64,000 bases of DNA. Source: Bacilli bacterium (GTDB lineage: Bacteria > Bacillota_I > Bacilli_A > RFN20 > CAG-826). The position numbers and the translations under genes were made by a program. Shown here piece by piece: positions 1 through 64,000 of the stretch; the first letter of the stretch is position 1, and every line of letters starts with the position of its first letter. Where the stretch lies: NCBI GenBank assembly GCA_017468925.1, contig JAFUHI010000003.1, positions 1 through 64,000 of the forward strand. The letters are read 5' to 3'. The notes below the pieces were generated by a model that did not search any database, was not told the origin of the DNA, and was given only the letters and a program-made list of their open reading frames with translations.

Positions 1-4
1 AATA

Positions 5-33
5 AGGGGTGAAATAATTAACATCTCACCCCT
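5..33 (-). terminator. Hairpin downstream of the ranthipeptide-like gene
   Basis: A perfect 8-bp stem (AGGGGTGA at 5-12, TCACCCCT at 26-33) is followed on the minus strand by TTATT. It starts 7 bases after the peptide stop codon. It may be an intrinsic terminator or a partial attenuator that keeps a high precursor-to-maturase ratio; the weak T tract favours partial read-through. The next gene lies outside the window. Confidence 0.6.
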
Positions 34-39
34 GACTTA

Positions 40-192
40 TTATTTAGGATCTTTTGTACCACAAGCAGGTGCTGGTTCTGGGTCTTTTGTACCACAAGCA
101 GGTGCTGGTTCAGGATCCTTACTGCCACATGCTGGGGCTGGTTTTGGATCAGCAGAGCCACATGCAGTGCTGAATAAGTTGAGTTCTAACAT
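40..192 (-). CDS. Small Cys/Asp repeat peptide, freyrasin-like ranthipeptide precursor
   Basis: This 50-residue gene reads right to left. A strong AAGGAGG lies 11 bases before the ATG at 192, so translation is very likely. After a ten-residue leader-like start (MLELNLFSTA) come four copies of an 11-residue unit, CGxxDPxPAPA, with Cys at residues 11, 22, 33 and 44. Each Cys has an Asp four positions later (CGSAD, CGSKD, CGTKD, CGTKD), giving four C-x3-D motifs. Known from the family: freyrasin-type ranthipeptides have CX3D repeats, and a radical SAM/SPASM enzyme links each Cys sulphur to the Asp beta carbon. Inferred: this is such a precursor and its maturase lies beyond position 1. The function of the mature peptide is unknown. 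It could instead be a metal-binding Cys-repeat peptide, but the strict spacing and Pro-rich linkers favour the RiPP reading. Confidence 0.75.
   Translation of the reverse strand: MLELNLFSTACGSADPKPAPACGSKDPEPAPACGTKDPEPAPACGTKDPK
47..178 (-). repeat. Four tandem 33-bp units encoding the CX3D repeats
   Basis: Units lie at 47-79, 80-112, 113-145 and 146-178. The two nearest the stop codon (47-79 and 80-112) are almost identical, the third is close and the fourth has diverged. This points to recent unit duplication inside the peptide gene. Confidence 0.8.
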
Positions 193-279
193 ATTCTTTT
201 TTTCCTCCTTGGTATAATTATTAATTTTCAGAATATTTAAAGCACTGTATAATTTTAGACAGAGTGTCGGATTTTACTT

Positions 280-861
280 ATGAGCCATTATATAGAAGCT
301 AGAGAAAAAACAATAACAAAAATAGAGAAAGCCTATTTTGATCTCTATATAAAAGATAGAAAGATAACTGTTAATGAGATATGCAAAATTGCTGGTATCC
401 ACCGCTCAACATTTTATTTTTATTATGAATGGGTTGATGATGTTCTTGATGGCATTAAAAATAGGTTGTTAAATAAATTAGTCAACATAGTTGAAAGCAA
501 AGAAAGAGGCAACCAAGATTTCCGACAAATCCAAATTAATCTCCGTCAAATGTTTAAAATAGACCGTTATTATTTAGTTCCCCTAGTGCTTGAACAAAGA
601 GGTGGGAAATTCGCTGTGCAATATCGTGAATATCTTAAAGAAAAATTCGCTGAAGATTTAGGATTAGATTATAAAACTGGTAACGACGTAAAAAACGATG
701 TTGCTAACTGTGTTTTATCTGGAATGATTGAAATCATGCTATACGAATTATCCAGTGAAATAATACCTGAAGAATTCACATATATCATCGGTAGAGGAAT
801 TATTGATAAAGGTGTTAATAAGACTCTAAATGAAGATTTAAATATAAAATTTGGAAAATAA
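280..861 (+). CDS. TetR/AcrR family transcriptional regulator
   Basis: The 193-residue protein has an N-terminal TetR-type helix-turn-helix around residues 25-50 (ITVNEICKIAGIHRSTFYFYY, a typical recognition-helix pattern). The rest is a helical ligand/dimerisation domain of usual family length. A TATAAT box at 248-253 precedes the ATG by 26 bases, and no clear Shine-Dalgarno is seen. The gene is divergent from the CX3D peptide, with 87 bases between the two starts, so it is the natural candidate to control peptide expression. The family normally represses; the ligand is unknown. Codons are more AT-rich than in the glycan genes that follow, consistent with an accessory origin for the peptide/TetR pair. 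Confidence 0.85.
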   Translation: MSHYIEAREKTITKIEKAYFDLYIKDRKITVNEICKIAGIHRSTFYFYYEWVDDVLDGIKNRLLNKLVNIVESKERGNQDFRQIQINLRQMFKIDRYYLVPLVLEQRGGKFAVQYREYLKEKFAEDLGLDYKTGNDVKNDVANCVLSGMIEIMLYELSSEIIPEEFTYIIGRGIIDKGVNKTLNEDLNIKFGK

Positions 862-863
862 AA

Positions 864-888
864 ACAGTCCTGAATGTATCAGAACTGT
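864..888. terminator. Bidirectional terminator between TetR gene and tRNA-fMet
   Basis: The 10-bp stem (ACAGTCCTGA / TCAGAACTGT, one G-T pair) has a 5-base loop. On the minus strand it is followed by TTTTTATTTT, ending the tRNA transcript. It also lies just after the TetR stop codon. Confidence 0.75.
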
Positions 889-898
889 AGTTTACATT

Positions 899-973
899 TG
901 GTTGCGGGGGGAGGATTTGAACCTCCGACCTCCAGGTTATGGGCCTGGCAAGCTACCACTGCTCTACCCCGCG
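899..973 (-). tRNA. Initiator tRNA-fMet (CAT)
   Basis: The cloverleaf folds with acceptor CGCGGGG / CCCCGCA, leaving the C1-A72 mismatch that marks bacterial initiator tRNAs. The T arm is GGAGG / CCTCC and CCA is encoded. The anticodon loop is CCCATAA with CAT at 34-36. Two oddities: position 33 is C instead of the near-universal U, and the initiator's three G-C pairs at the base of the anticodon stem are A29-T41, G30-C40, G31-C39. It is 75 bases including CCA. Confidence 0.93.
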
Positions 974-1075
974 ATATATGCTTAAGTGCGTCTTCTCAAG
1001 CCAAATAATGATAGATTAGTAAATCTTTTTGTGCAAGAGATTTGTTTCTCACTATTATTTTTGACATCTTTTATA

Positions 1076-1081
1076 TACAAT
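1076..1081 (+). promoter_or_regulatory. -10 box (TACAAT) of a probable leaderless promoter, GH2 gene
   Basis: TACAAT ends 7 bases before the ATG at 1089 and no Shine-Dalgarno is present, so transcription should start at or within two bases of the ATG. A TTGACA at 1061-1066 is too close to serve as its -35. The same arrangement occurs at several other genes in the window. Confidence 0.45.
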
Positions 1082-1088
1082 ATAACCG

Positions 1089-3404
1089 ATGAAAAAATAT
1101 ATTAATTACGGATGGAAATTCACTAAAGGATTCAAAGATAGCTATTTGAACAGGTTTCCATCACATGAGGTTGTGGATATCCCTCATGCCGCCATAAAAA
1201 CTCCACTCAATTGCTTCTCCGATGATTTGTATCAAGGAGTATTCACCTACGAAAAGACATTTGACTATGAATTAGGCGAAAACAAAAAGCATTTTATCGT
1301 TTTTGAAGGAGCGATGGTTCAAATCCATGTCTATTTCAATGGGATAGACTATGGCGAGCACATCTCTTCCTTTGTCCAAGTGAGGATTGATGTAAGCGAT
1401 TCGATAAAAGCCAAAGGTAACAAATTAGTGGTCATTCTTGACTCTAGAGAAGATCCTCATATCCCTCCATACGGAAATGTGTTGGATTACACGACTTTCT
1501 CTGGGATATATCGCCCAGTCTATGTCGAATCATTCAAAGACAATTACATCAAAGACATTTTCGCGTTTGGCGATATGAATGGTAATCTCTATATCGAAAA
1601 AGAGATAGAAGGCAAAGGCGAATTGTCATACCAGCTCTTCTATGGAGGAAGGCTCGTAAAAGAATTCAAGGAAGATAAAACCAAAATTGAAAACCCGATA
1701 CTTTATAGCATAGAGGAGCCAAACCTATATCTATTAAGAGCGATCCTCAGAAACGGCGAAGAAGTATCAGTTTTTGAAAGAAGGCTTGGTTTCAGAACGG
1801 CGAGATTCACCAAAGATGGTTTCTATTTGAACGAGAGGAAAGTGAAACTCATTGGTTTGAATAGGCACCAAACTTATCCATATGTTGGCTGTGCAATGCC
1901 TAAATCGATGCAGGAAGATGATGCGAATATCCTTAAATTCAAATTAGGGGTCAATATCGTCAGAACATCCCACTACCCCCAAAGCGAGGATTTCCTCAAT
2001 AGATGCGATGAATTAGGCCTACTAGTGATTGATGAGATACCAGGATGGCAATTCATCAGCAAAGATGGAGTCTGGAGAAAGAACTATCTATATTTCGTTG
2101 ATAAGATGGTGAGAAAAGAAAGAAACCACCCATCTCTAATCGGATATGGGTTGAGGATAGATGAATCGCCTGATGATGATATTTTATATTCTAAAGGCAA
2201 TGAAATCGCCCACAATCTGGACCCATATAGGCAAACTTTGGGAGTAAGAAATTTCAAAGAAAGCAATCTATTAGAAGACGTCTACGCCTTCAATGATTTC
2301 TCTTGCTGCTCGCTTGACCATGGGGCGGACAACCCCAAAACCTGGGTGGGCGCAGGCGATGCCCCGAAAATCATCTCTGAGCATGATGGACATATGTTCC
2401 CGACAAAGATGTTCGATAGGAATGAAAAGACCGTAGAGCACGCTTTAAGACACTTAAAAGTCATTAACGACGCTTTAGGATACGAAGAGATATCTGCGGT
2501 TATCGGCTGGTGCGCCTTCGATTACAACACCCACAAGCAATTTGGCTCTGGGGACCACATTTGCTACCATGGGGTTGCCGATATATTTAGAACCCCTAAA
2601 GCCGCTGGATATGCTTATTTGTCCCAGACTTCTTCCACCCCGATGATGTGGGTTGCTAACGTACCTACCCCAGGAGATGGAAATGAAGGCGTCAATGGTC
2701 CAATAACGGTGTTCACCAATTGCGAATATGTCGAATTATTCAAGGGCGATAAATCGATTGGAAAGTTCTATCCTGACACCGAATCTTATCCGAATCTAAA
2801 ACACGCTCCGATAATAATCGATGACTTCATAGGCAATGACTTGAATGATTTGCCATTTAGCGACAAAGAGAAGAAAATCTTTGCAAAAATCGCCTCAAAA
2901 GCCATTCAAATCGGCATGATCCATTTAGATTCAAGCGATCAATCGGCTTTGGAAAAACTCATCAAAAAATACAAATTCACCCATGAGCAAGTCGTCGCTT
3001 TATATTCTAGATTCGCCATCTTCCAAAGCGATATTGTATGGAGAATCGTAGGCTACTATAACGGGAGCAAAGTCTCCGAAAAGAGATTTGGCTTAAGCGA
3101 TAAATATTCCTATAGGATCGACACATCCGCGGATACATTGACGAATGGTGATACGTATGATGTGATGAGAATCAACGTCAAATTGGTGGATGAATATGGC
3201 ACCCAAGCGATATATGCGAATAGGACAATCCATATAGAAACCCAAGGACCTATCGCTTTGCTTTCACCCGCTTATACCACTTTGCAAGGAGGCTCCACCG
3301 CAGTGTATGTTAGAAGCCTTCCGACTTCCGAATCGACATACGCCAGAATCATCATCCATTTTGAGGATGCACCAGACAAAAACATCGATATATTCGTTAT
3401 ATAA
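1089..3404 (+). CDS. Glycoside hydrolase family 2 (beta-galactosidase/beta-glucuronidase-like)
   Basis: This 771-residue protein lacks a signal peptide and is probably cytoplasmic. It has an N-terminal jelly-roll sugar-binding domain, an immunoglobulin-like sandwich, then a TIM barrel starting near residue 250 (KLIGLNRHQTYPYVG). The barrel carries RTSHYPQ, the segment NHPSLIGYGLRIDES and the putative nucleophile in ISEHDGHMFP (E431). By family knowledge the acid/base glutamate follows an Asn; here the pair is D358-E359 instead of N-E. Related gut enzymes carry VRINES at this point, so the Asp is a substitution of the usual Asn. A further C-terminal domain follows the barrel. The sugar specificity cannot be read from sequence. 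No sugar gene adjoins it, and it appears to have its own leaderless promoter. Confidence 0.88.
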   Translation: MKKYINYGWKFTKGFKDSYLNRFPSHEVVDIPHAAIKTPLNCFSDDLYQGVFTYEKTFDYELGENKKHFIVFEGAMVQIHVYFNGIDYGEHISSFVQVRIDVSDSIKAKGNKLVVILDSREDPHIPPYGNVLDYTTFSGIYRPVYVESFKDNYIKDIFAFGDMNGNLYIEKEIEGKGELSYQLFYGGRLVKEFKEDKTKIENPILYSIEEPNLYLLRAILRNGEEVSVFERRLGFRTARFTKDGFYLNERKVKLIGLNRHQTYPYVGCAMPKSMQEDDANILKFKLGVNIVRTSHYPQSEDFLNRCDELGLLVIDEIPGWQFISKDGVWRKNYLYFVDKMVRKERNHPSLIGYGLRIDESPDDDILYSKGNEIAHNLDPYRQTLGVRNFKESNLLEDVYAFNDFSCCSLDHGADNPKTWVGAGDAPKIISEHDGHMFPTKMFDRNEKTVEHALRHLKVINDALGYEEISAVIGWCAFDYNTHKQFGSGDHICYHGVADIFRTPKAAGYAYLSQTSSTPMMWVANVPTPGDGNEGVNGPITVFTNCEYVELFKGDKSIGKFYPDTESYPNLKHAPIIIDDFIGNDLNDLPFSDKEKKIFAKIASKAIQIGMIHLDSSDQSALEKLIKKYKFTHEQVVALYSRFAIFQSDIVWRIVGYYNGSKVSEKRFGLSDKYSYRIDTSADTLTNGDTYDVMRINVKLVDEYGTQAIYANRTIHIETQGPIALLSPAYTTLQGGSTAVYVRSLPTSESTYARIIIHFEDAPDKNIDIFVI

Positions 3405-3435
3405 ATCTTTACTTTCAATGATTTATCATTGGTGG

Positions 3436-3441
3436 TATACT
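3436..3441 (+). promoter_or_regulatory. -10 box (TATACT) just before the flippase-like gene
   Basis: TATACT ends 10 bases before the ATG at 3452 and no Shine-Dalgarno lies between. The mRNA leader would be about 0-4 bases. The box lies in the 47-base gap after the GH2 gene. Confidence 0.4.
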
Positions 3442-3451
3442 ACCCCTCGTT

Positions 3452-4741
3452 ATGCGCAAATCAAAGAAGCAAATTGCCAAAGAACAAGAAAACATCAAAA
3501 CTCATGAGCAACTCATGAAAGATGCCAAAAAGAAGAAAAGACTTCAGCTTATCTCTAATTTGATTTTCTTCTTAGCCATTTCTATTTTGGCTTTAAGTTT
3601 GCTTATCACTTTAGCGAATAATTCAACTGGGGAAGGCCCTTCTATTCTTGATACCTTCAATAACATATGGGCCGGAGGAGGCTGGACATATCTAGTTCCG
3701 GCATTTGGCTTCACCCTCGCTTATTTCCTTCTTTGGCCTATTTCTCTATGTTTGTACGCTAGAGCGTCAGAGCTTGATGTCCCCTTCTTCGATTCATATT
3801 GCATCGGAGCGAGTGAGATTTTCTATAATGGAGTAACGCCTTTTGGCGCAGGCGGCCAGCCTTTCCAAATCTATTCCTACAAAAGCATCGGGGTAGATAC
3901 ATCCAAGGCCACAGGCGCTGTTTTGGTCAATTATGTCACTTATTTGATAGCAACGAATGTTTTCGCGGTTCTTTCTCTCATCTTCTATCCATATTATGTC
4001 GATGGGTTGGGATTAATAAAGAACGCCCCATTTGATTTGAAATGGTTCCAATGGGTAGCCCTTGTTGGCTTCATCCTCAACATGTTCTCTTTGGTATTCA
4101 TGATAATCATGGGAACAAGTCGTCACCTAAGAAATCTCTTAGTCAAAGCGATGTGGGGAGTATCCAAATGGCCACTTCTAAGAAGATTTCTTCCGAAAAG
4201 AGTCCCTGCTTTTGAAAAATATTGCGATGATTCGCAGATTGCTTTCAAACAGCTTTGGGTCCATAGAAAAACCTTTATTTTCTCTTTGCTTATAAGACTT
4301 GTTAATGTTGCCTGCTATAACGCAGTAACGTATTTTGTAATAAGGTCTTGTGATATCCATTTCGATGATCCTACTCTTGCATTCTGGATTGCTTTCATGG
4401 CCACATCTTATTCCACAATCGCAGTTGTTTGGCTCCCAACACCTGGGGCAACAGGCGGAGTCGAATTCGCGATGCAGATTGTTCTAGCCTCAATCTTTGC
4501 AGGAGCGAGTTTAAAGAAAGAAGGCGAATTGCCAGAGGCTGCCGCTATAACAATTGTATGGCGTGTTCTTACTTACTATATATTGATGGCCTTCTCCTTC
4601 ATCGTTTCCATCATCTTCCAATTGAGAGTCAATAGAAGGATAAGCAAGCAAATCAAATCCATCGAAGAAATAGATTCCCACATTGAATTACCAGAAGGCG
4701 TTAGGGAAGAAAAAGAAACAAAAACAGAAGAATCCAAATAA
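3452..4741 (+). CDS. Lysylphosphatidylglycerol synthase/flippase-like integral membrane protein
   Basis: This 429-residue protein has about eight hydrophobic segments and matches the UPF0104/MprF N-terminal (flippase-like) family. The segment FYNGVTPFGAGGQPFQIYSYK near residue 130 is the family's conserved loop, and TPGATGGVEFAMQ near residue 330 is its second glycine-rich signature. Known: this domain forms the lipid-flipping half of MprF, but stand-alone versions lack the lysyltransferase domain and have unproven substrates, probably lipid-linked molecules. The tail after the last segment is charged and cytoplasmic. The start is set by the ATG after the TATACT box; there is no ribosome binding site. 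A terminator follows directly. Confidence 0.8.
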   Translation: MRKSKKQIAKEQENIKTHEQLMKDAKKKKRLQLISNLIFFLAISILALSLLITLANNSTGEGPSILDTFNNIWAGGGWTYLVPAFGFTLAYFLLWPISLCLYARASELDVPFFDSYCIGASEIFYNGVTPFGAGGQPFQIYSYKSIGVDTSKATGAVLVNYVTYLIATNVFAVLSLIFYPYYVDGLGLIKNAPFDLKWFQWVALVGFILNMFSLVFMIIMGTSRHLRNLLVKAMWGVSKWPLLRRFLPKRVPAFEKYCDDSQIAFKQLWVHRKTFIFSLLIRLVNVACYNAVTYFVIRSCDIHFDDPTLAFWIAFMATSYSTIAVVWLPTPGATGGVEFAMQIVLASIFAGASLKKEGELPEAAAITIVWRVLTYYILMAFSFIVSIIFQLRVNRRISKQIKSIEEIDSHIELPEGVREEKETKTEESK

Positions 4742-4749
4742 TTTAAAAA

Positions 4750-4786
4750 CCCTGCAAATCAAGTGTTTAATCCAAAAAATGCAGGG
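4750..4786. terminator. Bidirectional terminator between convergent genes
   Basis: CCCTGCA (4750-4756) pairs with TGCAGGG (4780-4786), with A/T tracts on both sides. It separates the flippase-like gene from the endonuclease gene, which converge here. Confidence 0.75.
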
Positions 4787-4793
4787 ATTTTAT

Positions 4794-6281
4794 TTATTTT
4801 CTCTTTTTCTTTATCTTTACTTTGCCACGTTTAGAGACTTTAATGCGATAGCCAGCGATTGATAGAATTACGACTATGGCAACCACAAGAACAATTACGC
4901 CGATTATGATTAATAGCTTGTGTTGTTCAAAGAAGCTTTGTTCTTGTTCCCCACTTTCCGAAGTTGGAGTGCTTTGAGAAGATGGTGGTACCTCTGAAGA
5001 TGTCGGTGTATCACTTGAAGTAACTGGTGCTTCACTCGTGCTGGACGAAGAAGAAACCTCTGTTGTGCTTGAATCCGGTGAGGGAGGTACATCTCCATCA
5101 TTAAACACATTGATCAAATCATTGCTTGGATTTGCGTAGCCTGTCACCGTGGACGAATAGCTTCCATCTTCCGATTTGCCCCAGATGAATTCCGCCCATT
5201 CGGGGTAATCGATGAATGGGTTTCTGTTGTTGGTGAAGTTTTTGTATAGAAGATTGTTTCTATGGATTTCCCAGGCATCTGGAGGATCGATCCTATTCCA
5301 TTCAAGCAAATCTTGAAGGATACCCATTTGCCCTTTGGTTGTAGCGGAGCTTGTATAGGCAGAGCCAGGTCCCCAATTCAATTCATTAACGATTTCTAGG
5401 TTCGGATTGCCAGCATCTATTCCATCCGCATCGCTTCCAGAAAGATAATTGTATCTTGCAACCATATAAAAACAGGCTCTAGCGATATCACCTTTATCGC
5501 AATCCTGCGGTTCGAAAACGGTGTATGTTCCTCCTTTTGTCTTAGATTTTCCTTTTAAATTGCCAGTCAAAGTTGAGGCATAGCTACCGGCATCATCATA
5601 GCTTTTGTTTTTGTCTACGTAACCATAGAAATAGTTGTTGTGATTTATTCCGTTTACTCTGCCGTTTCCCGCCCAGAGGTGCATCAAATCTCCTCTAGCG
5701 CCTACGCCTTTGGAATCATCATCAAAACCGCATGATTTTGGCCAGATATGCTCCTGGTTTATACCCCACTGATCTTGTTGATGATTGCCCCACGCTTTAG
5801 TTTCATTATCAACTCCTCTATTCACATATAAAGCGTGGATATATGGGTTGGTTCCTACACTCGAATTGCTAGATCCATATTTGTATCCTGTGATGATATT
5901 TGTTGAAGCGTTATATCCGCTTATCGCGGATGCTGGAGATTTCTCCCAATCTCTATCAATTATTTCGTATGATTGCCAAACGGCTTTTGTGGCACTGCTG
6001 CCATAAGAGAAATACTTTTGCCCATTCTTTAAAATCGGTTTGAGGTTCTTTAGAAGATTTGTCCCTTGTCTTTCGTTTTGCGATAAGGAATTAAGCGAAG
6101 AATAATAACTTCTGATATCCGATTCAGTTGAATCATTTAAGTCTATCGTGGTCGGGACACTGCTTACGGTATAGCTACTGGCGTCAACGGAATATGAAGG
6201 TATATTCGCTAACGAAAAAGCGCTAAATAATAATGCGGCCGATGCAAATGATAATGATACTCTTACTATTTTCTTATTCAT
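4794..6281 (-). CDS. Secreted, membrane-anchored endonuclease I family protein
   Basis: The 495-residue protein starts with a signal peptide (hydrophobic residues 7-27). The central region holds the endonuclease I (EndA/NucM, beta-beta-alpha metal) motif NQEHIWPKSCGFDDDSKG around residues 172-190. A family Asn-containing helix follows (LMHLWAGNGRVNGINHNNYF). Known enzymes cleave DNA and RNA non-specifically with Mg2+ or Ca2+. A Ser/Thr/Pro-rich linker (about 395-445) leads to a C-terminal membrane helix and a very basic tail (KRGKVKIKKKRK). This suggests an enzyme held at the cell surface, a feature absent from most secreted EndA enzymes. Likely roles are extracellular DNA scavenging or uptake. 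The ATG is preceded by AAGG and a TATAAT about 30 bases upstream. Confidence 0.88.
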   Translation of the reverse strand: MNKKIVRVSLSFASAALLFSAFSLANIPSYSVDASSYTVSSVPTTIDLNDSTESDIRSYYSSLNSLSQNERQGTNLLKNLKPILKNGQKYFSYGSSATKAVWQSYEIIDRDWEKSPASAISGYNASTNIITGYKYGSSNSSVGTNPYIHALYVNRGVDNETKAWGNHQQDQWGINQEHIWPKSCGFDDDSKGVGARGDLMHLWAGNGRVNGINHNNYFYGYVDKNKSYDDAGSYASTLTGNLKGKSKTKGGTYTVFEPQDCDKGDIARACFYMVARYNYLSGSDADGIDAGNPNLEIVNELNWGPGSAYTSSATTKGQMGILQDLLEWNRIDPPDAWEIHRNNLLYKNFTNNRNPFIDYPEWAEFIWGKSEDGSYSSTVTGYANPSNDLINVFNDGDVPPSPDSSTTEVSSSSSTSEAPVTSSDTPTSSEVPPSSQSTPTSESGEQEQSFFEQHKLLIIIGVIVLVVAIVVILSIAGYRIKVSKRGKVKIKKKRK

Positions 6282-6378
6282 AAGTAAAACCTTGCTCTAA
6301 TTATATTAAAAATAGAATATAAATAACATAAAAAGTCATTATGTATTCCTATATTTTGTGATAAAAAACATTAGAAGA

Positions 6379-7536
6379 TTATTGAATTATGTCCGAAACA
6401 TGAAGAGGGACTTTTCTAGAAACCAATATCTTTTGCGCCTCTTCTATCGAATAATCGCCATTAGAATCAGTCAACGAAGCGATGACACCGCACGCTTCAC
6501 CGCTTAATGCGCAAACAGGAATGACTCGAGTGATATTCCATATATTTAGATCCTTGTTACCAATGCACCTTCCGGCGACTGAAAGGTTCTTTATTTTTTT
6601 TCCAACCAAGCAAGAAAAAGACAATTCATATATTGGTCCTGGCCTGGTCCAATCACCAAATAACCCTGCAGAATCAGCGTTAAATTTGTGATCATCATCA
6701 AAAGACATATCGTTTTTACTAATTAATTTTCTGCTCATTCTTATTGTCGGTATAGTGCATAGAGTCGCTAAAGGATGCGATGGGGAATCTTTGCCCGCAG
6801 AAAGAAAATCATCTAGAATTGCGTGATGGTATCCTTGCATATAAATAGATAGTTCTTTTGTGTCGATTCCATGTATTGAATCGGAACGCAGAGCGTCTTT
6901 CTCGCTCACAAAATCAGTGCTTCCTTTTTGTTTCAATTTATATGCGCCATCTTCATTGGTGTAATACCAATAAGCTGGTGCGTTTTTAAATGACGGGATA
7001 GCGGTTTCCTCGCCTGCATACTGGCATAATGAAGCATCACCAGTGCAATCAACAAAGGATGTGGCTTTGATAATGAAATTCTCTGTTCTTGAGGCCACTT
7101 CAATTTCTTCTATGACACCATTAGTGGTTTTAGCCCCTCTAACGATTGAGCCATAAAATATCTCAACCCCTTCTTCCAAAAGCAATCTTTCAGTTTGAAG
7201 GGCGAACAGATTAGGATTGAATTTGCATTCGAATCGATGATTGATTTTATCTTCTAATGTGCCATTCTCCAGCCAAGCTGTGGGATATTTTTCTTCATAT
7301 CCGTCTTTTAGCGACAGCATGAATAATTCGAAGGGAATCGAATAAAATAATTGATGTCCCCTGCCATCGCATATCGGAAGATAATAGCTGATTAGTCCAG
7401 AGGTTGCCAAACCACCAAGCATAAAAGAGGCTTCAACCAAACATACCTTTTTTCCAAGCCTAGCAGAAGATAATGCAGCGCTTATTCCGGCGAATCCACC
7501 GCCGACCACAGCCACATCAAATTCATATTTTTTCAT
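6379..7536 (-). CDS. FAD-dependent oxidoreductase (FAD_oxidored type)
   Basis: The 385-residue protein opens with a dinucleotide-binding fold, VAVVGGGFAGISAALSSARLG at residues 8-28, followed by the acidic end of the second strand (LVEA). ATSFVDCTGDASLCQYAG near residues 160-177 and LSVAGRCIGNKDLN near 315-328 are typical of FAD-dependent proteins often annotated as FAD-dependent oxidoreductases next to glycoside hydrolases. It starts 6 bases after the GH38 stop codon without its own Shine-Dalgarno, so it is probably cotranscribed and coupled. The substrate is unknown, but the context suggests a sugar or sugar-derived alcohol. It is somewhat shorter than many relatives of about 430 residues. 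Confidence 0.75.
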   Translation of the reverse strand: MKKYEFDVAVVGGGFAGISAALSSARLGKKVCLVEASFMLGGLATSGLISYYLPICDGRGHQLFYSIPFELFMLSLKDGYEEKYPTAWLENGTLEDKINHRFECKFNPNLFALQTERLLLEEGVEIFYGSIVRGAKTTNGVIEEIEVASRTENFIIKATSFVDCTGDASLCQYAGEETAIPSFKNAPAYWYYTNEDGAYKLKQKGSTDFVSEKDALRSDSIHGIDTKELSIYMQGYHHAILDDFLSAGKDSPSHPLATLCTIPTIRMSRKLISKNDMSFDDDHKFNADSAGLFGDWTRPGPIYELSFSCLVGKKIKNLSVAGRCIGNKDLNIWNITRVIPVCALSGEACGVIASLTDSNGDYSIEEAQKILVSRKVPLHVSDIIQ

Positions 7537-7542
7537 AAATGG

Positions 7543-10533
7543 TTATTTGACTACACGGAATGTCAGAACTTCAAATGGTTTGATGGTTAATGTAATCTTG
7601 CCATTCTCAATTTTCAGTTCTTCTTTATCTTTTTCGATTAAGCTGGTGAGGAATGCTTTCTTTAGCATAGGATTGAGCAAGAGATTGAAGTCTGTTTTCT
7701 GCCCTTTATTTTCGTATAGCCTAATGATATATCCTTCTTTGTATTCTGCAGGTTTAAGCGTCTCAATCACGACATTGGATTTATCAACGGAAGCGAAAGA
7801 GAAATTCTCTTTTGCGCTTGCCAAGGATAAATGCTGCTGGAATTTATAGGCCTCTTCTTCTACAGCGCTTTCTCCATTTTTGGCGTAGACCGCATATCTA
7901 AAGCAATGCTTCCCTTCTCTTTCAGGGGCAGGCCAATTTGGCGATCTTAATAGGCCAAGGCTTATCATTTTGCCTTTTGCTCTATATCCGTATTTGCATT
8001 CGCTTAATAACGCGAAATGCTTATCGCCTTCATCTAGAGATACATATCTATGGGCGGCGGTTTCGCACTGGGCCATGTCTTTGGTGTCATTGATCTTTGT
8101 GGTGCGTTTCACCGATCCGAATTGGATGCCGCAGGTGGAGAATTCAGATACCACATCCGCGTAGAATTCCGCTCTGAGCATCTTATTTCTTTCGTGCCAA
8201 TCGACTTCGTTGACGAATTCTAGTATCTGGCTTCCATGTTTAAGCAAGACTTTTTGGATGAATGTCGATTTGTTGTATTTGAAAGTCATTTCCAATACGG
8301 CATTTGGCCCATCTTGATACGATTTGGAATCAACCAATTCGAAATAGTCAGGTTTCATTGAATGATATTCTGGATCGATATCCCATGCGTCTCCGCATAA
8401 GAAATACATATTGTCATCGAATAAGGCAAGGATGTTTCCGCCCTCTTTTTCGATGATGTTTTTGCCATTATCCAAAGTTATTAATTCAACAAGCCTTCCT
8501 TTCTCATCAAATCTGGCTTTGATTTTGTCATTCATGAGGGTTTTGCCAGTGATTTTTGAATTGAATTCCTTTATTTCTTTCTCTTTTTCTATCTTTGTGT
8601 AGCCTAGTGGCAAAGCGTCTATTTCGTAATATTTGCCATTCTTTTCTACGATGTCATGATAGGTTGTTCCTAAAGGATTGAAGACGTAATCGTTTTCTTT
8701 TCCATATAGTTCACAAAGATATCCTTCTAGTTGTTTCTCCATTCTAGGATAAGCAACTTCAGTCTCGTCATAGACGCGAGGGATTGAAGAACCTGGAATG
8801 ATGTCATGGAATTCATAAAGCAAGGTTTCTTTCCATAATTTTTCTATCTCTTCTTTGGGGAATGAGGTCCCGTATAAAAGATTGTGGATTGAATAATTCG
8901 CCTCGACGTCATGAAATAGAAGCTCCATTTTGCGATTGTGATATTTATTATGTCCTTGGGAAGTCAATGTTCCTTGGTGGTTTTCTAGATACAATTCACC
9001 CCAATAGGTCTCCAATTCAGGGACGTATTTATCGAGTTTGTGGAAGAATTTCTCCGAGCTCTCCATCTTGACCGGAGGCAATCCCAGAAGATTCTCCATT
9101 CTCTTTAGGTTCTCAAGGTGTTTTGGGGCTGGGCCTGCTCCCCCATCTCCTACGCCAAAAATAAGCAAGGCGTCATCAACGATGCCTTTTTCGTTATATC
9201 TCTCTACTGCGTAATGAACGCTCATCGGATTGGCTGCGCTATTATATGTGCCTTCTGGCGGCAAATGGGCGATAACGGTATCTTCCCCAGTTCCTCTCCA
9301 GATGAATGTGTTATGGGTGAAAGGAGTAAATACATTCCACGAAATCTTGATAGTCATGAAATATTTAATATCTGCTTTTGCAAGGATTTCAGGCAGAACT
9401 GCAGGGAAACCAAAGCTATCGGGAAGCCATAGAGCTTCAACATCTTTATCGAATTCCTCTTTGAAGAATTTTGTTCCATATAATATCTGCCTGGATAACG
9501 ATTCGCCGCTTGGGGCATTTGGATCGGATTCGACCCACATACAGCCTTGGGGCTCTATTCTCCCCTCTTTGACAGCGACCTTCACTTCTTCATATAGCGA
9601 AGGATAATCCTCTTTTAGCCATTGGAGCTGCTGAGGCTGCGAGACCAAGAATACATAGCCAGGGTATCTCTTTGTCAATTCTAGCTGGGTAGCGAATGTT
9701 CTAGCGACTTTTCTCTTGGTTTCTCTTATTGGCCAAAGCCAAGCCAAATCGATATGGGCATGACCAACAGCGGAGAAATTAAGGGTTGGCGTGCCGCCTT
9801 TCTTGTTGATTTCTTTCTTAAGAAGAGCGGATGCTTCTTTTAGTTCTTCCTCATCGAAATCATTTAGAATCATCTGCACCTTACGCAAAGCGTAGATGAT
9901 TGAATAATATTGAGGATTGTCATCATGCAAAGTATGCCTCAATTCTTCTAATGTCACATAGTCATAATAGATATCTCTAATCAAATCATTGCAAATGGCG
10001 ATGTCTGCACATTTAAATGGGGTTAATGGGCGGTAGGTGCTAATTCCATTCTCATACACCGTGTTTCCGAAAAGGTCGTTGTTGCCGCAATCGACCCAAA
10101 TATCTATTTCTTCTTCTCCTGTTGAACATTCTGAAATCTGAACGACTCTTTTCACGCCCCAATCGTGCATCGTATATCCGCCTTGGGTGGCGTTAAAGCT
10201 CGTTATTCCTCTAAAAGGTTTGCCATTTTTATCATAGATAAGTCCTTCGCCGGATACATCAAGAATCATTACAGCATGTTTGCCTTTGCAGCTTGATGGA
10301 ACCTTGCCAACAATATGCATCCAGGCGCAATCGAAAACATCTCCCCAGACTTCACCAACTTTCGCAACAAACGGCTCGCCTTCTTTTCTGTGGGCGAAAT
10401 CCACTGGTTCTTTAGTTCTATATGCTTCGACGATCTCCAATTTCCCAACAACATCATAGACGTGTTTTTTTATTCTTTCCAAAGTAGGATGCGGCACTCT
10501 ATCGTAAAGGCGTTCGACTTTATTAGGCTTCAT
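7543..10533 (-). CDS. GH38 alpha-mannosidase
   Basis: This 996-residue cytoplasmic protein has the full family 38 layout. Zinc-site motif HAHIDLAWLWP lies near residue 256, and EPQGCMWVESDPNAPSGESL lies in the catalytic barrel. LWLPDSFGFP near residue 370 contains the catalytic nucleophile Asp. A four-helix linker and long C-terminal beta domains follow. Family members remove alpha-mannose from N-glycan-type oligosaccharides with retention. GAGGAATTTTT before the ATG and a TATAAT at 10567-10572 set the start. The FAD oxidoreductase follows in the same operon, and the divergent AraC gene probably regulates both. Confidence 0.93.
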   Translation of the reverse strand: MKPNKVERLYDRVPHPTLERIKKHVYDVVGKLEIVEAYRTKEPVDFAHRKEGEPFVAKVGEVWGDVFDCAWMHIVGKVPSSCKGKHAVMILDVSGEGLIYDKNGKPFRGITSFNATQGGYTMHDWGVKRVVQISECSTGEEEIDIWVDCGNNDLFGNTVYENGISTYRPLTPFKCADIAICNDLIRDIYYDYVTLEELRHTLHDDNPQYYSIIYALRKVQMILNDFDEEELKEASALLKKEINKKGGTPTLNFSAVGHAHIDLAWLWPIRETKRKVARTFATQLELTKRYPGYVFLVSQPQQLQWLKEDYPSLYEEVKVAVKEGRIEPQGCMWVESDPNAPSGESLSRQILYGTKFFKEEFDKDVEALWLPDSFGFPAVLPEILAKADIKYFMTIKISWNVFTPFTHNTFIWRGTGEDTVIAHLPPEGTYNSAANPMSVHYAVERYNEKGIVDDALLIFGVGDGGAGPAPKHLENLKRMENLLGLPPVKMESSEKFFHKLDKYVPELETYWGELYLENHQGTLTSQGHNKYHNRKMELLFHDVEANYSIHNLLYGTSFPKEEIEKLWKETLLYEFHDIIPGSSIPRVYDETEVAYPRMEKQLEGYLCELYGKENDYVFNPLGTTYHDIVEKNGKYYEIDALPLGYTKIEKEKEIKEFNSKITGKTLMNDKIKARFDEKGRLVELITLDNGKNIIEKEGGNILALFDDNMYFLCGDAWDIDPEYHSMKPDYFELVDSKSYQDGPNAVLEMTFKYNKSTFIQKVLLKHGSQILEFVNEVDWHERNKMLRAEFYADVVSEFSTCGIQFGSVKRTTKINDTKDMAQCETAAHRYVSLDEGDKHFALLSECKYGYRAKGKMISLGLLRSPNWPAPEREGKHCFRYAVYAKNGESAVEEEAYKFQQHLSLASAKENFSFASVDKSNVVIETLKPAEYKEGYIIRLYENKGQKTDFNLLLNPMLKKAFLTSLIEKDKEELKIENGKITLTIKPFEVLTFRVVK

Positions 10534-10566
10534 AAAAATTCCTCAAGTATCTTATAAATCTAATAT

Positions 10567-10606
10567 ATTATACAAATAAAAAATAAAAATTAATCATTTT
10601 GATTAA
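10567..10606 (-). promoter_or_regulatory. GH38 promoter with an inverted repeat over the -35 region
   Basis: TATAAT (minus strand, 10572-10567) is the likely -10. A 7-bp inverted repeat, TTAATCA-TTT-TGATTAA, sits at 10590-10606, exactly where the -35 box should be. It is a candidate regulator site in the 224-base gap shared with the divergent AraC gene. The rest of the gap is very AT-rich and shows nothing else. Confidence 0.45.
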
Positions 10607-10743
10607 AAAATAATATTTCTTTTTGTTGTTTTGATAATTAGTTAATTTTGTATTATTTCAATAAATAATCAGATTTCATCGAAAAATATTTTAATATCAC
10701 TTTTTTTGAATCAATCCTTTATGTTGCAAAATAATTATCCAAT

Positions 10744-10749
10744 TATAAA
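10744..10749 (+). promoter_or_regulatory. -10 box (TATAAA) of a probable leaderless promoter, AraC gene
   Basis: TATAAA ends exactly 8 bases before the GTG at 10758. The AAGGGG abutting the GTG is too close to act as a Shine-Dalgarno, so a leaderless transcript is the simplest reading. Confidence 0.45.
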
Positions 10750-10757
10750 ATTAAGGG

Positions 10758-11567
10758 GTGAATAAAACATACGAAAAAGGTGCCTTATTTCCTCTAGAAG
10801 GTGATTACCTTTCGGAGACATCCCATTGTGATATGGAGAATAACCCTCTTCACTATCACGATCATTTTGAGCTCGAATTAGTGATTGAGGGCACCGCCAA
10901 ACAGACTTTCAACAATATGATGTTTGATCTAAATGTGGGCGATGTTTTCTTATGTAGACCGATTGATTCCCATTCCATCAAAGGCGAATACATTTTGTTT
11001 AGACATATAAAAGTTAAAGAAAAAGTGTTGCCTATGTGGATACTTAACAAAGCCTTCGCTCTACAGAATCCAAAGGTTTATCACTTGGAAAAAGATGATT
11101 TTGAGGCGATAAATAACCTCATGATATTAACGGAAAAAGAAATCAATAAGCACGATGACTCTAGAAACGATATCATCAGCGGCTTGATTGATTTGATTTT
11201 CGGTTATTTCTTCTCAATCGCTGGGGAAAAGAACACATCTGAGCAGGAATTCCTGCAGAAAGTCTCTTATTTCATCCAGCACGACAACAACTTCCGTTCG
11301 AATATCAAGCTGGATGACATCGCGAAATACGTTGGTTATTCAAAATTCTACACAAGCTCGATGTTCCATAAGATCAGCGGGCAAACCATCCAGGAATTCA
11401 TAATCGATAAAAGGATTGAATATGCGAAAAGCCTTTTATTAAAAACGGATTATCCGGTTTGCCGAATCGTTGATGAATCTGGTTTTGGCTCCACTTCCAA
11501 TTTCTATTCCCAATTCATCAAAAAAGAAGGGTGCTCGCCCATCGAATACAAGGAAAAGAATAGATAG
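10758..11567 (+). CDS. AraC family transcriptional regulator
   Basis: This 269-residue protein has an N-terminal cupin-like sensor domain (HYHDHFELELVIEG and a downstream DVFLCRPIDSHSI, residues about 35-85). A C-terminal double helix-turn-helix spans about 170-268, with KLDDIAKYVGYSKFYTSSMFHKISG and the second-helix pattern CRIVDESGFGSTSNFYSQFIKKEG. Family members bind a sugar or related ligand and activate adjacent catabolic genes. It is divergent from the GH38/FAD operon, its likely target. Translation starts with GTG at 10758 on a probably leaderless mRNA. Its stop lies only 2 bases from the stop of the convergent acyltransferase gene, so the two transcripts must overlap. Confidence 0.88.
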   Translation: MNKTYEKGALFPLEGDYLSETSHCDMENNPLHYHDHFELELVIEGTAKQTFNNMMFDLNVGDVFLCRPIDSHSIKGEYILFRHIKVKEKVLPMWILNKAFALQNPKVYHLEKDDFEAINNLMILTEKEINKHDDSRNDIISGLIDLIFGYFFSIAGEKNTSEQEFLQKVSYFIQHDNNFRSNIKLDDIAKYVGYSKFYTSSMFHKISGQTIQEFIIDKRIEYAKSLLLKTDYPVCRIVDESGFGSTSNFYSQFIKKEGCSPIEYKEKNR

Positions 11568-11569
11568 TT

Positions 11570-12799
11570 CTACTTATTTAAATATTTGTATAGCTCTTCT
11601 GTCGCTAGAGATATTTTTGTGACAGAGAAATCATCCCCTTGGGGATAAACATATAAAGTGTCATTTAAGGTGTTGAGGTCAACGCAATCACCATATTTGA
11701 AAAGATAATTGTATTCTATATGGACCGAATAAGTGCCTTTTGCTTCCAGTTCCACTTCATATTTCTTGCCTTTATATTTTCCAAATAAGCGAAATCCCTG
11801 CATATCGTGGATTAATTTGCCTTTTCCTAGGTTAATATACCCTTTTGCGTTTGGGAGAGAATCCACCCTCACTTCATCTTCAAAATAATATTTTCCTTCT
11901 TCGATTCCTTTCTTCACGCATTCTCTTTCCCAATCATACCAGTCGGGGATGTGGGAGAAATACACCTCGCCTTCTTTCGCTTCGAGTTCCCCGAGTTCAT
12001 TCATTGTCCACTCTTTGTTGCACTCTTTACACCTTAATGTTGCACCAAATGATTCCATTTTGTTTTCTTTTAGACAATGTGGGCATTTGTATAAAACCTT
12101 ATGGAGGCCCTCTGCCCTATCTTTATAGTTAATATGGATCTTGTTCTCTTTTTGCCATTTGAAATCATCATAGATGAATGATTCGGATAATTTCTTATGA
12201 ATTTCTTCTACGCTAGCCTTTTCAATTTCTTCTTTGTTGAATAGACAAGTCATCTCAGCTTCTATCCCCTTCACCTTCCTATTGCTTTTGCTATCCCAGA
12301 AAGGAGAATTGACGTGATGTCCATGGCAAATAAGAGTGACCAAAGGCACATCAAGATATTTCGCTAATTTGGCAACCGAAGGGAAAATCTCGGAATTAGT
12401 GCCGCACAAAGAATATCTTGCCTCAGGATAAATTATTGCGATATCGCCTCTATTCACTACCGTTTTAAGATGTTTTATAAGAACGATGTCATTTGTGAAT
12501 TTGCGTTTGCAGATTCCACCTATCCTTCTTAAAATCCATTCTCTTTTGATAAATCCATCAATCGCGATGACATAATTTGTTCTATGTGGGAATATGGCTT
12601 TGGTTGCGACCTTAAAATCCAAAAAGGCATTGTGGTTGCCTAAGAGTAAATATGGAGGTTTTATTCCTTCCATGTTTATTTTCTTTATCTTGCTTTTGTG
12701 AGATAAAACTTCTGGAAACGTCAAAAGCCAGATCAATGGCCTCAATAATTGTCTTTTGGGCGGTTTAGCCATATCGAATCTGGCGACATCATCCAACAT
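11570..12799 (-). CDS. PlsC-like 1-acylglycerol-3-phosphate acyltransferase with zinc-ribbon insert
   Basis: The 409-residue protein carries the acyltransferase NHxxxxD motif as NHNAFLD (about residues 54-60). The second block is YPEARYS, where the family usually has PEGTRS. Known family members transfer a fatty acyl chain to lysophosphatidic acid at the membrane. From about residue 235 a four-cysteine ribbon appears (YKCPHCLKENK ... LRCKECNKEW). A beta-rich C-terminal region of unknown function follows, absent from classic PlsC. The gene begins at an ATG 8 bases after a TATAAT and has no Shine-Dalgarno. Which acyl acceptor it uses cannot be told from sequence. Confidence 0.78.
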   Translation of the reverse strand: MLDDVARFDMAKPPKRQLLRPLIWLLTFPEVLSHKSKIKKINMEGIKPPYLLLGNHNAFLDFKVATKAIFPHRTNYVIAIDGFIKREWILRRIGGICKRKFTNDIVLIKHLKTVVNRGDIAIIYPEARYSLCGTNSEIFPSVAKLAKYLDVPLVTLICHGHHVNSPFWDSKSNRKVKGIEAEMTCLFNKEEIEKASVEEIHKKLSESFIYDDFKWQKENKIHINYKDRAEGLHKVLYKCPHCLKENKMESFGATLRCKECNKEWTMNELGELEAKEGEVYFSHIPDWYDWERECVKKGIEEGKYYFEDEVRVDSLPNAKGYINLGKGKLIHDMQGFRLFGKYKGKKYEVELEAKGTYSVHIEYNYLFKYGDCVDLNTLNDTLYVYPQGDDFSVTKISLATEELYKYLNK

Positions 12800-12807
12800 A
12801 ATTAGGC

Positions 12808-12813
12808 ATTATA
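12808..12813 (-). promoter_or_regulatory. -10 box (TATAAT) of a probable leaderless promoter, acyltransferase gene
   Basis: A perfect TATAAT is followed by exactly 8 bases (GCCTAATT) and the ATG at 12799. There is no room for a ribosome binding site after the expected transcription start. Confidence 0.6.
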
Positions 12814-12893
12814 TATCATTATGTCTTATTTTCAACCTGATAAACACTGTTTGCGTCCTTGACAAAATAATCGGAATAATCAAAATTGATTAC

Positions 12894-15287
12894 ATGAAAA
12901 TAGACTTAAACGGCATATGGACGATCAACTCGCCCTCTTTTAATAACGTTCAAGGAACTGTGCCGGGTTCCGTATTGAATACGCTTGTCGAAAACAAATT
13001 AATCGACGACCCCTATTTCCGCAGCAACGAATACGAGGCTAAGAAAATCTCCTTCGAGGATTTTGACTACGATAGAGATTTTGAGCTAAGCGAAGAGGAT
13101 TTAAAAAGATCTAATTTCCTTTGTTTTGATGGACTAGACACAATCGCAGATGTCTATATCAATAACGTTCATGTCGCAAAATCATTGGATATGAACATCC
13201 ATCAAAAAGTGCTTTTGGATAATAAAATCCTAAAAAGAAAAAACCATATAAAAGTAAGCTTTGTTTCTCCATATAGATATATAAAGGAATATAAGAACCA
13301 AGAAGGCTTTAAGACCTTCTCATATGGCGTCACTGAACCAGAGTGCTGCTGCATCAGAAAAGCCCACAGCATGTTTGGTTGGGACTGGGGTCCAAATTTG
13401 GGGGATATGGGTATATTTAGAGATATCTATATTTTATCCACCACAATTGGTCATTTTGATAATTATAGGCTTGAGCAAACCTTCCTCGAAGATGGCTCAG
13501 TAAAACTAAATATCAAGACAACTTATAAGAAATTATCAGAGGGCAAAATAACCGCGTTGATATATCTCGATTCCAATGAAATCGTTGCAAAATCGGCGCA
13601 AAAGTTCTCTGAAACCAACGAATTTGAGTTTATTATCAATAATCCTAAACTCTGGTATCCAAACGGTATCGGGGAGCAAATTCTTTATTCGTTGGACTTT
13701 GTTGTAGAGAATGAAAACGAACAAATAATAGATAAAAAGAAGATTGGCATTAGAAAGATTGAAATTGATGATTCCTTTGATCAATACGGAAGGAATTTAG
13801 CGGTCTATGTCAATGGGGTCCATGTCTTCTTAAAAGGCGCTGATTATATACCCCAAGACGCTATAATAGGACGTGTCAATGAAAAACGCACTAGACGCTT
13901 ACTTAAACTATGCAAAGATTTCAACCATAACGTCATCAGAGTCTGGGGCGGAGGTTATTTCCCAGATGATTATTTCTATGACATCTGCGATGAATACGGA
14001 ATCCTTGTTTTCCAAGATTTGATGTTCGCCTGCGGAATCTATAACTCTTCCGACAAAGACTTCATGGATTTGATTGGCGAAGAGACTAGAATCACTTTAA
14101 GAAGAATCCGCAACCACCCTTGTTTATTCCTTTTATCCGGAAATAACGAGATTGAAGATGGCGTAAGAGGTCATAGTTTTAGAGCAGCTCTAGATTATCA
14201 AAGAATATTTATTGATTATCTCCCAAAAATCGTAAAAGAAGAAATAAACGTCTATTATTTGACTTCTTCTCCTACTTCAGGAGACCCAATATTTGCGATG
14301 CCTAACGACAACAATTACTTGGACGCCCATAACTGGGAGGTTTGGCACCGCACACAGCCGTTTGAATATTTCAAAACCATATACCCACGTCTTCTTTCGG
14401 AATTCGGCTGCCAGTCAATGCCGACAATGGATACGATCAAACGTTATGCATTGCCAGAAGAAATGGATCTTGAATCCAAAGTCATGGATGACCACCAGAA
14501 GAATAAATCATGTAACTTCAAAATTCTCTATTATATAGAAAACCTATATCGCAAGCCTAATAACTTCGATGAATTGGTCTATCTTTCCACCACATCCGTC
14601 GCGGAAGGCATCAAGACCTGCATCGAGCACTTAAGAAGACATAAAGACAGATGCAACGGGGCAATCTATTGGCAATTAAACGATGATTGGCCAGGACAGA
14701 GTTGGAGTTCTATCGACTATTATTTCGGCCTTAAAGCCCTTCATTATTATTCAAAAAGATTCTATGCACCTCATCTAATCAGCGTCGATGGGGAAGGAAA
14801 CGATGTCAAAATTGCTGTTTCTAACGACACCGCCTCCCCATGCAGTTACAAAATGAGATATGTTTTATCAACAATGGATGGAAAAATAATAAAAGAAGAA
14901 CATAGAAAGTTGTCCTTGCCCGAAACATCTTGCAAATACGTTGATGAATATAAGAACCTCTTCTCCTCCGATGACGAAGTTCTATATGTCGAATTATTTG
15001 ATAAGGATGGCAATCTCCTTTCATCCAATTTCTATCAACCTAAGAAAGACAAGGAACTTCATTACAAGAAGGCCAATGTCAAAATCGAAAGAATCGATGA
15101 CAAATCGTTCAAAGTTTCAACAGACTATTTCGCCAAAAACATCTACATCGAGCCTCACGATAATGAATGCGTGCTTTCCGATAATTATTTCACTCTCTTG
15201 GCTTCCGCTAGCAAAATAATCACCAGCGAAAAAGAATTGGATTATAGCAAAATCGAGGTTCAATTGCTTAACGATATCTGCGCATAA
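12894..15287 (+). CDS. GH2 beta-mannosidase
   Basis: This 797-residue cytoplasmic enzyme is recognised by RKAHSMFGWDWGPNLGDMG (about residues 155-175), a hallmark of family 2 beta-mannosidases. The acid/base glutamate is E419 in LSGNNEIEDG and the nucleophile is E503 in LLSEFGCQSMPT. It cleaves terminal beta-mannose, such as the mannose attached to the chitobiose core of N-glycans or on mannooligosaccharides. The ATG at 12894 is chosen because homology starts at MKIDLNGIW; a longer frame upstream runs into the divergent acyltransferase gene. A TTGACA lies at 12859-12864 but its -10 is poor, and no Shine-Dalgarno is seen. The MFS transporter gene converges on it from the right. Confidence 0.92.
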   Translation: MKIDLNGIWTINSPSFNNVQGTVPGSVLNTLVENKLIDDPYFRSNEYEAKKISFEDFDYDRDFELSEEDLKRSNFLCFDGLDTIADVYINNVHVAKSLDMNIHQKVLLDNKILKRKNHIKVSFVSPYRYIKEYKNQEGFKTFSYGVTEPECCCIRKAHSMFGWDWGPNLGDMGIFRDIYILSTTIGHFDNYRLEQTFLEDGSVKLNIKTTYKKLSEGKITALIYLDSNEIVAKSAQKFSETNEFEFIINNPKLWYPNGIGEQILYSLDFVVENENEQIIDKKKIGIRKIEIDDSFDQYGRNLAVYVNGVHVFLKGADYIPQDAIIGRVNEKRTRRLLKLCKDFNHNVIRVWGGGYFPDDYFYDICDEYGILVFQDLMFACGIYNSSDKDFMDLIGEETRITLRRIRNHPCLFLLSGNNEIEDGVRGHSFRAALDYQRIFIDYLPKIVKEEINVYYLTSSPTSGDPIFAMPNDNNYLDAHNWEVWHRTQPFEYFKTIYPRLLSEFGCQSMPTMDTIKRYALPEEMDLESKVMDDHQKNKSCNFKILYYIENLYRKPNNFDELVYLSTTSVAEGIKTCIEHLRRHKDRCNGAIYWQLNDDWPGQSWSSIDYYFGLKALHYYSKRFYAPHLISVDGEGNDVKIAVSNDTASPCSYKMRYVLSTMDGKIIKEEHRKLSLPETSCKYVDEYKNLFSSDDEVLYVELFDKDGNLLSSNFYQPKKDKELHYKKANVKIERIDDKSFKVSTDYFAKNIYIEPHDNECVLSDNYFTLLASASKIITSEKELDYSKIEVQLLNDICA

Positions 15288-15307
15288 TACGATGCAAAAC
15301 TACAAAA

Positions 15308-15332
15308 AAGTCCGCAAATCTCATGCGGACTT
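15308..15332. terminator. Bidirectional terminator after beta-mannosidase and MFS genes
   Basis: A perfect 9-bp stem (AAGTCCGCA / TGCGGACTT) with a 7-base loop is flanked by ATATTTTT on the plus strand and TTTT on the minus strand. Confidence 0.9.
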
Positions 15333-15350
15333 ATATTTTTCTATCTTTTT

Positions 15351-16766
15351 TTAATCGTCAGCGTCCAAAGCTTCTAAACCTTTTTTGAATGTGGTTTTCG
15401 TGCTTTTAACATTCTTGACGAAGATGAAGACTACTGCGGCTAGTATCGCACACGCTAAAGCATATACTGGCAAATATTCCCAACCGAATCCTTCGACCAT
15501 GAGTAGTGAGCCCAAGGCGATTGGAGTGATGGTTTGGGCCGCCATCGATGCAGCGTAGTAATATCCAGTAAACCTACCGATTTTGCTATTTGGGCAAAGT
15601 TCAACAACCATCGGGAAGGAGTTAACGTGCACTAGCGACATGCCAAATCCTTTGATGAACCAGATGAGCCAAATCCACCATGGGAAAGTGCCATCTCCAA
15701 GTCCACCGACACCAAAAGTCAACGCAGTCCACAACACGTATGAAGAGATTGTTAGAAGCAAACCGCCTAATATGGACCATTTTCTTCCAATTTTCGACGC
15801 AATTACTCCACCTAAAGCAAAACCGATAACGCTTCCGACTCCACCTATTATGGTGTTTATCATATTTGAGCCCGATGAAGCGTCAAGGAAATAAATCGTG
15901 TAATTGCCCATGAAGGTTCCGATTCCATTATCTGCCATAAACCAGAAGAATTCGGCGCCTAAAATAAGCAAAAGCATCGTAAGATTGGCTTTGGTCATTG
16001 GCTTATCTTCGCTAACTTTATCAGCGACTTCAGCTTCTTCCTCGCCTCTAGCCATCTCGTCTTTGACTTCTTCAGCGATTTTGTTTTCTTTTATGGTCAA
16101 GAAGAGAACGATCGCTGACACCAACATTAATACCGATGCGATCAAGAATGGGGCTTCAATCGCCCAAATATTTCCATGGGCCCAGGTATATGGGGCTGGT
16201 TGTTTTGTTACCGGGTCTATTTCGGATCCGAGATAATCAGATAAAACGAAGACAATGCCTACGACTGTGGCAAATGCTCCACCGATGTATCCCATGATAT
16301 TGATAATGCCATTAGCTTTGCTTCTTAATGGCTTTGGGGTGATATCAGGCATAAGGGCAACAGCAGGGTTCCTATACATCATGGCGAATACAACAACTAT
16401 TGCCATCATCGCGATAACACCACCTATATTGTTATAGTGGAACAATACAGGGATAAATGGGAAAGCAACGGAGCATACAAAGGTACCAACCAGAATATAA
16501 GGCATGCGTTTGCCTATCTTTGTATGTGTTTTATCAGAGATTCTGCCGAATATTGGAAGCAATATCAAAGCAGCCAAATTATCAAGCGCCATCATAACGC
16601 CGACTAAATACTGGACTTGCTCCTCATTGTCGATTCCAAGTGATTTCTTGAACAACTCAGATAAAAATGTAGGACACCAGCTGTCATAAACTTGCCACAA
16701 AAGCAAAATGCCAAAGAAAGCAAATCCAATGAGCATCGTCCTCTTCACATTGAGTTTGAATTTCAT
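15351..16766 (-). CDS. MFS transporter, SLC45/GPH-like sugar permease
   Basis: The 471-residue protein has about twelve membrane segments and a long charged central loop (about 225-250, rich in Glu and Lys). The motif GRISDKTHTKIGKRMPYIL after segment 2 is the major-facilitator signature in the form seen in SLC45/GPH-type sugar symporters. MPDITPKPLRSKANGI in the next loop fits the same group. It probably takes up a disaccharide or glycoside with a cation. It follows the HAD phosphatase gene by 22 bases on the same strand and has its own AGGAGAGG site. It faces the beta-mannosidase gene, a plausible metabolic partner. Confidence 0.85.
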   Translation of the reverse strand: MKFKLNVKRTMLIGFAFFGILLLWQVYDSWCPTFLSELFKKSLGIDNEEQVQYLVGVMMALDNLAALILLPIFGRISDKTHTKIGKRMPYILVGTFVCSVAFPFIPVLFHYNNIGGVIAMMAIVVVFAMMYRNPAVALMPDITPKPLRSKANGIINIMGYIGGAFATVVGIVFVLSDYLGSEIDPVTKQPAPYTWAHGNIWAIEAPFLIASVLMLVSAIVLFLTIKENKIAEEVKDEMARGEEEAEVADKVSEDKPMTKANLTMLLLILGAEFFWFMADNGIGTFMGNYTIYFLDASSGSNMINTIIGGVGSVIGFALGGVIASKIGRKWSILGGLLLTISSYVLWTALTFGVGGLGDGTFPWWIWLIWFIKGFGMSLVHVNSFPMVVELCPNSKIGRFTGYYYAASMAAQTITPIALGSLLMVEGFGWEYLPVYALACAILAAVVFIFVKNVKSTKTTFKKGLEALDADD

Positions 16767-16788
16767 TTTTCCTCTCCTTTAATGAAAT

Positions 16789-17577
16789 TTATATCAACAA
16801 ATCAGGTAAAGATTTGATTGATTCTATTGTGTATGTCGGCTTGGCTTCGTAAGCGTCAACATCTTCTTGGGTTGATTCCCCAGATAAAACGCAAACGGTA
16901 TCAACTTTAGCATTCACCCCGACTAAAACATCCGTGTAAAGCCTATCTCCTACTACCAAAACCTCTTCTTTATTAACTTTAAAAACTTTAGCAAGATAGT
17001 CAACTATCTCTGCGTTTGGCTTGCCTAACACCAAGGCCTTCTTGCCAGTGCATAGCCTTATCCATTCGCACATCCCTCCGCAATCGGGGATGAATAATTT
17101 ATCCTCTATTGGGCAACGATAATCGCCATTTGTGGCGATAAAAGGGATATCTCTTGTCTCTAAAAACAAGCAGGCATCCATCAACTCTTTATACACTAAT
17201 TCAGTTGAAAACCCCGCAATAACCGCGTCGATTTTAATATCTTTAGAATATTCATCGATTAAATTGAAGTGTTTTGAGAATTTGTTTTTTAATGATTTAT
17301 TGCCAATCACAAAAATATCTTTCGCCCCTTTTTCTAGCAAATAAGAAATGGTTACTTCGCTTGAGGAATAGAAATTCTTTTCAAGGTCGCATTCGATCCC
17401 GAACGCTTTCATTTTGGAGTAATAGAATTCCAAATCATGAGATGAGTTGTTTGTGAAAAATACGTAATCGATATTGTTCTTTTTGAGGAAAGAAAATGTT
17501 TCTTTCGCGCCATCTATCAAATCATTCCCTAGATAGATGGTCCCATCCATATCAAAGATGATCAACTTTTTATTCAT
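16789..17577 (-). CDS. HAD-IIA family phosphatase (NagD-like)
   Basis: From the ATG at 17577 the protein has 262 residues. DMDGT at residues 9-13 gives the nucleophile D9 and acid/base D11. TNNSSHD supplies motif II, a conserved Lys region (GKPNAE) motif III, and VGDRLYTDV the metal-binding motif IV. This matches the NagD/p-nitrophenyl phosphatase subfamily, which removes phosphate from nucleotides, sugar phosphates or pyridoxal phosphate. A slightly longer frame begins six codons upstream, but the ATG at 17577 sits 8 bases after TACAAT and starts at the conserved strand, so it is preferred. The MFS gene follows in the same direction. Confidence 0.87.
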   Translation of the reverse strand: MNKKLIIFDMDGTIYLGNDLIDGAKETFSFLKKNNIDYVFFTNNSSHDLEFYYSKMKAFGIECDLEKNFYSSSEVTISYLLEKGAKDIFVIGNKSLKNKFSKHFNLIDEYSKDIKIDAVIAGFSTELVYKELMDACLFLETRDIPFIATNGDYRCPIEDKLFIPDCGGMCEWIRLCTGKKALVLGKPNAEIVDYLAKVFKVNKEEVLVVGDRLYTDVLVGVNAKVDTVCVLSGESTQEDVDAYEAKPTYTIESIKSLPDLLI

Positions 17578-17585
17578 GTGAGTAA

Positions 17586-17591
17586 ATTGTA
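17586..17591 (-). promoter_or_regulatory. -10 box (TACAAT, TG-extended) of a probable leaderless promoter, HAD gene
   Basis: TGATACAAT on the minus strand is an extended -10. It is followed by exactly 8 bases and the ATG at 17577, with no Shine-Dalgarno between. Confidence 0.55.
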
Positions 17592-17619
17592 TCACTTTAT
17601 TTAAGAATAATTTAATAAA

Positions 17620-19110
17620 TTATGCCGACTGGGTTTCTTCTTTGGGTGTCACGATTTTGTTTTGGCCATTATTATGGAGATAGATAAAAAACAAAACCAA
17701 GGACAAAACGAAACAAGCCATATCGGCAATCGGTGTGGCCCAGATGATAAGTTCAGGTCCATACACATTATTAGATGATATGGATATAGCGTAGAAAATA
17801 TACATCATAGGTATGTCGAGTATGCCTTTTCTTAATAACGCAAGAAGCAGACTTCTCCAGGCTTTCCCCACCGCTTGGAAGAAAGATATTACAGTGTACG
17901 CTATCGCAGAGAATGGGGCACCAATACAAAGTATTCCTAAGAATTCAGCCGCTCGAGAAATAGCCTCTTGTTCATGGACGAATATTTGCGATAAAGGTCT
18001 AGCGAATATCAAGGAAACCGCCATACACAATAAAGCCACCGCCAAGGAAATGCTGCCGCTGGTGTATACAATCTGTTTCATTCTATTGCGGTTACCGCTT
18101 GATTTATTGTAACCGATAAGAGGCAAGACTCCTTGACTCATACCACGCACAACGCTATGTGCGAACATATTTATCTTCTTTGCGACCCCTACACCCGCCA
18201 AAGCCGCCGCGGAAGAAGCCAAAGTCTCTTCGCTCACTTCCCTGGCTATAATGACCGTCCCTACTAGATTATCCAAAATCATATATGAAATGTTTTCACA
18301 TAATGTCATCAAACAAGCCGGAAGTCCTATTTGCATTACTTCAAGCGGTATCCCTTCGCTAAATGCTTTTTTGGAGAACTTAAGTGAAATGACTGAGGTT
18401 TTGCGGGAATAATAGAACAAAACCAAATAATAGATAAGGGCGATTGTATTAGATACACCGGTCGCCAAAGCTGCTGCAATCGCCGCATCTTCAATTTTGA
18501 AAAGAACAAACATGAATAAAGGATCTAAAGCGCAATTCAGCAGCCCTCCTATTACAATCCCAATCGATGCGTGAAGGGATTTGCCCTGCGCTCTCATAAG
18601 ATGCGAGAACAAGGTATTCAAGGCGGTAGGAACCCCAAAAACAACAACGCAATAAATGATGTATTGTTTGGCGAATTCCGCGGTCGCCGGGGCATTGCCA
18701 GATAGGAATGAGGCTAATGGTCCACTAATTAGCAAAACTAGCAGGCAATAAAATAACGTTGTGAACAAACAAGCCCAGAAAGCAAATCTTGAGGAATTCT
18801 TCGCCCTCCAGGGATTGTTTTTTCCTAAACTTCTAGAGATAACGCTTGCGGCCCCTATTCCAAATAGATTGCTTATCGCGGTCAATATCATATAAACGGG
18901 CATGCATATAGTCACGCCTGCGACCAATTCGCTAGATAAAGCAGGATCGATTAATCTAGAAGCTTGGCCGATAAAGAAAGTATCGGTCATGTTGTAGATT
19001 ACCAAAATAAGCTGACCAATAATTGAAGGGATGGCCAAGGAGAAAATCGCCTTCAATACTGGCTTATTCTCGAATAGGTCTTTCTTTTTCGCATCCAAAT
19101 TATTCGTCAT
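17620..19110 (-). CDS. MATE family multidrug/organic cation exporter
   Basis: This 496-residue protein has about twelve membrane segments in two homologous halves. The N-terminal half starts AIFSLAIPSIIGQLILVIYN with the MATE-type DTFFIGQ loop. The second half repeats the pattern near residue 255 (MQIGLPACLMTLCENISYMI). Family members expel drugs or metabolites in exchange for Na+ or H+. The ATG at 19110 is preceded by AAAAGG. A seven-codon reading frame (19127 to 19107) ends in TGA overlapping this ATG as ATGA, which could couple initiation. Substrate unknown. Confidence 0.88.
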   Translation of the reverse strand: MTNNLDAKKKDLFENKPVLKAIFSLAIPSIIGQLILVIYNMTDTFFIGQASRLIDPALSSELVAGVTICMPVYMILTAISNLFGIGAASVISRSLGKNNPWRAKNSSRFAFWACLFTTLFYCLLVLLISGPLASFLSGNAPATAEFAKQYIIYCVVVFGVPTALNTLFSHLMRAQGKSLHASIGIVIGGLLNCALDPLFMFVLFKIEDAAIAAALATGVSNTIALIYYLVLFYYSRKTSVISLKFSKKAFSEGIPLEVMQIGLPACLMTLCENISYMILDNLVGTVIIAREVSEETLASSAAALAGVGVAKKINMFAHSVVRGMSQGVLPLIGYNKSSGNRNRMKQIVYTSGSISLAVALLCMAVSLIFARPLSQIFVHEQEAISRAAEFLGILCIGAPFSAIAYTVISFFQAVGKAWRSLLLALLRKGILDIPMMYIFYAISISSNNVYGPELIIWATPIADMACFVLSLVLFFIYLHNNGQNKIVTPKEETQSA

Positions 19111-19239
19111 TTCCTTTTGCCTTCCATGGTGTTTTATATCCTAAAATCAAACAATATATGTTTAATAGAATGCGATTATTATGGCTATGGAAATTATGTA
19201 TTAAAAATAAATAAAACTTTTATATACATAAATTTTTAT

Positions 19240-19245
19240 TATAAT
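19240..19245 (+). promoter_or_regulatory. -10 box (TATAAT) of a probable leaderless promoter, LysR gene
   Basis: A perfect TATAAT is followed by 8 bases (TATTCATT) and the ATG at 19254. The leader contains no purine-rich ribosome binding site. Confidence 0.6.
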
Positions 19246-19253
19246 TATTCATT

Positions 19254-20147
19254 ATGGATACAAAGCTACTTTCTTTTTTGACAGTCATTGAGACAAAGAG
19301 TTATACCCTGGCGGCAAAGAAACTCAATTTAACCCAGCCTGCAATCAGCCAGCACATCAAACAATTAGAAGATGAATATCAGATCAAGCTTTTCAATCGC
19401 AACGGAAATGAATTAATGCTCACAAGTGCTGGAGAGATACTACAAAAATACGCGAAAAGGATAGAGGCTTTATATAATGACCTTAATAGAAAAATAAATG
19501 ATAATCGCAACGGAAATACCAATCTTATCATTGGAATAACCCATACATCAGAATCTGGAATAGCCCCAGAAATCTTGGCGGATTACACCATTGGAAAGAA
19601 AGGTACACATATAAAAATAATTTCTGATAGCATAAAAAATCTTTATGATAAATTAGGCAATTTCGAAATCGATATGGCAATAATAGAAGGAAAGGTCGGA
19701 GGCAATAAATTCTCCAGCGTTCTTCTTGATACCGATTCTTTGGTCGCTATCATTTCCAACGCCAATCCGCTATCAAAAAAGAAAATAATATCGATTGACG
19801 ATCTTAAAAAGGAGAAACTGATTCTTAGGGATGCCGATAGCGGCACCACCTCTTTATTCCGCCTTGGATTAAATAAACTTGATTTGGATCTAGATGATTT
19901 CAACGTGATTCTACAAATCAATAGTGTCGCCACCATAAAAGACTTAGTAAGGAAAGATCTAGGCATATCTATTTTGCCTCGCAGCGTCGTTCTAGAGGAA
20001 ATCAAAAACAAATCTCTCATCTCTTTGCCTCTTGAAAACATGAATCTAGTTAGAGAGACAAGCTTAGTTTATATAAACGGAAATGTCGAAAGAGAGATAT
20101 TAGAGGATATCGCCTCCATTTACCGCAACAAAGTGAGCTCTATTTAA
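19254..20147 (+). CDS. LysR family transcriptional regulator
   Basis: The 297-residue protein has the classic N-terminal winged helix-turn-helix (residues about 1-60: SYTLAAKKLNLTQPAISQHIKQLE). A substrate-binding domain follows (about 90-295). Length and layout are typical. Its ligand is unknown. LysR genes often control the divergent neighbour; here that is the MATE exporter, whose start lies 143 bases away. The divergent gap between them contains both -10 boxes. The mRNA is probably leaderless. Confidence 0.88.
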   Translation: MDTKLLSFLTVIETKSYTLAAKKLNLTQPAISQHIKQLEDEYQIKLFNRNGNELMLTSAGEILQKYAKRIEALYNDLNRKINDNRNGNTNLIIGITHTSESGIAPEILADYTIGKKGTHIKIISDSIKNLYDKLGNFEIDMAIIEGKVGGNKFSSVLLDTDSLVAIISNANPLSKKKIISIDDLKKEKLILRDADSGTTSLFRLGLNKLDLDLDDFNVILQINSVATIKDLVRKDLGISILPRSVVLEEIKNKSLISLPLENMNLVRETSLVYINGNVEREILEDIASIYRNKVSSI

Positions 20148-20149
20148 AA

Positions 20150-20170
20150 ACGCCCGCATCTAGCAGGCGT
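20150..20170. terminator. Bidirectional terminator after LysR gene
   Basis: ACGCCCGC pairs with GCAGGCGT (one C-A mismatch) and is flanked by AAAAA before and TCTAATTTATTT after. It separates the convergent LysR and zinc-ribbon genes. Confidence 0.75.
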
Positions 20171-20175
20171 CTAAT

Positions 20176-21459
20176 TTATTTGGAATTGGATCTTCTTGTT
20201 TTGCTAACAGTCTTATACAGGTAAATCGATTTCCTTTTGGTTATCTCGAAGCTTCCTTCTCTAACATATTGGCTGGCGCCTTTCTGGAAGGCAACGTTCT
20301 TATTGGCTTTCCTCATGATTAGAAGAATGATGGTAGACACTAGCGCTCCTACCACTCCACCGACGATAAGGCCTTCGATAAGATATTCGACCGCTGCCCC
20401 GATTCCTGTTATCGCTCCCATCACCAAAGCGAAGAACAAAAGCCAGAACAAAGTGAATTTTAATGGGGAAACAGGGAGATTTCCGGCCATTTTTCCACTT
20501 TGACCATTGACTGCGAACCTATAGTTCTTATCTTTCCATTTGGTGTTCATGATCCAGACTGGATATAAAGCGTATTGGGCTTTGGTATCAAAAAGCTGGA
20601 TATTAGAATCGCTGACGGTCACGTTGCTATAGCCGCTTATATCGTTTCTGAAAGCTTGGATGGTGCCTTCTCTGCATCTTTGGGTGGCTCTATTGAATGT
20701 CTCATCTTTGGAAACATCATACCTATCGGCGGCGTATCCCGCCAAATAAGCGACGTTGAATTCGGTCGATTCGCCAAAATCAAATGGCTCAATCGATTCC
20801 ATGAGCTTATCTTCCATCTTCTTTGAGCCATCAACCGGGACATGGTCGAAAGCGATATGGCCTTCTCTTATGATTGAATAATATTTCGTCTCTTTGTAGT
20901 TATAATTGCTATCACTATAACTGCGAACCACCTCGCCTTTGAATCTGACTTTGCCATCGACATCCGCATCAAATAACCAGAAAGGGACGTAAAGAGGCTT
21001 TATTTCCTCAATGACGTTATCTTTGGAGAATGAGGAAGGAAGCAAGACTTTCTTTTTCAAGAATTTCTTCATGCTTTCCATAACCGCGTCTTTGTCCTTT
21101 TTGAAAGGGATGACGCGATTAGGTTTTAAGTCTCCTGATAATTCCTTGGTCACCAAAAGGTTGTTGCCGCAATAGGGGCAGGAAGTCGATGAGGTCGTCT
21201 CTTCTACGATTATTTCGCCGCCACATGAATCGCATGAATAGATTTTCATCCCTTTCATCTCTTCATTTGTGTAGGCTTCTACCCTTGATTCATCCCATGA
21301 AGTATCTTCGACTTTATCGGATGCTAAATCGTCGGTGTATTCTTTTAAGTCAGACGCCGCAAATTGCGAATCGCAATAAGGGCAGACGATATTTTGGCTT
21401 TTGCTATCGAATTGGAGAGTGCCTCCACAGCAAGGGCATTTGAATTCTAAATTAGCCAT
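20176..21459 (-). CDS. YdjG-like zinc-ribbon membrane protein
   Basis: The 427-residue protein has two N-terminal zinc ribbons (residues about 6-32: CPCCGGTLQ ... CPYCDSQ; and about 75-105: CDSCGGEII ... CPYCGNNL). A long soluble region follows, then two membrane segments near 340-400. It resembles YdjG-type proteins that sit beside SPFH proteins in Bacillus ydj operons, of poorly defined function in envelope stress. It follows the SPFH gene by 10 bases and has a GGAGG site, so the two are one operon. A second SPFH/zinc-ribbon operon lies at 30.6-33.5 kb. Confidence 0.78.
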   Translation of the reverse strand: MANLEFKCPCCGGTLQFDSKSQNIVCPYCDSQFAASDLKEYTDDLASDKVEDTSWDESRVEAYTNEEMKGMKIYSCDSCGGEIIVEETTSSTSCPYCGNNLLVTKELSGDLKPNRVIPFKKDKDAVMESMKKFLKKKVLLPSSFSKDNVIEEIKPLYVPFWLFDADVDGKVRFKGEVVRSYSDSNYNYKETKYYSIIREGHIAFDHVPVDGSKKMEDKLMESIEPFDFGESTEFNVAYLAGYAADRYDVSKDETFNRATQRCREGTIQAFRNDISGYSNVTVSDSNIQLFDTKAQYALYPVWIMNTKWKDKNYRFAVNGQSGKMAGNLPVSPLKFTLFWLLFFALVMGAITGIGAAVEYLIEGLIVGGVVGALVSTIILLIMRKANKNVAFQKGASQYVREGSFEITKRKSIYLYKTVSKTRRSNSK

Positions 21460-21469
21460 GATGCCTCCG

Positions 21470-22870
21470 TTATTTTATTTTGTCTTCTTCGCCAAATAAT
21501 TTTCCGCATTCGGGGCAGAATTTTGGTGGATTGGAAGGATCGGCAGGCTCAAATCCGCATTTGCTGCATTTGAATTTTGCTTTTTCTTCCGGTTTCTTCT
21601 CCCCGCACTCCGGGCAGAATTTGCCTTTGGCCATCGTTCCGCACTTTGGGCACTTCCATCCTTCATCGCCCTCTGGTTTCTTGGTGCCGCATTCTGGACA
21701 GAATTTTCCAGTCGCATGGGCTCCGCATTTCGGACATTTCCACCCTTCATTAGCCTCAGGTTTCTTTTCTCCGCACTCTGGGCAGAACTTACCAGTGGCG
21801 TGGGCGCCACATTTTGGGCAAGTCCATCCGCCTTGAACGGCTTTTTCTTGCTGCTGCTTCTCTCCCATCTGATAGAAGCCTTGGGCATTCATCCCTCCAG
21901 CATTAGCCGCCATATTCAAGCCATAGAAACCCATAGCCGCCCCATTAGCGTTGCTTGCGGCGTTTTTCATCGCTTCGGCTTGAGCTTCTACGAGCGTTGC
22001 GCCCGCCATTGAAGCGTTTTTAGCGTACACATTCTTTCTTTGAAGCTCTTTGATTAATTCCTCGTCTTCTTTTGGAAGAGTGACTGAACCTAAGGCGATG
22101 GAGATGACTTCAATTCCACGTAATGAGCCCCATTTCTCATCTAGAGCAGCATTCATCGCATTTTCTAGATCGGTTAAATGAGTCATTATTTGATTTGGCC
22201 TTAGTTGCAATTCGGATAATCTTCCGAAAGCTGGTTGCAACGCGGCGATGAATTCGGTTTTTAATTGCCCATCGATATCGCTTCTACGATATTTATCGCT
22301 TACGTTTCCGCAGACATTTTGATAGAAAAGAATCGGGTTGGTTATCTTATATGAATAAGCACCGTTGCAACGTACGGAGACATCGATATCGATGCCGACA
22401 TTGTTATCAACTATTCTAAAAGGCACGGGATTAGGGGTTCCGAATTTGTTATCGATGAGTTCTTTGGTGTTGAAATAATAGACCCTTTGGTCGCTTCCTG
22501 TATCACCGCCGAAAGTAAATCTTCTGCCGATTGTCTTGAATAAGCCAACCACTCTTTCGCCGAATGTTCCGGAGAAGATGGATGATTCGGTCTTCGAATC
22601 GAATGTATAAGCACCTGGTTCTGCCGCGAATTCAACAACCTTTCCTTGATCGACGATGATCATGCATTGTCCATCCGCGACCACGACGATTGAACCATCG
22701 GAAATGATATTATCGCTTCCTTTGGTGTTTGATGATCTTTTGGCGTTGACTCTCTTTTGTCCTTTGCTCACCAAAACATCAACCGGCAAAGCCTCGCAAT
22801 AGAAGTATTCTTTCCATTGATCGGCTAAAGTAGAATTAACAGCACCTGCAAACGCTTTGATTAAACCCAT
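21470..22870 (-). CDS. YdjI-like SPFH protein with four C-terminal zinc ribbons
   Basis: This 466-residue protein has an SPFH/virion-core-like domain over residues about 25-285. An Ala/Gly-rich stretch follows (about 295-335), then four tandem zinc ribbons (about 345-460). The first three are near copies of WKCPKCGAHATGKFCPECG separated by KKPE-type linkers. SPFH proteins form oligomeric membrane-associated scaffolds. The ribbons suggest docking to a partner such as the downstream zinc-ribbon membrane protein. AAGGAGG precedes the ATG. It is the first gene of a two-gene operon. The repeated ribbons look like recent internal duplications. Confidence 0.82.
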   Translation of the reverse strand: MGLIKAFAGAVNSTLADQWKEYFYCEALPVDVLVSKGQKRVNAKRSSNTKGSDNIISDGSIVVVADGQCMIIVDQGKVVEFAAEPGAYTFDSKTESSIFSGTFGERVVGLFKTIGRRFTFGGDTGSDQRVYYFNTKELIDNKFGTPNPVPFRIVDNNVGIDIDVSVRCNGAYSYKITNPILFYQNVCGNVSDKYRRSDIDGQLKTEFIAALQPAFGRLSELQLRPNQIMTHLTDLENAMNAALDEKWGSLRGIEVISIALGSVTLPKEDEELIKELQRKNVYAKNASMAGATLVEAQAEAMKNAASNANGAAMGFYGLNMAANAGGMNAQGFYQMGEKQQQEKAVQGGWTCPKCGAHATGKFCPECGEKKPEANEGWKCPKCGAHATGKFCPECGTKKPEGDEGWKCPKCGTMAKGKFCPECGEKKPEEKAKFKCSKCGFEPADPSNPPKFCPECGKLFGEEDKIK

Positions 22871-22924
22871 AATAGGCCTCCTTAAAATATTTATTTTACT
22901 ATAATACTTATACTTGTATTTTTC

Positions 22925-23088
22925 AATGTGTGCCGTCTTGGTGTTGTCTTTCTAAGAAACTAAAACTCTTCCTTCTTAGATTTGATGCGATAATCAACAG
23001 AAATAACGGCACCCAAATTTAAACACTTAGAGTAATAAAAACTAATCACGAACCTCATGTGCATTTTTTGCGCATGAGCTTTCTTTGT
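22925..23088 (-). pseudogene. Remnant of a RhuM family (virulence/phage-type) protein
   Basis: Read on the minus strand, IDKESSCAKNAHEV (about 23088-23050) matches the conserved DEKSxCAKxAH segment of RhuM proteins. After a frame break, NLGAVISVDYRIKSKKEEF (about 23030-22960) matches the later ISVGYRVKS segment. Stops and frame changes break both, and no start is present. The 378 bases from 22871 to 23248 otherwise hold only a hairpin at 23172-23192. RhuM genes usually sit in restriction or phage-derived islands, so this marks an old accessory insertion near the tRNA pair. Confidence 0.6.
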
Positions 23089-23171
23089 CTATCTATTTTT
23101 AAACACGCCACAATCTTTCTTTGAGATCTTTGATTTCGTCTATTAATAGACAATTAAATGACCATGGCATT

Positions 23172-23192
23172 TTTGCCAATGCCGTTGGCAAA
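23172..23192. other. Perfect hairpin downstream of the small DUF4177-like gene
   Basis: TTTGCCAA / TTGGCAAA form an 8-bp stem with a 5-base loop, 57 bases after the stop of the gene at 23249-23410. It lacks a T tract on the minus strand, so a terminator role is uncertain. Confidence 0.4.
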
Positions 23193-23248
23193 TTTGATAA
23201 ATCAAAATAAGTCGCCGAAGAACTCGCCAAATAATGAAAAGTCTGCAT

Positions 23249-23410
23249 TCAGTCGCCTTGCTTCTTTTCTCTTTCCAAAGTAATAACAAGGCCCATTCCC
23301 ATAGCGACATTGGGGCTCACCGCCACGACTCTCCAGCCTCGCTTGGCTAGTTCATTCATCTCTACATCGGCGGAATTAACGCTAGATTTAATTACTTTAT
23401 ATTCGTACAT
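23249..23410 (-). CDS. DUF4177-like small protein
   Basis: This 53-residue gene starts at an ATG preceded by GGAGGAGATTTAT, a strong ribosome binding site, and ends with TGA. The sequence begins MYEYKVIKSS, has the core ELAKRGWRVVAVSP and ends in a strand (GLVITLERE). This is the pattern of DUF4177-type small alpha/beta proteins, whose function is unknown. It stands alone between the RhuM remnant and the tRNA pair. Confidence 0.75.
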   Translation of the reverse strand: MYEYKVIKSSVNSADVEMNELAKRGWRVVAVSPNVAMGMGLVITLEREKKQGD

Positions 23411-23555
23411 ATAAATCTCCTCCATATTCTTTTATATATCTTGCATCAGCAAATATTGAAAAATCATCATAGGTAGCATTTAAGATGAAGTAATAGCATT
23501 TTAAAATTCCATAATTTATACAATAAATATTATAAAAACCTTTAAAATAAAAAAA

Positions 23556-23581
23556 AGGACTGACACTTTTGTATCAGTCCT
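23556..23581 (-). terminator. Terminator of the tRNA-Ile/tRNA-Ser transcript
   Basis: AGGACTGA / TCAGTCCT form an 8-bp stem followed on the minus strand by a run of T (TTTTTTTTATTTT). Confidence 0.9.
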
Positions 23582-23593
23582 CAGCATTCAAAT

Positions 23594-23684
23594 TGGCGGA
23601 GGCATAGAGATTCGAACTCTAGCGGGACTTGCATCCCCTATCGGTTTTCAAGACCAACCCCTTCAGCCACTTGGGTATGCCTCC
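23594..23684 (-). tRNA. tRNA-Ser (TGA)
   Basis: This is a 91-base class II tRNA with acceptor GGAGGCA / TGCCTCC, G73, encoded CCA, anticodon loop CTTGAAA and the long variable arm typical of serine tRNAs. It is cotranscribed with the tRNA-Ile 4 bases upstream. Confidence 0.95.
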
Positions 23685-23688
23685 GTTT

Positions 23689-23763
23689 TGGTGGAACATC
23701 AGGGACTCGAACCCCGATAACACGATTATAAGTCGTGCACTCTAACCTTTGAGTTAATGTTCC
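23689..23763 (-). tRNA. tRNA-Ile (TAT)
   Basis: Acceptor GGAACAT / ATGTTCC, T arm CGGGG / CCCTG, A73 and encoded CCA fold well. The anticodon stem CACGA / TCGTG encloses CTTATAA, so the anticodon is TAT, reading ATA directly. Most bacteria instead read ATA with a lysidine-modified CAT tRNA. The D stem is ACTC / GAGT. A 16-bp palindrome (CGCGAAATATTTCGCG, 23767-23782) lies just before the 5' end. Confidence 0.9.
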
Positions 23764-23840
23764 ATCCGCGAAATATTTCGCGTGGCTTATCATACCACTA
23801 AATTAATTAAATACGCATATATTTTTGCAAATAATCGTCA

Positions 23841-26579
23841 TTATTCGCTTCTTAGAGCGTCAACTGGGTCTTGATTGGCGGCTTTCATCGCCGGAATGAT
23901 GCCAGAAATAGTCGTCAAGATAATGGCAATTGATATCATCACTAAAGCGGTCGGAATATCAAGCGCGGCAATCGTGTAGATACCAGATAAGCCCCCTACA
24001 ATCAGATTGATAACAAGTTCTAAGAAATAAGTTATGGCGATACCTATAACGCCAGATGAAGCACCGATGATAAGCGTTTCGGCGATGAATAGATTGGCGA
24101 CATCTCCTTTTCTTCCGCCCAAAGAACGGATAACGCCTATTTCCTTAACCCTTTCGATGACAGATACATAAGTGATGATTGCAATCATCACCGTTGAGAC
24201 CACTAAAGATAAAGCAGTAAAGGCCACTAAAGCGTACGTAATTATATTGATGACGGTGTTAATCATTGAGATGACGATCGCTAAGGTATCGTTATAAGTA
24301 ATCTTATCGCGATCTTCATAAGCGATAGTCTTCCCATTCGATAAAGCTATATCCCCTTCTTCGTTCCATGTGTCTAGATAATTCGTGACTCTATCTTTGT
24401 CATTGAAATTGTTCGGGTATATCTCAATCCTAGAAGGAAGGTCATTGCCTCCTAAATCACGGAGATCCAAGGTATAGATGCTGCTTGAGCTAGACGATCC
24501 TCCTCCCATATAAGAAGAGATAATAGAAGATAAAGCGCTCATCGTATTCGTTGACCCAACGAAAGCGACATCATGATGCTTCTCGCCTTTATAGACGAAA
24601 TCATATTCGTAAGATATGCCCATCTTCATGGATATATCCCCGACTTTGACCGCCATCGAGGTTATGGTGTCTGCCCCATGCTCATTCATATCATTCACGA
24701 TTACGCTTTCTTTTCCATCATTGATGAATTTCTGCGTAAAAGATGAAGTGAAATAGAAGCCAGATGACAATGAGCCATAGTTAATATTGTCTTTTGGGGT
24801 GAGAATTGTGGTGATTTTCATCTTCATCCCGTTCTTCTCCCATAAGGAATTGGAGTGAAAATTATATGTGCCAGTCGGTGTCGAAGGCCCACCTTCTTCC
24901 GATGAAGGGATCCAAGTTAAAGAACTATAAACCATATCATTTGGGTAATAGATAAATTCCTTGCCCAAAAGCTCCTCGAATGAGAATTTCTCCTTGTATG
25001 TCTTGCTGGGATCAGGGTCATTAGAAGGATCGTCATCCGATTCATATACGAATTTATAGACCAAGTCGGTGAATTCTTCCTGGGTGTAGTAGCCTAATTC
25101 CGTTAGCAATAAATCCGTAAGCATATCATCATTATTTAGGACAATCATGATCTCATCCTCTTCCATAGGGAATTTGGATGTGCTCTTATCGCTTACGACA
25201 TCATATTGCTCAAGAATATATTCTTCGTTATCTATCGATTGGGAGAAAGTGTTAGACATCGCGGAGACCAAATCCGCATATTGCTTGACCTGTTCTTCTT
25301 GCTTCAAAATCGATATGCACATGTTTTTGATCGCGCTTAAAGAATAAGGACCGGTTTGGATGGTTCTCTCTTCGTCCTGGGTGAAATGCATATCGGTGTA
25401 GATATTATTCGTCGGGTCGATTGAATAATATTTCTGCAAGGCCGCATAACTATCTTTAGGCATATCATCGAGGAAGCGGATGTAATCCTCATTGATGTTG
25501 TTTTTCACGGAGAAAGAATCGAAATTCCTTGAACTTTTTATCATCTCTTCAATGATGAAATCGACATTGACATAGCCATCTTCTAAAGATGAGGAGACCG
25601 CTTTGGCTTGGGTGGAGAAAGAAGTTGAATTGACTAAAGAAGCGAGATCCATGCTGTTCTCGGATATGGTGACTGGGTTGCCAGAAAGCATATCATCTTG
25701 CAAAGAGGCAATATAATTTTTAACACCGGAGGAGACCGCTAAAACGGTTGCGACCCCGACGATACCAATAGATCCCGCGAAAGAGACCATAAGAGTCCTT
25801 TTTCTTTTGCTCCATAGATTCTTTGAAGATAGACGGAAAGCACTCAAGAATGACAATTTGGATTTTTGCTCTGGTTTCTTCTTGCTCTTTTCGCCTTCAT
25901 TAGTAAAAGGATCGCTATCCTCGGTTATATTCCCATCGAGAAGACGGATTATTCTAGTCGAATATTCCTCGGCGATCTCAGGGTTATGGGTGACCATGAT
26001 GACAAGCCTATCCTTGGATATTTTTTTGATAAGATCCATGATTTGCTTGCTGGTTTTGGTATCTAATGCGCCTGTCGGCTCATCGGCAAGAAGGATTTTA
26101 GGTTCATTGACCAAGGCTCTAGCGATGGCGACTCTTTGGCATTGGCCGCCTGAAAGCTGATTCGGGAGCTTGTTTATCATATCCCCCAATCCCACTTCTT
26201 CTAGGCTTGCTTTCGCTTTGGCGGTTCTTTCTTCTTTCCCCAATCCAGCGATGGTTAAAGCGAGTTCAACGTTTTGAAGAACGCTTTGATGGGGAATAAG
26301 GTTATATGATTGGAAGATAAAGCCGACTTGGTGGTTTCTATAAGCGTCCCAATCTTTATCATTAAATTCTTTGGTGGAAACCCCATCGATTTGCAAATCG
26401 CCATCGCTATAATGGTCAAGCCCTCCGATTATATTTAATAAGGTGGTTTTGCCTGAGCCAGATGGTCCTAAAATCGAGACGAATTCGTTATCTCTAAAAG
26501 TGATGGAAACGCCTTTTAAAGCAGGAAAAATTGTGCCGGCGACTTTGTAATCTTTTTTGATATTTAGTAGTTTCAGCAT
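23841..26579 (-). CDS. MacB-like ABC exporter, fused ATPase and FtsX-type permease
   Basis: This 912-residue single-chain half transporter has an N-terminal ATPase over residues about 1-225 with Walker A GPSGSGKTTLL. The signature is LSGGQCQRVAIARA, followed by Walker B LLADEPTGALD. A membrane segment near 265-290 leads to a large extracellular domain (about 300-750). Three C-terminal membrane helices of the FtsX/MacB permease type complete it (about 770-905). Such proteins work as dimers in mechanotransmission-type export of lipoproteins, peptides or antibiotics. AAGGAGAG and a TACAAT promoter define the start. The next gene upstream encodes a lipoprotein that could be a partner. Confidence 0.87.
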   Translation of the reverse strand: MLKLLNIKKDYKVAGTIFPALKGVSITFRDNEFVSILGPSGSGKTTLLNIIGGLDHYSDGDLQIDGVSTKEFNDKDWDAYRNHQVGFIFQSYNLIPHQSVLQNVELALTIAGLGKEERTAKAKASLEEVGLGDMINKLPNQLSGGQCQRVAIARALVNEPKILLADEPTGALDTKTSKQIMDLIKKISKDRLVIMVTHNPEIAEEYSTRIIRLLDGNITEDSDPFTNEGEKSKKKPEQKSKLSFLSAFRLSSKNLWSKRKRTLMVSFAGSIGIVGVATVLAVSSGVKNYIASLQDDMLSGNPVTISENSMDLASLVNSTSFSTQAKAVSSSLEDGYVNVDFIIEEMIKSSRNFDSFSVKNNINEDYIRFLDDMPKDSYAALQKYYSIDPTNNIYTDMHFTQDEERTIQTGPYSLSAIKNMCISILKQEEQVKQYADLVSAMSNTFSQSIDNEEYILEQYDVVSDKSTSKFPMEEDEIMIVLNNDDMLTDLLLTELGYYTQEEFTDLVYKFVYESDDDPSNDPDPSKTYKEKFSFEELLGKEFIYYPNDMVYSSLTWIPSSEEGGPSTPTGTYNFHSNSLWEKNGMKMKITTILTPKDNINYGSLSSGFYFTSSFTQKFINDGKESVIVNDMNEHGADTITSMAVKVGDISMKMGISYEYDFVYKGEKHHDVAFVGSTNTMSALSSIISSYMGGGSSSSSSIYTLDLRDLGGNDLPSRIEIYPNNFNDKDRVTNYLDTWNEEGDIALSNGKTIAYEDRDKITYNDTLAIVISMINTVINIITYALVAFTALSLVVSTVMIAIITYVSVIERVKEIGVIRSLGGRKGDVANLFIAETLIIGASSGVIGIAITYFLELVINLIVGGLSGIYTIAALDIPTALVMISIAIILTTISGIIPAMKAANQDPVDALRSE

Positions 26580-26670
26580 AATCTCTCCTTTCTTTAGCGA
26601 AAAAAATTGTATAGCAAAAATTTATTTTTCAAAATAAAAATGCATTATATTAGCAAATTATTTTTATTTA

Positions 26671-27969
26671 TTAATAAACGTATTCCGAAAAAGATGAAGG
26701 AATTGATGGAAGATTGTTTCCGAAAATCACATCGAACCCCCCAGCGAGTTTTAAGGCGGTGGAGAAGCCTGTGATGTTATATCCTGCTATATCCCCTGCC
26801 CCGAATAGAGTTCTTAATATATTCAAAATTAAATCGTCTTCTTTTATGGAGTTCCCTTCCATTATCCCAATCTCCAGATTGCTATACACCGAAAGGGCTT
26901 TGACGCCTTCTTCATCATACGTTATCATCGCTTCAAGCTTTGGGTTTTCCCCTAGATTGATGTTTTTCCAATTCTCCGTGTCGGGGCTGGTTTTCATCTC
27001 GATCCTCTGCATAAAGGTCTGGAATTTCTTGATCGTATTGAAATCCGCGTGGATATAATGCGTTTCCCCATCGACCCAGGAATCGAAATAGGTGGAGAAT
27101 GCGGCGACATTATCCCTAATCCCCAAAACCGAGTCAGAGAGTTTGGCAAAATCTCCGGCAAGGCTTTCTTCGTATTCGTATTTGCCGGTTGAAGGATTAT
27201 ACCATTTAAGTTCGCCTTCATGCTCCGTAGGATTGGTGATGGCCTCATTTTTAACGTCTCTACAGATTTTTTTGCCAGAGAACGCGCCAATCTCTTCTTC
27301 GATATCTTCGAAAACATTAACTAACGATGAGGCGGTGTAATCCAATACGCCTTTGGTCTCTTCATCGCTTAAATCGATATAGGCTTTGCCATCGGTTACA
27401 TAAGCCGTAACGTCTGCATCGACAAAATCATGAGGCACGCTGGCGCCAGTCACGCTTTCATAGAATATAGAGCCGGATAAAGAGGCTTTTGCCTCCACTT
27501 TCTGATTGGAGGTATCTCTTCTTAATCCTTCCGATTCGGCGACATATAGATTGCTGCCGTCATCAAGATTCAGATGGATCCCGCCATTCTTGTATATATC
27601 GTTTCCCTGTAAAGCCAATTCGGTGGAATCGGGTGTTGAATATTTAAAGGTCGTATTGAGGCTGATTTCTAATTCATCGACCACTGAGATATCAAAAGAG
27701 AGCCTATCTGATTCAGCGATGTTTTTTAATGCGGCGGATAGAGATTCCAACGAATTTGAAAGAAGCTCTTTACTTCCCTTCCTCTCGAAGCGGTTGCTGC
27801 TATCGATGGAGATAGATGATTCTTCGGAAGAAAAAGATGATTCACCCTCTTTGGAGGAGGAAGAGACATCACTTACTACGGTTGAGGAACGCCCATTATT
27901 AAATCCTTGGCATGAAGCAAGCAACGCCGCGCTAGACAACAATATAACCAAAGGACGGATATTTTTCAT
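26671..27969 (-). CDS. Lipoprotein of unknown function
   Basis: The 432-residue protein has a lipoprotein signal peptide ending in LLASC (C20). A Ser/Glu-rich tether follows to about residue 60, then a mixed alpha/beta body with no recognised domain. It sits 91 bases upstream of the fused ABC exporter on the same strand, each with its own promoter-like sequence, so functional linkage is possible but unproven. TATAAT ends 12 bases before the ATG and no Shine-Dalgarno is seen, giving at most a very short leader. Confidence 0.75.
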   Translation of the reverse strand: MKNIRPLVILLSSAALLASCQGFNNGRSSTVVSDVSSSSKEGESSFSSEESSISIDSSNRFERKGSKELLSNSLESLSAALKNIAESDRLSFDISVVDELEISLNTTFKYSTPDSTELALQGNDIYKNGGIHLNLDDGSNLYVAESEGLRRDTSNQKVEAKASLSGSIFYESVTGASVPHDFVDADVTAYVTDGKAYIDLSDEETKGVLDYTASSLVNVFEDIEEEIGAFSGKKICRDVKNEAITNPTEHEGELKWYNPSTGKYEYEESLAGDFAKLSDSVLGIRDNVAAFSTYFDSWVDGETHYIHADFNTIKKFQTFMQRIEMKTSPDTENWKNINLGENPKLEAMITYDEEGVKALSVYSNLEIGIMEGNSIKEDDLILNILRTLFGAGDIAGYNITGFSTALKLAGGFDVIFGNNLPSIPSSFSEYVY

Positions 27970-28056
27970 AAAACTACCAATATTATATATTGTTTGCTAA
28001 AGGCAAATAAAGGGGGATTTGCAAGAATTTTTATTGATTTTCAAACCAAAAATACT

Positions 28057-29070
28057 TTATTTTGTCTTTTTTTCTTTATGCTTGTCGATAATGTTTTGGG
28101 CTTCATTAATTATCTGCTCTATGAAATCATCAGGAGATAATATTTTTATCATCTCGCTATATTGCATGCACCAATAGAATAAGGAACTGCGACCATTCTT
28201 GATTGAGATGGTTGCCCCTTCTTCATCGCTAGACAATAATTTGCAATTCGTCCCAAACCACTCCTTCGCGGTTTTTATCCCCTCCGCGGTGGTCTTGATG
28301 GTGATGGTGATGACGGATGAAGAAATCATATAAACGTTATTGTTGATATAGCTATCGATATCGAAATTCTTCATTTGGGGGACGAGGTTTTTATCAATAG
28401 AAGGGAGGGTGCTGATTTCCGGATTCCTGATTCTATCGATTTTATAGGTTATCGTGTTGAATATGCCGCTTCTAGAATCCCCGACCGCGCCGAAAAGATA
28501 ATAATTTCCTTTGCAATTTATCGTGTAGTAGCAGGCAACCCTATATATTTTTGGCGAGCCATCTTTGTTTCTTTTAAGAACCTCATTTCCATTCAAATCA
28601 TAATCAACATAGTTGAATTTGAGTCTTTTGGATGAAGCGATAGCCTCTTCAATCATACTTAAAGTGAAGAATACATCAATGTTCGTGCGGTTGACGTTCT
28701 CGCTTTTATAGACGAATTTGTAATTCTTTCTTTCGTGCTCGCTTAGTAAAGAATTCAATTTCTTTATAAGCCTATGGGCGTCCTTCCCCTTTAATGAAGG
28801 CGAAGAGAATATAGCATCCGAGATAAATTTGATTTCCGTAGGATCTAACAATCTTTCTCCTAGATAATACCCCTTTCTCCCTGGGGCATCGATGATGTCA
28901 TAATCGAATTCATCTTTCAATAAGGAAATGATGGAGGAGACTGTCTTTCTATTTAGCTTGCATCCATATTCCGAATCTAGTTTATCGATGATATCTTTCT
29001 GCATCAAAGGATGCGACTCATCGCTATATTCTTCTAGGATTTTCAAAACGCAAAGTTCAGCGCCTCTCAT
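28057..29070 (-). CDS. WYL-domain transcriptional regulator
   Basis: The 337-residue protein has an N-terminal winged helix (about 1-60: LMQKDIIDKLDSEYGCKLNRK) and a central WYL-type domain (about 140-220, YYTINCKGNYYLFGAVGDSR). A C-terminal domain typical of WYL regulators follows. WYL domains sense nucleotides or other ligands and regulate nearby or stress genes. It is the last gene of a run with the GH130 and flavodoxin-like genes, starting 10 bases after the latter. Confidence 0.83.
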   Translation of the reverse strand: MRGAELCVLKILEEYSDESHPLMQKDIIDKLDSEYGCKLNRKTVSSIISLLKDEFDYDIIDAPGRKGYYLGERLLDPTEIKFISDAIFSSPSLKGKDAHRLIKKLNSLLSEHERKNYKFVYKSENVNRTNIDVFFTLSMIEEAIASSKRLKFNYVDYDLNGNEVLKRNKDGSPKIYRVACYYTINCKGNYYLFGAVGDSRSGIFNTITYKIDRIRNPEISTLPSIDKNLVPQMKNFDIDSYINNNVYMISSSVITITIKTTAEGIKTAKEWFGTNCKLLSSDEEGATISIKNGRSSLFYWCMQYSEMIKILSPDDFIEQIINEAQNIIDKHKEKKTK

Positions 29071-29080
29071 CTCTTATCTT

Positions 29081-29503
29081 TTATATTGAGGAATTAGTCA
29101 CTTCTTCAGCGAATTTGTCTAATCTCGCTAAATCCTCTTCGTTTGGTCTGCCTTTATTCAAAGCAAGCCAAGAAGCGACTGTTGAATAATATTTATCGCT
29201 TACGGAGATGCCTTCTTTCTCCGCGACTTTCTTCACGGCTTTCAAAGTCGATGAGCCTGAAGCGGATGAAGAGACGTTATACAAGGTTTTAATTTTGTCC
29301 TTGTTTCTTTTTAAGAAGGTTTTGACCTCCTTATCGATTGTCGCAGCGTACATCGCGTTAAGCAAGAATAGCGCTTCAACTTCTTCATTCAAATCTTCTT
29401 TGACTTCCTTGGCCTCCACGCCAAGTTTTGAGGATAGGCGATCGGCGAGCTTCTTTGTGTTTCCTTTTTTACTTTTTGTGAAATAACGAATCGCGATTCT
29501 CAT
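29081..29503 (-). CDS. Flavodoxin-like protein
   Basis: From the ATG at 29503, preceded by AGGAGGAAAG, the protein has 140 residues. The opening MRIAIRYFTKSKKGNTKKLA resembles the flavodoxin FMN phosphate loop (S/T-x-x-GNT). A later SSSASGSSTLKAVKK segment may form the second loop. The fold is typical of short-chain electron carriers. A longer frame upstream overlaps the GH130 stop and lacks the ribosome binding site, so the ATG at 29503 is preferred. Redox partner unknown. Confidence 0.72.
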   Translation of the reverse strand: MRIAIRYFTKSKKGNTKKLADRLSSKLGVEAKEVKEDLNEEVEALFLLNAMYAATIDKEVKTFLKRNKDKIKTLYNVSSSASGSSTLKAVKKVAEKEGISVSDKYYSTVASWLALNKGRPNEEDLARLDKFAEEVTNSSI

Positions 29504-29514
29504 TTTCTTTCCTC

Positions 29515-30507
29515 CTATTTGCTTAGGCAATCGTGTTCTTTTATATAGTCAATTATTATATCTACGGTGGAAAAGGCAAGACAAGTATAACAATCAGCGG
29601 AACCATAATATATTGCAAGTTTCCCGTTTTCTCCGACAAGAACGTTGGTTGGGAAGACAACATTGGGTGTGTGTCCGGTGGTCTCATATAATTCCTGCGG
29701 GGTCAATAGGAAGTTCTCACAGTTATATAAAACTTTCGTCGGATCGTCTCTATCTAGAAGCATAGCCCCCATCGAATAAACGAGGTTGTTGCAATTGAAT
29801 AACACTCCATGGGTGAAAACAAGCCACCCTTCATCCGTTTCGATTGGGATTGGACCACCACCGCATTTAACTCCATTCCAATTAGCCCAGTTGTTTCTAG
29901 CAATGAGGCGATGATGTCCCCAATATTCCATGTCATAAGATTCGGATATGAATATATTGCCGAATAAAGATGAAGCATTATCGCTTGGCCTAGCCAAAAT
30001 CATGTATTTACCATTGATTTTCCTAGGGAATAAAGCCCCATTCCTACAATTGGGAAGGAAGGGATATTCCAATTTTGTGAATGTTTTGAAATCGTCTGTT
30101 TTGGCGATGCAGATGGTAACATCGGCGAAATAGTCGGCGAAAATGATGTAATAAGATCCTTCTAGAAGCACCACACGTGGGTCATATGAGAATCTAGTAT
30201 CAGGAAGTGGGTTCCCGTTTTTGTCGACGAAATGAATTGGCTCTTCTTCCAAAGTGAAATTTAGCGCATCCTTCGATCTTCCCACAAATAATTTATATAT
30301 GCCTGTATAGGTATCACCCCTAAAAACCCCGACGAATTCATCGCCGAAGGGAACGAAACCGCTGTTGAAGGTTCTTTCTACCGTCCTATTGACATTTCTT
30401 TTGATGATGGGGTTCTTGCTATATCTCCAAACAGGAAGGAAATCCCCTTCTTTCCTGTCTTCCCATGGTAGATTCTTTACTATCTGGGCATTAACAACTT
30501 TAGCCAT
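29515..30507 (-). CDS. GH130 family beta-mannoside phosphorylase/hydrolase
   Basis: The 330-residue protein has the five-bladed propeller signatures of family 130. These include FVGVFRGD near residue 58, RFSYDPRVVLLEG with the catalytic Asp at 109, and NCRNGALFPRKINGKYMILARP. KCGGGPIPIETDEGW with the phosphate-side residues and YYGSADCYTCLA near the end complete the set. Family enzymes phosphorolyse beta-1,4-mannosyl-glucose, mannooligosaccharides or Man-GlcNAc. With the GH38 and beta-mannosidase genes elsewhere in the window it could complete an N-glycan or mannan route. AAGGAGAT precedes the ATG. The 133 bases upstream are AT-rich and show nothing else. Confidence 0.9.
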   Translation of the reverse strand: MAKVVNAQIVKNLPWEDRKEGDFLPVWRYSKNPIIKRNVNRTVERTFNSGFVPFGDEFVGVFRGDTYTGIYKLFVGRSKDALNFTLEEEPIHFVDKNGNPLPDTRFSYDPRVVLLEGSYYIIFADYFADVTICIAKTDDFKTFTKLEYPFLPNCRNGALFPRKINGKYMILARPSDNASSLFGNIFISESYDMEYWGHHRLIARNNWANWNGVKCGGGPIPIETDEGWLVFTHGVLFNCNNLVYSMGAMLLDRDDPTKVLYNCENFLLTPQELYETTGHTPNVVFPTNVLVGENGKLAIYYGSADCYTCLAFSTVDIIIDYIKEHDCLSK

Positions 30508-30640
30508 TTTATCTCCTTATTTAATTTATTAAATTGATTATAACCAATTAGATAAATTTTAAATAGTGGTCTATGTTAATTGCGTATATTTGCAGATAAA
30601 ACAAAATCAATTTAATGGAACAAAGATCATTTAAAGCTTA

Positions 30641-31942
30641 TTAAGGCAAAACAGGCGGAAATAAAGAGGAAAACTCACCAAAATCAGATGCCTTTTGCCA
30701 CGATGGGGTGCCTTGCTTCCAAATCAAGGTATCGTTTTTGATTTCGCCAGTCGCAATCATATCTTGGATTTTGGAGGCTTCAAATGGTCCGATCGCTTTC
30801 CCATCTATTGCAACATGATATGTGGTTTTCGGGAGCGCAGGAGGCACAGCAGGGTTAGAATTCATGGTTTGGTCTAGCGTACCTCCGATGTTTTTGGCGA
30901 CCGCTCCGCCGACCGCTAAACCAGCCATAAGGGTCATGGGGTTGAAACCAGCACCGCCAGTTCCTTCTCCACCATTTCCTAGATTGATATTGCCAGCGCC
31001 ATTCTCGCCCATCTTGCCCAAGGCTTCTGCACTAGCGACTCCGACCTCGGCTTGTTTCTCGGTCTGATAAGCGCCGATGTTGGCTTGCCTTGTGGCCATG
31101 CGTTGAGCGTATTGTCCTTCTTCTCTTTGGATTCTAAGCTGCTCTTCATAGTGCTGAATATTTATCTCAGCCTGTTTTGTCGTGATGTCTTTGGTGATAT
31201 GTTTCAGTTCTAAATAAGACTCGCTTTCTTTATCGATTTCAATTGAGCTGATGTCTAATCCAGTGACGGTGATTCCGTAATTCTCCGCTAATCTTTCTTT
31301 GATATATAGTTCTGCTTTCTCGCTGACTATATCGATTTTCGATTCAATAGCGATTACAGGAATATTATTTTCTGATGGAGTTTTGGTAACGGTGTCTTTG
31401 ATATATCTGTTGACAACTCCATTTATTTTTTCTTTGAATTGCTCAAAATCGAAAGTCGCAAGTTGATGACATTCTATAAAATGCACATAGTCCTCGATTT
31501 TGAATGTTAAAGTGCCGCGGACTGAAACAGGGACTTGGAAATCTGGATAGCGAGGATCGATGACATCAAAATATGGGATGCCGAATTTAATCTGCGCAGC
31601 CTGGGCGGTGTTGATGAAAAACACTTCAGCCTGAAATGGTGTATCCCCTTCATACCACAGCCCGATGATTGATGATAAAACTGGGAAGTTTTGTGTTTTC
31701 AATGTATCGTCGTAAGGACCAACGATATAGTCGATGTTTTTTCCGTCTTTTTGTTTGTAGAAAAACACTGCTACTTCGCCGGGCTTGACCCTTAAAACCG
31801 AGGTGGTTCTAATCGCATTTTCTCTTTTTAGTCTTCCCTCTTCGTAGCCATCTGGATGCCATTTCCAAATAAGGTAATTAGGTACATCACATCTAATTAC
31901 GTCGGCAAATCCGCCTTTGTGCGATCTTTTGAAGATACCCAT
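30641..31942 (-). CDS. SPFH domain protein with C-terminal GYF_2 domain
   Basis: This 433-residue protein has an SPFH/virion-core-like domain (about 20-290). A Gly/Ala-rich stretch follows (about 300-350). The C-terminal GYF_2 module (about 378-430) reads YHVAIDGKAIGPFEASKIQD ... LIWKQGTPSWQKA. The GYF_2 domain is a small peptide-binding or scaffold domain. It takes the place held by zinc ribbons in the paralogue at 21470-22870. AAAGGAG before the ATG and an 18-base gap link it to the zinc-ribbon gene upstream. Confidence 0.83.
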   Translation of the reverse strand: MGIFKRSHKGGFADVIRCDVPNYLIWKWHPDGYEEGRLKRENAIRTTSVLRVKPGEVAVFFYKQKDGKNIDYIVGPYDDTLKTQNFPVLSSIIGLWYEGDTPFQAEVFFINTAQAAQIKFGIPYFDVIDPRYPDFQVPVSVRGTLTFKIEDYVHFIECHQLATFDFEQFKEKINGVVNRYIKDTVTKTPSENNIPVIAIESKIDIVSEKAELYIKERLAENYGITVTGLDISSIEIDKESESYLELKHITKDITTKQAEINIQHYEEQLRIQREEGQYAQRMATRQANIGAYQTEKQAEVGVASAEALGKMGENGAGNINLGNGGEGTGGAGFNPMTLMAGLAVGGAVAKNIGGTLDQTMNSNPAVPPALPKTTYHVAIDGKAIGPFEASKIQDMIATGEIKNDTLIWKQGTPSWQKASDFGEFSSLFPPVLP

Positions 31943-31960
31943 AACTTTTCTCCTTTATTT

Positions 31961-33235
31961 TTACTTTGCACTCTTTAAATTCTTATAAAAATCAAAGTCG
32001 CGGGATGAGGTTTCTTTCTTGAATCTGTCATTGATGGCCAAGGCTAATATTTCAAGTCTTCTATCCCCATCAATCCTATCCACCGCGCCTTCCCTATAGA
32101 CTTCGGTGAAATATTCGCCATACTCATAGATAGCTTGGGAGATTTTCCCCAAAGGAATCCTTGTAACCTCATCAACTGTTTGTTCATCGTCGTTCATCTT
32201 GACGTAATAAAGCGCTTGGGTGGAAAGAACCACATTATATAGGTGGTCTTCATCGCCGTTAATTGAATCGACGTTGCGTCTAAAAATTATTTTTTCATTA
32301 CGTCTTGGGGCGAAGTAATTCACAATTTCCACTTCTTCATCTGGATATGTGACTGGCCCAGTTTCTTCTTGCTTTGGCACCTTGTTCTCTATAACAACAT
32401 CTTCCTCTTTCGCAGGTTTTGGCGACTCTTCATAGACATGAGTCACAACCGTTTCGTGGATGACCTTCTGTTCGGGTAAGGCTTTGCCTTTGGCAATAGC
32501 CTTTTGTTGTTGTCTTTTCTCTTTTTCTATTTTTTCTTGGGCTATTTCTTTGTTTGTTTTCTTTCGCTTGAAGCCGAATATTAAAGAGACTACGCCCGCC
32601 GCTGCGACGGCAATGCCTACGCCACCAAGAATGGTGTTGTTCTCGCCGAAAATAAGTAAAACTGCGGTGCCTGCTGCGATTCCCATAAAGCCAAGAATAA
32701 TCAAGATCAATTTAATCTTCACCACTTTTTTAGTGTCGCCTTTTGCTTTTGCGTATAAATCTTCTAGTCGTGCCAAATCGCTTTTGCTTGTAAGCATAAT
32801 TTTGCCTTTTTGGTAGCATTGCTCGATTTTCGAAAGCCAGGCTGATGGGAGGCTTTCTTTGTTTCTATTGGTTGCATAATATTTGGCGTCGAAATTGGAT
32901 GTGGCCAAAAACATGAATTCCAAAATATCTTCCCTGTTATTGGGAATAGGGAATGTTTTTATGAATTCTATCTTTCTATCATCGTCTTCAATCAGATTGA
33001 TTTTGTCGAAAAACGATTGAACGGACATTGCCACTTCCCTTCCACGGATTTCTTTTCCACATGAAGGACATTTTAAGGCATCGAAAGGGAGAATTTCTCC
33101 GCAATAAGGGCACTTATGCACCTTTCCCTCTTTGGATGATCTTTCCTTTTTCTCCTCGCCTCCGACTTTGGCTCCACATCCGTCGCAAAACGCCGCATCA
33201 TCGGCAATTTTCTTTCCACATTTCGAGCAATACAT
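31961..33235 (-). CDS. Zinc-ribbon protein with two membrane segments
   Basis: The 424-residue protein starts with two zinc ribbons (C3, C6, C17, C20; and CPYCGEIL ... CPSCGKEI near 43-62). A soluble helical region follows, then two membrane segments (about 170-220), a highly charged Lys/Glu region and a C-terminal domain. It is the middle gene of an operon: small Cro-type regulator, this gene, SPFH-GYF protein. AGGAGGG precedes the ATG, 11 bases after the regulator stop. It resembles a scaffold or receptor for the SPFH protein; function unproven. Confidence 0.72.
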   Translation of the reverse strand: MYCSKCGKKIADDAAFCDGCGAKVGGEEKKERSSKEGKVHKCPYCGEILPFDALKCPSCGKEIRGREVAMSVQSFFDKINLIEDDDRKIEFIKTFPIPNNREDILEFMFLATSNFDAKYYATNRNKESLPSAWLSKIEQCYQKGKIMLTSKSDLARLEDLYAKAKGDTKKVVKIKLILIILGFMGIAAGTAVLLIFGENNTILGGVGIAVAAAGVVSLIFGFKRKKTNKEIAQEKIEKEKRQQQKAIAKGKALPEQKVIHETVVTHVYEESPKPAKEEDVVIENKVPKQEETGPVTYPDEEVEIVNYFAPRRNEKIIFRRNVDSINGDEDHLYNVVLSTQALYYVKMNDDEQTVDEVTRIPLGKISQAIYEYGEYFTEVYREGAVDRIDGDRRLEILALAINDRFKKETSSRDFDFYKNLKSAK

Positions 33236-33246
33236 AGCAAACCCTC

Positions 33247-33456
33247 CTAATACTCTTTCTTTATGGCGTCGACTATATCTCCAATATTACATTCGAGATA
33301 TTCGCAAATTCTTAAAAGAACAGACAAAGCTACTTCTTCGTTTTTTCTTAGTTTTGTCATGGTGCCTGTTGCTAAATTAAGATCTCTCCTCAGTTGCACT
33401 GGAGAGATCTCTTTATCAACCAAAAGCATCCAAAACTTTTTGTACGAAATGCCCAT
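33247..33456 (-). CDS. Small Cro/CI-type helix-turn-helix regulator
   Basis: From the ATG at 33456 this 69-residue protein is almost entirely a Cro/CI-type helix-turn-helix (MGISYKKFWMLLVDK ... QLRRDLNLATGTMTKLRKNE ... LLRICEYLECNIGDIV), like YozG-type regulators. AAGGGA lies 5 bases before this ATG; a GTG six codons upstream is less likely. It is the first gene of the zinc-ribbon/SPFH operon and probably autoregulates it. A run of (CT)9 lies just upstream on its coding strand. Confidence 0.8.
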   Translation of the reverse strand: MGISYKKFWMLLVDKEISPVQLRRDLNLATGTMTKLRKNEEVALSVLLRICEYLECNIGDIVDAIKKEY

Positions 33457-33485
33457 CTTTGTCCCTTCGTTCACAAAAAAATTTT

Positions 33486-33503
33486 AGAGAGAGAGAGAGA
33501 GAG
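33486..33503. repeat. (AG)9 dinucleotide tract upstream of the regulator gene
   Basis: Nine AG units lie 30 bases before the ATG at 33456, in the leader or promoter region of the operon. Tracts like this can change length by slippage and alter promoter spacing. Confidence 0.9.
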
Positions 33504-33577
33504 TCAAGCACTTATTGAGAAAGAGTGCCAATTTCTTGTGCTCTCATCTCAACATCTTGCGATTAATTGATAAAAAA

Positions 33578-33609
33578 TACCCCTTTCCTAATGTCTAGGA
33601 TTTGGGGTA
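33578..33609 (-). terminator. Terminator of the fucoside utilisation operon
   Basis: TACCCC / GGGGTA outer and TAGGA / TCCTA inner stems are followed by TTTTTT on the minus strand. It lies 45 bases after the stop codon of the tyrosine-phosphatase lipoprotein gene. Confidence 0.85.
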
Positions 33610-33653
33610 CCTTTCAATTTGGCATACTTTTTGGGACGTTCTATTAATATTTC

Positions 33654-36600
33654 CTAAATCACCGCGTATTTAGAAATGGTCGCGCTGGTTTGCTTTGAGC
33701 CATCTATATAGAAATAGCTGTGAACATTGGATCCGCTGACGGATGAAGCGTTAGCGGCGAAGGTATGGGCAAAGGTATATGTACCCACTGGCAAATACGA
33801 ATCAGATACCTGCCTACTGATGGTAATCGTCGCAGTCAACGTAACTTTACCAGTTCCATCAACAGTCGACGATAATCTTATATGGCCGGTGGCGGAGGAG
33901 AAATTAGATTCTGAGAATTTTGCATCGTTTTCCGTTGCGATTGATGCATCAAAATCGGAATTGACGAAATTTGATGTCTTATTCGTGGCAAACCATCTTA
34001 ATCTACCGCCTCTGAAATTGATGCCGTATCCTCCGATTCCCGCCACCAAATAGCCATTGCCAGATGCGGCGGTCGTTGTCGATAAATCAAAATCCACGAC
34101 GGCGTTTTCATAAGACAAGACTTCATCATCAATATATTGCAGTGTGCCGTTTCCTAGAACGACATCGCTCTTTTGTTCAACTTTGGTGAAGGTAAATTCG
34201 TAATCACTTCCCTTGAATCGGACCTTGCCGCCAATTATTCCAAATGATAAGGATGATAAATCCTCTTCTGCGACAACCATATTGAAATCATCGTCGAGAA
34301 CGTAATCGTACTTCATTCCTCCTAGATATAATTCTGCGGTATCGTTAACACCCAAAAGATTAATGACTAAATCACCGCTGGTATAGATTGAGCCAACGCT
34401 GATGGCCGCCTTCTCTTTGGTGAATGAGAATGAGTACACCTTGCTATTAAGAGCAATCTCCCCTTCTATCGCGCCAAAAGTGAATCCGTCCATAACACTT
34501 TCGGAGATAATAATGTTTTCACCTTCAAGGCTATAGTTAATAACAACACCATTGAGAGTGATTATCGCGCTTAAGTCACATCCTGGGAAAGTGACAACGA
34601 AATCGCCATAAATATAAGTTGGTTCGCAATATGGCACTATCTCTTCCCTGACGAAAGAGAAGGAATATTCATTGCCGTGAAGTATGACTTTTCCTCTAGC
34701 CGTGCCAGGGACGACTTTCAGCATGTCTTTGCTCGAGACGAACATATAATTCCCGTCTAGAGTGAAATCAAATTCATCATTATTGATGAATAGCTGAGCG
34801 TTTTCATCAACCCCTCTTAAATAGATTCTGAATTCATTTGAGGAATAGGTTGGATCGACATAAGCCTTTGGGGCGTGGGCGTAAGCGTAAATCCCATTAC
34901 CCAATGTCGCATCGGAAGCGAAACGGAATCCGAATTTCGCGTTTTCGCTAGAAATTTCTCCCGATGAATATTTTATAGAGGTATTGCTATCGACATAGAA
35001 TACCGAACTGTAAATCGAACCGTCATCGTTCAATATGGCAAAGGTGATATTGACTTCGGTTTCACCAACGTCGACACCCAAAACGATATCGAGATTGCCT
35101 GCGTTGAAAAGCTTCTCGTTATCGAATGTTCCCATGACTCCATAATCAGCGCTGGTTCCAGGCTGCATCGATGAAGTCATTCGTTGCGGTCTAACTTGTT
35201 TTCCACGTAGATATACGCCATAGCTGCCAATCATGAAATAGAAACCGCTATTCTGGGTCGTCTCGGTCTTTATCCTCGCTCTTACATATGAGCCATATCC
35301 GATAGCGGAATTCGATAGGCTGAAATTCTTATCAGCCTTGACGCACCCTGATGAATCAGAGATCGTGAATAAATCTTCGACTTCAAAGATCTCGCTGTTT
35401 ATTGATTTAAATGTGCAAGTGATAGGCGATTCAATGCCAGAATAAGTCAATGCGACGGTGTGTGTGTCGCCAACCAAATCGTTAAGTTGATTATGCTCGA
35501 CGAATATCTGGTAATCTCCTAACGAATAACTGACTTCCTTACCATCAATACTCACTTTGCTTAGACCCGTCAAATCATTCACATCAATCGTCAAATTGTC
35601 GACAAGCGATGGGGAATATAAAGATTTCACGCTTGCCTGGAGTTTAACCTGCTCGCCAAAATTGATCGCTTTTATGTTATTTATCTCATCCAATGATAGG
35701 CCGGCGTCCAATAAATAATTCTCAACCTTGGTTGACAAATCGCCATCTGGGTATAGCTCAAGCAATTTGTGATACATATTATAGAATTGGCAGGAATTAG
35801 AGCTGCCATTATCGATGTTTTTGGCGTTTCTCTCGCCATTTTGAGAGAAGCTTGTGAATTCATAGTCATTGATGAGGTCTTTTAGTTCCACGCCAAGCAA
35901 AGCATTCAACAAGAAGCAGACTGTTCCTGTTCTATCCGCCCCACCCCAGCAATGGATGTAAACTGGGTAATTCTTCTTCTCGGATAAGAGCTTGAATACT
36001 TTCGCCATCGGGGCGCTATTTGTAATCGCAGACACATAACTGTTAGCGGAAATAAATTCGACCTTAGCCCCAGGGATTGGGGTCGTGGTTATAGGTGTAT
36101 TGGTGTTTTTGTCTATTAATTCCGTTGAGTTCCTCAAATCGATATCGAGTCTGATGCCCATTTCTTCCGACATCGTAGCCTTTCCCTTATCCGTTATCTG
36201 ATATGAATGCTGGCCATTCATCTCAGTTCCGCGGAACACCATATTCTGCAGTGTCGTTTTATTAGATGTAGTATGATAACCACCGACATCTCTGACGTTT
36301 CCTATTCCTTCCACTCTCATGACGCGAGGGCCGAGGTCTGTAGTTTTGAATGTGAATTCTTCTTCATAAGTGTCGGTGGAATTAATTACCTCGATTTTCG
36401 CATGATATGTGCAATTTTTCAGAAGATTAAACAATTCAACCGAGCTCGCTTCAGGCGATAATTCCAAGGTCTTCCCCTCACTATAATCTTCGTTTGGCGA
36501 ATAGGTGAACTTCTGGCTCGTGACATTGCTATAATTTTGCATCCAGCTGAAAGATATTGGGCTATATGCCTCGCCTGAACTCATATATGTGTGGACGTTT

Positions 36601-37049
36601 TTGAAATCGGACGTGTCCTCGATATCATTTATGGATGTGGCTTCTAGATAATTTTTGGCGTTTTCTTTATAAGGAAAGTATTCATCTTTCAATCCATCGA
36701 TGTATATGCCTCTTTTAGTTTCTAAATATGTTGCTGTATATGTCATATCGCATGTAGCAATGGTCGGTTTTGGGTTCCAACCCGCAAAAACATATGTGGC
36801 TTCCTCCGTGTCAGGGCGGGAGGGAAGTTCACCATAATATCTCGGATATTCCCCTTCTTTGACATCAAGTGACAATAAAAGTGTACCATCGTAATCGACA
36901 TATTTGATTTTGTAAACATTTTCGTCTCCGTCTTGAGAGCTGCTGACGCTTGTGACATTGGATTGAGAATTGCTGATTTCAGCGTCTATGGCGCAACCGG
37001 ATAAGGGCAAAGCCAACAAAATGGCCGCCAATAGTAATGTTTTTTTCAT
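33654..37049 (-). CDS. Large lipoprotein with tyrosine phosphatase domain
   Basis: This 1131-residue protein has a lipoprotein signal peptide ending LPLSGC (C19). A short beta repeat like bacterial InlB B-repeats follows (about 45-110). The phosphatase domain (about 245-440) contains VHRG-type start GNVRDVGGYH and the catalytic loop HCWGGADRTG near residue 366, i.e. HCx5R. The remaining 650 residues are beta-sandwich-like modules with repeated short cores. The protein is outside the cell, where phosphotyrosine is rare, so its natural substrate may be a phosphorylated glycan, lipid or phytate-like compound. It is the last gene of the fucoside operon, preceded by GGGAGG and followed by a terminator. 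Confidence 0.82.
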   Translation of the reverse strand: MKKTLLLAAILLALPLSGCAIDAEISNSQSNVTSVSSSQDGDENVYKIKYVDYDGTLLLSLDVKEGEYPRYYGELPSRPDTEEATYVFAGWNPKPTIATCDMTYTATYLETKRGIYIDGLKDEYFPYKENAKNYLEATSINDIEDTSDFKNVHTYMSSGEAYSPISFSWMQNYSNVTSQKFTYSPNEDYSEGKTLELSPEASSVELFNLLKNCTYHAKIEVINSTDTYEEEFTFKTTDLGPRVMRVEGIGNVRDVGGYHTTSNKTTLQNMVFRGTEMNGQHSYQITDKGKATMSEEMGIRLDIDLRNSTELIDKNTNTPITTTPIPGAKVEFISANSYVSAITNSAPMAKVFKLLSEKKNYPVYIHCWGGADRTGTVCFLLNALLGVELKDLINDYEFTSFSQNGERNAKNIDNGSSNSCQFYNMYHKLLELYPDGDLSTKVENYLLDAGLSLDEINNIKAINFGEQVKLQASVKSLYSPSLVDNLTIDVNDLTGLSKVSIDGKEVSYSLGDYQIFVEHNQLNDLVGDTHTVALTYSGIESPITCTFKSINSEIFEVEDLFTISDSSGCVKADKNFSLSNSAIGYGSYVRARIKTETTQNSGFYFMIGSYGVYLRGKQVRPQRMTSSMQPGTSADYGVMGTFDNEKLFNAGNLDIVLGVDVGETEVNITFAILNDDGSIYSSVFYVDSNTSIKYSSGEISSENAKFGFRFASDATLGNGIYAYAHAPKAYVDPTYSSNEFRIYLRGVDENAQLFINNDEFDFTLDGNYMFVSSKDMLKVVPGTARGKVILHGNEYSFSFVREEIVPYCEPTYIYGDFVVTFPGCDLSAIITLNGVVINYSLEGENIIISESVMDGFTFGAIEGEIALNSKVYSFSFTKEKAAISVGSIYTSGDLVINLLGVNDTAELYLGGMKYDYVLDDDFNMVVAEEDLSSLSFGIIGGKVRFKGSDYEFTFTKVEQKSDVVLGNGTLQYIDDEVLSYENAVVDFDLSTTTAASGNGYLVAGIGGYGINFRGGRLRWFATNKTSNFVNSDFDASIATENDAKFSESNFSSATGHIRLSSTVDGTGKVTLTATITISRQVSDSYLPVGTYTFAHTFAANASSVSGSNVHSYFYIDGSKQTSATISKYAVI

Positions 37050-37086
37050 AAAACCTCCCTATGACCGCAATTAAATATGGTGTTTA

Positions 37087-37117
37087 TAGGGTGGCCGTTA
37101 TAATTCCGACCACCCTA
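37087..37117 (-). other. Hairpin between the duplicated-module gene and the phosphatase gene
   Basis: TAGGGTGG / CCACCCTA form a perfect 8-bp stem. No T run follows, so it may be a processing or stability element inside the operon rather than a terminator. Confidence 0.45.
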
Positions 37118-37123
37118 ATGATG

Positions 37124-38212
37124 TTAGGCGGCTAAAGTAACGACAAGATTCGACACCGAGGCGTCCACAAAGTTGACGTTCTCGTTGCCTGAGCCTTTGA
37201 GGCGGAACCTGATGTAGGTGGTGTTTGCATCGTCGAACACCGTGGAGTCGATGGTGACGTGGGCCACTCCATCAGTAAGGGTGAAGTTCTTGAGCAAGGC
37301 GTCCGAGGCTGTCTTCCTCAACGAGAAGTACTTGACGTCGCTGAGGTCGAATGACGCTCCGCCGGCGACATTGGTAAGGGGGACTCCGTTGAAGTCGACA
37401 TCGAAAGTGATCGAAGCGACATTCTCTTTGATCCAGGTGTAATGATCAGCGTCGTACACCGTGACCAATCCGTTTGTGGATGAAATCGTTGATGGGATGT
37501 CATGAGCCGGCGTAGATGCCTTTGCTTCGCCAACTACATTAGATACCGTAGCGCCAACAAAGTTGACGTTCTCGTTGCCTGAGCCTTTGAGGCGGAACCT
37601 GATGTAGGTGGTGTTCGCATCGTCGAACACCGTGGAGTCGATGGTGACGTGGGCCACCCCGTCGGTGAGGGTGAAGTTCTTGAGCAAGGCGTCCGAGGCT
37701 GTCTTCCTCAACGAGAAGTACTTGACGTCGCTGAGGTCGAATGACGCTCCGCCGGCGACATTGGTAAGGGGGACTCCGTTGAAGTCGACATCGAAAGAGA
37801 TTGATTTCAGATTTGCTTTCATCCAGGTGTATTCTTCTGCTGTGTAAACCGTGACCAATCCGTTCGTCGATGAAAGGGATGAAGGCGCGTAATTCAATGT
37901 GGTATCAAGCAAACGATCATCGTTTAAAGCGATGACATCGGCTTTTTTCTGGTCGCTCCAGACTCCTTCTTGAATTTCTACATCACCCGTTGGCTCGACG
38001 AAGACGTGCTCATTGCTGGAGCATGAGACCCAGTATTCCTTGATTCCGTTCACGGTGAATGTTGGGCTGACTTCTTGGTAGTGAACCCAAACATTCGAGG
38101 TGTTTCTAAGATTTTCGGCAAACAAGGCGATGTCGGGGTTGCTTAGCAAAATCGCACTTGCCAATATGGATGCAGCGCCGACTGCCAAGATTGCCATTCT
38201 TTTCTTTTTCAT
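37124..38212 (-). CDS. Secreted protein with recently duplicated module
   Basis: The 362-residue protein has an N-terminal signal peptide (hydrophobic residues 8-30). A unique segment (about 40-110) is followed by two copies of a beta-rich module of about 125 residues. The copies are almost identical from FDVDFNGVPLTNV to SGNENVNF. The module looks like a carbohydrate-binding or adhesin-like beta sandwich, but I do not recognise a named family. The DNA of the copies is visibly richer in G and C than the flanks. AAGGAAAGG precedes the ATG. A 101-base gap separates it from the preceding membrane protein gene. Confidence 0.72.
   Translation of the reverse strand: MKKKRMAILAVGAASILASAILLSNPDIALFAENLRNTSNVWVHYQEVSPTFTVNGIKEYWVSCSSNEHVFVEPTGDVEIQEGVWSDQKKADVIALNDDRLLDTTLNYAPSSLSSTNGLVTVYTAEEYTWMKANLKSISFDVDFNGVPLTNVAGGASFDLSDVKYFSLRKTASDALLKNFTLTDGVAHVTIDSTVFDDANTTYIRFRLKGSGNENVNFVGATVSNVVGEAKASTPAHDIPSTISSTNGLVTVYDADHYTWIKENVASITFDVDFNGVPLTNVAGGASFDLSDVKYFSLRKTASDALLKNFTLTDGVAHVTIDSTVFDDANTTYIRFRLKGSGNENVNFVDASVSNLVVTLAA
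37167..37407. repeat. 241-bp direct repeat, copy A
   Basis: This copy differs from the one at 37557-37797 at about five positions by direct reading. The offset is 390 bp, exactly 130 codons, so the frame is kept. Confidence 0.9.
37557..37797. repeat. 241-bp direct repeat, copy B
   Basis: Second copy of the repeat at 37167-37407. The differences cluster in one short stretch (CCATCAGTAAG versus CCGTCGGTGAG), all synonymous-looking third-position or neutral changes. Confidence 0.9.
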
Positions 38213-38313
38213 GGTTTTTCCTTTCCTTTCTTTTTTTAATTATGTTGAACCTAACCAGAAACCTTTCTAGTGAGGTCAATCATCATAGATGTGGGTGTTT
38301 TCTTTTCTTTCGT

Positions 38314-39180
38314 TTATTGATTTCCTCCTTTCCAAGTTGGTTCATCTATCTTCTTATCGCTGATATATAAACCTCTTTTATATAGATCCTTGTGGTATCT
38401 GATATTGAGATCCTTGTCATAAATATGCATTTGGCTTAAGAAAGAGGCTAATAACGCCAAAGGGATATAGAAAACAAGGAGAATCACCAAAATAATCATT
38501 TTCACCAGCGAATTCTCAATGTATTTGAGGAATACGACTCCATATGTGAGGATGAAGAACAAGAAAACCTCAGGAAGGTTCTTGAAAGTCAAAATGAATG
38601 AATTTTTCAAAGAATTGACAAATGTATTCGTGTATATCGTGTGGCTATAGCAATAAGTCATAATCAAGGGGAAAATGGCGATAAGCTCGATGCCGTAGCT
38701 TATCCCAGGCGCAATATAGCCACCGATAAGGATTCTTATTAGATATTGAACGAATGAGAAAATGGCGAATATCTCGGAGCATAATATGAAACACAGGGCG
38801 TTTTGCTTAAGGCCCATTTTGAAATCCTCTCTATAGAACACCCCTTCTCCCCATATAAGCTGTCTCATTACCCTTAAGTTGCCAGATAAGGAAAGGGCGA
38901 TGAAAGGAAGGGCGACAAATAGGCCAAGATGATAAATGATGCGAAGATTGTTTGTCTGAGCCACAAGCGTCTCGCTATCTATCTTTTCCTCCAAAAAAGC
39001 ATTCGAGACATTGACAATCGCTATATCGCGGAAAGCGATGAGGGCTATTAAAGGCAACGAAGACAAAATAGTGATTAGGCCAATCAAGACAAGGAGAAGG
39101 AAACGCGTATTCAAAATATCAAGGAACTGCATTCTGCGGGTCCTTGGCAGATTCTCGACGTTGAAATCCCTATTACTCAT
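38314..39180 (-). CDS. DUF624-like integral membrane protein
   Basis: From the ATG at 39180 the protein has 288 residues with about six membrane segments (first near 25-50). It contains GEGVFYREDFKMGLKQN between segments 2 and 3. The layout recalls DUF624/YesL proteins found in carbohydrate ABC operons, whose role is unknown. The chosen ATG overlaps the previous stop codon as ATGAGTAA. Two other junctions in this operon have the same 8-base overlap; an ATG three codons upstream is possible. It is the third of three small membrane-associated proteins after the ABC ATPase. Confidence 0.7.
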   Translation of the reverse strand: MSNRDFNVENLPRTRRMQFLDILNTRFLLLVLIGLITILSSLPLIALIAFRDIAIVNVSNAFLEEKIDSETLVAQTNNLRIIYHLGLFVALPFIALSLSGNLRVMRQLIWGEGVFYREDFKMGLKQNALCFILCSEIFAIFSFVQYLIRILIGGYIAPGISYGIELIAIFPLIMTYCYSHTIYTNTFVNSLKNSFILTFKNLPEVFLFFILTYGVVFLKYIENSLVKMIILVILLVFYIPLALLASFLSQMHIYDKDLNIRYHKDLYKRGLYISDKKIDEPTWKGGNQ

Positions 39181-39778
39181 CGCAGACATCGATCAATACC
39201 TCACTAAAAATAAGCGCTGTGTCATATTTTTCATGGCTCAAATCACCAATATGCATGCTATTCAAATTGAAGAAAATGTAATAATCCTCGTCCGTCTGCT
39301 CGCTTAAGGAATAGGTGAAATACGCATTCGATAATGTTCCTCCTTTAGCGTGCAGCCTGATTCCATAATGGACATCTTTTTCTTGATAATATGATGGGGC
39401 TAGGACATATCTTTCCATTGTCGCCTCTTCAATCGGCGCGAAATAATTTCCTACATCAAGAGAAGTAGCTTTGCTTTCCGGCAAAATGAACATATCCGCG
39501 GTCAAAAGGTTCGCGGTCAAATATGTCTCGTAATATTCATCGTTTATAAGACGGGAATTGACATTAATTTGCCTTAGATAATCTGGTTTGTTTTCCTTTA
39601 ATAATTTCGTTAGATTATCATTCTCAAGCGAGCAGCTTGCGATAAATACCGTAAGCGTCTCTTCATTCCGCGGCATATTCACAAGATCGACGAAATATAT
39701 AGCGGAAATAGGGCAAATAATGGCCGCAAGGGCGAAGAGATACCATTTTGAATTGATGTTCTTGATGGTCTTATTCAT
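39173..39778 (-). CDS. Membrane-anchored extracellular protein, unknown function
   Basis: This 201-residue protein has one N-terminal membrane segment (about 12-32) and a periplasm-side or extracellular body (LTVFIASCSLEND ... ADMFILPESKATSLDVGNYFAP). The body resembles a small binding-protein fold with a missing second lobe; I do not recognise the family. The ATG at 39778 overlaps the upstream stop codon as ATGAATAA. A longer frame upstream lacks support. Context suggests a component of the nearby ABC ATPase system. Confidence 0.65.
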   Translation of the reverse strand: MNKTIKNINSKWYLFALAAIICPISAIYFVDLVNMPRNEETLTVFIASCSLENDNLTKLLKENKPDYLRQINVNSRLINDEYYETYLTANLLTADMFILPESKATSLDVGNYFAPIEEATMERYVLAPSYYQEKDVHYGIRLHAKGGTLSNAYFTYSLSEQTDEDYYIFFNLNSMHIGDLSHEKYDTALIFSEVLIDVCDE

Positions 39779-40256
39779 ACGCTTCCACCCCAAAAACGAA
39801 ATTATCCGAAACGACAAGCTTGATTTTCTGTTCTTCTTTCAATTCGATTTCTTCATCTTCAAGCTGTTCGTAATAAATAGAGAAAACATCGCCAGAGACA
39901 TCGATTTCAACAATATGGCCCTTGATGCCTTTTTTGATTGTTGTCAAAGGGTCGATTCGATTCACTCTTGCCTCATAATTCAGCTTTTTGAACACAAGAA
40001 GCCTTTCGATATGAACGATGCGGCGGTTAGCGGGAACGATAATAAACGCCAAAGCGTAAATCAAGAAGGCGATATAAGCGAATAACAAGATAGATAGAAC
40101 AATCTTGAATATTAGAGCAGTCTGGTCATCAATTAGGAAGACCGATCCAACGAAAACAGCGACAACAATGGCGAAAAGGATAGACAAAAGGATGATGAAA
40201 ATCTTATTCGTCTTCCTCAACTTGATAGCTTGTTCTTTGCTGTATCTATATTTCAT
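39771..40256 (-). CDS. Small membrane protein with two helices and soluble domain
   Basis: The 161-residue protein has two membrane segments (about 18-42 and 48-75) and a C-terminal soluble domain rich in Glu. The domain reads LLVFKKLNYEARVNRIDPL ... VVSDNFVFGVEAYE. Family not recognised. Its start overlaps the end of the ABC ATPase gene by 11 bases, so it is translationally coupled to it. Confidence 0.68.
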   Translation of the reverse strand: MKYRYSKEQAIKLRKTNKIFIILLSILFAIVVAVFVGSVFLIDDQTALIFKIVLSILLFAYIAFLIYALAFIIVPANRRIVHIERLLVFKKLNYEARVNRIDPLTTIKKGIKGHIVEIDVSGDVFSIYYEQLEDEEIELKEEQKIKLVVSDNFVFGVEAYE

Positions 40257-40977
40257 AGCTAGACCTATTGAGTTCCTCCACTATCTTGTTTGTCGACTTT
40301 AGAATATCCATCGGCGTGCCCGAAGCTTCGAGTTTTCCTTCGTTAATGACATAGATCCGGTCGGCTAGGCTATATGCCTCTTTAATGTCGTGAGTGACGT
40401 ATATCGCCGTAGCGCGATGATTCTTTAAGATTTTTTTGATTAACAGCCTTTCTTCTCTTCTAATCACAGGGTCGACATTGCTAAGCGGCTCATCGAATAG
40501 ATAGAACGATGGGTTCTTAATCAAGGCTTTCGCTAAAGCAACCCTTTGCTGCTGGCCGCCTGATAATTGTTTTGGCCTTCTTGTAAGAAGCAATCCAATC
40601 CCCACTTCATCTGCGACGCCATGCACCCTTTTTATAATCTCTTCGCGAGGGGTGCCGATTATCTTCAAAACATAGGCGATGTTATCGAAGACCGTCATAT
40701 GCGGATATAAATCATAGTTTTGAGTTACCGCGGAGAAATTCCGCTGCGAAATGGTGAGATCTTCGTCTTTCACGCCATCGAAATAGATGTCGCCATCATA
40801 TTCAACAAGCCCAGCGATTGCCTTAAGCAAAGTGGTTTTGCCCCCGCCTGAAGGACCGATTATGACGTTGAATGAATTATCCTCGAATGTCGCGCTGAAA
40901 CTAGACAAGCCGATAGTAGGCTCTGCCTTCTTCCTCTTGTTTTGATATGTTACCGTGACATTATCTAGGACAATCAT
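40246..40977 (-). CDS. MsmK/UgpC-like ABC transporter ATPase without TOBE domain
   Basis: This 243-residue ATPase has Walker A GPSGGGKTTLL, Q loop VTQNYDLYPHMTV, signature LSGGQQQRVALAKAL, Walker B FYLFDEPLSNVD and the switch histidine in YVTHDIKEA. Sequence details (DLYPHMTVFDNIAYVLK) match the sugar-importer group. Those usually have about 360 residues with a C-terminal regulatory TOBE domain, missing here. It may energise the operon's two Lpl-type permeases, or a separate transporter with the three small membrane proteins downstream. Confidence 0.85.
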   Translation of the reverse strand: MIVLDNVTVTYQNKRKKAEPTIGLSSFSATFEDNSFNVIIGPSGGGKTTLLKAIAGLVEYDGDIYFDGVKDEDLTISQRNFSAVTQNYDLYPHMTVFDNIAYVLKIIGTPREEIIKRVHGVADEVGIGLLLTRRPKQLSGGQQQRVALAKALIKNPSFYLFDEPLSNVDPVIRREERLLIKKILKNHRATAIYVTHDIKEAYSLADRIYVINEGKLEASGTPMDILKSTNKIVEELNRSSYEI

Positions 40978-40992
40978 TTCTAGTCTATTTCC

Positions 40993-43311
40993 TTACTCCT
41001 TTCTCTTTCTAACAGAAGCAACAATAGCGGCTATAGGCAACGCCACAAGAACAATCGAGGCGCCAGCCACTACGCTTCCTCCACAGCCTGATGGGGTTGC
41101 ACCATCCCCGCTATCTGGGAGATCTTCTTCCGGCTCATCCGGCTCCCCTATCATGGTGAAAACGCATTTATTCGCATTCACCTTGATTTCTGTTTTGAAG
41201 GTATATCCATCTTTCGTCGCTACGACGGAATATGTATCCATCATGTTCTTAAGTTCATATACGCCTTCGGATATCTCGGTGAATACACCTTTGGTCGTGA
41301 TGCCTATACGGGCGCTGACTTTCGCTCCGCTAATAAGCCTTCCTTTAGGCGTTTTCAAAGTAACGACGATATCGTAGGGCTCGTTGATGGTGATTTCGCG
41401 AGATCCTTTGCTTACTTCGCATACCGGATATGTTTTCTCTGGTGTTTTCGCATATATTTCGGTTTCGCCATACATCCCTTCGAAGATATAGGCCTCTAAC
41501 TCCGAATCGTATCTAGGCGTGTATTCTTGCTTTTCTCCCAAAGGAGATTTGATTTCGAAAGTCGCGTTTGTAGAGCTATTCCCATCCGTATCTTTCACTC
41601 TTACTATGGCCTCATACACCTCGAAAACCGAATAGTTATCGATATAAACCGTCGCGGAATCATTGACTATGCTGAACATGAAATCGGCCGCGGCGACATT
41701 GCTAGATGTCTCATCATGCGGTAGGTATTCCCCTCCATTGAGCGAAGTGTATATCATTGATTCGGCTTCGTTGAAGATAAGAGAAGTCGTATAAGAGATC
41801 GTTTGCCAATTTTTGCTTAGGGTAATCGGCTCGGTTTTGAATAGCTTTGTCGGATAGACCGACCCCCCTTTATCGACATTGTTGCCATTGCCAATATATT
41901 GGACTCCATTGCGTATAGAAACATTGTCTTGTTTGGCTTTTGCCTGATATATAATCCTGAAGGTTGTCCCATCGGGAACCAAAGCGTCTTTCACTCGATA
42001 ATTGAAATAGCTATCGCTCGCGGAGGAATTAACTTCTAAAGAGTAGTCTCCACTCACCTGCTCATCGGTGATGAAACTATAAGATTGACCAGAGCTCGAT
42101 TGGAAAATAAACCCGTTTTCCATTGAACCTTGGGGAGTCAAATTGCTTCCGTACTCAACCACCTCATTCTTGGTTTTCAAAAAGACATCTTGGGTCGGTT
42201 TATCATAAGATATCTCTACATTTTTGGTGACGAACCCTTCAGCGGTTATCTTCACATCCATCGTCCTTGTTAGATTAGAAATAGTGACCTGCCCGTTATT
42301 ATTCTTGGTGATGTATTGCGCGCTTTTGATGTTATCGACCATGACAATCGAATCGACAATAGGGTTATAAAATTCATCATATAGATTCAAAGTCGCGTCA
42401 TATTTATCCATCCAGCAATTCGTCGTATTTTTGGCAAATGATACGTATTGGGAGCCGACTACCTCGTCTCCTTTATAAACCTTAAGTGTGTATGCCTGCG
42501 ATAAAGAGGAGAATTCCAAGTCACTTAAAGCGATTGTGTTCCCGACTCTAGTCTGAGCAGGCTGCGGATTTAGCTCATTATCGCCATCAAAGACCTTGAC
42601 AGTCGCTGAAGAAGCACCATCTCCATTTAATGTGATGACCGCATCTTTATAGACGGACGATTTCTTGAAGCTCAAATTATCGATATAGACTTTTTTCCCG
42701 TTTGTGGCCCCGACATCGATAATGACCTGATCAGTGACAAAATATCCTGATAAATCGCTGACTTCCTCAAAAACATTGGCCTTGCCTTTATTGTGATATA
42801 AATACATTTTCATTCCATCGCCATAAACCGCAAATTTGTATTTAAGCTCATGCCATTCATTATCTGGCAACGAATAATATGGGGTGGCATAAATCCTAGT
42901 TGATGAGGATTTCCAACCAACATCGGGTTTTTCTCCCCAGAACCCCAACTGGCAGACGACAGAGAAATTGCCTTCAGTCGCTTTTTTGGCAAACATGTCT
43001 ATCTCATAGAAATCACCATCGACAAGCATGTCGGAGTATTGTTTTCCGGAATTAAATGTCTGCCTGGCCCAAATGCCGCTGACTTCCATGGCTTTATTCC
43101 CTTCATAAACGCCTTCTGGACATGTCTCAACGTTAATGAGTTTCGCCGTGCCGGACCCGCTATTATCAAAAATGCGGTTGTCCTCGAAATTATACGACAG
43201 GTAATTACCTTGCTCCTCTGCTCTAGTTTCTACAGTTCTTCCACCTAAGAAAACTAAAGACGCTGATAAGCATACGGCGGATAGGATTAGACAACTTAAG
43301 GTCTTTTTCAT
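40993..43311 (-). CDS. Large secreted surface protein with C-terminal anchor
   Basis: The 772-residue protein has an N-terminal signal peptide ending near TRAEE. A jelly-roll domain (about 35-220, GDFYEIDMFAKKA ... KVYIDNLSFKKS) looks like a carbohydrate-binding module. A second such domain lies near 390-570, and Ig-like carboxypeptidase-regulatory repeats follow (about 580-740). The end is SGDGATPSGCGGSVVAG, a membrane helix and RKRKE. This is a tripartite end like a sorting signal but with a Cys-Gly motif rather than LPxTG. It probably captures substrate at the surface for the fucoside operon. Preceded by AAGGAGGAGG. Confidence 0.75.
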   Translation of the reverse strand: MKKTLSCLILSAVCLSASLVFLGGRTVETRAEEQGNYLSYNFEDNRIFDNSGSGTAKLINVETCPEGVYEGNKAMEVSGIWARQTFNSGKQYSDMLVDGDFYEIDMFAKKATEGNFSVVCQLGFWGEKPDVGWKSSSTRIYATPYYSLPDNEWHELKYKFAVYGDGMKMYLYHNKGKANVFEEVSDLSGYFVTDQVIIDVGATNGKKVYIDNLSFKKSSVYKDAVITLNGDGASSATVKVFDGDNELNPQPAQTRVGNTIALSDLEFSSLSQAYTLKVYKGDEVVGSQYVSFAKNTTNCWMDKYDATLNLYDEFYNPIVDSIVMVDNIKSAQYITKNNNGQVTISNLTRTMDVKITAEGFVTKNVEISYDKPTQDVFLKTKNEVVEYGSNLTPQGSMENGFIFQSSSGQSYSFITDEQVSGDYSLEVNSSASDSYFNYRVKDALVPDGTTFRIIYQAKAKQDNVSIRNGVQYIGNGNNVDKGGSVYPTKLFKTEPITLSKNWQTISYTTSLIFNEAESMIYTSLNGGEYLPHDETSSNVAAADFMFSIVNDSATVYIDNYSVFEVYEAIVRVKDTDGNSSTNATFEIKSPLGEKQEYTPRYDSELEAYIFEGMYGETEIYAKTPEKTYPVCEVSKGSREITINEPYDIVVTLKTPKGRLISGAKVSARIGITTKGVFTEISEGVYELKNMMDTYSVVATKDGYTFKTEIKVNANKCVFTMIGEPDEPEEDLPDSGDGATPSGCGGSVVAGASIVLVALPIAAIVASVRKRKE

Positions 43312-43374
43312 AATTAGGCCTCCTCCTTGTTAAAGCGATATATGTGGATTTTCTCTTCAAAGCCTACGAATCTC

Positions 43375-45732
43375 TTATTTTTCATAATGCATTCTCTCCA
43401 AATCGCCGTTTATAAAGCCTAAGACGATAGGCTTATCCATATAGCCTTCGATGAAAACGCTGACTGGCTTATGGTTTTTATCCTTAATAGAAACATCAAC
43501 GGAGTCTTCATCAAAAGATATATCGACGGTGTAACCACCCTTCGCTCTTATTCCTTTGACGCTTCCTTTTTTAAAAGATGAAGGTTTTGCTGGGAAAATT
43601 GTTATTTTATCTTCGCTTGATTCCACAAACATCCCATAAATCGCTGCGGTAAATCCCATATTCGCATCGATTTGGAATGGGGCGTACCCGTTAATGGAAT
43701 ATTTCAAGGTAACACCCATATTCCTCCAGTCATTATGGTGGGTATAAAGGTTTTCTCCTGTGCAGAATTTTATGATGTTCTCCAAACACTCAAGCGCTTT
43801 ATCGCCTTCGCCTAGTCGATCATAGATGTTCGCCATATGAGAGAAGCTCCATCCGGTTTGCTCTTTCAATCCGATTGCAAGGCGTTTATTGACTGCTACT
43901 TTTATGGCATCAAACAATTCTTTGTCATCCTTTCCTATTTCCCCGCAAGGGAAAAGAGGGAAGATATGGGATAGGTGACGATGACGATAATTATCCTCGA
44001 AATCTTCGTTCATCCATTCCTTTATCGCCCCATCGGAATTGATTTCATATGGAGGGATGGAATCCATCATCTTCTTCCACGCCTCAACCTTATCCTTATC
44101 CAATGAGAATTTTTCCGCGGTGAATATAAGGTTTTTAAGAAGCTTTTTTAACAAGGCAAAATCCATGGTCGGATTGATTGAAATAGAGATCTCTTCCGCT
44201 CCAACAAAATTGCCTTTCGCATGATTTTCCGGAGAATCTGCAGGATATGATTTTAATAAGCCGGTTTTTGGATCGATGACCATGAAATCCTCGTAAAATA
44301 AGGCCGCTTCCTTCATGAATGGGTATGCTCTATTAAGCAAGAACGACTCATCGGATGTGTATAGGTAATAATCGAAATAGAGGCTACTGATCCAACTTGA
44401 GGAGCCAGTCCAATACAAAACGTGAGGCTGGAGATTGTCTTTTTTACCGGATTGATTGTCCATGAATAACGGCAAAAGGATGCCGTGGCAAGAGAATAAT
44501 TTTTGCGCATTCTCGCGATAATCATCCATGAATCTTTCAAAAAAATCGAACATCGGCAGCAGACATTCTAGTAGATTGCCTTCAAATGCCTGCCAATAAT
44601 TCATCTCAAGGTTTTCGTTGTTGAAAAAGGTGCAGGCCCAGGCTGGAGAATAATCCCCATTCCATAAACCCTGGAGATTTGCGGGGCAATGGCAGTTATA
44701 CGAGGAAGAAATAAGCAAATAACGCCCGAAATCCGCCATCTTCTCGATTAGGCGCAAATCGGTTTTGCCACTATAACTGTCAAGGAATAGCTGCTCATTA
44801 GAGGCGTTATCAGAATTGCCAGCGATATCCAACTCAACGCGGCCAAATAGTTCGCTGAATTCTTTTTTGTGGCGTTCTTTTAGCTCCTCGTAAGGCATAT
44901 CGACCGAATCGATTATCTTTTTGTTCTCTTCGTAAGATAACTTCTCCTTCTCGATATTGACTAGAATCGTCACATTCGTAGCATTTTCGACTCTAATGTA
45001 ATTATGAAGCGGCTCTTCGCCCGACATATCGATAGAAATGGTTTTATCATGTCCGTTGGCGATGATGTTTCCATCGGTGGATAGCACCTTGGCGATCCCC
45101 GCGTATTCCAATCCATGGACTGATCTGCTATACGCATAGACATATCTATCGATTGACTTGGTATCGAAGGCATCGATGAAATTGCAATGGTTCCCGTTAT
45201 AATCTTTCATATCTTCTTCCGAGTGGTTCTGCAACGCGAAAGCGATGGTGAACGGGATATCCTTTTCGATATGAATGACGATGAATTTGTCTACGAAAGA
45301 GGCAAAGCATTCTCTTGTTACTTTGTGTTTATCTTCTTCAAAAATTATGGAAGAGATTCCTGTAACAAGATCCAATTCACGCGAATAATCTTCAAAGATT
45401 CCGTTGATGCCGTATCTGATTCTTAAATCAAAGGCGGGGAAGAAGCATCCTTTGTTAGCGAAATACCCCTTCTCCTTCAAGGCTTTGGTGTAAAAATGCT
45501 CCGCTTCAAAATACTTTTTCTCATCCATCAATCGCCTGACTTCCGCCAAAGATGAAGAGATATCCGGAATCTCTTTGTATCTTCCTCCGGAATATAGTTC
45601 CTCGTGATTAAGCAAAATCCTCTCATCGAAAATCGAGCCGCAGATGCTAGCCCCAAGCCTGCCATTGCCTACCGGGGTAGCATTACGCCAAGAGGAAGAT
45701 GGATATGCGTTAATTATTTTCTTCGGGAGCAT
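43375..45732 (-). CDS. GH95 alpha-L-fucosidase-like enzyme
   Basis: This 785-residue protein lacks a signal peptide and is probably cytoplasmic. The N-terminal super-sandwich starts WRNATPVGNGRLGASICG (residues about 15-33), the family 95 opening. LQGLWNGDYSPAWACTFFNNENLEMNYWQ (shown here only by its key blocks LQGLWN and NLEMNYW) marks the helical barrel. HRHLSHIFPLFPCGEIG follows. GH95 enzymes invert alpha-1,2-fucosyl (some alpha-L-galactosyl) links of host or plant glycans. It starts 3 bases after the binding-protein stop codon. It implies that the operon imports and then splits fucosylated oligosaccharides. Confidence 0.88.
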   Translation of the reverse strand: MLPKKIINAYPSSSWRNATPVGNGRLGASICGSIFDERILLNHEELYSGGRYKEIPDISSSLAEVRRLMDEKKYFEAEHFYTKALKEKGYFANKGCFFPAFDLRIRYGINGIFEDYSRELDLVTGISSIIFEEDKHKVTRECFASFVDKFIVIHIEKDIPFTIAFALQNHSEEDMKDYNGNHCNFIDAFDTKSIDRYVYAYSRSVHGLEYAGIAKVLSTDGNIIANGHDKTISIDMSGEEPLHNYIRVENATNVTILVNIEKEKLSYEENKKIIDSVDMPYEELKERHKKEFSELFGRVELDIAGNSDNASNEQLFLDSYSGKTDLRLIEKMADFGRYLLISSSYNCHCPANLQGLWNGDYSPAWACTFFNNENLEMNYWQAFEGNLLECLLPMFDFFERFMDDYRENAQKLFSCHGILLPLFMDNQSGKKDNLQPHVLYWTGSSSWISSLYFDYYLYTSDESFLLNRAYPFMKEAALFYEDFMVIDPKTGLLKSYPADSPENHAKGNFVGAEEISISINPTMDFALLKKLLKNLIFTAEKFSLDKDKVEAWKKMMDSIPPYEINSDGAIKEWMNEDFEDNYRHRHLSHIFPLFPCGEIGKDDKELFDAIKVAVNKRLAIGLKEQTGWSFSHMANIYDRLGEGDKALECLENIIKFCTGENLYTHHNDWRNMGVTLKYSINGYAPFQIDANMGFTAAIYGMFVESSEDKITIFPAKPSSFKKGSVKGIRAKGGYTVDISFDEDSVDVSIKDKNHKPVSVFIEGYMDKPIVLGFINGDLERMHYEK

Positions 45733-45735
45733 ATT

Positions 45736-47220
45736 TTATTTATTCGCGAAGTAGGCATCAACTTGCTCTTGCTTCTCCTTCAATATCCTTTCCATTCCGT
45801 TGTTCTTCAGATCTTCGATGAATTTCTGATAGGTGCTACTTTTATTCGACTCGTCAAATTCGCCTTTCGCAAAGGCTTCGATGTAGGTATTGACGACGTT
45901 TCTACAATTCGATACCTCGGTATAAACGTTGGTGTCGTCAAACCTGAATCCAATTAAATCGGTCAATTCGGTTTCATCGTTTATTTTCTTGACCTGCTCC
46001 CACTGGTCATCATCTTGTCCCGGGGTGAGATAGGAAATGAATTCCGTGCCTAATCCCCAACCGAAATTCTCATTGTTATAGCCGGAGCCTGATATGAATT
46101 CCGCGATGCGGTCTGGCTGCTCTGGGTCTTTTAGGTAATGGGTGTTTTCTTTTCCGAATTGCAATAGGTTATGCAGTTCTTCATCAGTCCTTAGCAATTC
46201 AATGAATTTCATAGCGCGGGCTGGGTTTTTAGACGTTGACGATATCGCGTTCATCGAGCCACAGACATAGGTCGTGAAATAATGCGGGTCGCTTAAACGC
46301 ATCATCTGATTTGATAGATATCCTGGCTTCCAAGTTGAATCTGGGGTGATGTCATAATTGCTAGATACCTTGAGATATCCGAGGTTTTTCCATTTATAGA
46401 CCAAGTCAATCATGTCTTTGTATTCTTGGGTCTCGAACTGGTTCACCACCGTATGTGTTGTATCGCTTATATTGATAACGCCTGGGACGGTGATGCCGCT
46501 GCAAAGATCGTCGTATCCAGCATAGTTCATAAGGTATGATTCGGTATGGATCTCGCTTATTGCCCCTCCATTACCGCGGTTGTTCAATTTGAGCCACCTT
46601 AGATATTCCTCGACGAAATCATATGGGTCCTCGATGTGAGCGTATATCTCGCTTGGCTTGATGCCATCATAGTTCTCATTCAAGAAATCCTGGATGTTCG
46701 TTGGGCTTTTGGCGCGCATCCCAAGAGTTCTTGGGAAGATCTGCTCATTGATAGAGCCATAAATATGACCATTTACTTTGATCTGGTTCCAAATGTTGCT
46801 ATTGATGGATTCCCAGGTCTTAGGGGCATAGGTTGGGAGCAAGTGATCCAAAGGCAAGAATGCCTCTTTTTTGATGTTATAGCCATAAGGATTAACTTCT
46901 GGGGCGGTGAAGCATACATCGAATTTGGCCGCGGTTGCGATGATTCCATTCATCTTCTGCGTGTATTCGGCGTATGTATAAGGAATAATCTCTATGGTGG
47001 AATTGATCTTTTCTTTTAGAATCGCACTGGCCCTTCTTTCCACCGTAGACATATCGGAAGGGATTTGCGAATCGTTATACACCATATAATAGGTGAGTTT
47101 GTATTCCTCGCCATTATCGACATAATCTAGAGGCAATTCAGAATCATCGCCGCAGGAGGAAAGCGCAAAAGAGGTGATTAGTAGTCCAGCGCAAGTGAGT
47201 AGAAGTTTTCTTTTTTTCAT
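45736..47220 (-). CDS. LplA-like extracellular sugar-binding lipoprotein (DUF3502 end)
   Basis: From the ATG at 47220, preceded by AAAGGA, the protein has 494 residues with a lipobox FALSSC (C23). The body is a family 1-type sugar-binding fold and the C-terminal 150 residues match the DUF3502 domain found in LplA-like receptors. Together with the two permease genes it forms a typical oligosaccharide importer. Of two ATGs further upstream, one abuts the ribosome binding site and the other precedes it, so they are rejected. Confidence 0.87.
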   Translation of the reverse strand: MKKRKLLLTCAGLLITSFALSSCGDDSELPLDYVDNGEEYKLTYYMVYNDSQIPSDMSTVERRASAILKEKINSTIEIIPYTYAEYTQKMNGIIATAAKFDVCFTAPEVNPYGYNIKKEAFLPLDHLLPTYAPKTWESINSNIWNQIKVNGHIYGSINEQIFPRTLGMRAKSPTNIQDFLNENYDGIKPSEIYAHIEDPYDFVEEYLRWLKLNNRGNGGAISEIHTESYLMNYAGYDDLCSGITVPGVINISDTTHTVVNQFETQEYKDMIDLVYKWKNLGYLKVSSNYDITPDSTWKPGYLSNQMMRLSDPHYFTTYVCGSMNAISSTSKNPARAMKFIELLRTDEELHNLLQFGKENTHYLKDPEQPDRIAEFISGSGYNNENFGWGLGTEFISYLTPGQDDDQWEQVKKINDETELTDLIGFRFDDTNVYTEVSNCRNVVNTYIEAFAKGEFDESNKSSTYQKFIEDLKNNGMERILKEKQEQVDAYFANK

Positions 47221-47246
47221 GGTTATCATTCCTTTCAAATTCAAAT

Positions 47247-48149
47247 CTATTCTTTAATTGAGCCTGCCGTTAAACCTCCCAAAAAGAACTTTTGGAAGAA
47301 AACGAAGATAAACATTATCGGGGCGGAGGTGACCATCGCCATTGCAAACACCAAAGTATTCTCTGGTATTGATACATCGCCTGGATTGATGCCGCCCATC
47401 TTTCCTGCCGCCGCTTCCCTAAGGAGAGCTATATATTGCTGCAATCGCGTAAGATACAAAGAAATAGGGACTATATCATCGGTATATAACATGGCGGTGA
47501 ATGGGTCATTCCAATAAATCAAAACGGTGTAGAAGGCCACAGTGGCTATTCCTGGAAGAATTAGTGGGGTGGCTATCGTCAAAAACATGCGGAATTCGCT
47601 GCCACCATCGATCTTAACCGCTTCATAAAGCGATTTAGGCACGGCGGAATAAAAGGCTCTAAGCATCACAACATGGCCCACTACGAAGCAAGGAGATAAA
47701 ATCAAAACCCAGATGGTGTTATAGATATTCAAATAATTCCTATACCAAATATAAGTCGGGATGAAGCCAGCCTGGAACATGATGGTGAAGGCATAGAAGA
47801 ATGATAAAATCCTTTTGAATTTGAAATTAGGTCTCGCTAAGGCGTACGCCGTCATAGAGCATAAGGCGACATTCAGAACCGTTCCAACGACCGTGACCAA
47901 AATGGTGATGCCATATGACTTTAATATTTGATAAGGGTTCTCAAACACCAATTGGTATGCCTCGATGGTGAAGCCTTGTATCCATGGTCTAGCCCCCACA
48001 TCTTTGATCGCATCAGATGAAGAAAAGCTGCCGCAGACCAATATGACAAATGGGACGATGACTAAAGCCATATAAAAGCACAATAAAGCGATGACTATTG
48101 CTTTCTGACCGTTGTAATTTCCCTTGATTCGCTTCTTTATCATGGCCAA
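47247..48149 (-). CDS. Carbohydrate ABC transporter permease, LplC/YtcP-like
   Basis: The 300-residue protein has six membrane segments. The EAA loop reads ALYEAVKIDGGSEFRMFLTIATPLI-like (LYEAVKIDGGSEFRMFLTI), which contacts the ATPase. It is the second permease of the fucoside importer, following the LplB-like gene by 4 bases and preceding the binding protein gene. Confidence 0.9.
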   Translation of the reverse strand: MAMIKKRIKGNYNGQKAIVIALLCFYMALVIVPFVILVCGSFSSSDAIKDVGARPWIQGFTIEAYQLVFENPYQILKSYGITILVTVVGTVLNVALCSMTAYALARPNFKFKRILSFFYAFTIMFQAGFIPTYIWYRNYLNIYNTIWVLILSPCFVVGHVVMLRAFYSAVPKSLYEAVKIDGGSEFRMFLTIATPLILPGIATVAFYTVLIYWNDPFTAMLYTDDIVPISLYLTRLQQYIALLREAAAGKMGGINPGDVSIPENTLVFAMAMVTSAPIMFIFVFFQKFFLGGLTAGSIKE

Positions 48150-48153
48150 AACA

Positions 48154-49083
48154 TCAGAATAGCGATGTTCCTCCTATCTTTCTGCAGACCTTGTTGACAA
48201 TCATGGTCAAGACAAAGCCCACTGCCGCTTGCACCAATCCGATAGCGGTAGTGACCTCATAGCTCGCTCCCGATCCTCTTAATGCGCGATACATGAAAGT
48301 CTCTATGACGTTTGTTGTCTCTAGTAATGCTGATTTGTCTTGGGTGACGTAATAAATCATATTGAAATCAATTCGGAGAATGTTCGCGCAAGACATGATG
48401 ACATTTAGGATAATCATAAGTTTTAGCATCGGAAGAGAAATCTGAAACATCGTCCTGAATCTAGAGGCTCCATCGATTTTCGCAGCCTCATAGATGCTTT
48501 TATCAGTCCCTATTAGAACGGCATAATACGTCACAGCCGATAAGCCAGACGTCTTCCATACATATAGGAAAGTCAATATAGGCCACCAAACCCAAGGCGA
48601 GGAATAGGCGTTAAGCTCAGCCCCGGTGATCTTTGAATAGAGATCGGCAATCATGCCAGTTTGGTCGCCAATAAGAGAAGAAACTATGATAGCGATGAGC
48701 GGCCAAGAGACGAAATATGGGAAAATAATCACGGTTTGCGAGAATTTTAATAACAATTTGCTGGTTATTTCATAAAGGAAGAGACCTAATAAAACCGAGA
48801 CGATGGTTGAAAAAATAATGCAAAGCGCATTAATTGCGATGGCGTTGCGGATCATCGTCATGGTGTCAGGAGAGGTAAAAAGAACCTCGAAATTCTTAAA
48901 GCCCACGAACGTTGAGCCGAATATGCCTTTCCTCGGGATGAAGTTCTGGAAGGCGATGGTCAACCACAAAAACGGCACATAGGAAAAAATGATGACTTTC
49001 AAGAAACTAGGAAGGCATAAAAGAGATAATTCAGCATTATCCTTGATGTACGATTTGTTGGATTTTGTCTTCCTATTCGCCAT
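48154..49083 (-). CDS. Carbohydrate ABC transporter permease, LplB-like
   Basis: The 309-residue protein has six membrane segments and the EAA loop IYEAAKIDGASRFRTMFQI. The long N-terminal segment before helix 1 and FQNFIPRKGIFGSTFVGFKNF are typical of LplB/UgpA-type subunits of importers for pectin- or host-derived oligosaccharides. It starts 3 bases after the large lipoprotein stop codon, within the operon. Confidence 0.9.
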   Translation of the reverse strand: MANRKTKSNKSYIKDNAELSLLCLPSFLKVIIFSYVPFLWLTIAFQNFIPRKGIFGSTFVGFKNFEVLFTSPDTMTMIRNAIAINALCIIFSTIVSVLLGLFLYEITSKLLLKFSQTVIIFPYFVSWPLIAIIVSSLIGDQTGMIADLYSKITGAELNAYSSPWVWWPILTFLYVWKTSGLSAVTYYAVLIGTDKSIYEAAKIDGASRFRTMFQISLPMLKLMIILNVIMSCANILRIDFNMIYYVTQDKSALLETTNVIETFMYRALRGSGASYEVTTAIGLVQAAVGFVLTMIVNKVCRKIGGTSLF

Positions 49084-49086
49084 CGC

Positions 49087-51600
49087 TTACCCTCTTCTCT
49101 TCGCAAGCCTATACGTATGAGTCTCATTGAATTCCATATCGAATGTGTTTGGAACGTTGAACGATAGGGTATAAGTCTTGGATGAAGCATCATAATGAAC
49201 TTGATAGAAATCTTTGTTATTCACCGATTGGTCGATTAAAACATAACCAGAGTCAGTCTCCATTTCCAAAACGTAATCTTTGTAATTGCTTAAATTAGTA
49301 AACACCAAAGGAACATAACCTAAGCCTCCATTCATGGAGAATATGGCCTCATCGTTTTCCGTTTCAATTTTCACCGGATATGAAGAAATAAGTTTGCCTT
49401 TTTGCGTATCTACATCCAAATGGCCATACGCCACCTGATTGAATAGGCTAGACGCCGAATTAAGTTCTTCACCGTTCTTCAAATAGTCAGCGTCCCCATA
49501 ATATGACGATAGTGAATTCGGGACGATGTCAAATTCAATCGTCATTTGGATGGAACTGCCTTTTTCTATCTTTTTACCTGCGCCTACAGGAAGCATCAAC
49601 GAGCATATATTTTGGACATATGATTTGGAGGTGTACGTTTTTAAAGAATAGGCAGGTTTAGAATATCTTTTGCCATTGATCACTCCATCGAAGTTTCTAA
49701 CGATGAACATCGTATTCCCCTGCTCTTCATTGGATTTTGAATCAAAAGACCCAAACCAGAATTCTTCGCCTTTTGCGTCCATGACTTCACCTTCGTAATT
49801 TGTCGAATGGGTGTCGGTTTTGATGATTCCACTCCTATCGCCATAAGCGAAATAGGAATATCTATTGTCCATATAACCCGGGGAAGCTAGTTCAAATAGA
49901 GACAATGAGCCGATATTCGCCTCCTCCAAAAAGACGTATTCGATGGTATAGAAATTGCGGACTATGTCGTTTGTGCGGCCAAGATTTGAGCGAATCGAGG
50001 TGCGTATTTTACCATTTTCGGTGACGCCGCTATAAATGACATCAGTGACATTCGGCGCTTGGCTAATATAGGTGATTCTTTGATTGATGATTGATTGCTC
50101 TTTATCCTCTATATATTTAAGGAAATCAGCACCGCCGACATTGCCGCTCCAATCAAATTCATTATTGCCGCCAGTGCTATCTTTCACCATAAAAGGCCTA
50201 ACGTCATTTATGAATGACCTGCCATTGCATAAATCAGGGTCATAAGTGATGCTTTCGCCCCAGCTTCCAATAGCGGATTGATCCCATATCTGGTTTCCAC
50301 CCCAGCCGATTAAACTAAGTTGGGCGTGGCTTGCTGCGTAAGTCTCTCCCCAGGCGCCATAGGCTAACCTATATCTTCTTGAGATAGCGGAATTTTCTTC
50401 AACATCAAAAGAAACATAGCCATGGTACCAAGGTCCCTCGCTATCCCTAAGATAATCGGAATCGATGTAATTCCTATCGCCAGGTGTCGAGGAAAAAATA
50501 TGCCAATTCTTGCTTATTTGCACATCTTCACCGGTCGGGTTATATGACTCATCTGTTATGGTTGGAGACATACCAGTTATGGATGTTGCCTTGGTCTTGA
50601 AAAAGCAAATGTTTGGATGGATTTCATCATCATTTTGGTTTTCGATTGAGAATGAGATGTTCTCATATGTTGTTCTGCCGCTTGCAGTCGATTGCGATTC
50701 ATAATACAAAGGGTTCGTATCGACATAGTGGACGCCATCGAGAGAAGAATATCTAACATCAAGGGTGCCACTTGTGTCGTCTTTTGCGGAAATAATAGCC
50801 TCTTCACTAGATATAAAGCTCTTCACCAAAGAATCGTCATTCGCGGTTATCGGAATCAAGAAAACGCCTTTGCCAGTGAAAAGCTTTGTCGGGACATCGA
50901 TGCCGCTATATTCAACATCCACCTTTGTTCCAGTGAAAGAGAATGTGGTTTTTTCATCATTTTTATCTTGCTTGATGATGACAAAGCCATTTCCTTCATT
51001 ATCGATGGCTTTGATTCCCCTACTATCATTAAGCGGTGTTAGAGAATAACAAGCAAAATCTAGTGATAGTTTAAAATCATAAGATCCCGCCAATTCGGTG
51101 TACATATAGTGATTGATGGCTACATAGTCTTGAGCGGCCACGTATTCGCATTTTATGTTGTATGAATTGCCTTTGCCGGCGACTTTTAAATCGACCGTGT
51201 TCCATCTATTGATGTAACGACCGCTATCGACGATGCGACCATTGGTGCCCGGCTCAGTAAGCGGATAGTAACTGCCATCGATTTTGGCGAAGAAATCCAT
51301 CGAGATATCGTGGATATTCAAATCAAAAGATTTATTGGCTTTTTCCTTATTGACATCGGCCTTGATGAGTTTGCCGGAAAGCGAGTCAACGACCATCTCA
51401 TAGTTCTTGCTTTGGAAGCAAAGCCTGTTTTCAATACCCCTTAACCCATCAAGATGCCACATATAGACATAATTCTGCTCATACATCTCATCTTTGATTT
51501 CTATATCAATCGTTTCCTCATTTTGTTTCTCGCATCCAGCGATAGCAAAAAGAGAGGCAAGAGTCAAAGCAAAGCAATACACATTGCGCTTATTAGCCAT
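49087..51600 (-). CDS. Large lipoprotein, possible glycan-binding/processing protein
   Basis: From the ATG at 51600 the protein has 837 residues with lipobox FAIAGC (C23). The body is a sequence of beta-rich domains; the central part is Trp/Tyr/Gly-rich (LAYGAWGETYAASHAQLSLIGWGG), as in carbohydrate-active proteins. No catalytic family can be named. The ATG overlaps the LacI stop codon as ATGGCTAA and is preceded by AAGGGAAG. A long upstream frame runs antisense-free through the LacI gene and is rejected. It precedes the permease genes, so it probably binds or processes the imported glycan. Confidence 0.75.
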   Translation of the reverse strand: MANKRNVYCFALTLASLFAIAGCEKQNEETIDIEIKDEMYEQNYVYMWHLDGLRGIENRLCFQSKNYEMVVDSLSGKLIKADVNKEKANKSFDLNIHDISMDFFAKIDGSYYPLTEPGTNGRIVDSGRYINRWNTVDLKVAGKGNSYNIKCEYVAAQDYVAINHYMYTELAGSYDFKLSLDFACYSLTPLNDSRGIKAIDNEGNGFVIIKQDKNDEKTTFSFTGTKVDVEYSGIDVPTKLFTGKGVFLIPITANDDSLVKSFISSEEAIISAKDDTSGTLDVRYSSLDGVHYVDTNPLYYESQSTASGRTTYENISFSIENQNDDEIHPNICFFKTKATSITGMSPTITDESYNPTGEDVQISKNWHIFSSTPGDRNYIDSDYLRDSEGPWYHGYVSFDVEENSAISRRYRLAYGAWGETYAASHAQLSLIGWGGNQIWDQSAIGSWGESITYDPDLCNGRSFINDVRPFMVKDSTGGNNEFDWSGNVGGADFLKYIEDKEQSIINQRITYISQAPNVTDVIYSGVTENGKIRTSIRSNLGRTNDIVRNFYTIEYVFLEEANIGSLSLFELASPGYMDNRYSYFAYGDRSGIIKTDTHSTNYEGEVMDAKGEEFWFGSFDSKSNEEQGNTMFIVRNFDGVINGKRYSKPAYSLKTYTSKSYVQNICSLMLPVGAGKKIEKGSSIQMTIEFDIVPNSLSSYYGDADYLKNGEELNSASSLFNQVAYGHLDVDTQKGKLISSYPVKIETENDEAIFSMNGGLGYVPLVFTNLSNYKDYVLEMETDSGYVLIDQSVNNKDFYQVHYDASSKTYTLSFNVPNTFDMEFNETHTYRLAKRRG

Positions 51601-52612
51601 TTTTCTTCCCTTTCTTGGCCAAATTCGATATGGATTCGCCACGTTTCTCATGAACTGATACGTAAGAAATGTAACGTCCATCCGCGTTCTTGTTTTCGAA
51701 TCTTGAGAATATCCTATCGCAGACCACTGAGCCAATTTCAGATGTCGACTGATAAATGGAAGATAGATTTGGTTGGATGTATTCAAAGGTCGGAAGGTAA
51801 TCAAAACCCATTAATGAGATATCTGTTGGTATCTTCAAGCCTTTTTTATTAAGCGCTTTAACAACGCCCAATGTCATATCAAAATTAGTCGCGTAGATCG
51901 CGCTTATTTCGTTGATGTGCTTGAATTTCATCAAAGCGGCGTATGCATCTTGTGATGAATATCCATCCGCTTCAACGACATATGTTTTTATCCCCTTGTG
52001 CTTTGAGCATTCCGCTTCAAATCCAGCAAGTCTTTCCTTTGGGGTATATTCGTTTTTCGGACCAATGACGATTGCGATGTTCTTATGGCCTTTCTTCAAG
52101 ATGACTTTCGTGGCCTTCTGGCTTGCGGCGACATTGTCAAACAAAACAAAGTCGGCAGTTTGAATATCATCAATGTATTGGTCAAAGATTATTAGAGGTA
52201 TGTTGTATTTCTTGCAGAGCTCCGCGATGCGGTGACAATTGGAAATGGGGAGAATAACAAGCGCTTCGACTTTCTTTTGGATTAAAGAGACTGCGCATTT
52301 GTATTCCCTCTCCTCATCTCTTTGGGAATTGGAAAGGAGAAGAGAATAGTTATTCGCGTTCAACTTCTTCTCGACCACATTCAAAACAGACAGCGGGAAC
52401 GAATCTATCAAAGATGGTATTATCGCGCCGACGGTGAATGACTTCTCCTTGCGGAGGTTACGCGCCAACTCATTAGGAATATAACCAAGTTTTTTGGCGG
52501 CCTTCTCAATGGCATCTGCGTTTTTCTTTCTGACTCGTATATGATTGAAATATCTCGAGCAAATGGAGATGCTTAATCCGGTTTCTTTGGCAATGTCAAC
52601 TATGGTAACCAT
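51593..52612 (-). CDS. LacI family transcriptional repressor
   Basis: The 339-residue protein has the N-terminal LacI helix-turn-helix (residues 3-22, TIVDIAKETGLSISICSRYF). The hinge helix is IPNELARNLR, and a periplasmic-binding-protein-like sensor domain follows. It is the second gene of the operon and probably controls it through the palindrome at 53910-53923, between the -10 box and the first gene. The effector would be a sugar released by the operon enzymes. It starts 2 bases after the SGNH gene with no ribosome binding site, suggesting coupling. Confidence 0.9.
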   Translation of the reverse strand: MVTIVDIAKETGLSISICSRYFNHIRVRKKNADAIEKAAKKLGYIPNELARNLRKEKSFTVGAIIPSLIDSFPLSVLNVVEKKLNANNYSLLLSNSQRDEEREYKCAVSLIQKKVEALVILPISNCHRIAELCKKYNIPLIIFDQYIDDIQTADFVLFDNVAASQKATKVILKKGHKNIAIVIGPKNEYTPKERLAGFEAECSKHKGIKTYVVEADGYSSQDAYAALMKFKHINEISAIYATNFDMTLGVVKALNKKGLKIPTDISLMGFDYLPTFEYIQPNLSSIYQSTSEIGSVVCDRIFSRFENKNADGRYISYVSVHEKRGESISNLAKKGKKNG

Positions 52613-52614
52613 GA

Positions 52615-53904
52615 TTATTTGATATAAGCCCTAAAGAATTTGGCCAATTCCTTCCCCAATTTCTGGTATTCAGTGCCGCCGGAACGATAATGTATGGCGT
52701 CAATCCTAACGAAATTATTGTCTTTGGCGAAATTGTATAAATCATCGAATGGATAATCATTTTCCCCACATATCCTCATCAGTTCGTCGGACATTCTGAT
52801 GATTTCTTCGCTTTCGGCATCGGAGAATTTCGTCAAATCGCTGGTGGTTCCGCGCGGAGTGGAATTTGAAAACACCATCGTGGATGTAGTCTCAGCTAGT
52901 TTGAAGAAATTGATGAGGGATGTGACTGATTCATAACATTCTTTGGATGTCTGTCCTTTGATGTGGCTACCGCTATTAAAATGGATACCATCGTATTGAT
53001 ATTGCCTGAATATGTAGTCCAACTCCCTTAATGTAGCGACATCGTTTGAACCTCTTGAGGAGCAATACATATCAACATTGAAGTTGGCCATGTCATCAAC
53101 AATAAAAGGGTAGGTCGCCTGCATGACTGAGGCACCGATATGAAGGATTCTTTTGTTTTTATTTCCAAGAGTCGATGCGTTGGTGAAAGTGATTCTTGAC
53201 CATTCAATTGTTTCCCTTTTGTTTGATGCATAGGCATCTGTTTCTCTTGTTTTAGATGTCACTTCGTTGGTGCAATTATTCATTTTCGTCTCAATGAGCG
53301 ATTTGACATCGGCGGCATCGCATTCCAAAGCCGATACGTTGGAGATCGCCAATTCATCGATGATTCCTTTATCAATTTTATTAGCGGTCAAGAAATAAAT
53401 CTCCGCTTCAGAGGCGTATTTTTTGATTCTCTCGAATGTGCTCTTTAGCAAATTGCCATATTCCTCTACTTCAATTCGCCCTGGGCGGGAATGGTAGATA
53501 AAAACCTGTTTATAGTCATAATCCATCATCCCTAGCCTTAAAGTATCCTCAAATGCTCCATCGTCGAAATAGATGCCATTTAATGAGATATAGTCAACGG
53601 AGCCTCCGCCAGGCGCAGACAAGCCATTGAGGCGTTTATAGTAATCATCGGTCGAAGACAAAACTAGATAATGATCCGGGGTAATGACTTTTGCCTTGCT
53701 CCAGTAGAATTCAACTCCACAGGTCGAATCACTTCTTTTTGCATAATCAATTTCCATATAATCCAATTCCCCCGAATAATCAGCGTAATATTCATCTGGT
53801 CTAATGAAGTCCTCACTGGAAGTCGAAGCATCTATTGTTTCGTTGCCTCCGCAAGAGGTAAGTATAAAAAACGGAAAAATAAAGAACTTAGCTAACTTTT
53901 TCAT
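52615..53904 (-). CDS. SGNH/GDSL-like esterase lipoprotein
   Basis: From the ATG at 53904 the protein has 429 residues with lipobox FILTSC (C18). The C-terminal half shows SGNH-type blocks. ILHIGASVM near residue 256 carries the probable nucleophile Ser, HFNSGSH lies further on, and RIDAIHYRSGG near 402 has the Asp-x-x-His pair. Such enzymes remove acetyl or acyl groups from glycans. The N-terminal half is unassigned. It is the first gene of the operon. A longer frame upstream overlaps the promoter and is rejected. Confidence 0.75.
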   Translation of the reverse strand: MKKLAKFFIFPFFILTSCGGNETIDASTSSEDFIRPDEYYADYSGELDYMEIDYAKRSDSTCGVEFYWSKAKVITPDHYLVLSSTDDYYKRLNGLSAPGGGSVDYISLNGIYFDDGAFEDTLRLGMMDYDYKQVFIYHSRPGRIEVEEYGNLLKSTFERIKKYASEAEIYFLTANKIDKGIIDELAISNVSALECDAADVKSLIETKMNNCTNEVTSKTRETDAYASNKRETIEWSRITFTNASTLGNKNKRILHIGASVMQATYPFIVDDMANFNVDMYCSSRGSNDVATLRELDYIFRQYQYDGIHFNSGSHIKGQTSKECYESVTSLINFFKLAETTSTMVFSNSTPRGTTSDLTKFSDAESEEIIRMSDELMRICGENDYPFDDLYNFAKDNNFVRIDAIHYRSGGTEYQKLGKELAKFFRAYIK

Positions 53905-53909
53905 AAAAG

Positions 53910-53937
53910 TGGAAACCTTTCCATTAATTTTATTATA
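53910..53937 (-). promoter_or_regulatory. Promoter and LacI-type operator of the fucoside operon
   Basis: TATAAT (minus strand, 53937-53932) is followed by the even palindrome TGGAAA-GG-TTTCCA at 53910-53923, then the ATG at 53904. The operator covers the start of the transcript, an ideal place for repression by the LacI protein encoded in the operon. Confidence 0.65.
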
Positions 53938-54108
53938 CACTTTTTGCATAGCAATAAAAGAGGCTATTTCTTTTCTGGCTAGCTAGGTATTTTATAATCA
54001 CGCTAAATATTTCACCTTGACAGTTTTATTGCATCATTCGTCGCGGCGCGTACTATTTAAAAATCGAAATCAGTTTTCAAAGACAATTAATTATGTTTTT
54101 GCGGATTA

Positions 54109-54171
54109 TTATTCCACCACTTTCCAATAACCGGTCTTATTCGAACCAATTCTCTGAATAATTTGATTCAT
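54109..54171 (-). pseudogene. C-terminal tail fragment of an AlbA_2 ATPase gene
   Basis: The minus strand reads IQRIGSNKTGYWKVVE followed by a stop. This is the winged-helix tail of AlbA_2 (Schlafen-like) ATPases and parallels RIGKNRFGYWEVIN at the end of the intact gene at 55052-56377. No upstream part of the gene remains in frame. It abuts the RhuM fragment. The stretch 53950-54108 shows nothing else. Confidence 0.65.
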
Positions 54172-54193
54172 ATAATCTATTTCTTGATTGAGG

Positions 54194-54373
54194 TACTTGT
54201 GCATTTTTTGCACGTGTACTTTTTTCATCAAGTTCTCCTTCTTTATAAATACTATTTATATGTTTTGAAATTACGGTTCTATCTCTTTCAAATAATAAGG
54301 CAATTTCATCCTTTGCAATCCACACTGTATCTTCTTCTGGTGACACATTGACATCTAATTCAAATTCATTATC
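54194..54373 (-). pseudogene. RhuM family protein fragment, second copy
   Basis: The minus strand encodes EFELDVNVSPEEDTVWIAKD, then EIALLFERDRTVISKHINSI and GELDEKSTRAKNAQV. This is the N-terminal DNA-binding part of RhuM proteins. It lacks the normal start (a stop codon precedes it), and the core after AKNAQ is lost and fused to the AlbA_2 tail. It resembles the remnant at 22925-23088, but the two keep different parts of the gene. Confidence 0.72.
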
Positions 54374-54493
54374 TTAACGCGAACCTTACGAGCGAACTAT
54401 CAGACGTGAGTTTTATAGTTTTCATTCCGTATGATTTTTAGTTTTTAACCCGTATGTTTTAAAAAAATCAGGGATTGTAAACTTAGATGTCTT

Positions 54494-54543
54494 TGTGTAA
54501 TGACGTTAATAGTAAATTGCAACGAGTGAAATGACATTACACT
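54494..54543. repeat. Imperfect 14-bp inverted repeat, possible miniature element or hairpin
   Basis: Arm 1 (TGTGTAATGACGTT, 54494-54507) and arm 2 (AATGACATTACACT, 54530-54543) match at 11 of 14 positions plus one G-T pair, with 22 bases between. Arm 2 ends at the exact point where the DUF3795 fragment is interrupted. Confidence 0.6.
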
Positions 54544-54583
54544 AAGCAAGTCCACACCTTGCTATCCCTAATTCTCTTTTCAT
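54542..54583 (-). pseudogene. DUF3795-like gene fragment (first 13 codons)
   Basis: The minus strand reads MKRELGIARCGLA then TAG. This is the usual start of DUF3795-type Cys-rich proteins (ELGIARCGLACC). The stop arises where the inverted repeat begins. The ATG overlaps the SWIM reading frame stop as TGATG, the same coupling as between the AlbA_2 and SWIM genes. Confidence 0.55.
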
Positions 54584-55052
54584 CAATAATAATCCTCATC
54601 CTCATATGGATTATCTTCACCTTCCATATAAGAATCAACCATGTAATTTACAAGAATTTTTTTCATTTCTTCTATGGAAAGACTATCAACATATTTCCTA
54701 TATCTTTTAGTCACTTCTTCAACTTTTTATCGTACTATTTTTCTCTTTCTTCTAATTCTTCGTAATAACGATTTCTTTCATTAATTGCTTCTTTAGCTTC
54801 TTCAGGGAAGACAGAAAAATAGACAGCAACTTTATGTTTACATATCGTTGATTTACCCGTAGCGTGAGGGCAAGTGCATGTTGATTTTCTAGGATGAGCA
54901 ATATCTAAATGAACATGATAAGTTTCAGTGCCTTCTACATCAGCCTCAAATTCATCTCTGTTTATTTGTTTCAAAAACTTAACACGTTTATTTTCAAAAT
55001 AATCTAAGCCTCTCCAATAGGAATTATAGCTACATACATCAAGGAGGCCCAT
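54583..55052 (-). pseudogene. SWIM zinc-finger protein gene, broken by stop and frameshift
   Basis: The first part (55052-54735, 105 codons) has the SWIM motif CTCPHATGKSTICKH (CxC...CxH) near residues 60-80. After a TAG at 54735 and a second frame change, the typical C-terminal part continues as VEEVTKRYRKYVDSLSIEEM to EDEDYY and TGA (54723-54583). Intact relatives run about 150-180 residues through this point. SWIM domains bind DNA or protein. The true start is the ATG at 55052, overlapping the AlbA_2 stop as TGATG. It could also be a sequencing error. Confidence 0.75.
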
Positions 55053-56377
55053 CAGTTTATAACCTCCCAATATCCAAACCTATTTTTACCGATTCTGATT
55101 AAATATCCAGAACTAACTAAGCCATTAAGTATTCTTTGAACTGTTCTTGTATTTTTTTTAATTAACCCTGCTAACTCTTCTCTCGTTATTTTGTTATTGT
55201 TTTTGATTGCAATCATTATTGTTTTTTCTTCATCGCTTAATTCTGGATATAGAGTGACATCTAGGGTGACATTTGTCCCTCTATAAAAAGTGAAATAAAA
55301 ACCATATGCGGTTTTCTCATATGACCACTTTATCCCTTCTTTTTTGCACTGCTCATTCATGCGTTTAAAGCCGGTTCCGGATTTTTCAACATCCTTGCAG
55401 CGATACAAAACATCTAAAATAAGTGGGTTTCTTTTTATTGAAGATATGTTCTTATTAATATAATCTTCTGGGGTCAAATCATCAGGAAAGGATCCAGGAT
55501 TAAATATAGTCACAAGACCTGGATGAATATTTATTTCAACTTCAGGAATTGGCTCATAAATTGCATGGGCAAAAGCGTTAATGACTATTTCCCTTATTGC
55601 TTTAACAGGTATTTCTGGTATTTCTTCTCTTTTTCTATTAATCTCCGCTCTCCAGTTAATATGGTTAAGTATGTACATAACCCCTTCATTTATTAATGTA
55701 TAAATATTCCCTTTTTTCTCATTAAGATCTAAGAAAGTAATCTTTTCATTGGTTGCAAAACACGCCAATTTTAGTTGTATGTCAGCGTTTTTTCCAAACA
55801 AAGCAAAAGCGGCATTTTTCAGAACGCCGTTTGAATATAATTCTAAAATGGTAAGTAGTCCTTCTTTGTTGTAAACGGGCATTTCAAGTCTTCCGCAATT
55901 AACCGCCTCTTGATAATACTTTTCTAGTGATTCATCATCAATATCATCAAGCGAATATGAACTATTATCCTTTTCCCAAGGATACGAGTAATCTTCGTTC
56001 TTAATAAGTCTCCTTAGTTCATCACGAGTCATTTGCCTATTTTGCGTACCAACCCTAATCAGAAACTTGCCAAAAGCGGAATAAGGTTTTTGACTCCCTG
56101 AAAAAGATACTTTTAAAACATCCTTTCCATCATGTGTAATTGGTGTAATTGTTGGTGTTATTCTTGGTTCGATATCTCTAATGACACCATCCGCAACAGT
56201 TTTTATAGTTGTATCATTAACCACTTGGCCTTTTACTTCGCCATTATCGAAAACCCCAAAATATAGTTCACCATAACCGTGTTTATTTAATATAGCTGCT
56301 ATTGATTCTATTCCTTGGTGTAATTCACCTGTAGATTCTTTAAACTCTAAAGTTTCATTTTCTTTGCCTAAATTCAT
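55052..56377 (-). CDS. AlbA_2 (Schlafen-like) ATP-binding protein with winged helix
   Basis: The 441-residue protein has an N-terminal AlbA_2 domain (residues about 1-125: ETLEFKES ... YGELYFGVFDNGEV). The GHKL-like C-terminal ATPase region follows (about 265-345: REIVINAFAHAIY ... PGLVTIFNPGSFPDD). The end is a winged helix (about 380-441, TREELAGLIKKNTRTVQR ... RIGKNRFGYWEVIN). Such proteins are common in mobile or defence-related islands, but their role is unclear. It lies beside a decayed set of accessory genes. AAGGAA precedes the ATG. Its promoter carries three 12-bp repeats. Confidence 0.86.
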   Translation of the reverse strand: MNLGKENETLEFKESTGELHQGIESIAAILNKHGYGELYFGVFDNGEVKGQVVNDTTIKTVADGVIRDIEPRITPTITPITHDGKDVLKVSFSGSQKPYSAFGKFLIRVGTQNRQMTRDELRRLIKNEDYSYPWEKDNSSYSLDDIDDESLEKYYQEAVNCGRLEMPVYNKEGLLTILELYSNGVLKNAAFALFGKNADIQLKLACFATNEKITFLDLNEKKGNIYTLINEGVMYILNHINWRAEINRKREEIPEIPVKAIREIVINAFAHAIYEPIPEVEINIHPGLVTIFNPGSFPDDLTPEDYINKNISSIKRNPLILDVLYRCKDVEKSGTGFKRMNEQCKKEGIKWSYEKTAYGFYFTFYRGTNVTLDVTLYPELSDEEKTIMIAIKNNNKITREELAGLIKKNTRTVQRILNGLVSSGYLIRIGKNRFGYWEVIN

Positions 56378-56407
56378 AAAATTTCCTTCACATATATAAT
56401 ACCATAT

Positions 56408-56443
56408 GTCACTCTATTTGTCACTCTATTTGTCACTCTATTT
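56408..56443. repeat. Three tandem 12-bp repeats in the AlbA_2 promoter
   Basis: GTCACTCTATTT occurs three times in a row. On the minus strand each unit contains GTGACA, a near-consensus -35 box; the middle one is 17 bases from TATTAT. The repeats may be regulator sites or a spacing switch. Confidence 0.85.
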
Positions 56444-56541
56444 ATATTTAAATTTATTATATAAATAATATGCCAATATTTATGCCATCGAAATAGAAAA
56501 AAAGGAGACTAATATCACTATTAATCTCCAATCTCTCATCA

Positions 56542-56618
56542 TGGTGGCTAAGGGGGGACTCGAACCCTCGACCATTCGGGTATGAACCGAGCGCTCTAAC
56601 CAACTGGGCTACTTAGCC
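56542..56618 (-). tRNA. tRNA-Met, elongator (CAT)
   Basis: This 77-base tRNA has acceptor GGCTAAG / CTTAGCC, encoded CCA and anticodon loop TTCATAC. GGTTCATACCC matches elongator methionine tRNAs of Bacilli rather than the lysidine tRNA-Ile, which has CTCATAA. Position 27-43 is a C-A mismatch. Confidence 0.92.
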
Positions 56619-56627
56619 ATCTTATTA

Positions 56628-56703
56628 TGGTGGAGCTTACCGGGCTCGAACCGGCGACCTCATGCTTGCAAAGCACGCGCTCTCCCAGCTGAGCTAAAGC
56701 CCC
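56628..56703 (-). tRNA. tRNA-Ala (TGC)
   Basis: This 76-base tRNA has acceptor GGGGCTT / AAGCTCC, encoded CCA and anticodon TGC. It lies 9 bases upstream of the tRNA-Met gene in the same transcript. Confidence 0.95.
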
Positions 56704-56734
56704 GTGTTTTGCCATCCATTAAGATAGCCTAGAA

Positions 56735-56763
56735 ATTATAGACATTGTTTAAGATTAAAACAA
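56735..56763 (-). promoter_or_regulatory. Promoter of the tRNA-Ala/tRNA-Met transcript
   Basis: On the minus strand TTGTTT (-35) is 17 bases from a perfect TATAAT (-10), which lies 31 bases before the tRNA-Ala 5' end. Confidence 0.75.
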
Positions 56764-56793
56764 TAAAAATCGCAAATTTATTAAAGTATCTCG

Positions 56794-57315
56794 CTAATTA
56801 GGAGAGTTGCCTTTAATTCTTTCAAAGCTTTTCATCGAGGAAATAAGCAAAGCAATTATCCCTATCACTATACCCGATGCTAAAGAGAAGGCCATGGTCA
56901 GAGGGAAATAATAGAAAATAGACCATGATCCAAAATACAATAAGGCCACCATAAACTGGGCGAAAATATGGAAGAAAGCACCAATCAAAGATACCCCCAC
57001 CATCGTAAGCCTTTTTAAGAAAATATAGGCCAAAGTCATTGTAATTAGAGATAACATTGAGCCCGCTAAAGACATGAAGAAACCCATCTGAAGGAAATTG
57101 CCTAAAATCAAGGAAGTCAATAGAACCCTCCCTATATTCACCGCAAAAGCGGGGAAGAATCCGAAATTGCATAGAAGGATAAGGGTGATGATGTTCGCCA
57201 ATCCTATTTTTAGTCCTGGGATAGAGAAAGGGATAAAGCTTTCCGCGATTGATAACGCCAAAGACAAGGCAAGCATTATCGCATAGAACGTTATCTTCCT
57301 AACGCTTATTCTCAT
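56794..57315 (-). CDS. Gx transporter family membrane protein (heptaprenyl diphosphate synthase I-like)
   Basis: From the ATG at 57315 the protein has 173 residues and about five membrane segments. The conserved PGLKIGLANIITLILL near residues 35-50 marks the Gx transporter/Hpre_diP_synt_I family. It overlaps the preceding NusG-II gene as ATGA, and longer frames upstream have no support. In many Firmicutes this gene follows NusG-II and ApbE genes in Rnf or isoprenoid clusters. It may transport a small substrate; function uncertain. Confidence 0.82.
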   Translation of the reverse strand: MRISVRKITFYAIMLALSLALSIAESFIPFSIPGLKIGLANIITLILLCNFGFFPAFAVNIGRVLLTSLILGNFLQMGFFMSLAGSMLSLITMTLAYIFLKRLTMVGVSLIGAFFHIFAQFMVALLYFGSWSIFYYFPLTMAFSLASGIVIGIIALLISSMKSFERIKGNSPN

Positions 57316-57707
57316 ATATCGACATCGGAAAACGATGCCTCCCCCACATATATATAAATCGAATTGTACGCGCATATTATTGGATGCCCTGCTTTATCGA
57401 CCCACCCTTCATGGACGCAGTATTTTTTGTAGCAGGAGCTATCCTCCACTTTAATCGCGTTGTGCTTGATGGATATTACCATCTCCCCTTTGCTTCCTTC
57501 GATGACGAAAGATTCTTCTTTTTCGACTTTGGATAAATCGATTGTCCTTAATAAGGTGTTCTCTCTATAGATATCCGCTTTCAGGGATGAAGCGGGTTTA
57601 TTCGAAAAAGACAAAACCAAAGCAAAAGAAATAATGGTTATCGCGATCAAAGAAAGGAGAACGATCCCATCGAAAAAATGTTTTTTGAATAATTCCTTAG
57701 CCTTCAT
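57312..57707 (-). CDS. NusG domain II-containing membrane protein
   Basis: From the ATG at 57707 this 131-residue protein has one N-terminal membrane helix and an extracellular NusG-II-like beta domain. The domain ends with CYKKYCVHEGWVDKAGHPIICAYNSIYIYV (key blocks KYCVHEGW and ICAYN). Two or three cysteines are conserved in this family. Genes of this kind regularly accompany Rnf, ApbE and Gx genes. Its start lies inside the apbE end (ATGAAGGCTAA, 11-base overlap). Confidence 0.83.
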   Translation of the reverse strand: MKAKELFKKHFFDGIVLLSLIAITIISFALVLSFSNKPASSLKADIYRENTLLRTIDLSKVEKEESFVIEGSKGEMVISIKHNAIKVEDSSCYKKYCVHEGWVDKAGHPIICAYNSIYIYVGEASFSDVDI

Positions 57708-58638
57708 TCCCAATGCTTGAATATGTTAATTTCCCTTCATCGAACACCATAGAGGAGAAAGAATATTCATTCTCATATTCTTTTATCTCGTCGATGGTTT
57801 TATTCATCAAAATCGTTGATAAAGCGTCGCCGAATGCAGGATCCTCCGCTTCGACAACGATGCATTCATGCAATGGGGATGAAGAACCAGTCAAAGGATT
57901 AAGGATATGCGAATAAATATTTCCTTCTATTTCTTGGCTTTGCTCGAATATCGAGCTGGTGGAAATCGATGTGTTCTTCGCTTTGAAGGAATTGCTATAA
58001 TTTTTCACGTTGACGTTAAACCCTTCTTCCGTGCCGCTTTCGCCTAGAATTACAGATGATGAGCCTGCGTCGACTTTATATTTCTTTACCCCGTTATCTT
58101 TTAGATAGGAATCTATTTTGCCTAGGCAATATCCTTTTCCTATCGCCCCGAATTCCGTTTTTGCCTCTCCTATTATCTTTGCCTTGTTGCCATCTATTTC
58201 CAAAGACGAGGAGGATATTTTGTCAACCGCTTCATCTATTTCTTCTATAGAAGGCAATTCTTTGTTTGAGGAAGAATATATAGGGTCCCACAATTCCTTC
58301 AAAGGGGAAATGAGGATATTGAATAACCCTCCGCTTATATCTTTTAAAGTAATGCAATATTTGATTAATGATATGAAATCTCCGTCAAATTCCCCTTCTT
58401 TTTCTTTATTTAGCCTATAAGCCTCACCATTCTGGTTGCTATAGGTATCTAGCATCTTATCAGTCTCTACGATCATTTTCTCGATTGAAGAAAAATGCAT
58501 CGAGTCACTTTCGTATAGATAGACATTCACCATCGTGTCGAAAGCGAAATATCTTTTGACTATAAGATTGTCGTTATTGCAGCTATATAAAAAAGAAGAA
58601 AGAAACGGCAAAAGCAATAAAGCGTTTCTTCTCTTCAT
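57697..58638 (-). CDS. apbE: FAD:protein FMN transferase, ApbE lipoprotein
   Basis: The 313-residue lipoprotein has signal peptide end FLYSC (C20). ApbE motifs include the FAD-contacting GAIGKGYCLGK (about residues 168-178), VDAGSSSVIL and the metal-site DALSTILM near residue 270. It transfers FMN from FAD to a Thr of target proteins outside the membrane, here probably RnfG and RnfD of the same operon. The ATG is an ATGA overlap with the short rnfB stop. Confidence 0.9.
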   Translation of the reverse strand: MKRRNALLLLPFLSSFLYSCNNDNLIVKRYFAFDTMVNVYLYESDSMHFSSIEKMIVETDKMLDTYSNQNGEAYRLNKEKEGEFDGDFISLIKYCITLKDISGGLFNILISPLKELWDPIYSSSNKELPSIEEIDEAVDKISSSSLEIDGNKAKIIGEAKTEFGAIGKGYCLGKIDSYLKDNGVKKYKVDAGSSSVILGESGTEEGFNVNVKNYSNSFKAKNTSISTSSIFEQSQEIEGNIYSHILNPLTGSSSPLHECIVVEAEDPAFGDALSTILMNKTIDEIKEYENEYSFSSMVFDEGKLTYSSIGNEG

Positions 58639-58952
58639 ATGGTTGGGATATGCGTTGTCCCATCCTCGTCAGGGTGATTAGATAGATATTCTATGATCGG
58701 ATCGTAATTCTTATCTTTTTTGCCGGCTTTGCATTGGCTGACTTTCTTGATCTCGCCTTTGACCAATCCTTCCGCTAAATCGCGGCATCCAGCTTTTCCA
58801 CAAGCACCGCAATTGATGCCAGGGAGCATTTTGGCGACATCATCGATCCTAGGATCCTCTTTGACGTAGAAGATTTTGGAGAATAAAACGATGCCAACCG
58901 CTAATAAAACGCCTAAGCCAAGAAGAATCAATACGCCATAAAGGATATTCAT
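58635..58952 (-). CDS. rnfB: Short RnfB-like iron-sulphur protein
   Basis: The 105-residue protein has one N-terminal membrane helix and the Fe-S domain INCGACGKAGCRDLAEGL with C48, C51, C56 and C74 (C-x2-C-x4-C-x17-C) to hold one [4Fe-4S] cluster. Full RnfB proteins add ferredoxin-like domains with two or more further clusters and are about 190-330 residues. Those are absent and the gene ends cleanly with an overlap into apbE, so the short form seems genuine. Confidence 0.83.
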   Translation of the reverse strand: MNILYGVLILLGLGVLLAVGIVLFSKIFYVKEDPRIDDVAKMLPGINCGACGKAGCRDLAEGLVKGEIKKVSQCKAGKKDKNYDPIIEYLSNHPDEDGTTHIPTI

Positions 58953-59152
58953 TTATTCCCCTCCTCGTCGATGAATTTATAAAATCTGCATTCCTGGTGT
59001 TTGCAGGAAGAGCATTTGCTTTCATCTCTTCCTAGAGTCTCGCATCCCTTTGGTCTAGGGGTTCTTATATAAAGAAGAAATGATATGAAGAAAACGATAA
59101 GCAAAATAGCGATGAGGGTTATGGATAAAGATAAAGCAAGAGTCTTATTCAT
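58949..59152 (-). CDS. Small membrane protein with RnfB-like Cys motif
   Basis: The 67-residue protein has one membrane helix (about 6-28) and a tail with C37, C47, C50 and C55. The last three are spaced C-x2-C-x4-C, as in RnfB. It sits between rnfA and rnfB and overlaps rnfB by 4 bases. It may hold a second Fe-S cluster, effectively a miniature RnfB. I recognise no named family. Confidence 0.72.
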   Translation of the reverse strand: MNKTLALSLSITLIAILLIVFFISFLLYIRTPRPKGCETLGRDESKCSSCKHQECRFYKFIDEEGNK

Positions 59153-59153
59153 T

Positions 59154-59741
59154 TTATCCCGCTACCCCCTGCAGCCCTAAAAACGCCATAGCCATAAGTC
59201 CTGCCACAAATAGAGCGATTGGCACTCCTTTCAAGGCTTTTGGCACTTTGTATCCTTCTAATCTTTCCCTAATGCAAGCAAAAAGGAAGATGACGATGAA
59301 GAAACCAATTGAGGTCCCTAATGCATTTGCAACACTCATCCCGAAATCCAACCCGCTATCGGTGTTACCTTGAACAACGCCTAAAACCGCGCAGTTTGTG
59401 GTGATAAGAGGCAAATAGATACCTAAAGTCTTATATAAAGAAGGCGATTTCTTTTTGATGAAATATCCTACTATCTGCACCAAAGAGGCGATGACCAAAA
59501 TAAATACCACCGTATCCATATAAGGGATTTCCGCTGGGATAAGGAGGAAGTTATAGATCGGCCAGCAAATTATGGTGGCAAAGACCGTGACAAATGTAAC
59601 GGCAAGCCCCATACCAATTGAGCTCTTGGTCTTATTTCCCACTCCGATGAAAGAGCAGATGCCATAGAATCTAGAAAGAACGACATTATCAATCAAAGTC
59701 GAAGAGATTATAGCCAAAAGGAACGCTACTAAATACGACAT
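59154..59741 (-). CDS. rnfA: Ion-translocating Rnf complex subunit A
   Basis: The 195-residue protein has six membrane segments. The opening FLLAIISSTLIDNVVLSRFYGICSF contains the conserved NVVLSRFYGI block, and ITTNCAVLGVV is the second family signature, near the membrane-embedded [2Fe-2S] cluster shared with RnfE. It starts within the rnfE end. Confidence 0.93.
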   Translation of the reverse strand: MSYLVAFLLAIISSTLIDNVVLSRFYGICSFIGVGNKTKSSIGMGLAVTFVTVFATIICWPIYNFLLIPAEIPYMDTVVFILVIASLVQIVGYFIKKKSPSLYKTLGIYLPLITTNCAVLGVVQGNTDSGLDFGMSVANALGTSIGFFIVIFLFACIRERLEGYKVPKALKGVPIALFVAGLMAMAFLGLQGVAG

Positions 59742-60463
59742 TATTTATTTCCCTCCTTTTGCTTATATTTCGCCTTCTTGGCCTTTAAATTGCCAATTGC
59801 AGCGATAACCGCTAGAATCGCGCCAAAGACAAGGAAAGCCCCAACAGGCGTCTGGAAAAGCGATATCGAATAATCATAGATAATCTCGTTGGAAGCGTCG
59901 ACCATTTTCAAAATCGGCAATTTTATTAAAGGAATGAAGGTGAATATCTTTCCAAAAGTCATCATTCCAGTTCCTAATATCTCCCTGATGATGGCCATTA
60001 ATGATATAGCCCAAGTAAATCCGATGCCATTGCCTATACCATCGAGGAAAGAATCAAAGATGGTATTCTTGCTAGCGAAGGCTTCTGATCTACCCAATAC
60101 GATGCAGTTGACAACGAGCAACGAGAGGAAAACACCCAAAGTCGCATATAATTCCGGCATGAAAGCGTTCGTTAATAATTTAACCAAAGTAACAAAAGTC
60201 GCGATGATGACAATATAGGAAGGAGTCGTGACTTCTGAAGGGATTATCTTCCTTAAAGAGGAAACCAAAACATTCGAGCAAGTCAAAACAAAGGTGAATA
60301 AGATTCCCATGCCGATTGCGGCTTCTAAACTTTTTGTGACCGCTAAAGCGGGGCAGGTTCCAAGCAACATCACGAAAAGAGGGTTAGCTTTGATAATAGG
60401 CGCTAAGAAAGATTCTTTATGCCTTGCTCTAGCTTCTTCTCTATAAGCTAAATCTTTCATCAT
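59741..60463 (-). CDS. rnfE: Ion-translocating Rnf complex subunit E
   Basis: The 240-residue protein has six membrane segments with NPLFVMLLGTCPALAVT near residue 28 and LLVVNCIVLGRSEAFAS near 112, both hallmarks of RnfE. It pairs with RnfA in an inverted arrangement in the membrane. The start overlaps the rnfG stop. Confidence 0.93.
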   Translation of the reverse strand: MMKDLAYREEARARHKESFLAPIIKANPLFVMLLGTCPALAVTKSLEAAIGMGILFTFVLTCSNVLVSSLRKIIPSEVTTPSYIVIIATFVTLVKLLTNAFMPELYATLGVFLSLLVVNCIVLGRSEAFASKNTIFDSFLDGIGNGIGFTWAISLMAIIREILGTGMMTFGKIFTFIPLIKLPILKMVDASNEIIYDYSISLFQTPVGAFLVFGAILAVIAAIGNLKAKKAKYKQKEGNK

Positions 60464-61005
60464 TTGCCCTCCTTTCTAGATAGATAATCGTTTTCTGCGG
60501 CTTTAGCCATATCCTTGACTAATTTAGCCCCGTATGTCGCCCCGCAGGAAACATCATCCAATTCTCTTTTGTTATTGTTGTATTTGTATAAATATTCATC
60601 TTCCAGAGTGGAGCCATATGTCTGAGTGTCGCTTACAAAGCTGATGCGGCCTATACCTTGCTCGTTTATGCCCACTAACATAACTATCTCGCCATAGGAG
60701 TTCTTGCCACTTGTCTTGTAAACAAAGCCTAAAAGCTCTTCTTCTTTCTTTGCTTCATATCTAGACAGCAGATTGACTTTGAAGTTATCCATCTGAACGC
60801 CTTCTTGCTTCTCAAATTCGCTATCTTCTACAAAAGAAGCATTCTCATATATATCAGCAAGAGCCTTGTTGGTGGCGTTCACCTCATTCTGGGCGATTCT
60901 ATCTTTGGTTATCAGGTTAACTGCCCCAATAACCCCCGCAGAAACCGCACCAATCGATGATAATACTATGGCGGCTCTTAGATAAATCTTCACATTTTCT
61001 TTCAT
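60460..61005 (-). CDS. rnfG: Rnf complex subunit G with variant flavinylation motif
   Basis: The 181-residue protein has one membrane helix near the N-terminus and an extracytoplasmic FMN-binding domain. The attachment region reads DDVSCGATYGAKLV, with T157 as the expected FMN-bearing Thr. The usual form is (S/T)GATx(T/S); here Cys precedes GAT and Gly follows the next residue. The ATG overlaps rnfD as ATGA. Confidence 0.88.
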   Translation of the reverse strand: MKENVKIYLRAAIVLSSIGAVSAGVIGAVNLITKDRIAQNEVNATNKALADIYENASFVEDSEFEKQEGVQMDNFKVNLLSRYEAKKEEELLGFVYKTSGKNSYGEIVMLVGINEQGIGRISFVSDTQTYGSTLEDEYLYKYNNNKRELDDVSCGATYGAKLVKDMAKAAENDYLSRKEGK

Positions 61006-62105
61006 GCGATCTTACCTCCAAAGAGCAACGCCAAAACCATGATGATGGTGGGCAATACGATAATGGAAGATAAAGCGATAATATGCCACTTCTTCCATCT
61101 AGATGAGCTCCAGGCGTGATATTCAAGCGCTGAAGCGCAGGCATTTGCAATTAGTATCGAGAAGCCTACACCTTCTGGCAAGGCACCGAATAATCTTATT
61201 ATGACGGTTAATACGCCCGCCAAAGCTCCATAAATCCATCTGGCTGGAGCGTTTATAGGCGAGGTGACTGGATCGGTTATCATAAATACCGCGCCGAATA
61301 AAAGACCTCCGCTTAATAGCTGATAAGCAAGGAAATGGAATACACCAACTTCTGGAAGTTTTGAATGAACGATGATTCCAGCGAATAACATCATGAAGGC
61401 AAATGAGCCGATATACGATAAAGTGATTCTCCAATCGATATCTCTTCTGATTAATAGATAAACGAAGCCTGCAAGAATCGCAATCTTGAAAGCCTCTCCG
61501 CTTGTCCCTCCGATTCTACCTAAGAAAAGATCAAGCAAAGAATAATCGTTTATGTTGGAGAAAGCTAGGCCATTGATATTTCCCAATGGGGTTGCGGATA
61601 CACTTACATCGGCGAAAGAAGGATTGAGATTCACATAAGTTGAGCCGAAGCATAATTTGGCGGCAACCATACCTACTGCAGCAGGATTAAAGATATTATT
61701 GCCCGTCCCGCCGAAGATAAGCTTGCCTACGACTATGCCAAATATCGCACCGATTAGAACCGCATACCAACTCGCTCCTGCGGGCATGATAAGCGAATAT
61801 ATTAAAGCGCTGACCGCCGGGACCAAGAAATCGGTGACCCTATATTCCTTTAATCCTTTTAACAATCTCTCTTTCAATGGATGTTTCTTGCCATCATACG
61901 GAATGTGGTTTTTGATCAAAACGAATACGAATTCAGCAAAACACATCACCCCGACTGAAATGAGGTAATTCTTCAAATAATGGACGCCATAGGCGATGAA
62001 AGAGAGGACAATCGTTGGGAGAAGCGCGATGATGACATCAAGCATCATCCACAAGAGATTGTCTTTGCGTTTAATATGGGGCGAAGTCTCTTTGATTATT
62101 TCCAT
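61002..62105 (-). CDS. rnfD: Rnf complex subunit D
   Basis: The 367-residue protein has about ten membrane segments. FMN attachment is expected at the Thr in DVSVSATPLG near residue 171 (usual SGATPL). GGTSGEAFKIAILAG is a second conserved block (consensus GxxGExS). It takes part in ion pumping with RnfG. It starts 1 base after rnfC. Confidence 0.91.
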   Translation of the reverse strand: MEIIKETSPHIKRKDNLLWMMLDVIIALLPTIVLSFIAYGVHYLKNYLISVGVMCFAEFVFVLIKNHIPYDGKKHPLKERLLKGLKEYRVTDFLVPAVSALIYSLIMPAGASWYAVLIGAIFGIVVGKLIFGGTGNNIFNPAAVGMVAAKLCFGSTYVNLNPSFADVSVSATPLGNINGLAFSNINDYSLLDLFLGRIGGTSGEAFKIAILAGFVYLLIRRDIDWRITLSYIGSFAFMMLFAGIIVHSKLPEVGVFHFLAYQLLSGGLLFGAVFMITDPVTSPINAPARWIYGALAGVLTVIIRLFGALPEGVGFSILIANACASALEYHAWSSSRWKKWHIIALSSIIVLPTIIMVLALLFGGKIA

Positions 62106-62106
62106 A

Positions 62107-63414
62107 TTACGGCAATTTAGCGATTATTTTCGCTCTCCTTACAAAATCGGTCACCTTAATAGAGGAGGTGCAGCTATATGTGCATAATCCACATTCGATG
62201 CATTTAAGCGGATTAAGTTTCTTAACTCTATCTTTATCCATTGCCTTGACCGCGTTCATTATCTGGACCGGCTCTAAGCCGACTGGGCAGCTATAAACAC
62301 AAGATCCGCAACGGATGCAGGGCTCTTCTTTTTCTTCATTTGGCTTATTCAAAACGATGACGGAAGTCACTGTCTTGGTGGCGATCGTATCATCGGTGGG
62401 CAAAGAGGCTCCCATCATTGGGCCACCTAAAATAAATACTTTAGGGATATCGGGGTTTTTATAGCCTCCGCATTTCTCTATTAGATATTTGATTGGGGTG
62501 CCTACCCTCACTTTGAAGTTGCTTGGGTAATTGATGCCATCCCCTGTCACCGCGATCAATCTTTCGATGACGGGCTTATTGAATAAAATGGCTTGTCTAA
62601 TTCCCGCCACAGTCGAGACATTGAAATTCATGATGCCGTATTTGGCCGGCAACTCCCCGCTTTTGACATTTATCCCAGTCGCTCCTTTAATCATTGCAAT
62701 CTCCCATCCTTGAGGATAGAAATTGCCGACTGGGCATAGTTCAATGTTGCTATTCGGGTATCTTCTAAGCAATTCCTTGTAGACTTGTTTTATATCGTTG
62801 TATTTATTTTTAACGCAGATTAAGCCTCTTTTGGCGGAAAAGGCCTTCATGATGAGCTCCAATCCCTCAATGACGTTTTCTGGCTCTTCTAGCATCAGCC
62901 TATGGTCTGCGGTGACATATGGCTCACATTCGATTCCGTTAATTATGATCGTGTCAATCTTCTCTTTGGTTTGGAATTTGATATAGGTCGGGAAAGATGA
63001 GCCGCCTAATCCGACTGAAGCGCAGTCTTTGATGATTTGGGTGAAGTCTTCTTTTGTTAAAGCCTCCACTTCTTCTTTGGTCCTTGTTTTGACGGAAGGA
63101 TCCAAAGTATCGAGGTGGTCATTTTGGATTTTGATGAATTTGACCTTCTTGCCGGAGCGGTGATAATGCTCCTCAAAGCCGAGGAATGTGCCGCTTACGG
63201 TGGAGTGGATTGGCTGGTCGAAGAAAGCCCCATGCCTCATGCCGATAAGCTCGCAGCAATTGACATGATCCCCCTCTTTCACATAGACATCGCTTTTGGG
63301 GCATCTAGCATTGTCGGTGGCGATGTATATGAAATCTGGGACATCGATATTGATGGTAGGAAGCCTACCGAGCAATTTCTTTCTATCTTGTATATATTTA
63401 CTTTTTGCAATCAT
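62107..63414 (-). CDS. rnfC: Rnf complex subunit C, NADH-binding
   Basis: From the ATG at 63414 the protein has 435 residues. An N-terminal barrel-sandwich (DVYVKEGDHVNCCELIG) is followed by the NADH/FMN-type Rossmann region with GLGGSSFPT. An SLBB domain and two [4Fe-4S] sites follow (CIRCGSCVYSCPVGLEP and CIECGLCTYSC). It is the first gene of the operon and is the site of NAD reduction. An extended frame begins with TTG upstream, but it spans a TATAAT (63430-63435), so the ATG at 63414 is preferred. It has no clear ribosome binding site. Confidence 0.93.
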   Translation of the reverse strand: MIAKSKYIQDRKKLLGRLPTINIDVPDFIYIATDNARCPKSDVYVKEGDHVNCCELIGMRHGAFFDQPIHSTVSGTFLGFEEHYHRSGKKVKFIKIQNDHLDTLDPSVKTRTKEEVEALTKEDFTQIIKDCASVGLGGSSFPTYIKFQTKEKIDTIIINGIECEPYVTADHRLMLEEPENVIEGLELIMKAFSAKRGLICVKNKYNDIKQVYKELLRRYPNSNIELCPVGNFYPQGWEIAMIKGATGINVKSGELPAKYGIMNFNVSTVAGIRQAILFNKPVIERLIAVTGDGINYPSNFKVRVGTPIKYLIEKCGGYKNPDIPKVFILGGPMMGASLPTDDTIATKTVTSVIVLNKPNEEKEEPCIRCGSCVYSCPVGLEPVQIMNAVKAMDKDRVKKLNPLKCIECGLCTYSCTSSIKVTDFVRRAKIIAKLP

Positions 63415-63429
63415 GGACGTTACTTGTTG

Positions 63430-63435
63430 ATTATA
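63430..63435 (-). promoter_or_regulatory. -10 box (TATAAT) of the Rnf operon
   Basis: A perfect TATAAT lies 15 bases before the rnfC ATG, giving a leader of about 8 bases without a Shine-Dalgarno. Confidence 0.5.
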
Positions 63436-63560
63436 GACCAAAGCGGCTATAAATGAATATCTTTTATTTTAAATAAACCCTCCATATATTTGATTTTATT
63501 AGTCATCATCAAACAAAAGAATAATAATTTCGGTAAATCGGTAAACATCTATCGATAATA

Positions 63561-64000
63561 CTAAAAAACGAATTGCGATTTATACATCGAGGCGTAGAAG
63601 CCATCCTTTTCCATAAGCGAATCATGGGTGCCTTGCTCCACGATATCCCCGTCTTTCATGACCAAAATCAAATCGGCGTTCCTTATGGTGGACAATCTAT
63701 GGGCGATGACAAAAGAGGTTCTCCCTTTCATAAGGTTATCCATCGCCTCCTGTATCATCTCTTCGGTTCTGGTATCGACGTTGGATGTCGCTTCGTCTAA
63801 TATAAGCAATGGCGATTTCCTAATCATTGCCCTAGCGATTGTGATCAATTGCTTCTGGCCTCCAGAAATCGAGGAGGCATCGCTTATTTCATAATCAACC
63901 CCATTAGGCAAAGAAGAGACGAAATGGTCGAGTCTAGCGTCTTTTAATACTTGCTCCACTTCTTCGTCTGATACATTAGGCGTGTTATAGATGAGATTGT
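63561..64000 (-). CDS. ABC exporter (MdlB/LmrA type), C-terminal ATPase part, partial
   Basis: The window edge cuts this gene; only the last 146 or so residues are seen. They show NLIYNTPNVSDEEV after the Q loop, the signature SISGGQKQLITIARA (first residue S instead of L), Walker B LLILDEATSNVD and the switch histidine in VIAHRLSTIRNADLI. This is the type found in fused multidrug or lipid exporters. It lies upstream of the Rnf operon on the same strand. Confidence 0.9.
   Translation of the reverse strand, partial: NLIYNTPNVSDEEVEQVLKDARLDHFVSSLPNGVDYEISDASSISGGQKQLITIARAMIRKSPLLILDEATSNVDTRTEEMIQEAMDNLMKGRTSFVIAHRLSTIRNADLILVMKDGDIVEQGTHDSLMEKDGFYASMYKSQFVF

Follow-up and report, generated by a model that had tools for sequence, protein, structure and literature searches.

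The reference ACGX system associates acgA, an 'ACGX-repeat peptide' (TIGR04341), with acgM, a 'radical SAM/SPASM domain protein, ACGX system' (rSAM_ACGX, TIGR04340), both annotated on a plasmid of Roseburia sp. 831b (NZ_CP135163.1). Since the components carry NCBIfam names only, and no paper devoted to the ACGX system was found in the literature searched, the chemistry and the purpose of the system look open. Among the ranthipeptides, the freyrasin precursor PapA contains repeated CX3D motifs, in which the radical SAM/SPASM maturase PapB joins Cys to Asp or Glu, Cys-Xn-Asp being accepted with n from 0 to 6 (PMC9413430). Another maturase, SbtM (TIGR04082), makes a thiooxazole on Cys, and its substrates lose four hydrogens (PMC11002830). 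Peptides containing thiooxazoles are characterized by an absorbance near 302-305 nm (PMC12538549).

The locus described here lies at the left end of a 64,000-nucleotide stretch of DNA from a gut bacterium (the window, which designates the whole stretch that was analysed) and continues on a second contig of the same genome. As judged from its genes, it is almost certainly a RiPP cassette of the ACGX type, comprising acgA, acgM, a regulator and a dehydrogenase. With the reference system it shares a maturase scoring over the family cut-off, Ala-Cys-Gly repeats, a precursor gene located directly before the maturase gene, an oxidoreductase gene coming next and a divergent regulator. It differs from this reference by a precursor in which Pro-Ala linkers join exclusively single-Cys ACGxxDP units and which has no TIGR04341 match, by a TetR-like instead of an HxlR regulator, by an MDR dehydrogenase instead of a nitroreductase, and by a cassette containing no SirTM or macrodomain gene. 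The resemblance to freyrasin concerns the repeated CX3D, the radical SAM/SPASM nature of the maturase and the tolerance of Glu for Asp. However, the enzyme stands outside the PapB family (69 bits vs a cut-off of 340), Cys is nearly always followed by Gly whereas the minimal PapA motif is CSAND (PMC9413430), and the region upstream of the repeats is very short in the window precursor. By score, SbtM provides the nearest characterised maturase model and it also acts on Cys, but AcgM reaches 196 bits vs 350, selenocysteine is absent, and the SbtM model has ~195 extra N-terminal positions. The MNIO thiooxazole copper-binding peptides, such as the bufferins and Microbulbifer Mmr, similarly display tandem Cys-Gly repeats of varying copy number, but depend on a different, non-radical-SAM enzyme and on an EGKCG motif.

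Precursor gene and organization of the cassette

The features of the locus, with the evidence for each in brackets, are distributed as follows:

1..141 (-): overlap with contig G000:C8, leading to the maturase (141/141 bases identical)
5..33 (-): hairpin with a 12-bp stem, between the precursor and maturase genes (folding, -20.3 kcal/mol, z -3.7)
40..192 (-): acgA-type precursor peptide gene (ORF reading, shuffles, codon comparison; orthologues in L034-L038)
50..111 (-): two identical 29-bp direct repeats, 50-78 and 83-111, with a 33-bp spacing, inside the precursor gene (sequence, codon register)
203..211 (-): ribosome-binding site AAGGAGG, just upstream of the ATG (sequence; also in L034, aligned with relatives)
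242..275 (-): conserved block with GACAnnnTGTC, in the 87-bp divergent intergenic region (alignment with L034-L038)
280..861 (+): TetR-like regulator, 193 aa, divergent (adjoins the precursor in L034-L038 with 72-99% identity; family matches weak only)
C8/L003:155-1195, outside the window: AcgM radical SAM/SPASM enzyme (Radical_SAM and SPASM Pfam domains)
L003:1198-2142, outside the window: quinone-reductase-like MDR dehydrogenase (gene reading and profiles)

Contig C1 of the source genome ends at window position 1, and the 141 bases found there recur, in the opposite orientation, at the start of contig C8; a de Bruijn assembler run at k=141 would be expected to leave such an overlap on breaking at a branch. 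On C8, the gene encoding AcgM (346 aa) lies 52 bases past the precursor stop on the same strand; the maturase with a radical SAM and a C-terminal SPASM domain, which the original prediction had placed just left of the window, was thus found. Comparison shows the C1/C8 join to be correct for this group of species, because a Goat_Reticulum contig (L034) is collinear with the joined contigs over 2,899 bp (94.9%) without any gap, through regulator, precursor, maturase and dehydrogenase. Five other genomes (L034-L038) each have the four genes in this order on one contig, the maturase of L038 reading in two pieces. The cassette is accordingly ordered as a divergent TetR-like regulator, acgA, acgM and the quinone-reductase-like MDR dehydrogenase. 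A LysR gene occurring on C8 was left out, being absent from the L034-L038 neighbourhoods.

The minus-strand translation of 40-192 is MLELNLFSTACGSADPKPAPACGSKDPEPAPACGTKDPEPAPACGTKDPK, which comprises 50 aa from an ATG start. It is built from four ACG-x-x-D-P units, the first Cys coming after 10 residues, and its four Cys recur with a period of exactly 11 residues, each with an Asp at +4 (4/4 CX3D). Four CX3D were reached in 0/20,000 composition-preserving shuffles of the precursor, with a mean of 0.31. With respect to the window precursor, the synonymous/non-synonymous codon differences amount to 7/0 in L034, 6/0 in L035, 21/3 in L036 and 21/3 in L038, and 22 of the 24 bases that differ in L036 occupy third codon positions. 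Because the changes between relatives are nearly all synonymous, codon comparison indicates that the frame is a real gene constrained at the protein level. It is short and repetitive, and no Pfam or NCBIfam model matched it with a meaningful score, as would befit a chance low-complexity ORF; yet this explanation is refuted by conservation and retains a vanishingly small probability, in view of the 21 synonymous vs 3 non-synonymous codon differences with L036, the conserved ribosome-binding site and position, and the maturase adjoining in the window genome and in five relatives. The predicted 50-residue gene with AAGGAGG and four 11-residue units, each with CX3D, is thus confirmed by ORF reading, shuffles and codon comparison, and its assignment as a RiPP precursor is borne out by the adjoining ACGX maturase and the conserved repeat motif. 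The accompanying idea that the number of rings changes by unit duplication agrees with the identical 29-base units and with the 2 to 7 units encountered in related precursors across species, but received no support within the population. A second copy of the precursor in the genome was ruled out, the only matches being the two overlapping contig ends.

The conserved block at 242-275 is a probable promoter/operator, and a consensus promoter scan returned no minus-strand site. The hairpin at 5-33 is also readable in L034-L038, with a wholly different stem sequence in L037, and likely represents an attenuator or an RNA-end stabiliser. Located between acgA and acgM, it may allow far more precursor than enzyme to be produced.

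A tRNA-Met gene (window 899-973, minus strand) adjoins the regulator end of the cassette, and other tRNAs occur near the same end in L034 and L035. Insertion beside a tRNA at this end is possible.

Family and structure of the maturase

AcgM matches TIGR04340 with 471.9 bits over model positions 1-341 of 341, above the cut-off of 400 bits. The next-best model is SbtM (TIGR04082, thio(seleno)oxazole) with 196 bits, under its cut-off of 350, followed by other SPASM models such as AhbD (135 bits) and NirJ2 (114 bits), whereas the PapB/freyrasin model NF047865 gives 69.1 bits, under its cut-off of 340. The Roseburia AcgM ranks the models in the same order, with 157 bits for SbtM vs 54 for PapB. By comparison, a SCIFF maturase of the same class (L077) scores 288 bits against PapB and 237 against QhpD, compared to 629 against the model of its own family. 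Membership of AcgM in the PapB family, as put forward in the original prediction, had therefore to be rejected, with 69 bits against a cut-off of 340 and a SCIFF maturase reaching 288. On the basis of these profiles, AcgM is an ACGX-system maturase (TIGR04340) and not a member of the freyrasin (PapB) family. Across the class, all matches to the PapB model were under the cut-off, and the one that was checked corresponded to the SCIFF maturase L077. When the phylum was searched for SbtM, AcgM proteins alone matched, under the cut-off of the SbtM model. An SbtM-profile match reaching upstream of acgM in genome G240 was set aside, the stretch being read through three stops.

Ten Cys are invariant in 14 AcgM homologues, namely C15, C19 and C22 of the radical SAM cluster (CX3CX2C) and the seven SPASM residues C257, C275, C311, C314, C320, C323 and C341. 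The AlphaFold (AF2) model of AcgM (pLDDT 81.5) finds its best solved matches among the SPASM enzymes SuiB, anSME, TigE and SkfB, of which SuiB, TigE and SkfB are peptide maturases. The radical SAM motif of AcgM starts at residue 15, too close to the N-terminus for a recognition domain to be fused there, whereas SCIFF enzymes possess ~100 residues before theirs. In the phylogenetic tree, built without PapB or SbtM sequences, the AcgM clade is supported at 99/98 and separates from the SCIFF rows. The deep forks are weak (93/95, with long branches meeting), so that, as regards the ranthipeptide maturase clade (PapB, QhpD, SCIFF), the tree is no more than consistent with the profile scores.

The Cys motif and its possible modification

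Sixteen distinct precursors, with a total of 92 Cys, were used to define the motif. Gly occurs at +1 in 91/92 Cys and Ala at -1 in 85/92, while position +4 is occupied by Asp/Glu in 53/92 and by Cys in 30/92, so that D, E or C is found in 83/92. Cys-Gly is the stronger invariant across the 16 precursors, compared to the +4 acid. When only the bacterial Cys devoid of a Cys at +4 are taken into account (Methanosphaera being left out), an acid occurs at +4 in 53/55, and several precursors have Glu in place of Asp. The Cys/Asp spacing that had been expected to be conserved thus holds strongly among the bacterial relatives, but it does not extend to the archaeon Methanosphaera, in which Glu at +3 (Cys-X2-Glu) occurs in 7/7 units, nor to one Roseburia unit with Ala at +4 and no acid. 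The refuting condition attached to the original prediction, i.e., homologues without a conserved Cys/Asp spacing, thus partly applies.

The commonest unit is ACGxACGxxD, i.e., Cys-x3-Cys-x3-Asp. Single and double units seem interchangeable, because double CX3CX3D units are mixed with single CX3D or CX3E units in L054-L056; the window lineage contains single-Cys units only, separated by Pro-Ala linkers. The distance from unit to unit varies from 9 to 21 residues among precursors, and L037 retains its four CX3D despite a linker shortened by two residues. Cys-x3-acid is therefore strongly conserved in bacteria, and the linkers are variable. From 10 to 33 residues precede the first Cys, differing between lineages, and no in-frame TGA or selenocysteine occurs in these precursors.

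The ACGX-peptide model TIGR04341 (cut-off of 28 bits) detects most of the double-Cys precursors and gives no match to the window or L037 precursors. It is not exhaustive, since even L058, a true maturase neighbour, attains only 24.1 bits. Consequently, the locus was filed by its maturase and the window precursor as a new single-Cys, Pro-linked variant of the ACGX system, which may still work in a freyrasin-like manner. The current peptide model evidently misses a lineage.

The sequences make it very probable that the precursor Cys are modified by AcgM, which would generate a 5'-deoxyadenosyl radical and oxidatively modify the one Cys present in each ACGxxDP unit. In the form we favour, the Cys sulfur would be bonded to a carbon in the side chain of the Asp at +4, resulting in four small thioether rings between rigid Pro/Ala linkers and in a total loss of 8 Da. 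In the PapB/freyrasin family, the corresponding bond joins Cys S to Asp C-beta. A Cys-Asp thioether is favoured because of the fixed acid spacing, the Asp/Glu exchange and the PapB precedent, and the tolerance of PapB for n from 0 to 6 implies that the archaeal +3 spacing would also be covered. Its probability is nevertheless placed slightly below an even chance, as is that of an ACGX cassette and this chemistry taken jointly, for AcgM is distant from the PapB model (69 bits), SbtM being nearest to it after its own family, the Gly at +1 is more strictly kept than the acid, Methanosphaera has its acid at +3 and one Roseburia unit an Ala at +4, and in the double units both Cys share the same context though the first is without a +4 acid. 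The four-ring Cys-Asp structure remains one of two serious chemical readings. A thiooxazole formed in an SbtM-like manner on each Cys of Ala-Cys-Gly, with 4 H lost per Cys, is possible though rather unlikely; the +4 acid would then serve for recognition or metal binding, and the product would be a thiol/metal-binding peptide. This proposal draws on SbtM being the top model after ACGX (196 bits for the window enzyme and 157 for Roseburia, compared to 69 and 54 for PapB), on Cys-Gly in 91/92 and the preceding Ala in 85/92, on the single local context of both Cys in the double units, and on the thiooxazoles reported for peptides that bind copper and repeat the Cys-Gly motif EGKCG (PMC12538549). 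It has to accommodate, however, an AcgM score under the SbtM cut-off of 350 and precursors without selenocysteine or in-frame TGA, and it does not explain the strict acid spacing on its own.

The probability left beyond thioether and thiooxazole belongs to other modifications or to none. Another radical SAM modification, such as a sactionine (alpha-carbon thioether), an i+4 bond to Asp/Glu/Cys, or an epimerisation, is unlikely; with a Cys acceptor, the i+4 bond would give a chain in the double units. The D, E or C residues at +4 in 83/92 Cys fit a general i to i+4 acceptor, and SPASM enzymes of similar score (AhbD 135, NirJ2 114 bits) differ widely in their chemistry, but the preference for an acid suggests an acceptor bearing a carboxylate. 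The single-Cys window precursor represents the simplest ACGX form seen for learning what AcgM does, as its four near-identical single-Cys units, devoid of paired Cys, offer a clean choice between 2 Da (thioether) and 4 Da (thiooxazole) per unit.

Neighbouring genes, possible biological role and distribution

In all loci with sufficient flanking sequence but L074, acgM has beside it or nearby a gene for an NAD(P)H-type oxidoreductase, either a quinone-reductase-like MDR protein (without the GHE zinc motif) or a nitroreductase. SirTM and/or macrodomain genes, a pair tied to the oxidative stress response (PMC4518038), lie close to 8/14 acgM loci of lineages other than that of the window, L074 being excluded from the count. 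The regulators belong to the HxlR type, or are TetR-like in the window lineage and in L065. Inspection of the gene lists around ~20 acg loci, which does not amount to a systematic count, revealed no recurring exporter, protease or immunity gene. These neighbours (oxidoreductase, SirTM/macrodomain, HxlR/TetR), together with the lack of a shared exporter, suggest a role in redox stress inside the cell, and we tentatively consider that the peptide could remain intracellular and serve under redox or electrophile stress. Export as a bacteriocin or signalling peptide, which the comparison with freyrasin would suggest, seems somewhat improbable: many Cys-rich radical SAM RiPPs are antimicrobials or signals, and transport could come from elsewhere in the genome, but it is the NAD(P)H-type oxidoreductase and HxlR/TetR genes that recur, and not exporter, protease or immunity genes, and the first Cys is preceded by a short region of 10-33 residues that differs between lineages. 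The recurring links to SirTM/macrodomain, quinone-reductase-like and nitroreductase genes point to a stress role, unlike the usual assumption of an antibiotic.

In the window genome, an HxlR-macrodomain-SirTM cluster, whose macrodomain and SirTM genes are separated by a further gene, is located on contig C5 (G000:C5:111515-114430; L083:3016-5931), unlinked to the acg cassette.

The distribution of the ACGX system is patchy, with AcgM genes over the cut-off in 6/395 genomes of the class, window genome included, and in 0/96 other close relatives. Named relatives occur on plasmids of Roseburia, Subdoligranulum and the rumen archaeon Methanosphaera, and another on a contig classed as viral; the cassette therefore probably moves between hosts. 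More speculatively, and with a rather low probability, ACGX peptides could be widespread, mobile non-antibiotic RiPPs, i.e., intracellular Cys-modified repeat peptides made upon redox/electrophile stress, which would act in concert with quinone/nitro reductases and also, in many of the hosts, with a SirTM/macrodomain ADP-ribosylation switch. The single-Cys form would then be one evolutionary extreme, with one modification per unit.

Some individual loci deserve mention. On the Methanosphaera sp. ISO3-F5 plasmid pNP174 (L067:5673-8024), the acg cassette includes a seven-unit CGxE precursor, and the maturase gene, which a frameshift splits into two CDS in the record, may have decayed or contain a sequencing error. 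A 24-kb contig classed as viral (IMGVR_UViG_3300010998_001242, L073:3740-5934) carries an acgA-acgM-ABM monooxygenase-nitroreductase cassette ~1 kb after an Amidase_2 endolysin-like gene, possibly a phage- or prophage-carried copy. Another contig classed as viral, of 504 kb (IMGVR_UViG_3300028886_000026, L074:3941-5026), harbours an AcgM homologue (44% identity) that is an orphan, no peptide with Cys-Gly repeats having been found in the 9 kb that were read. Finally, a distant AcgM-like enzyme scoring ~143-150 bits on TIGR04340 occurs in L063:5995-8888(+) and L064:7590-10741(-), where its gene overlaps the end of the gene of a large membrane protein with the C-terminus SSCGGGCSSCGGGCSSCGGGGSW, and this enzyme may modify the Cys-Gly tail of the membrane protein.
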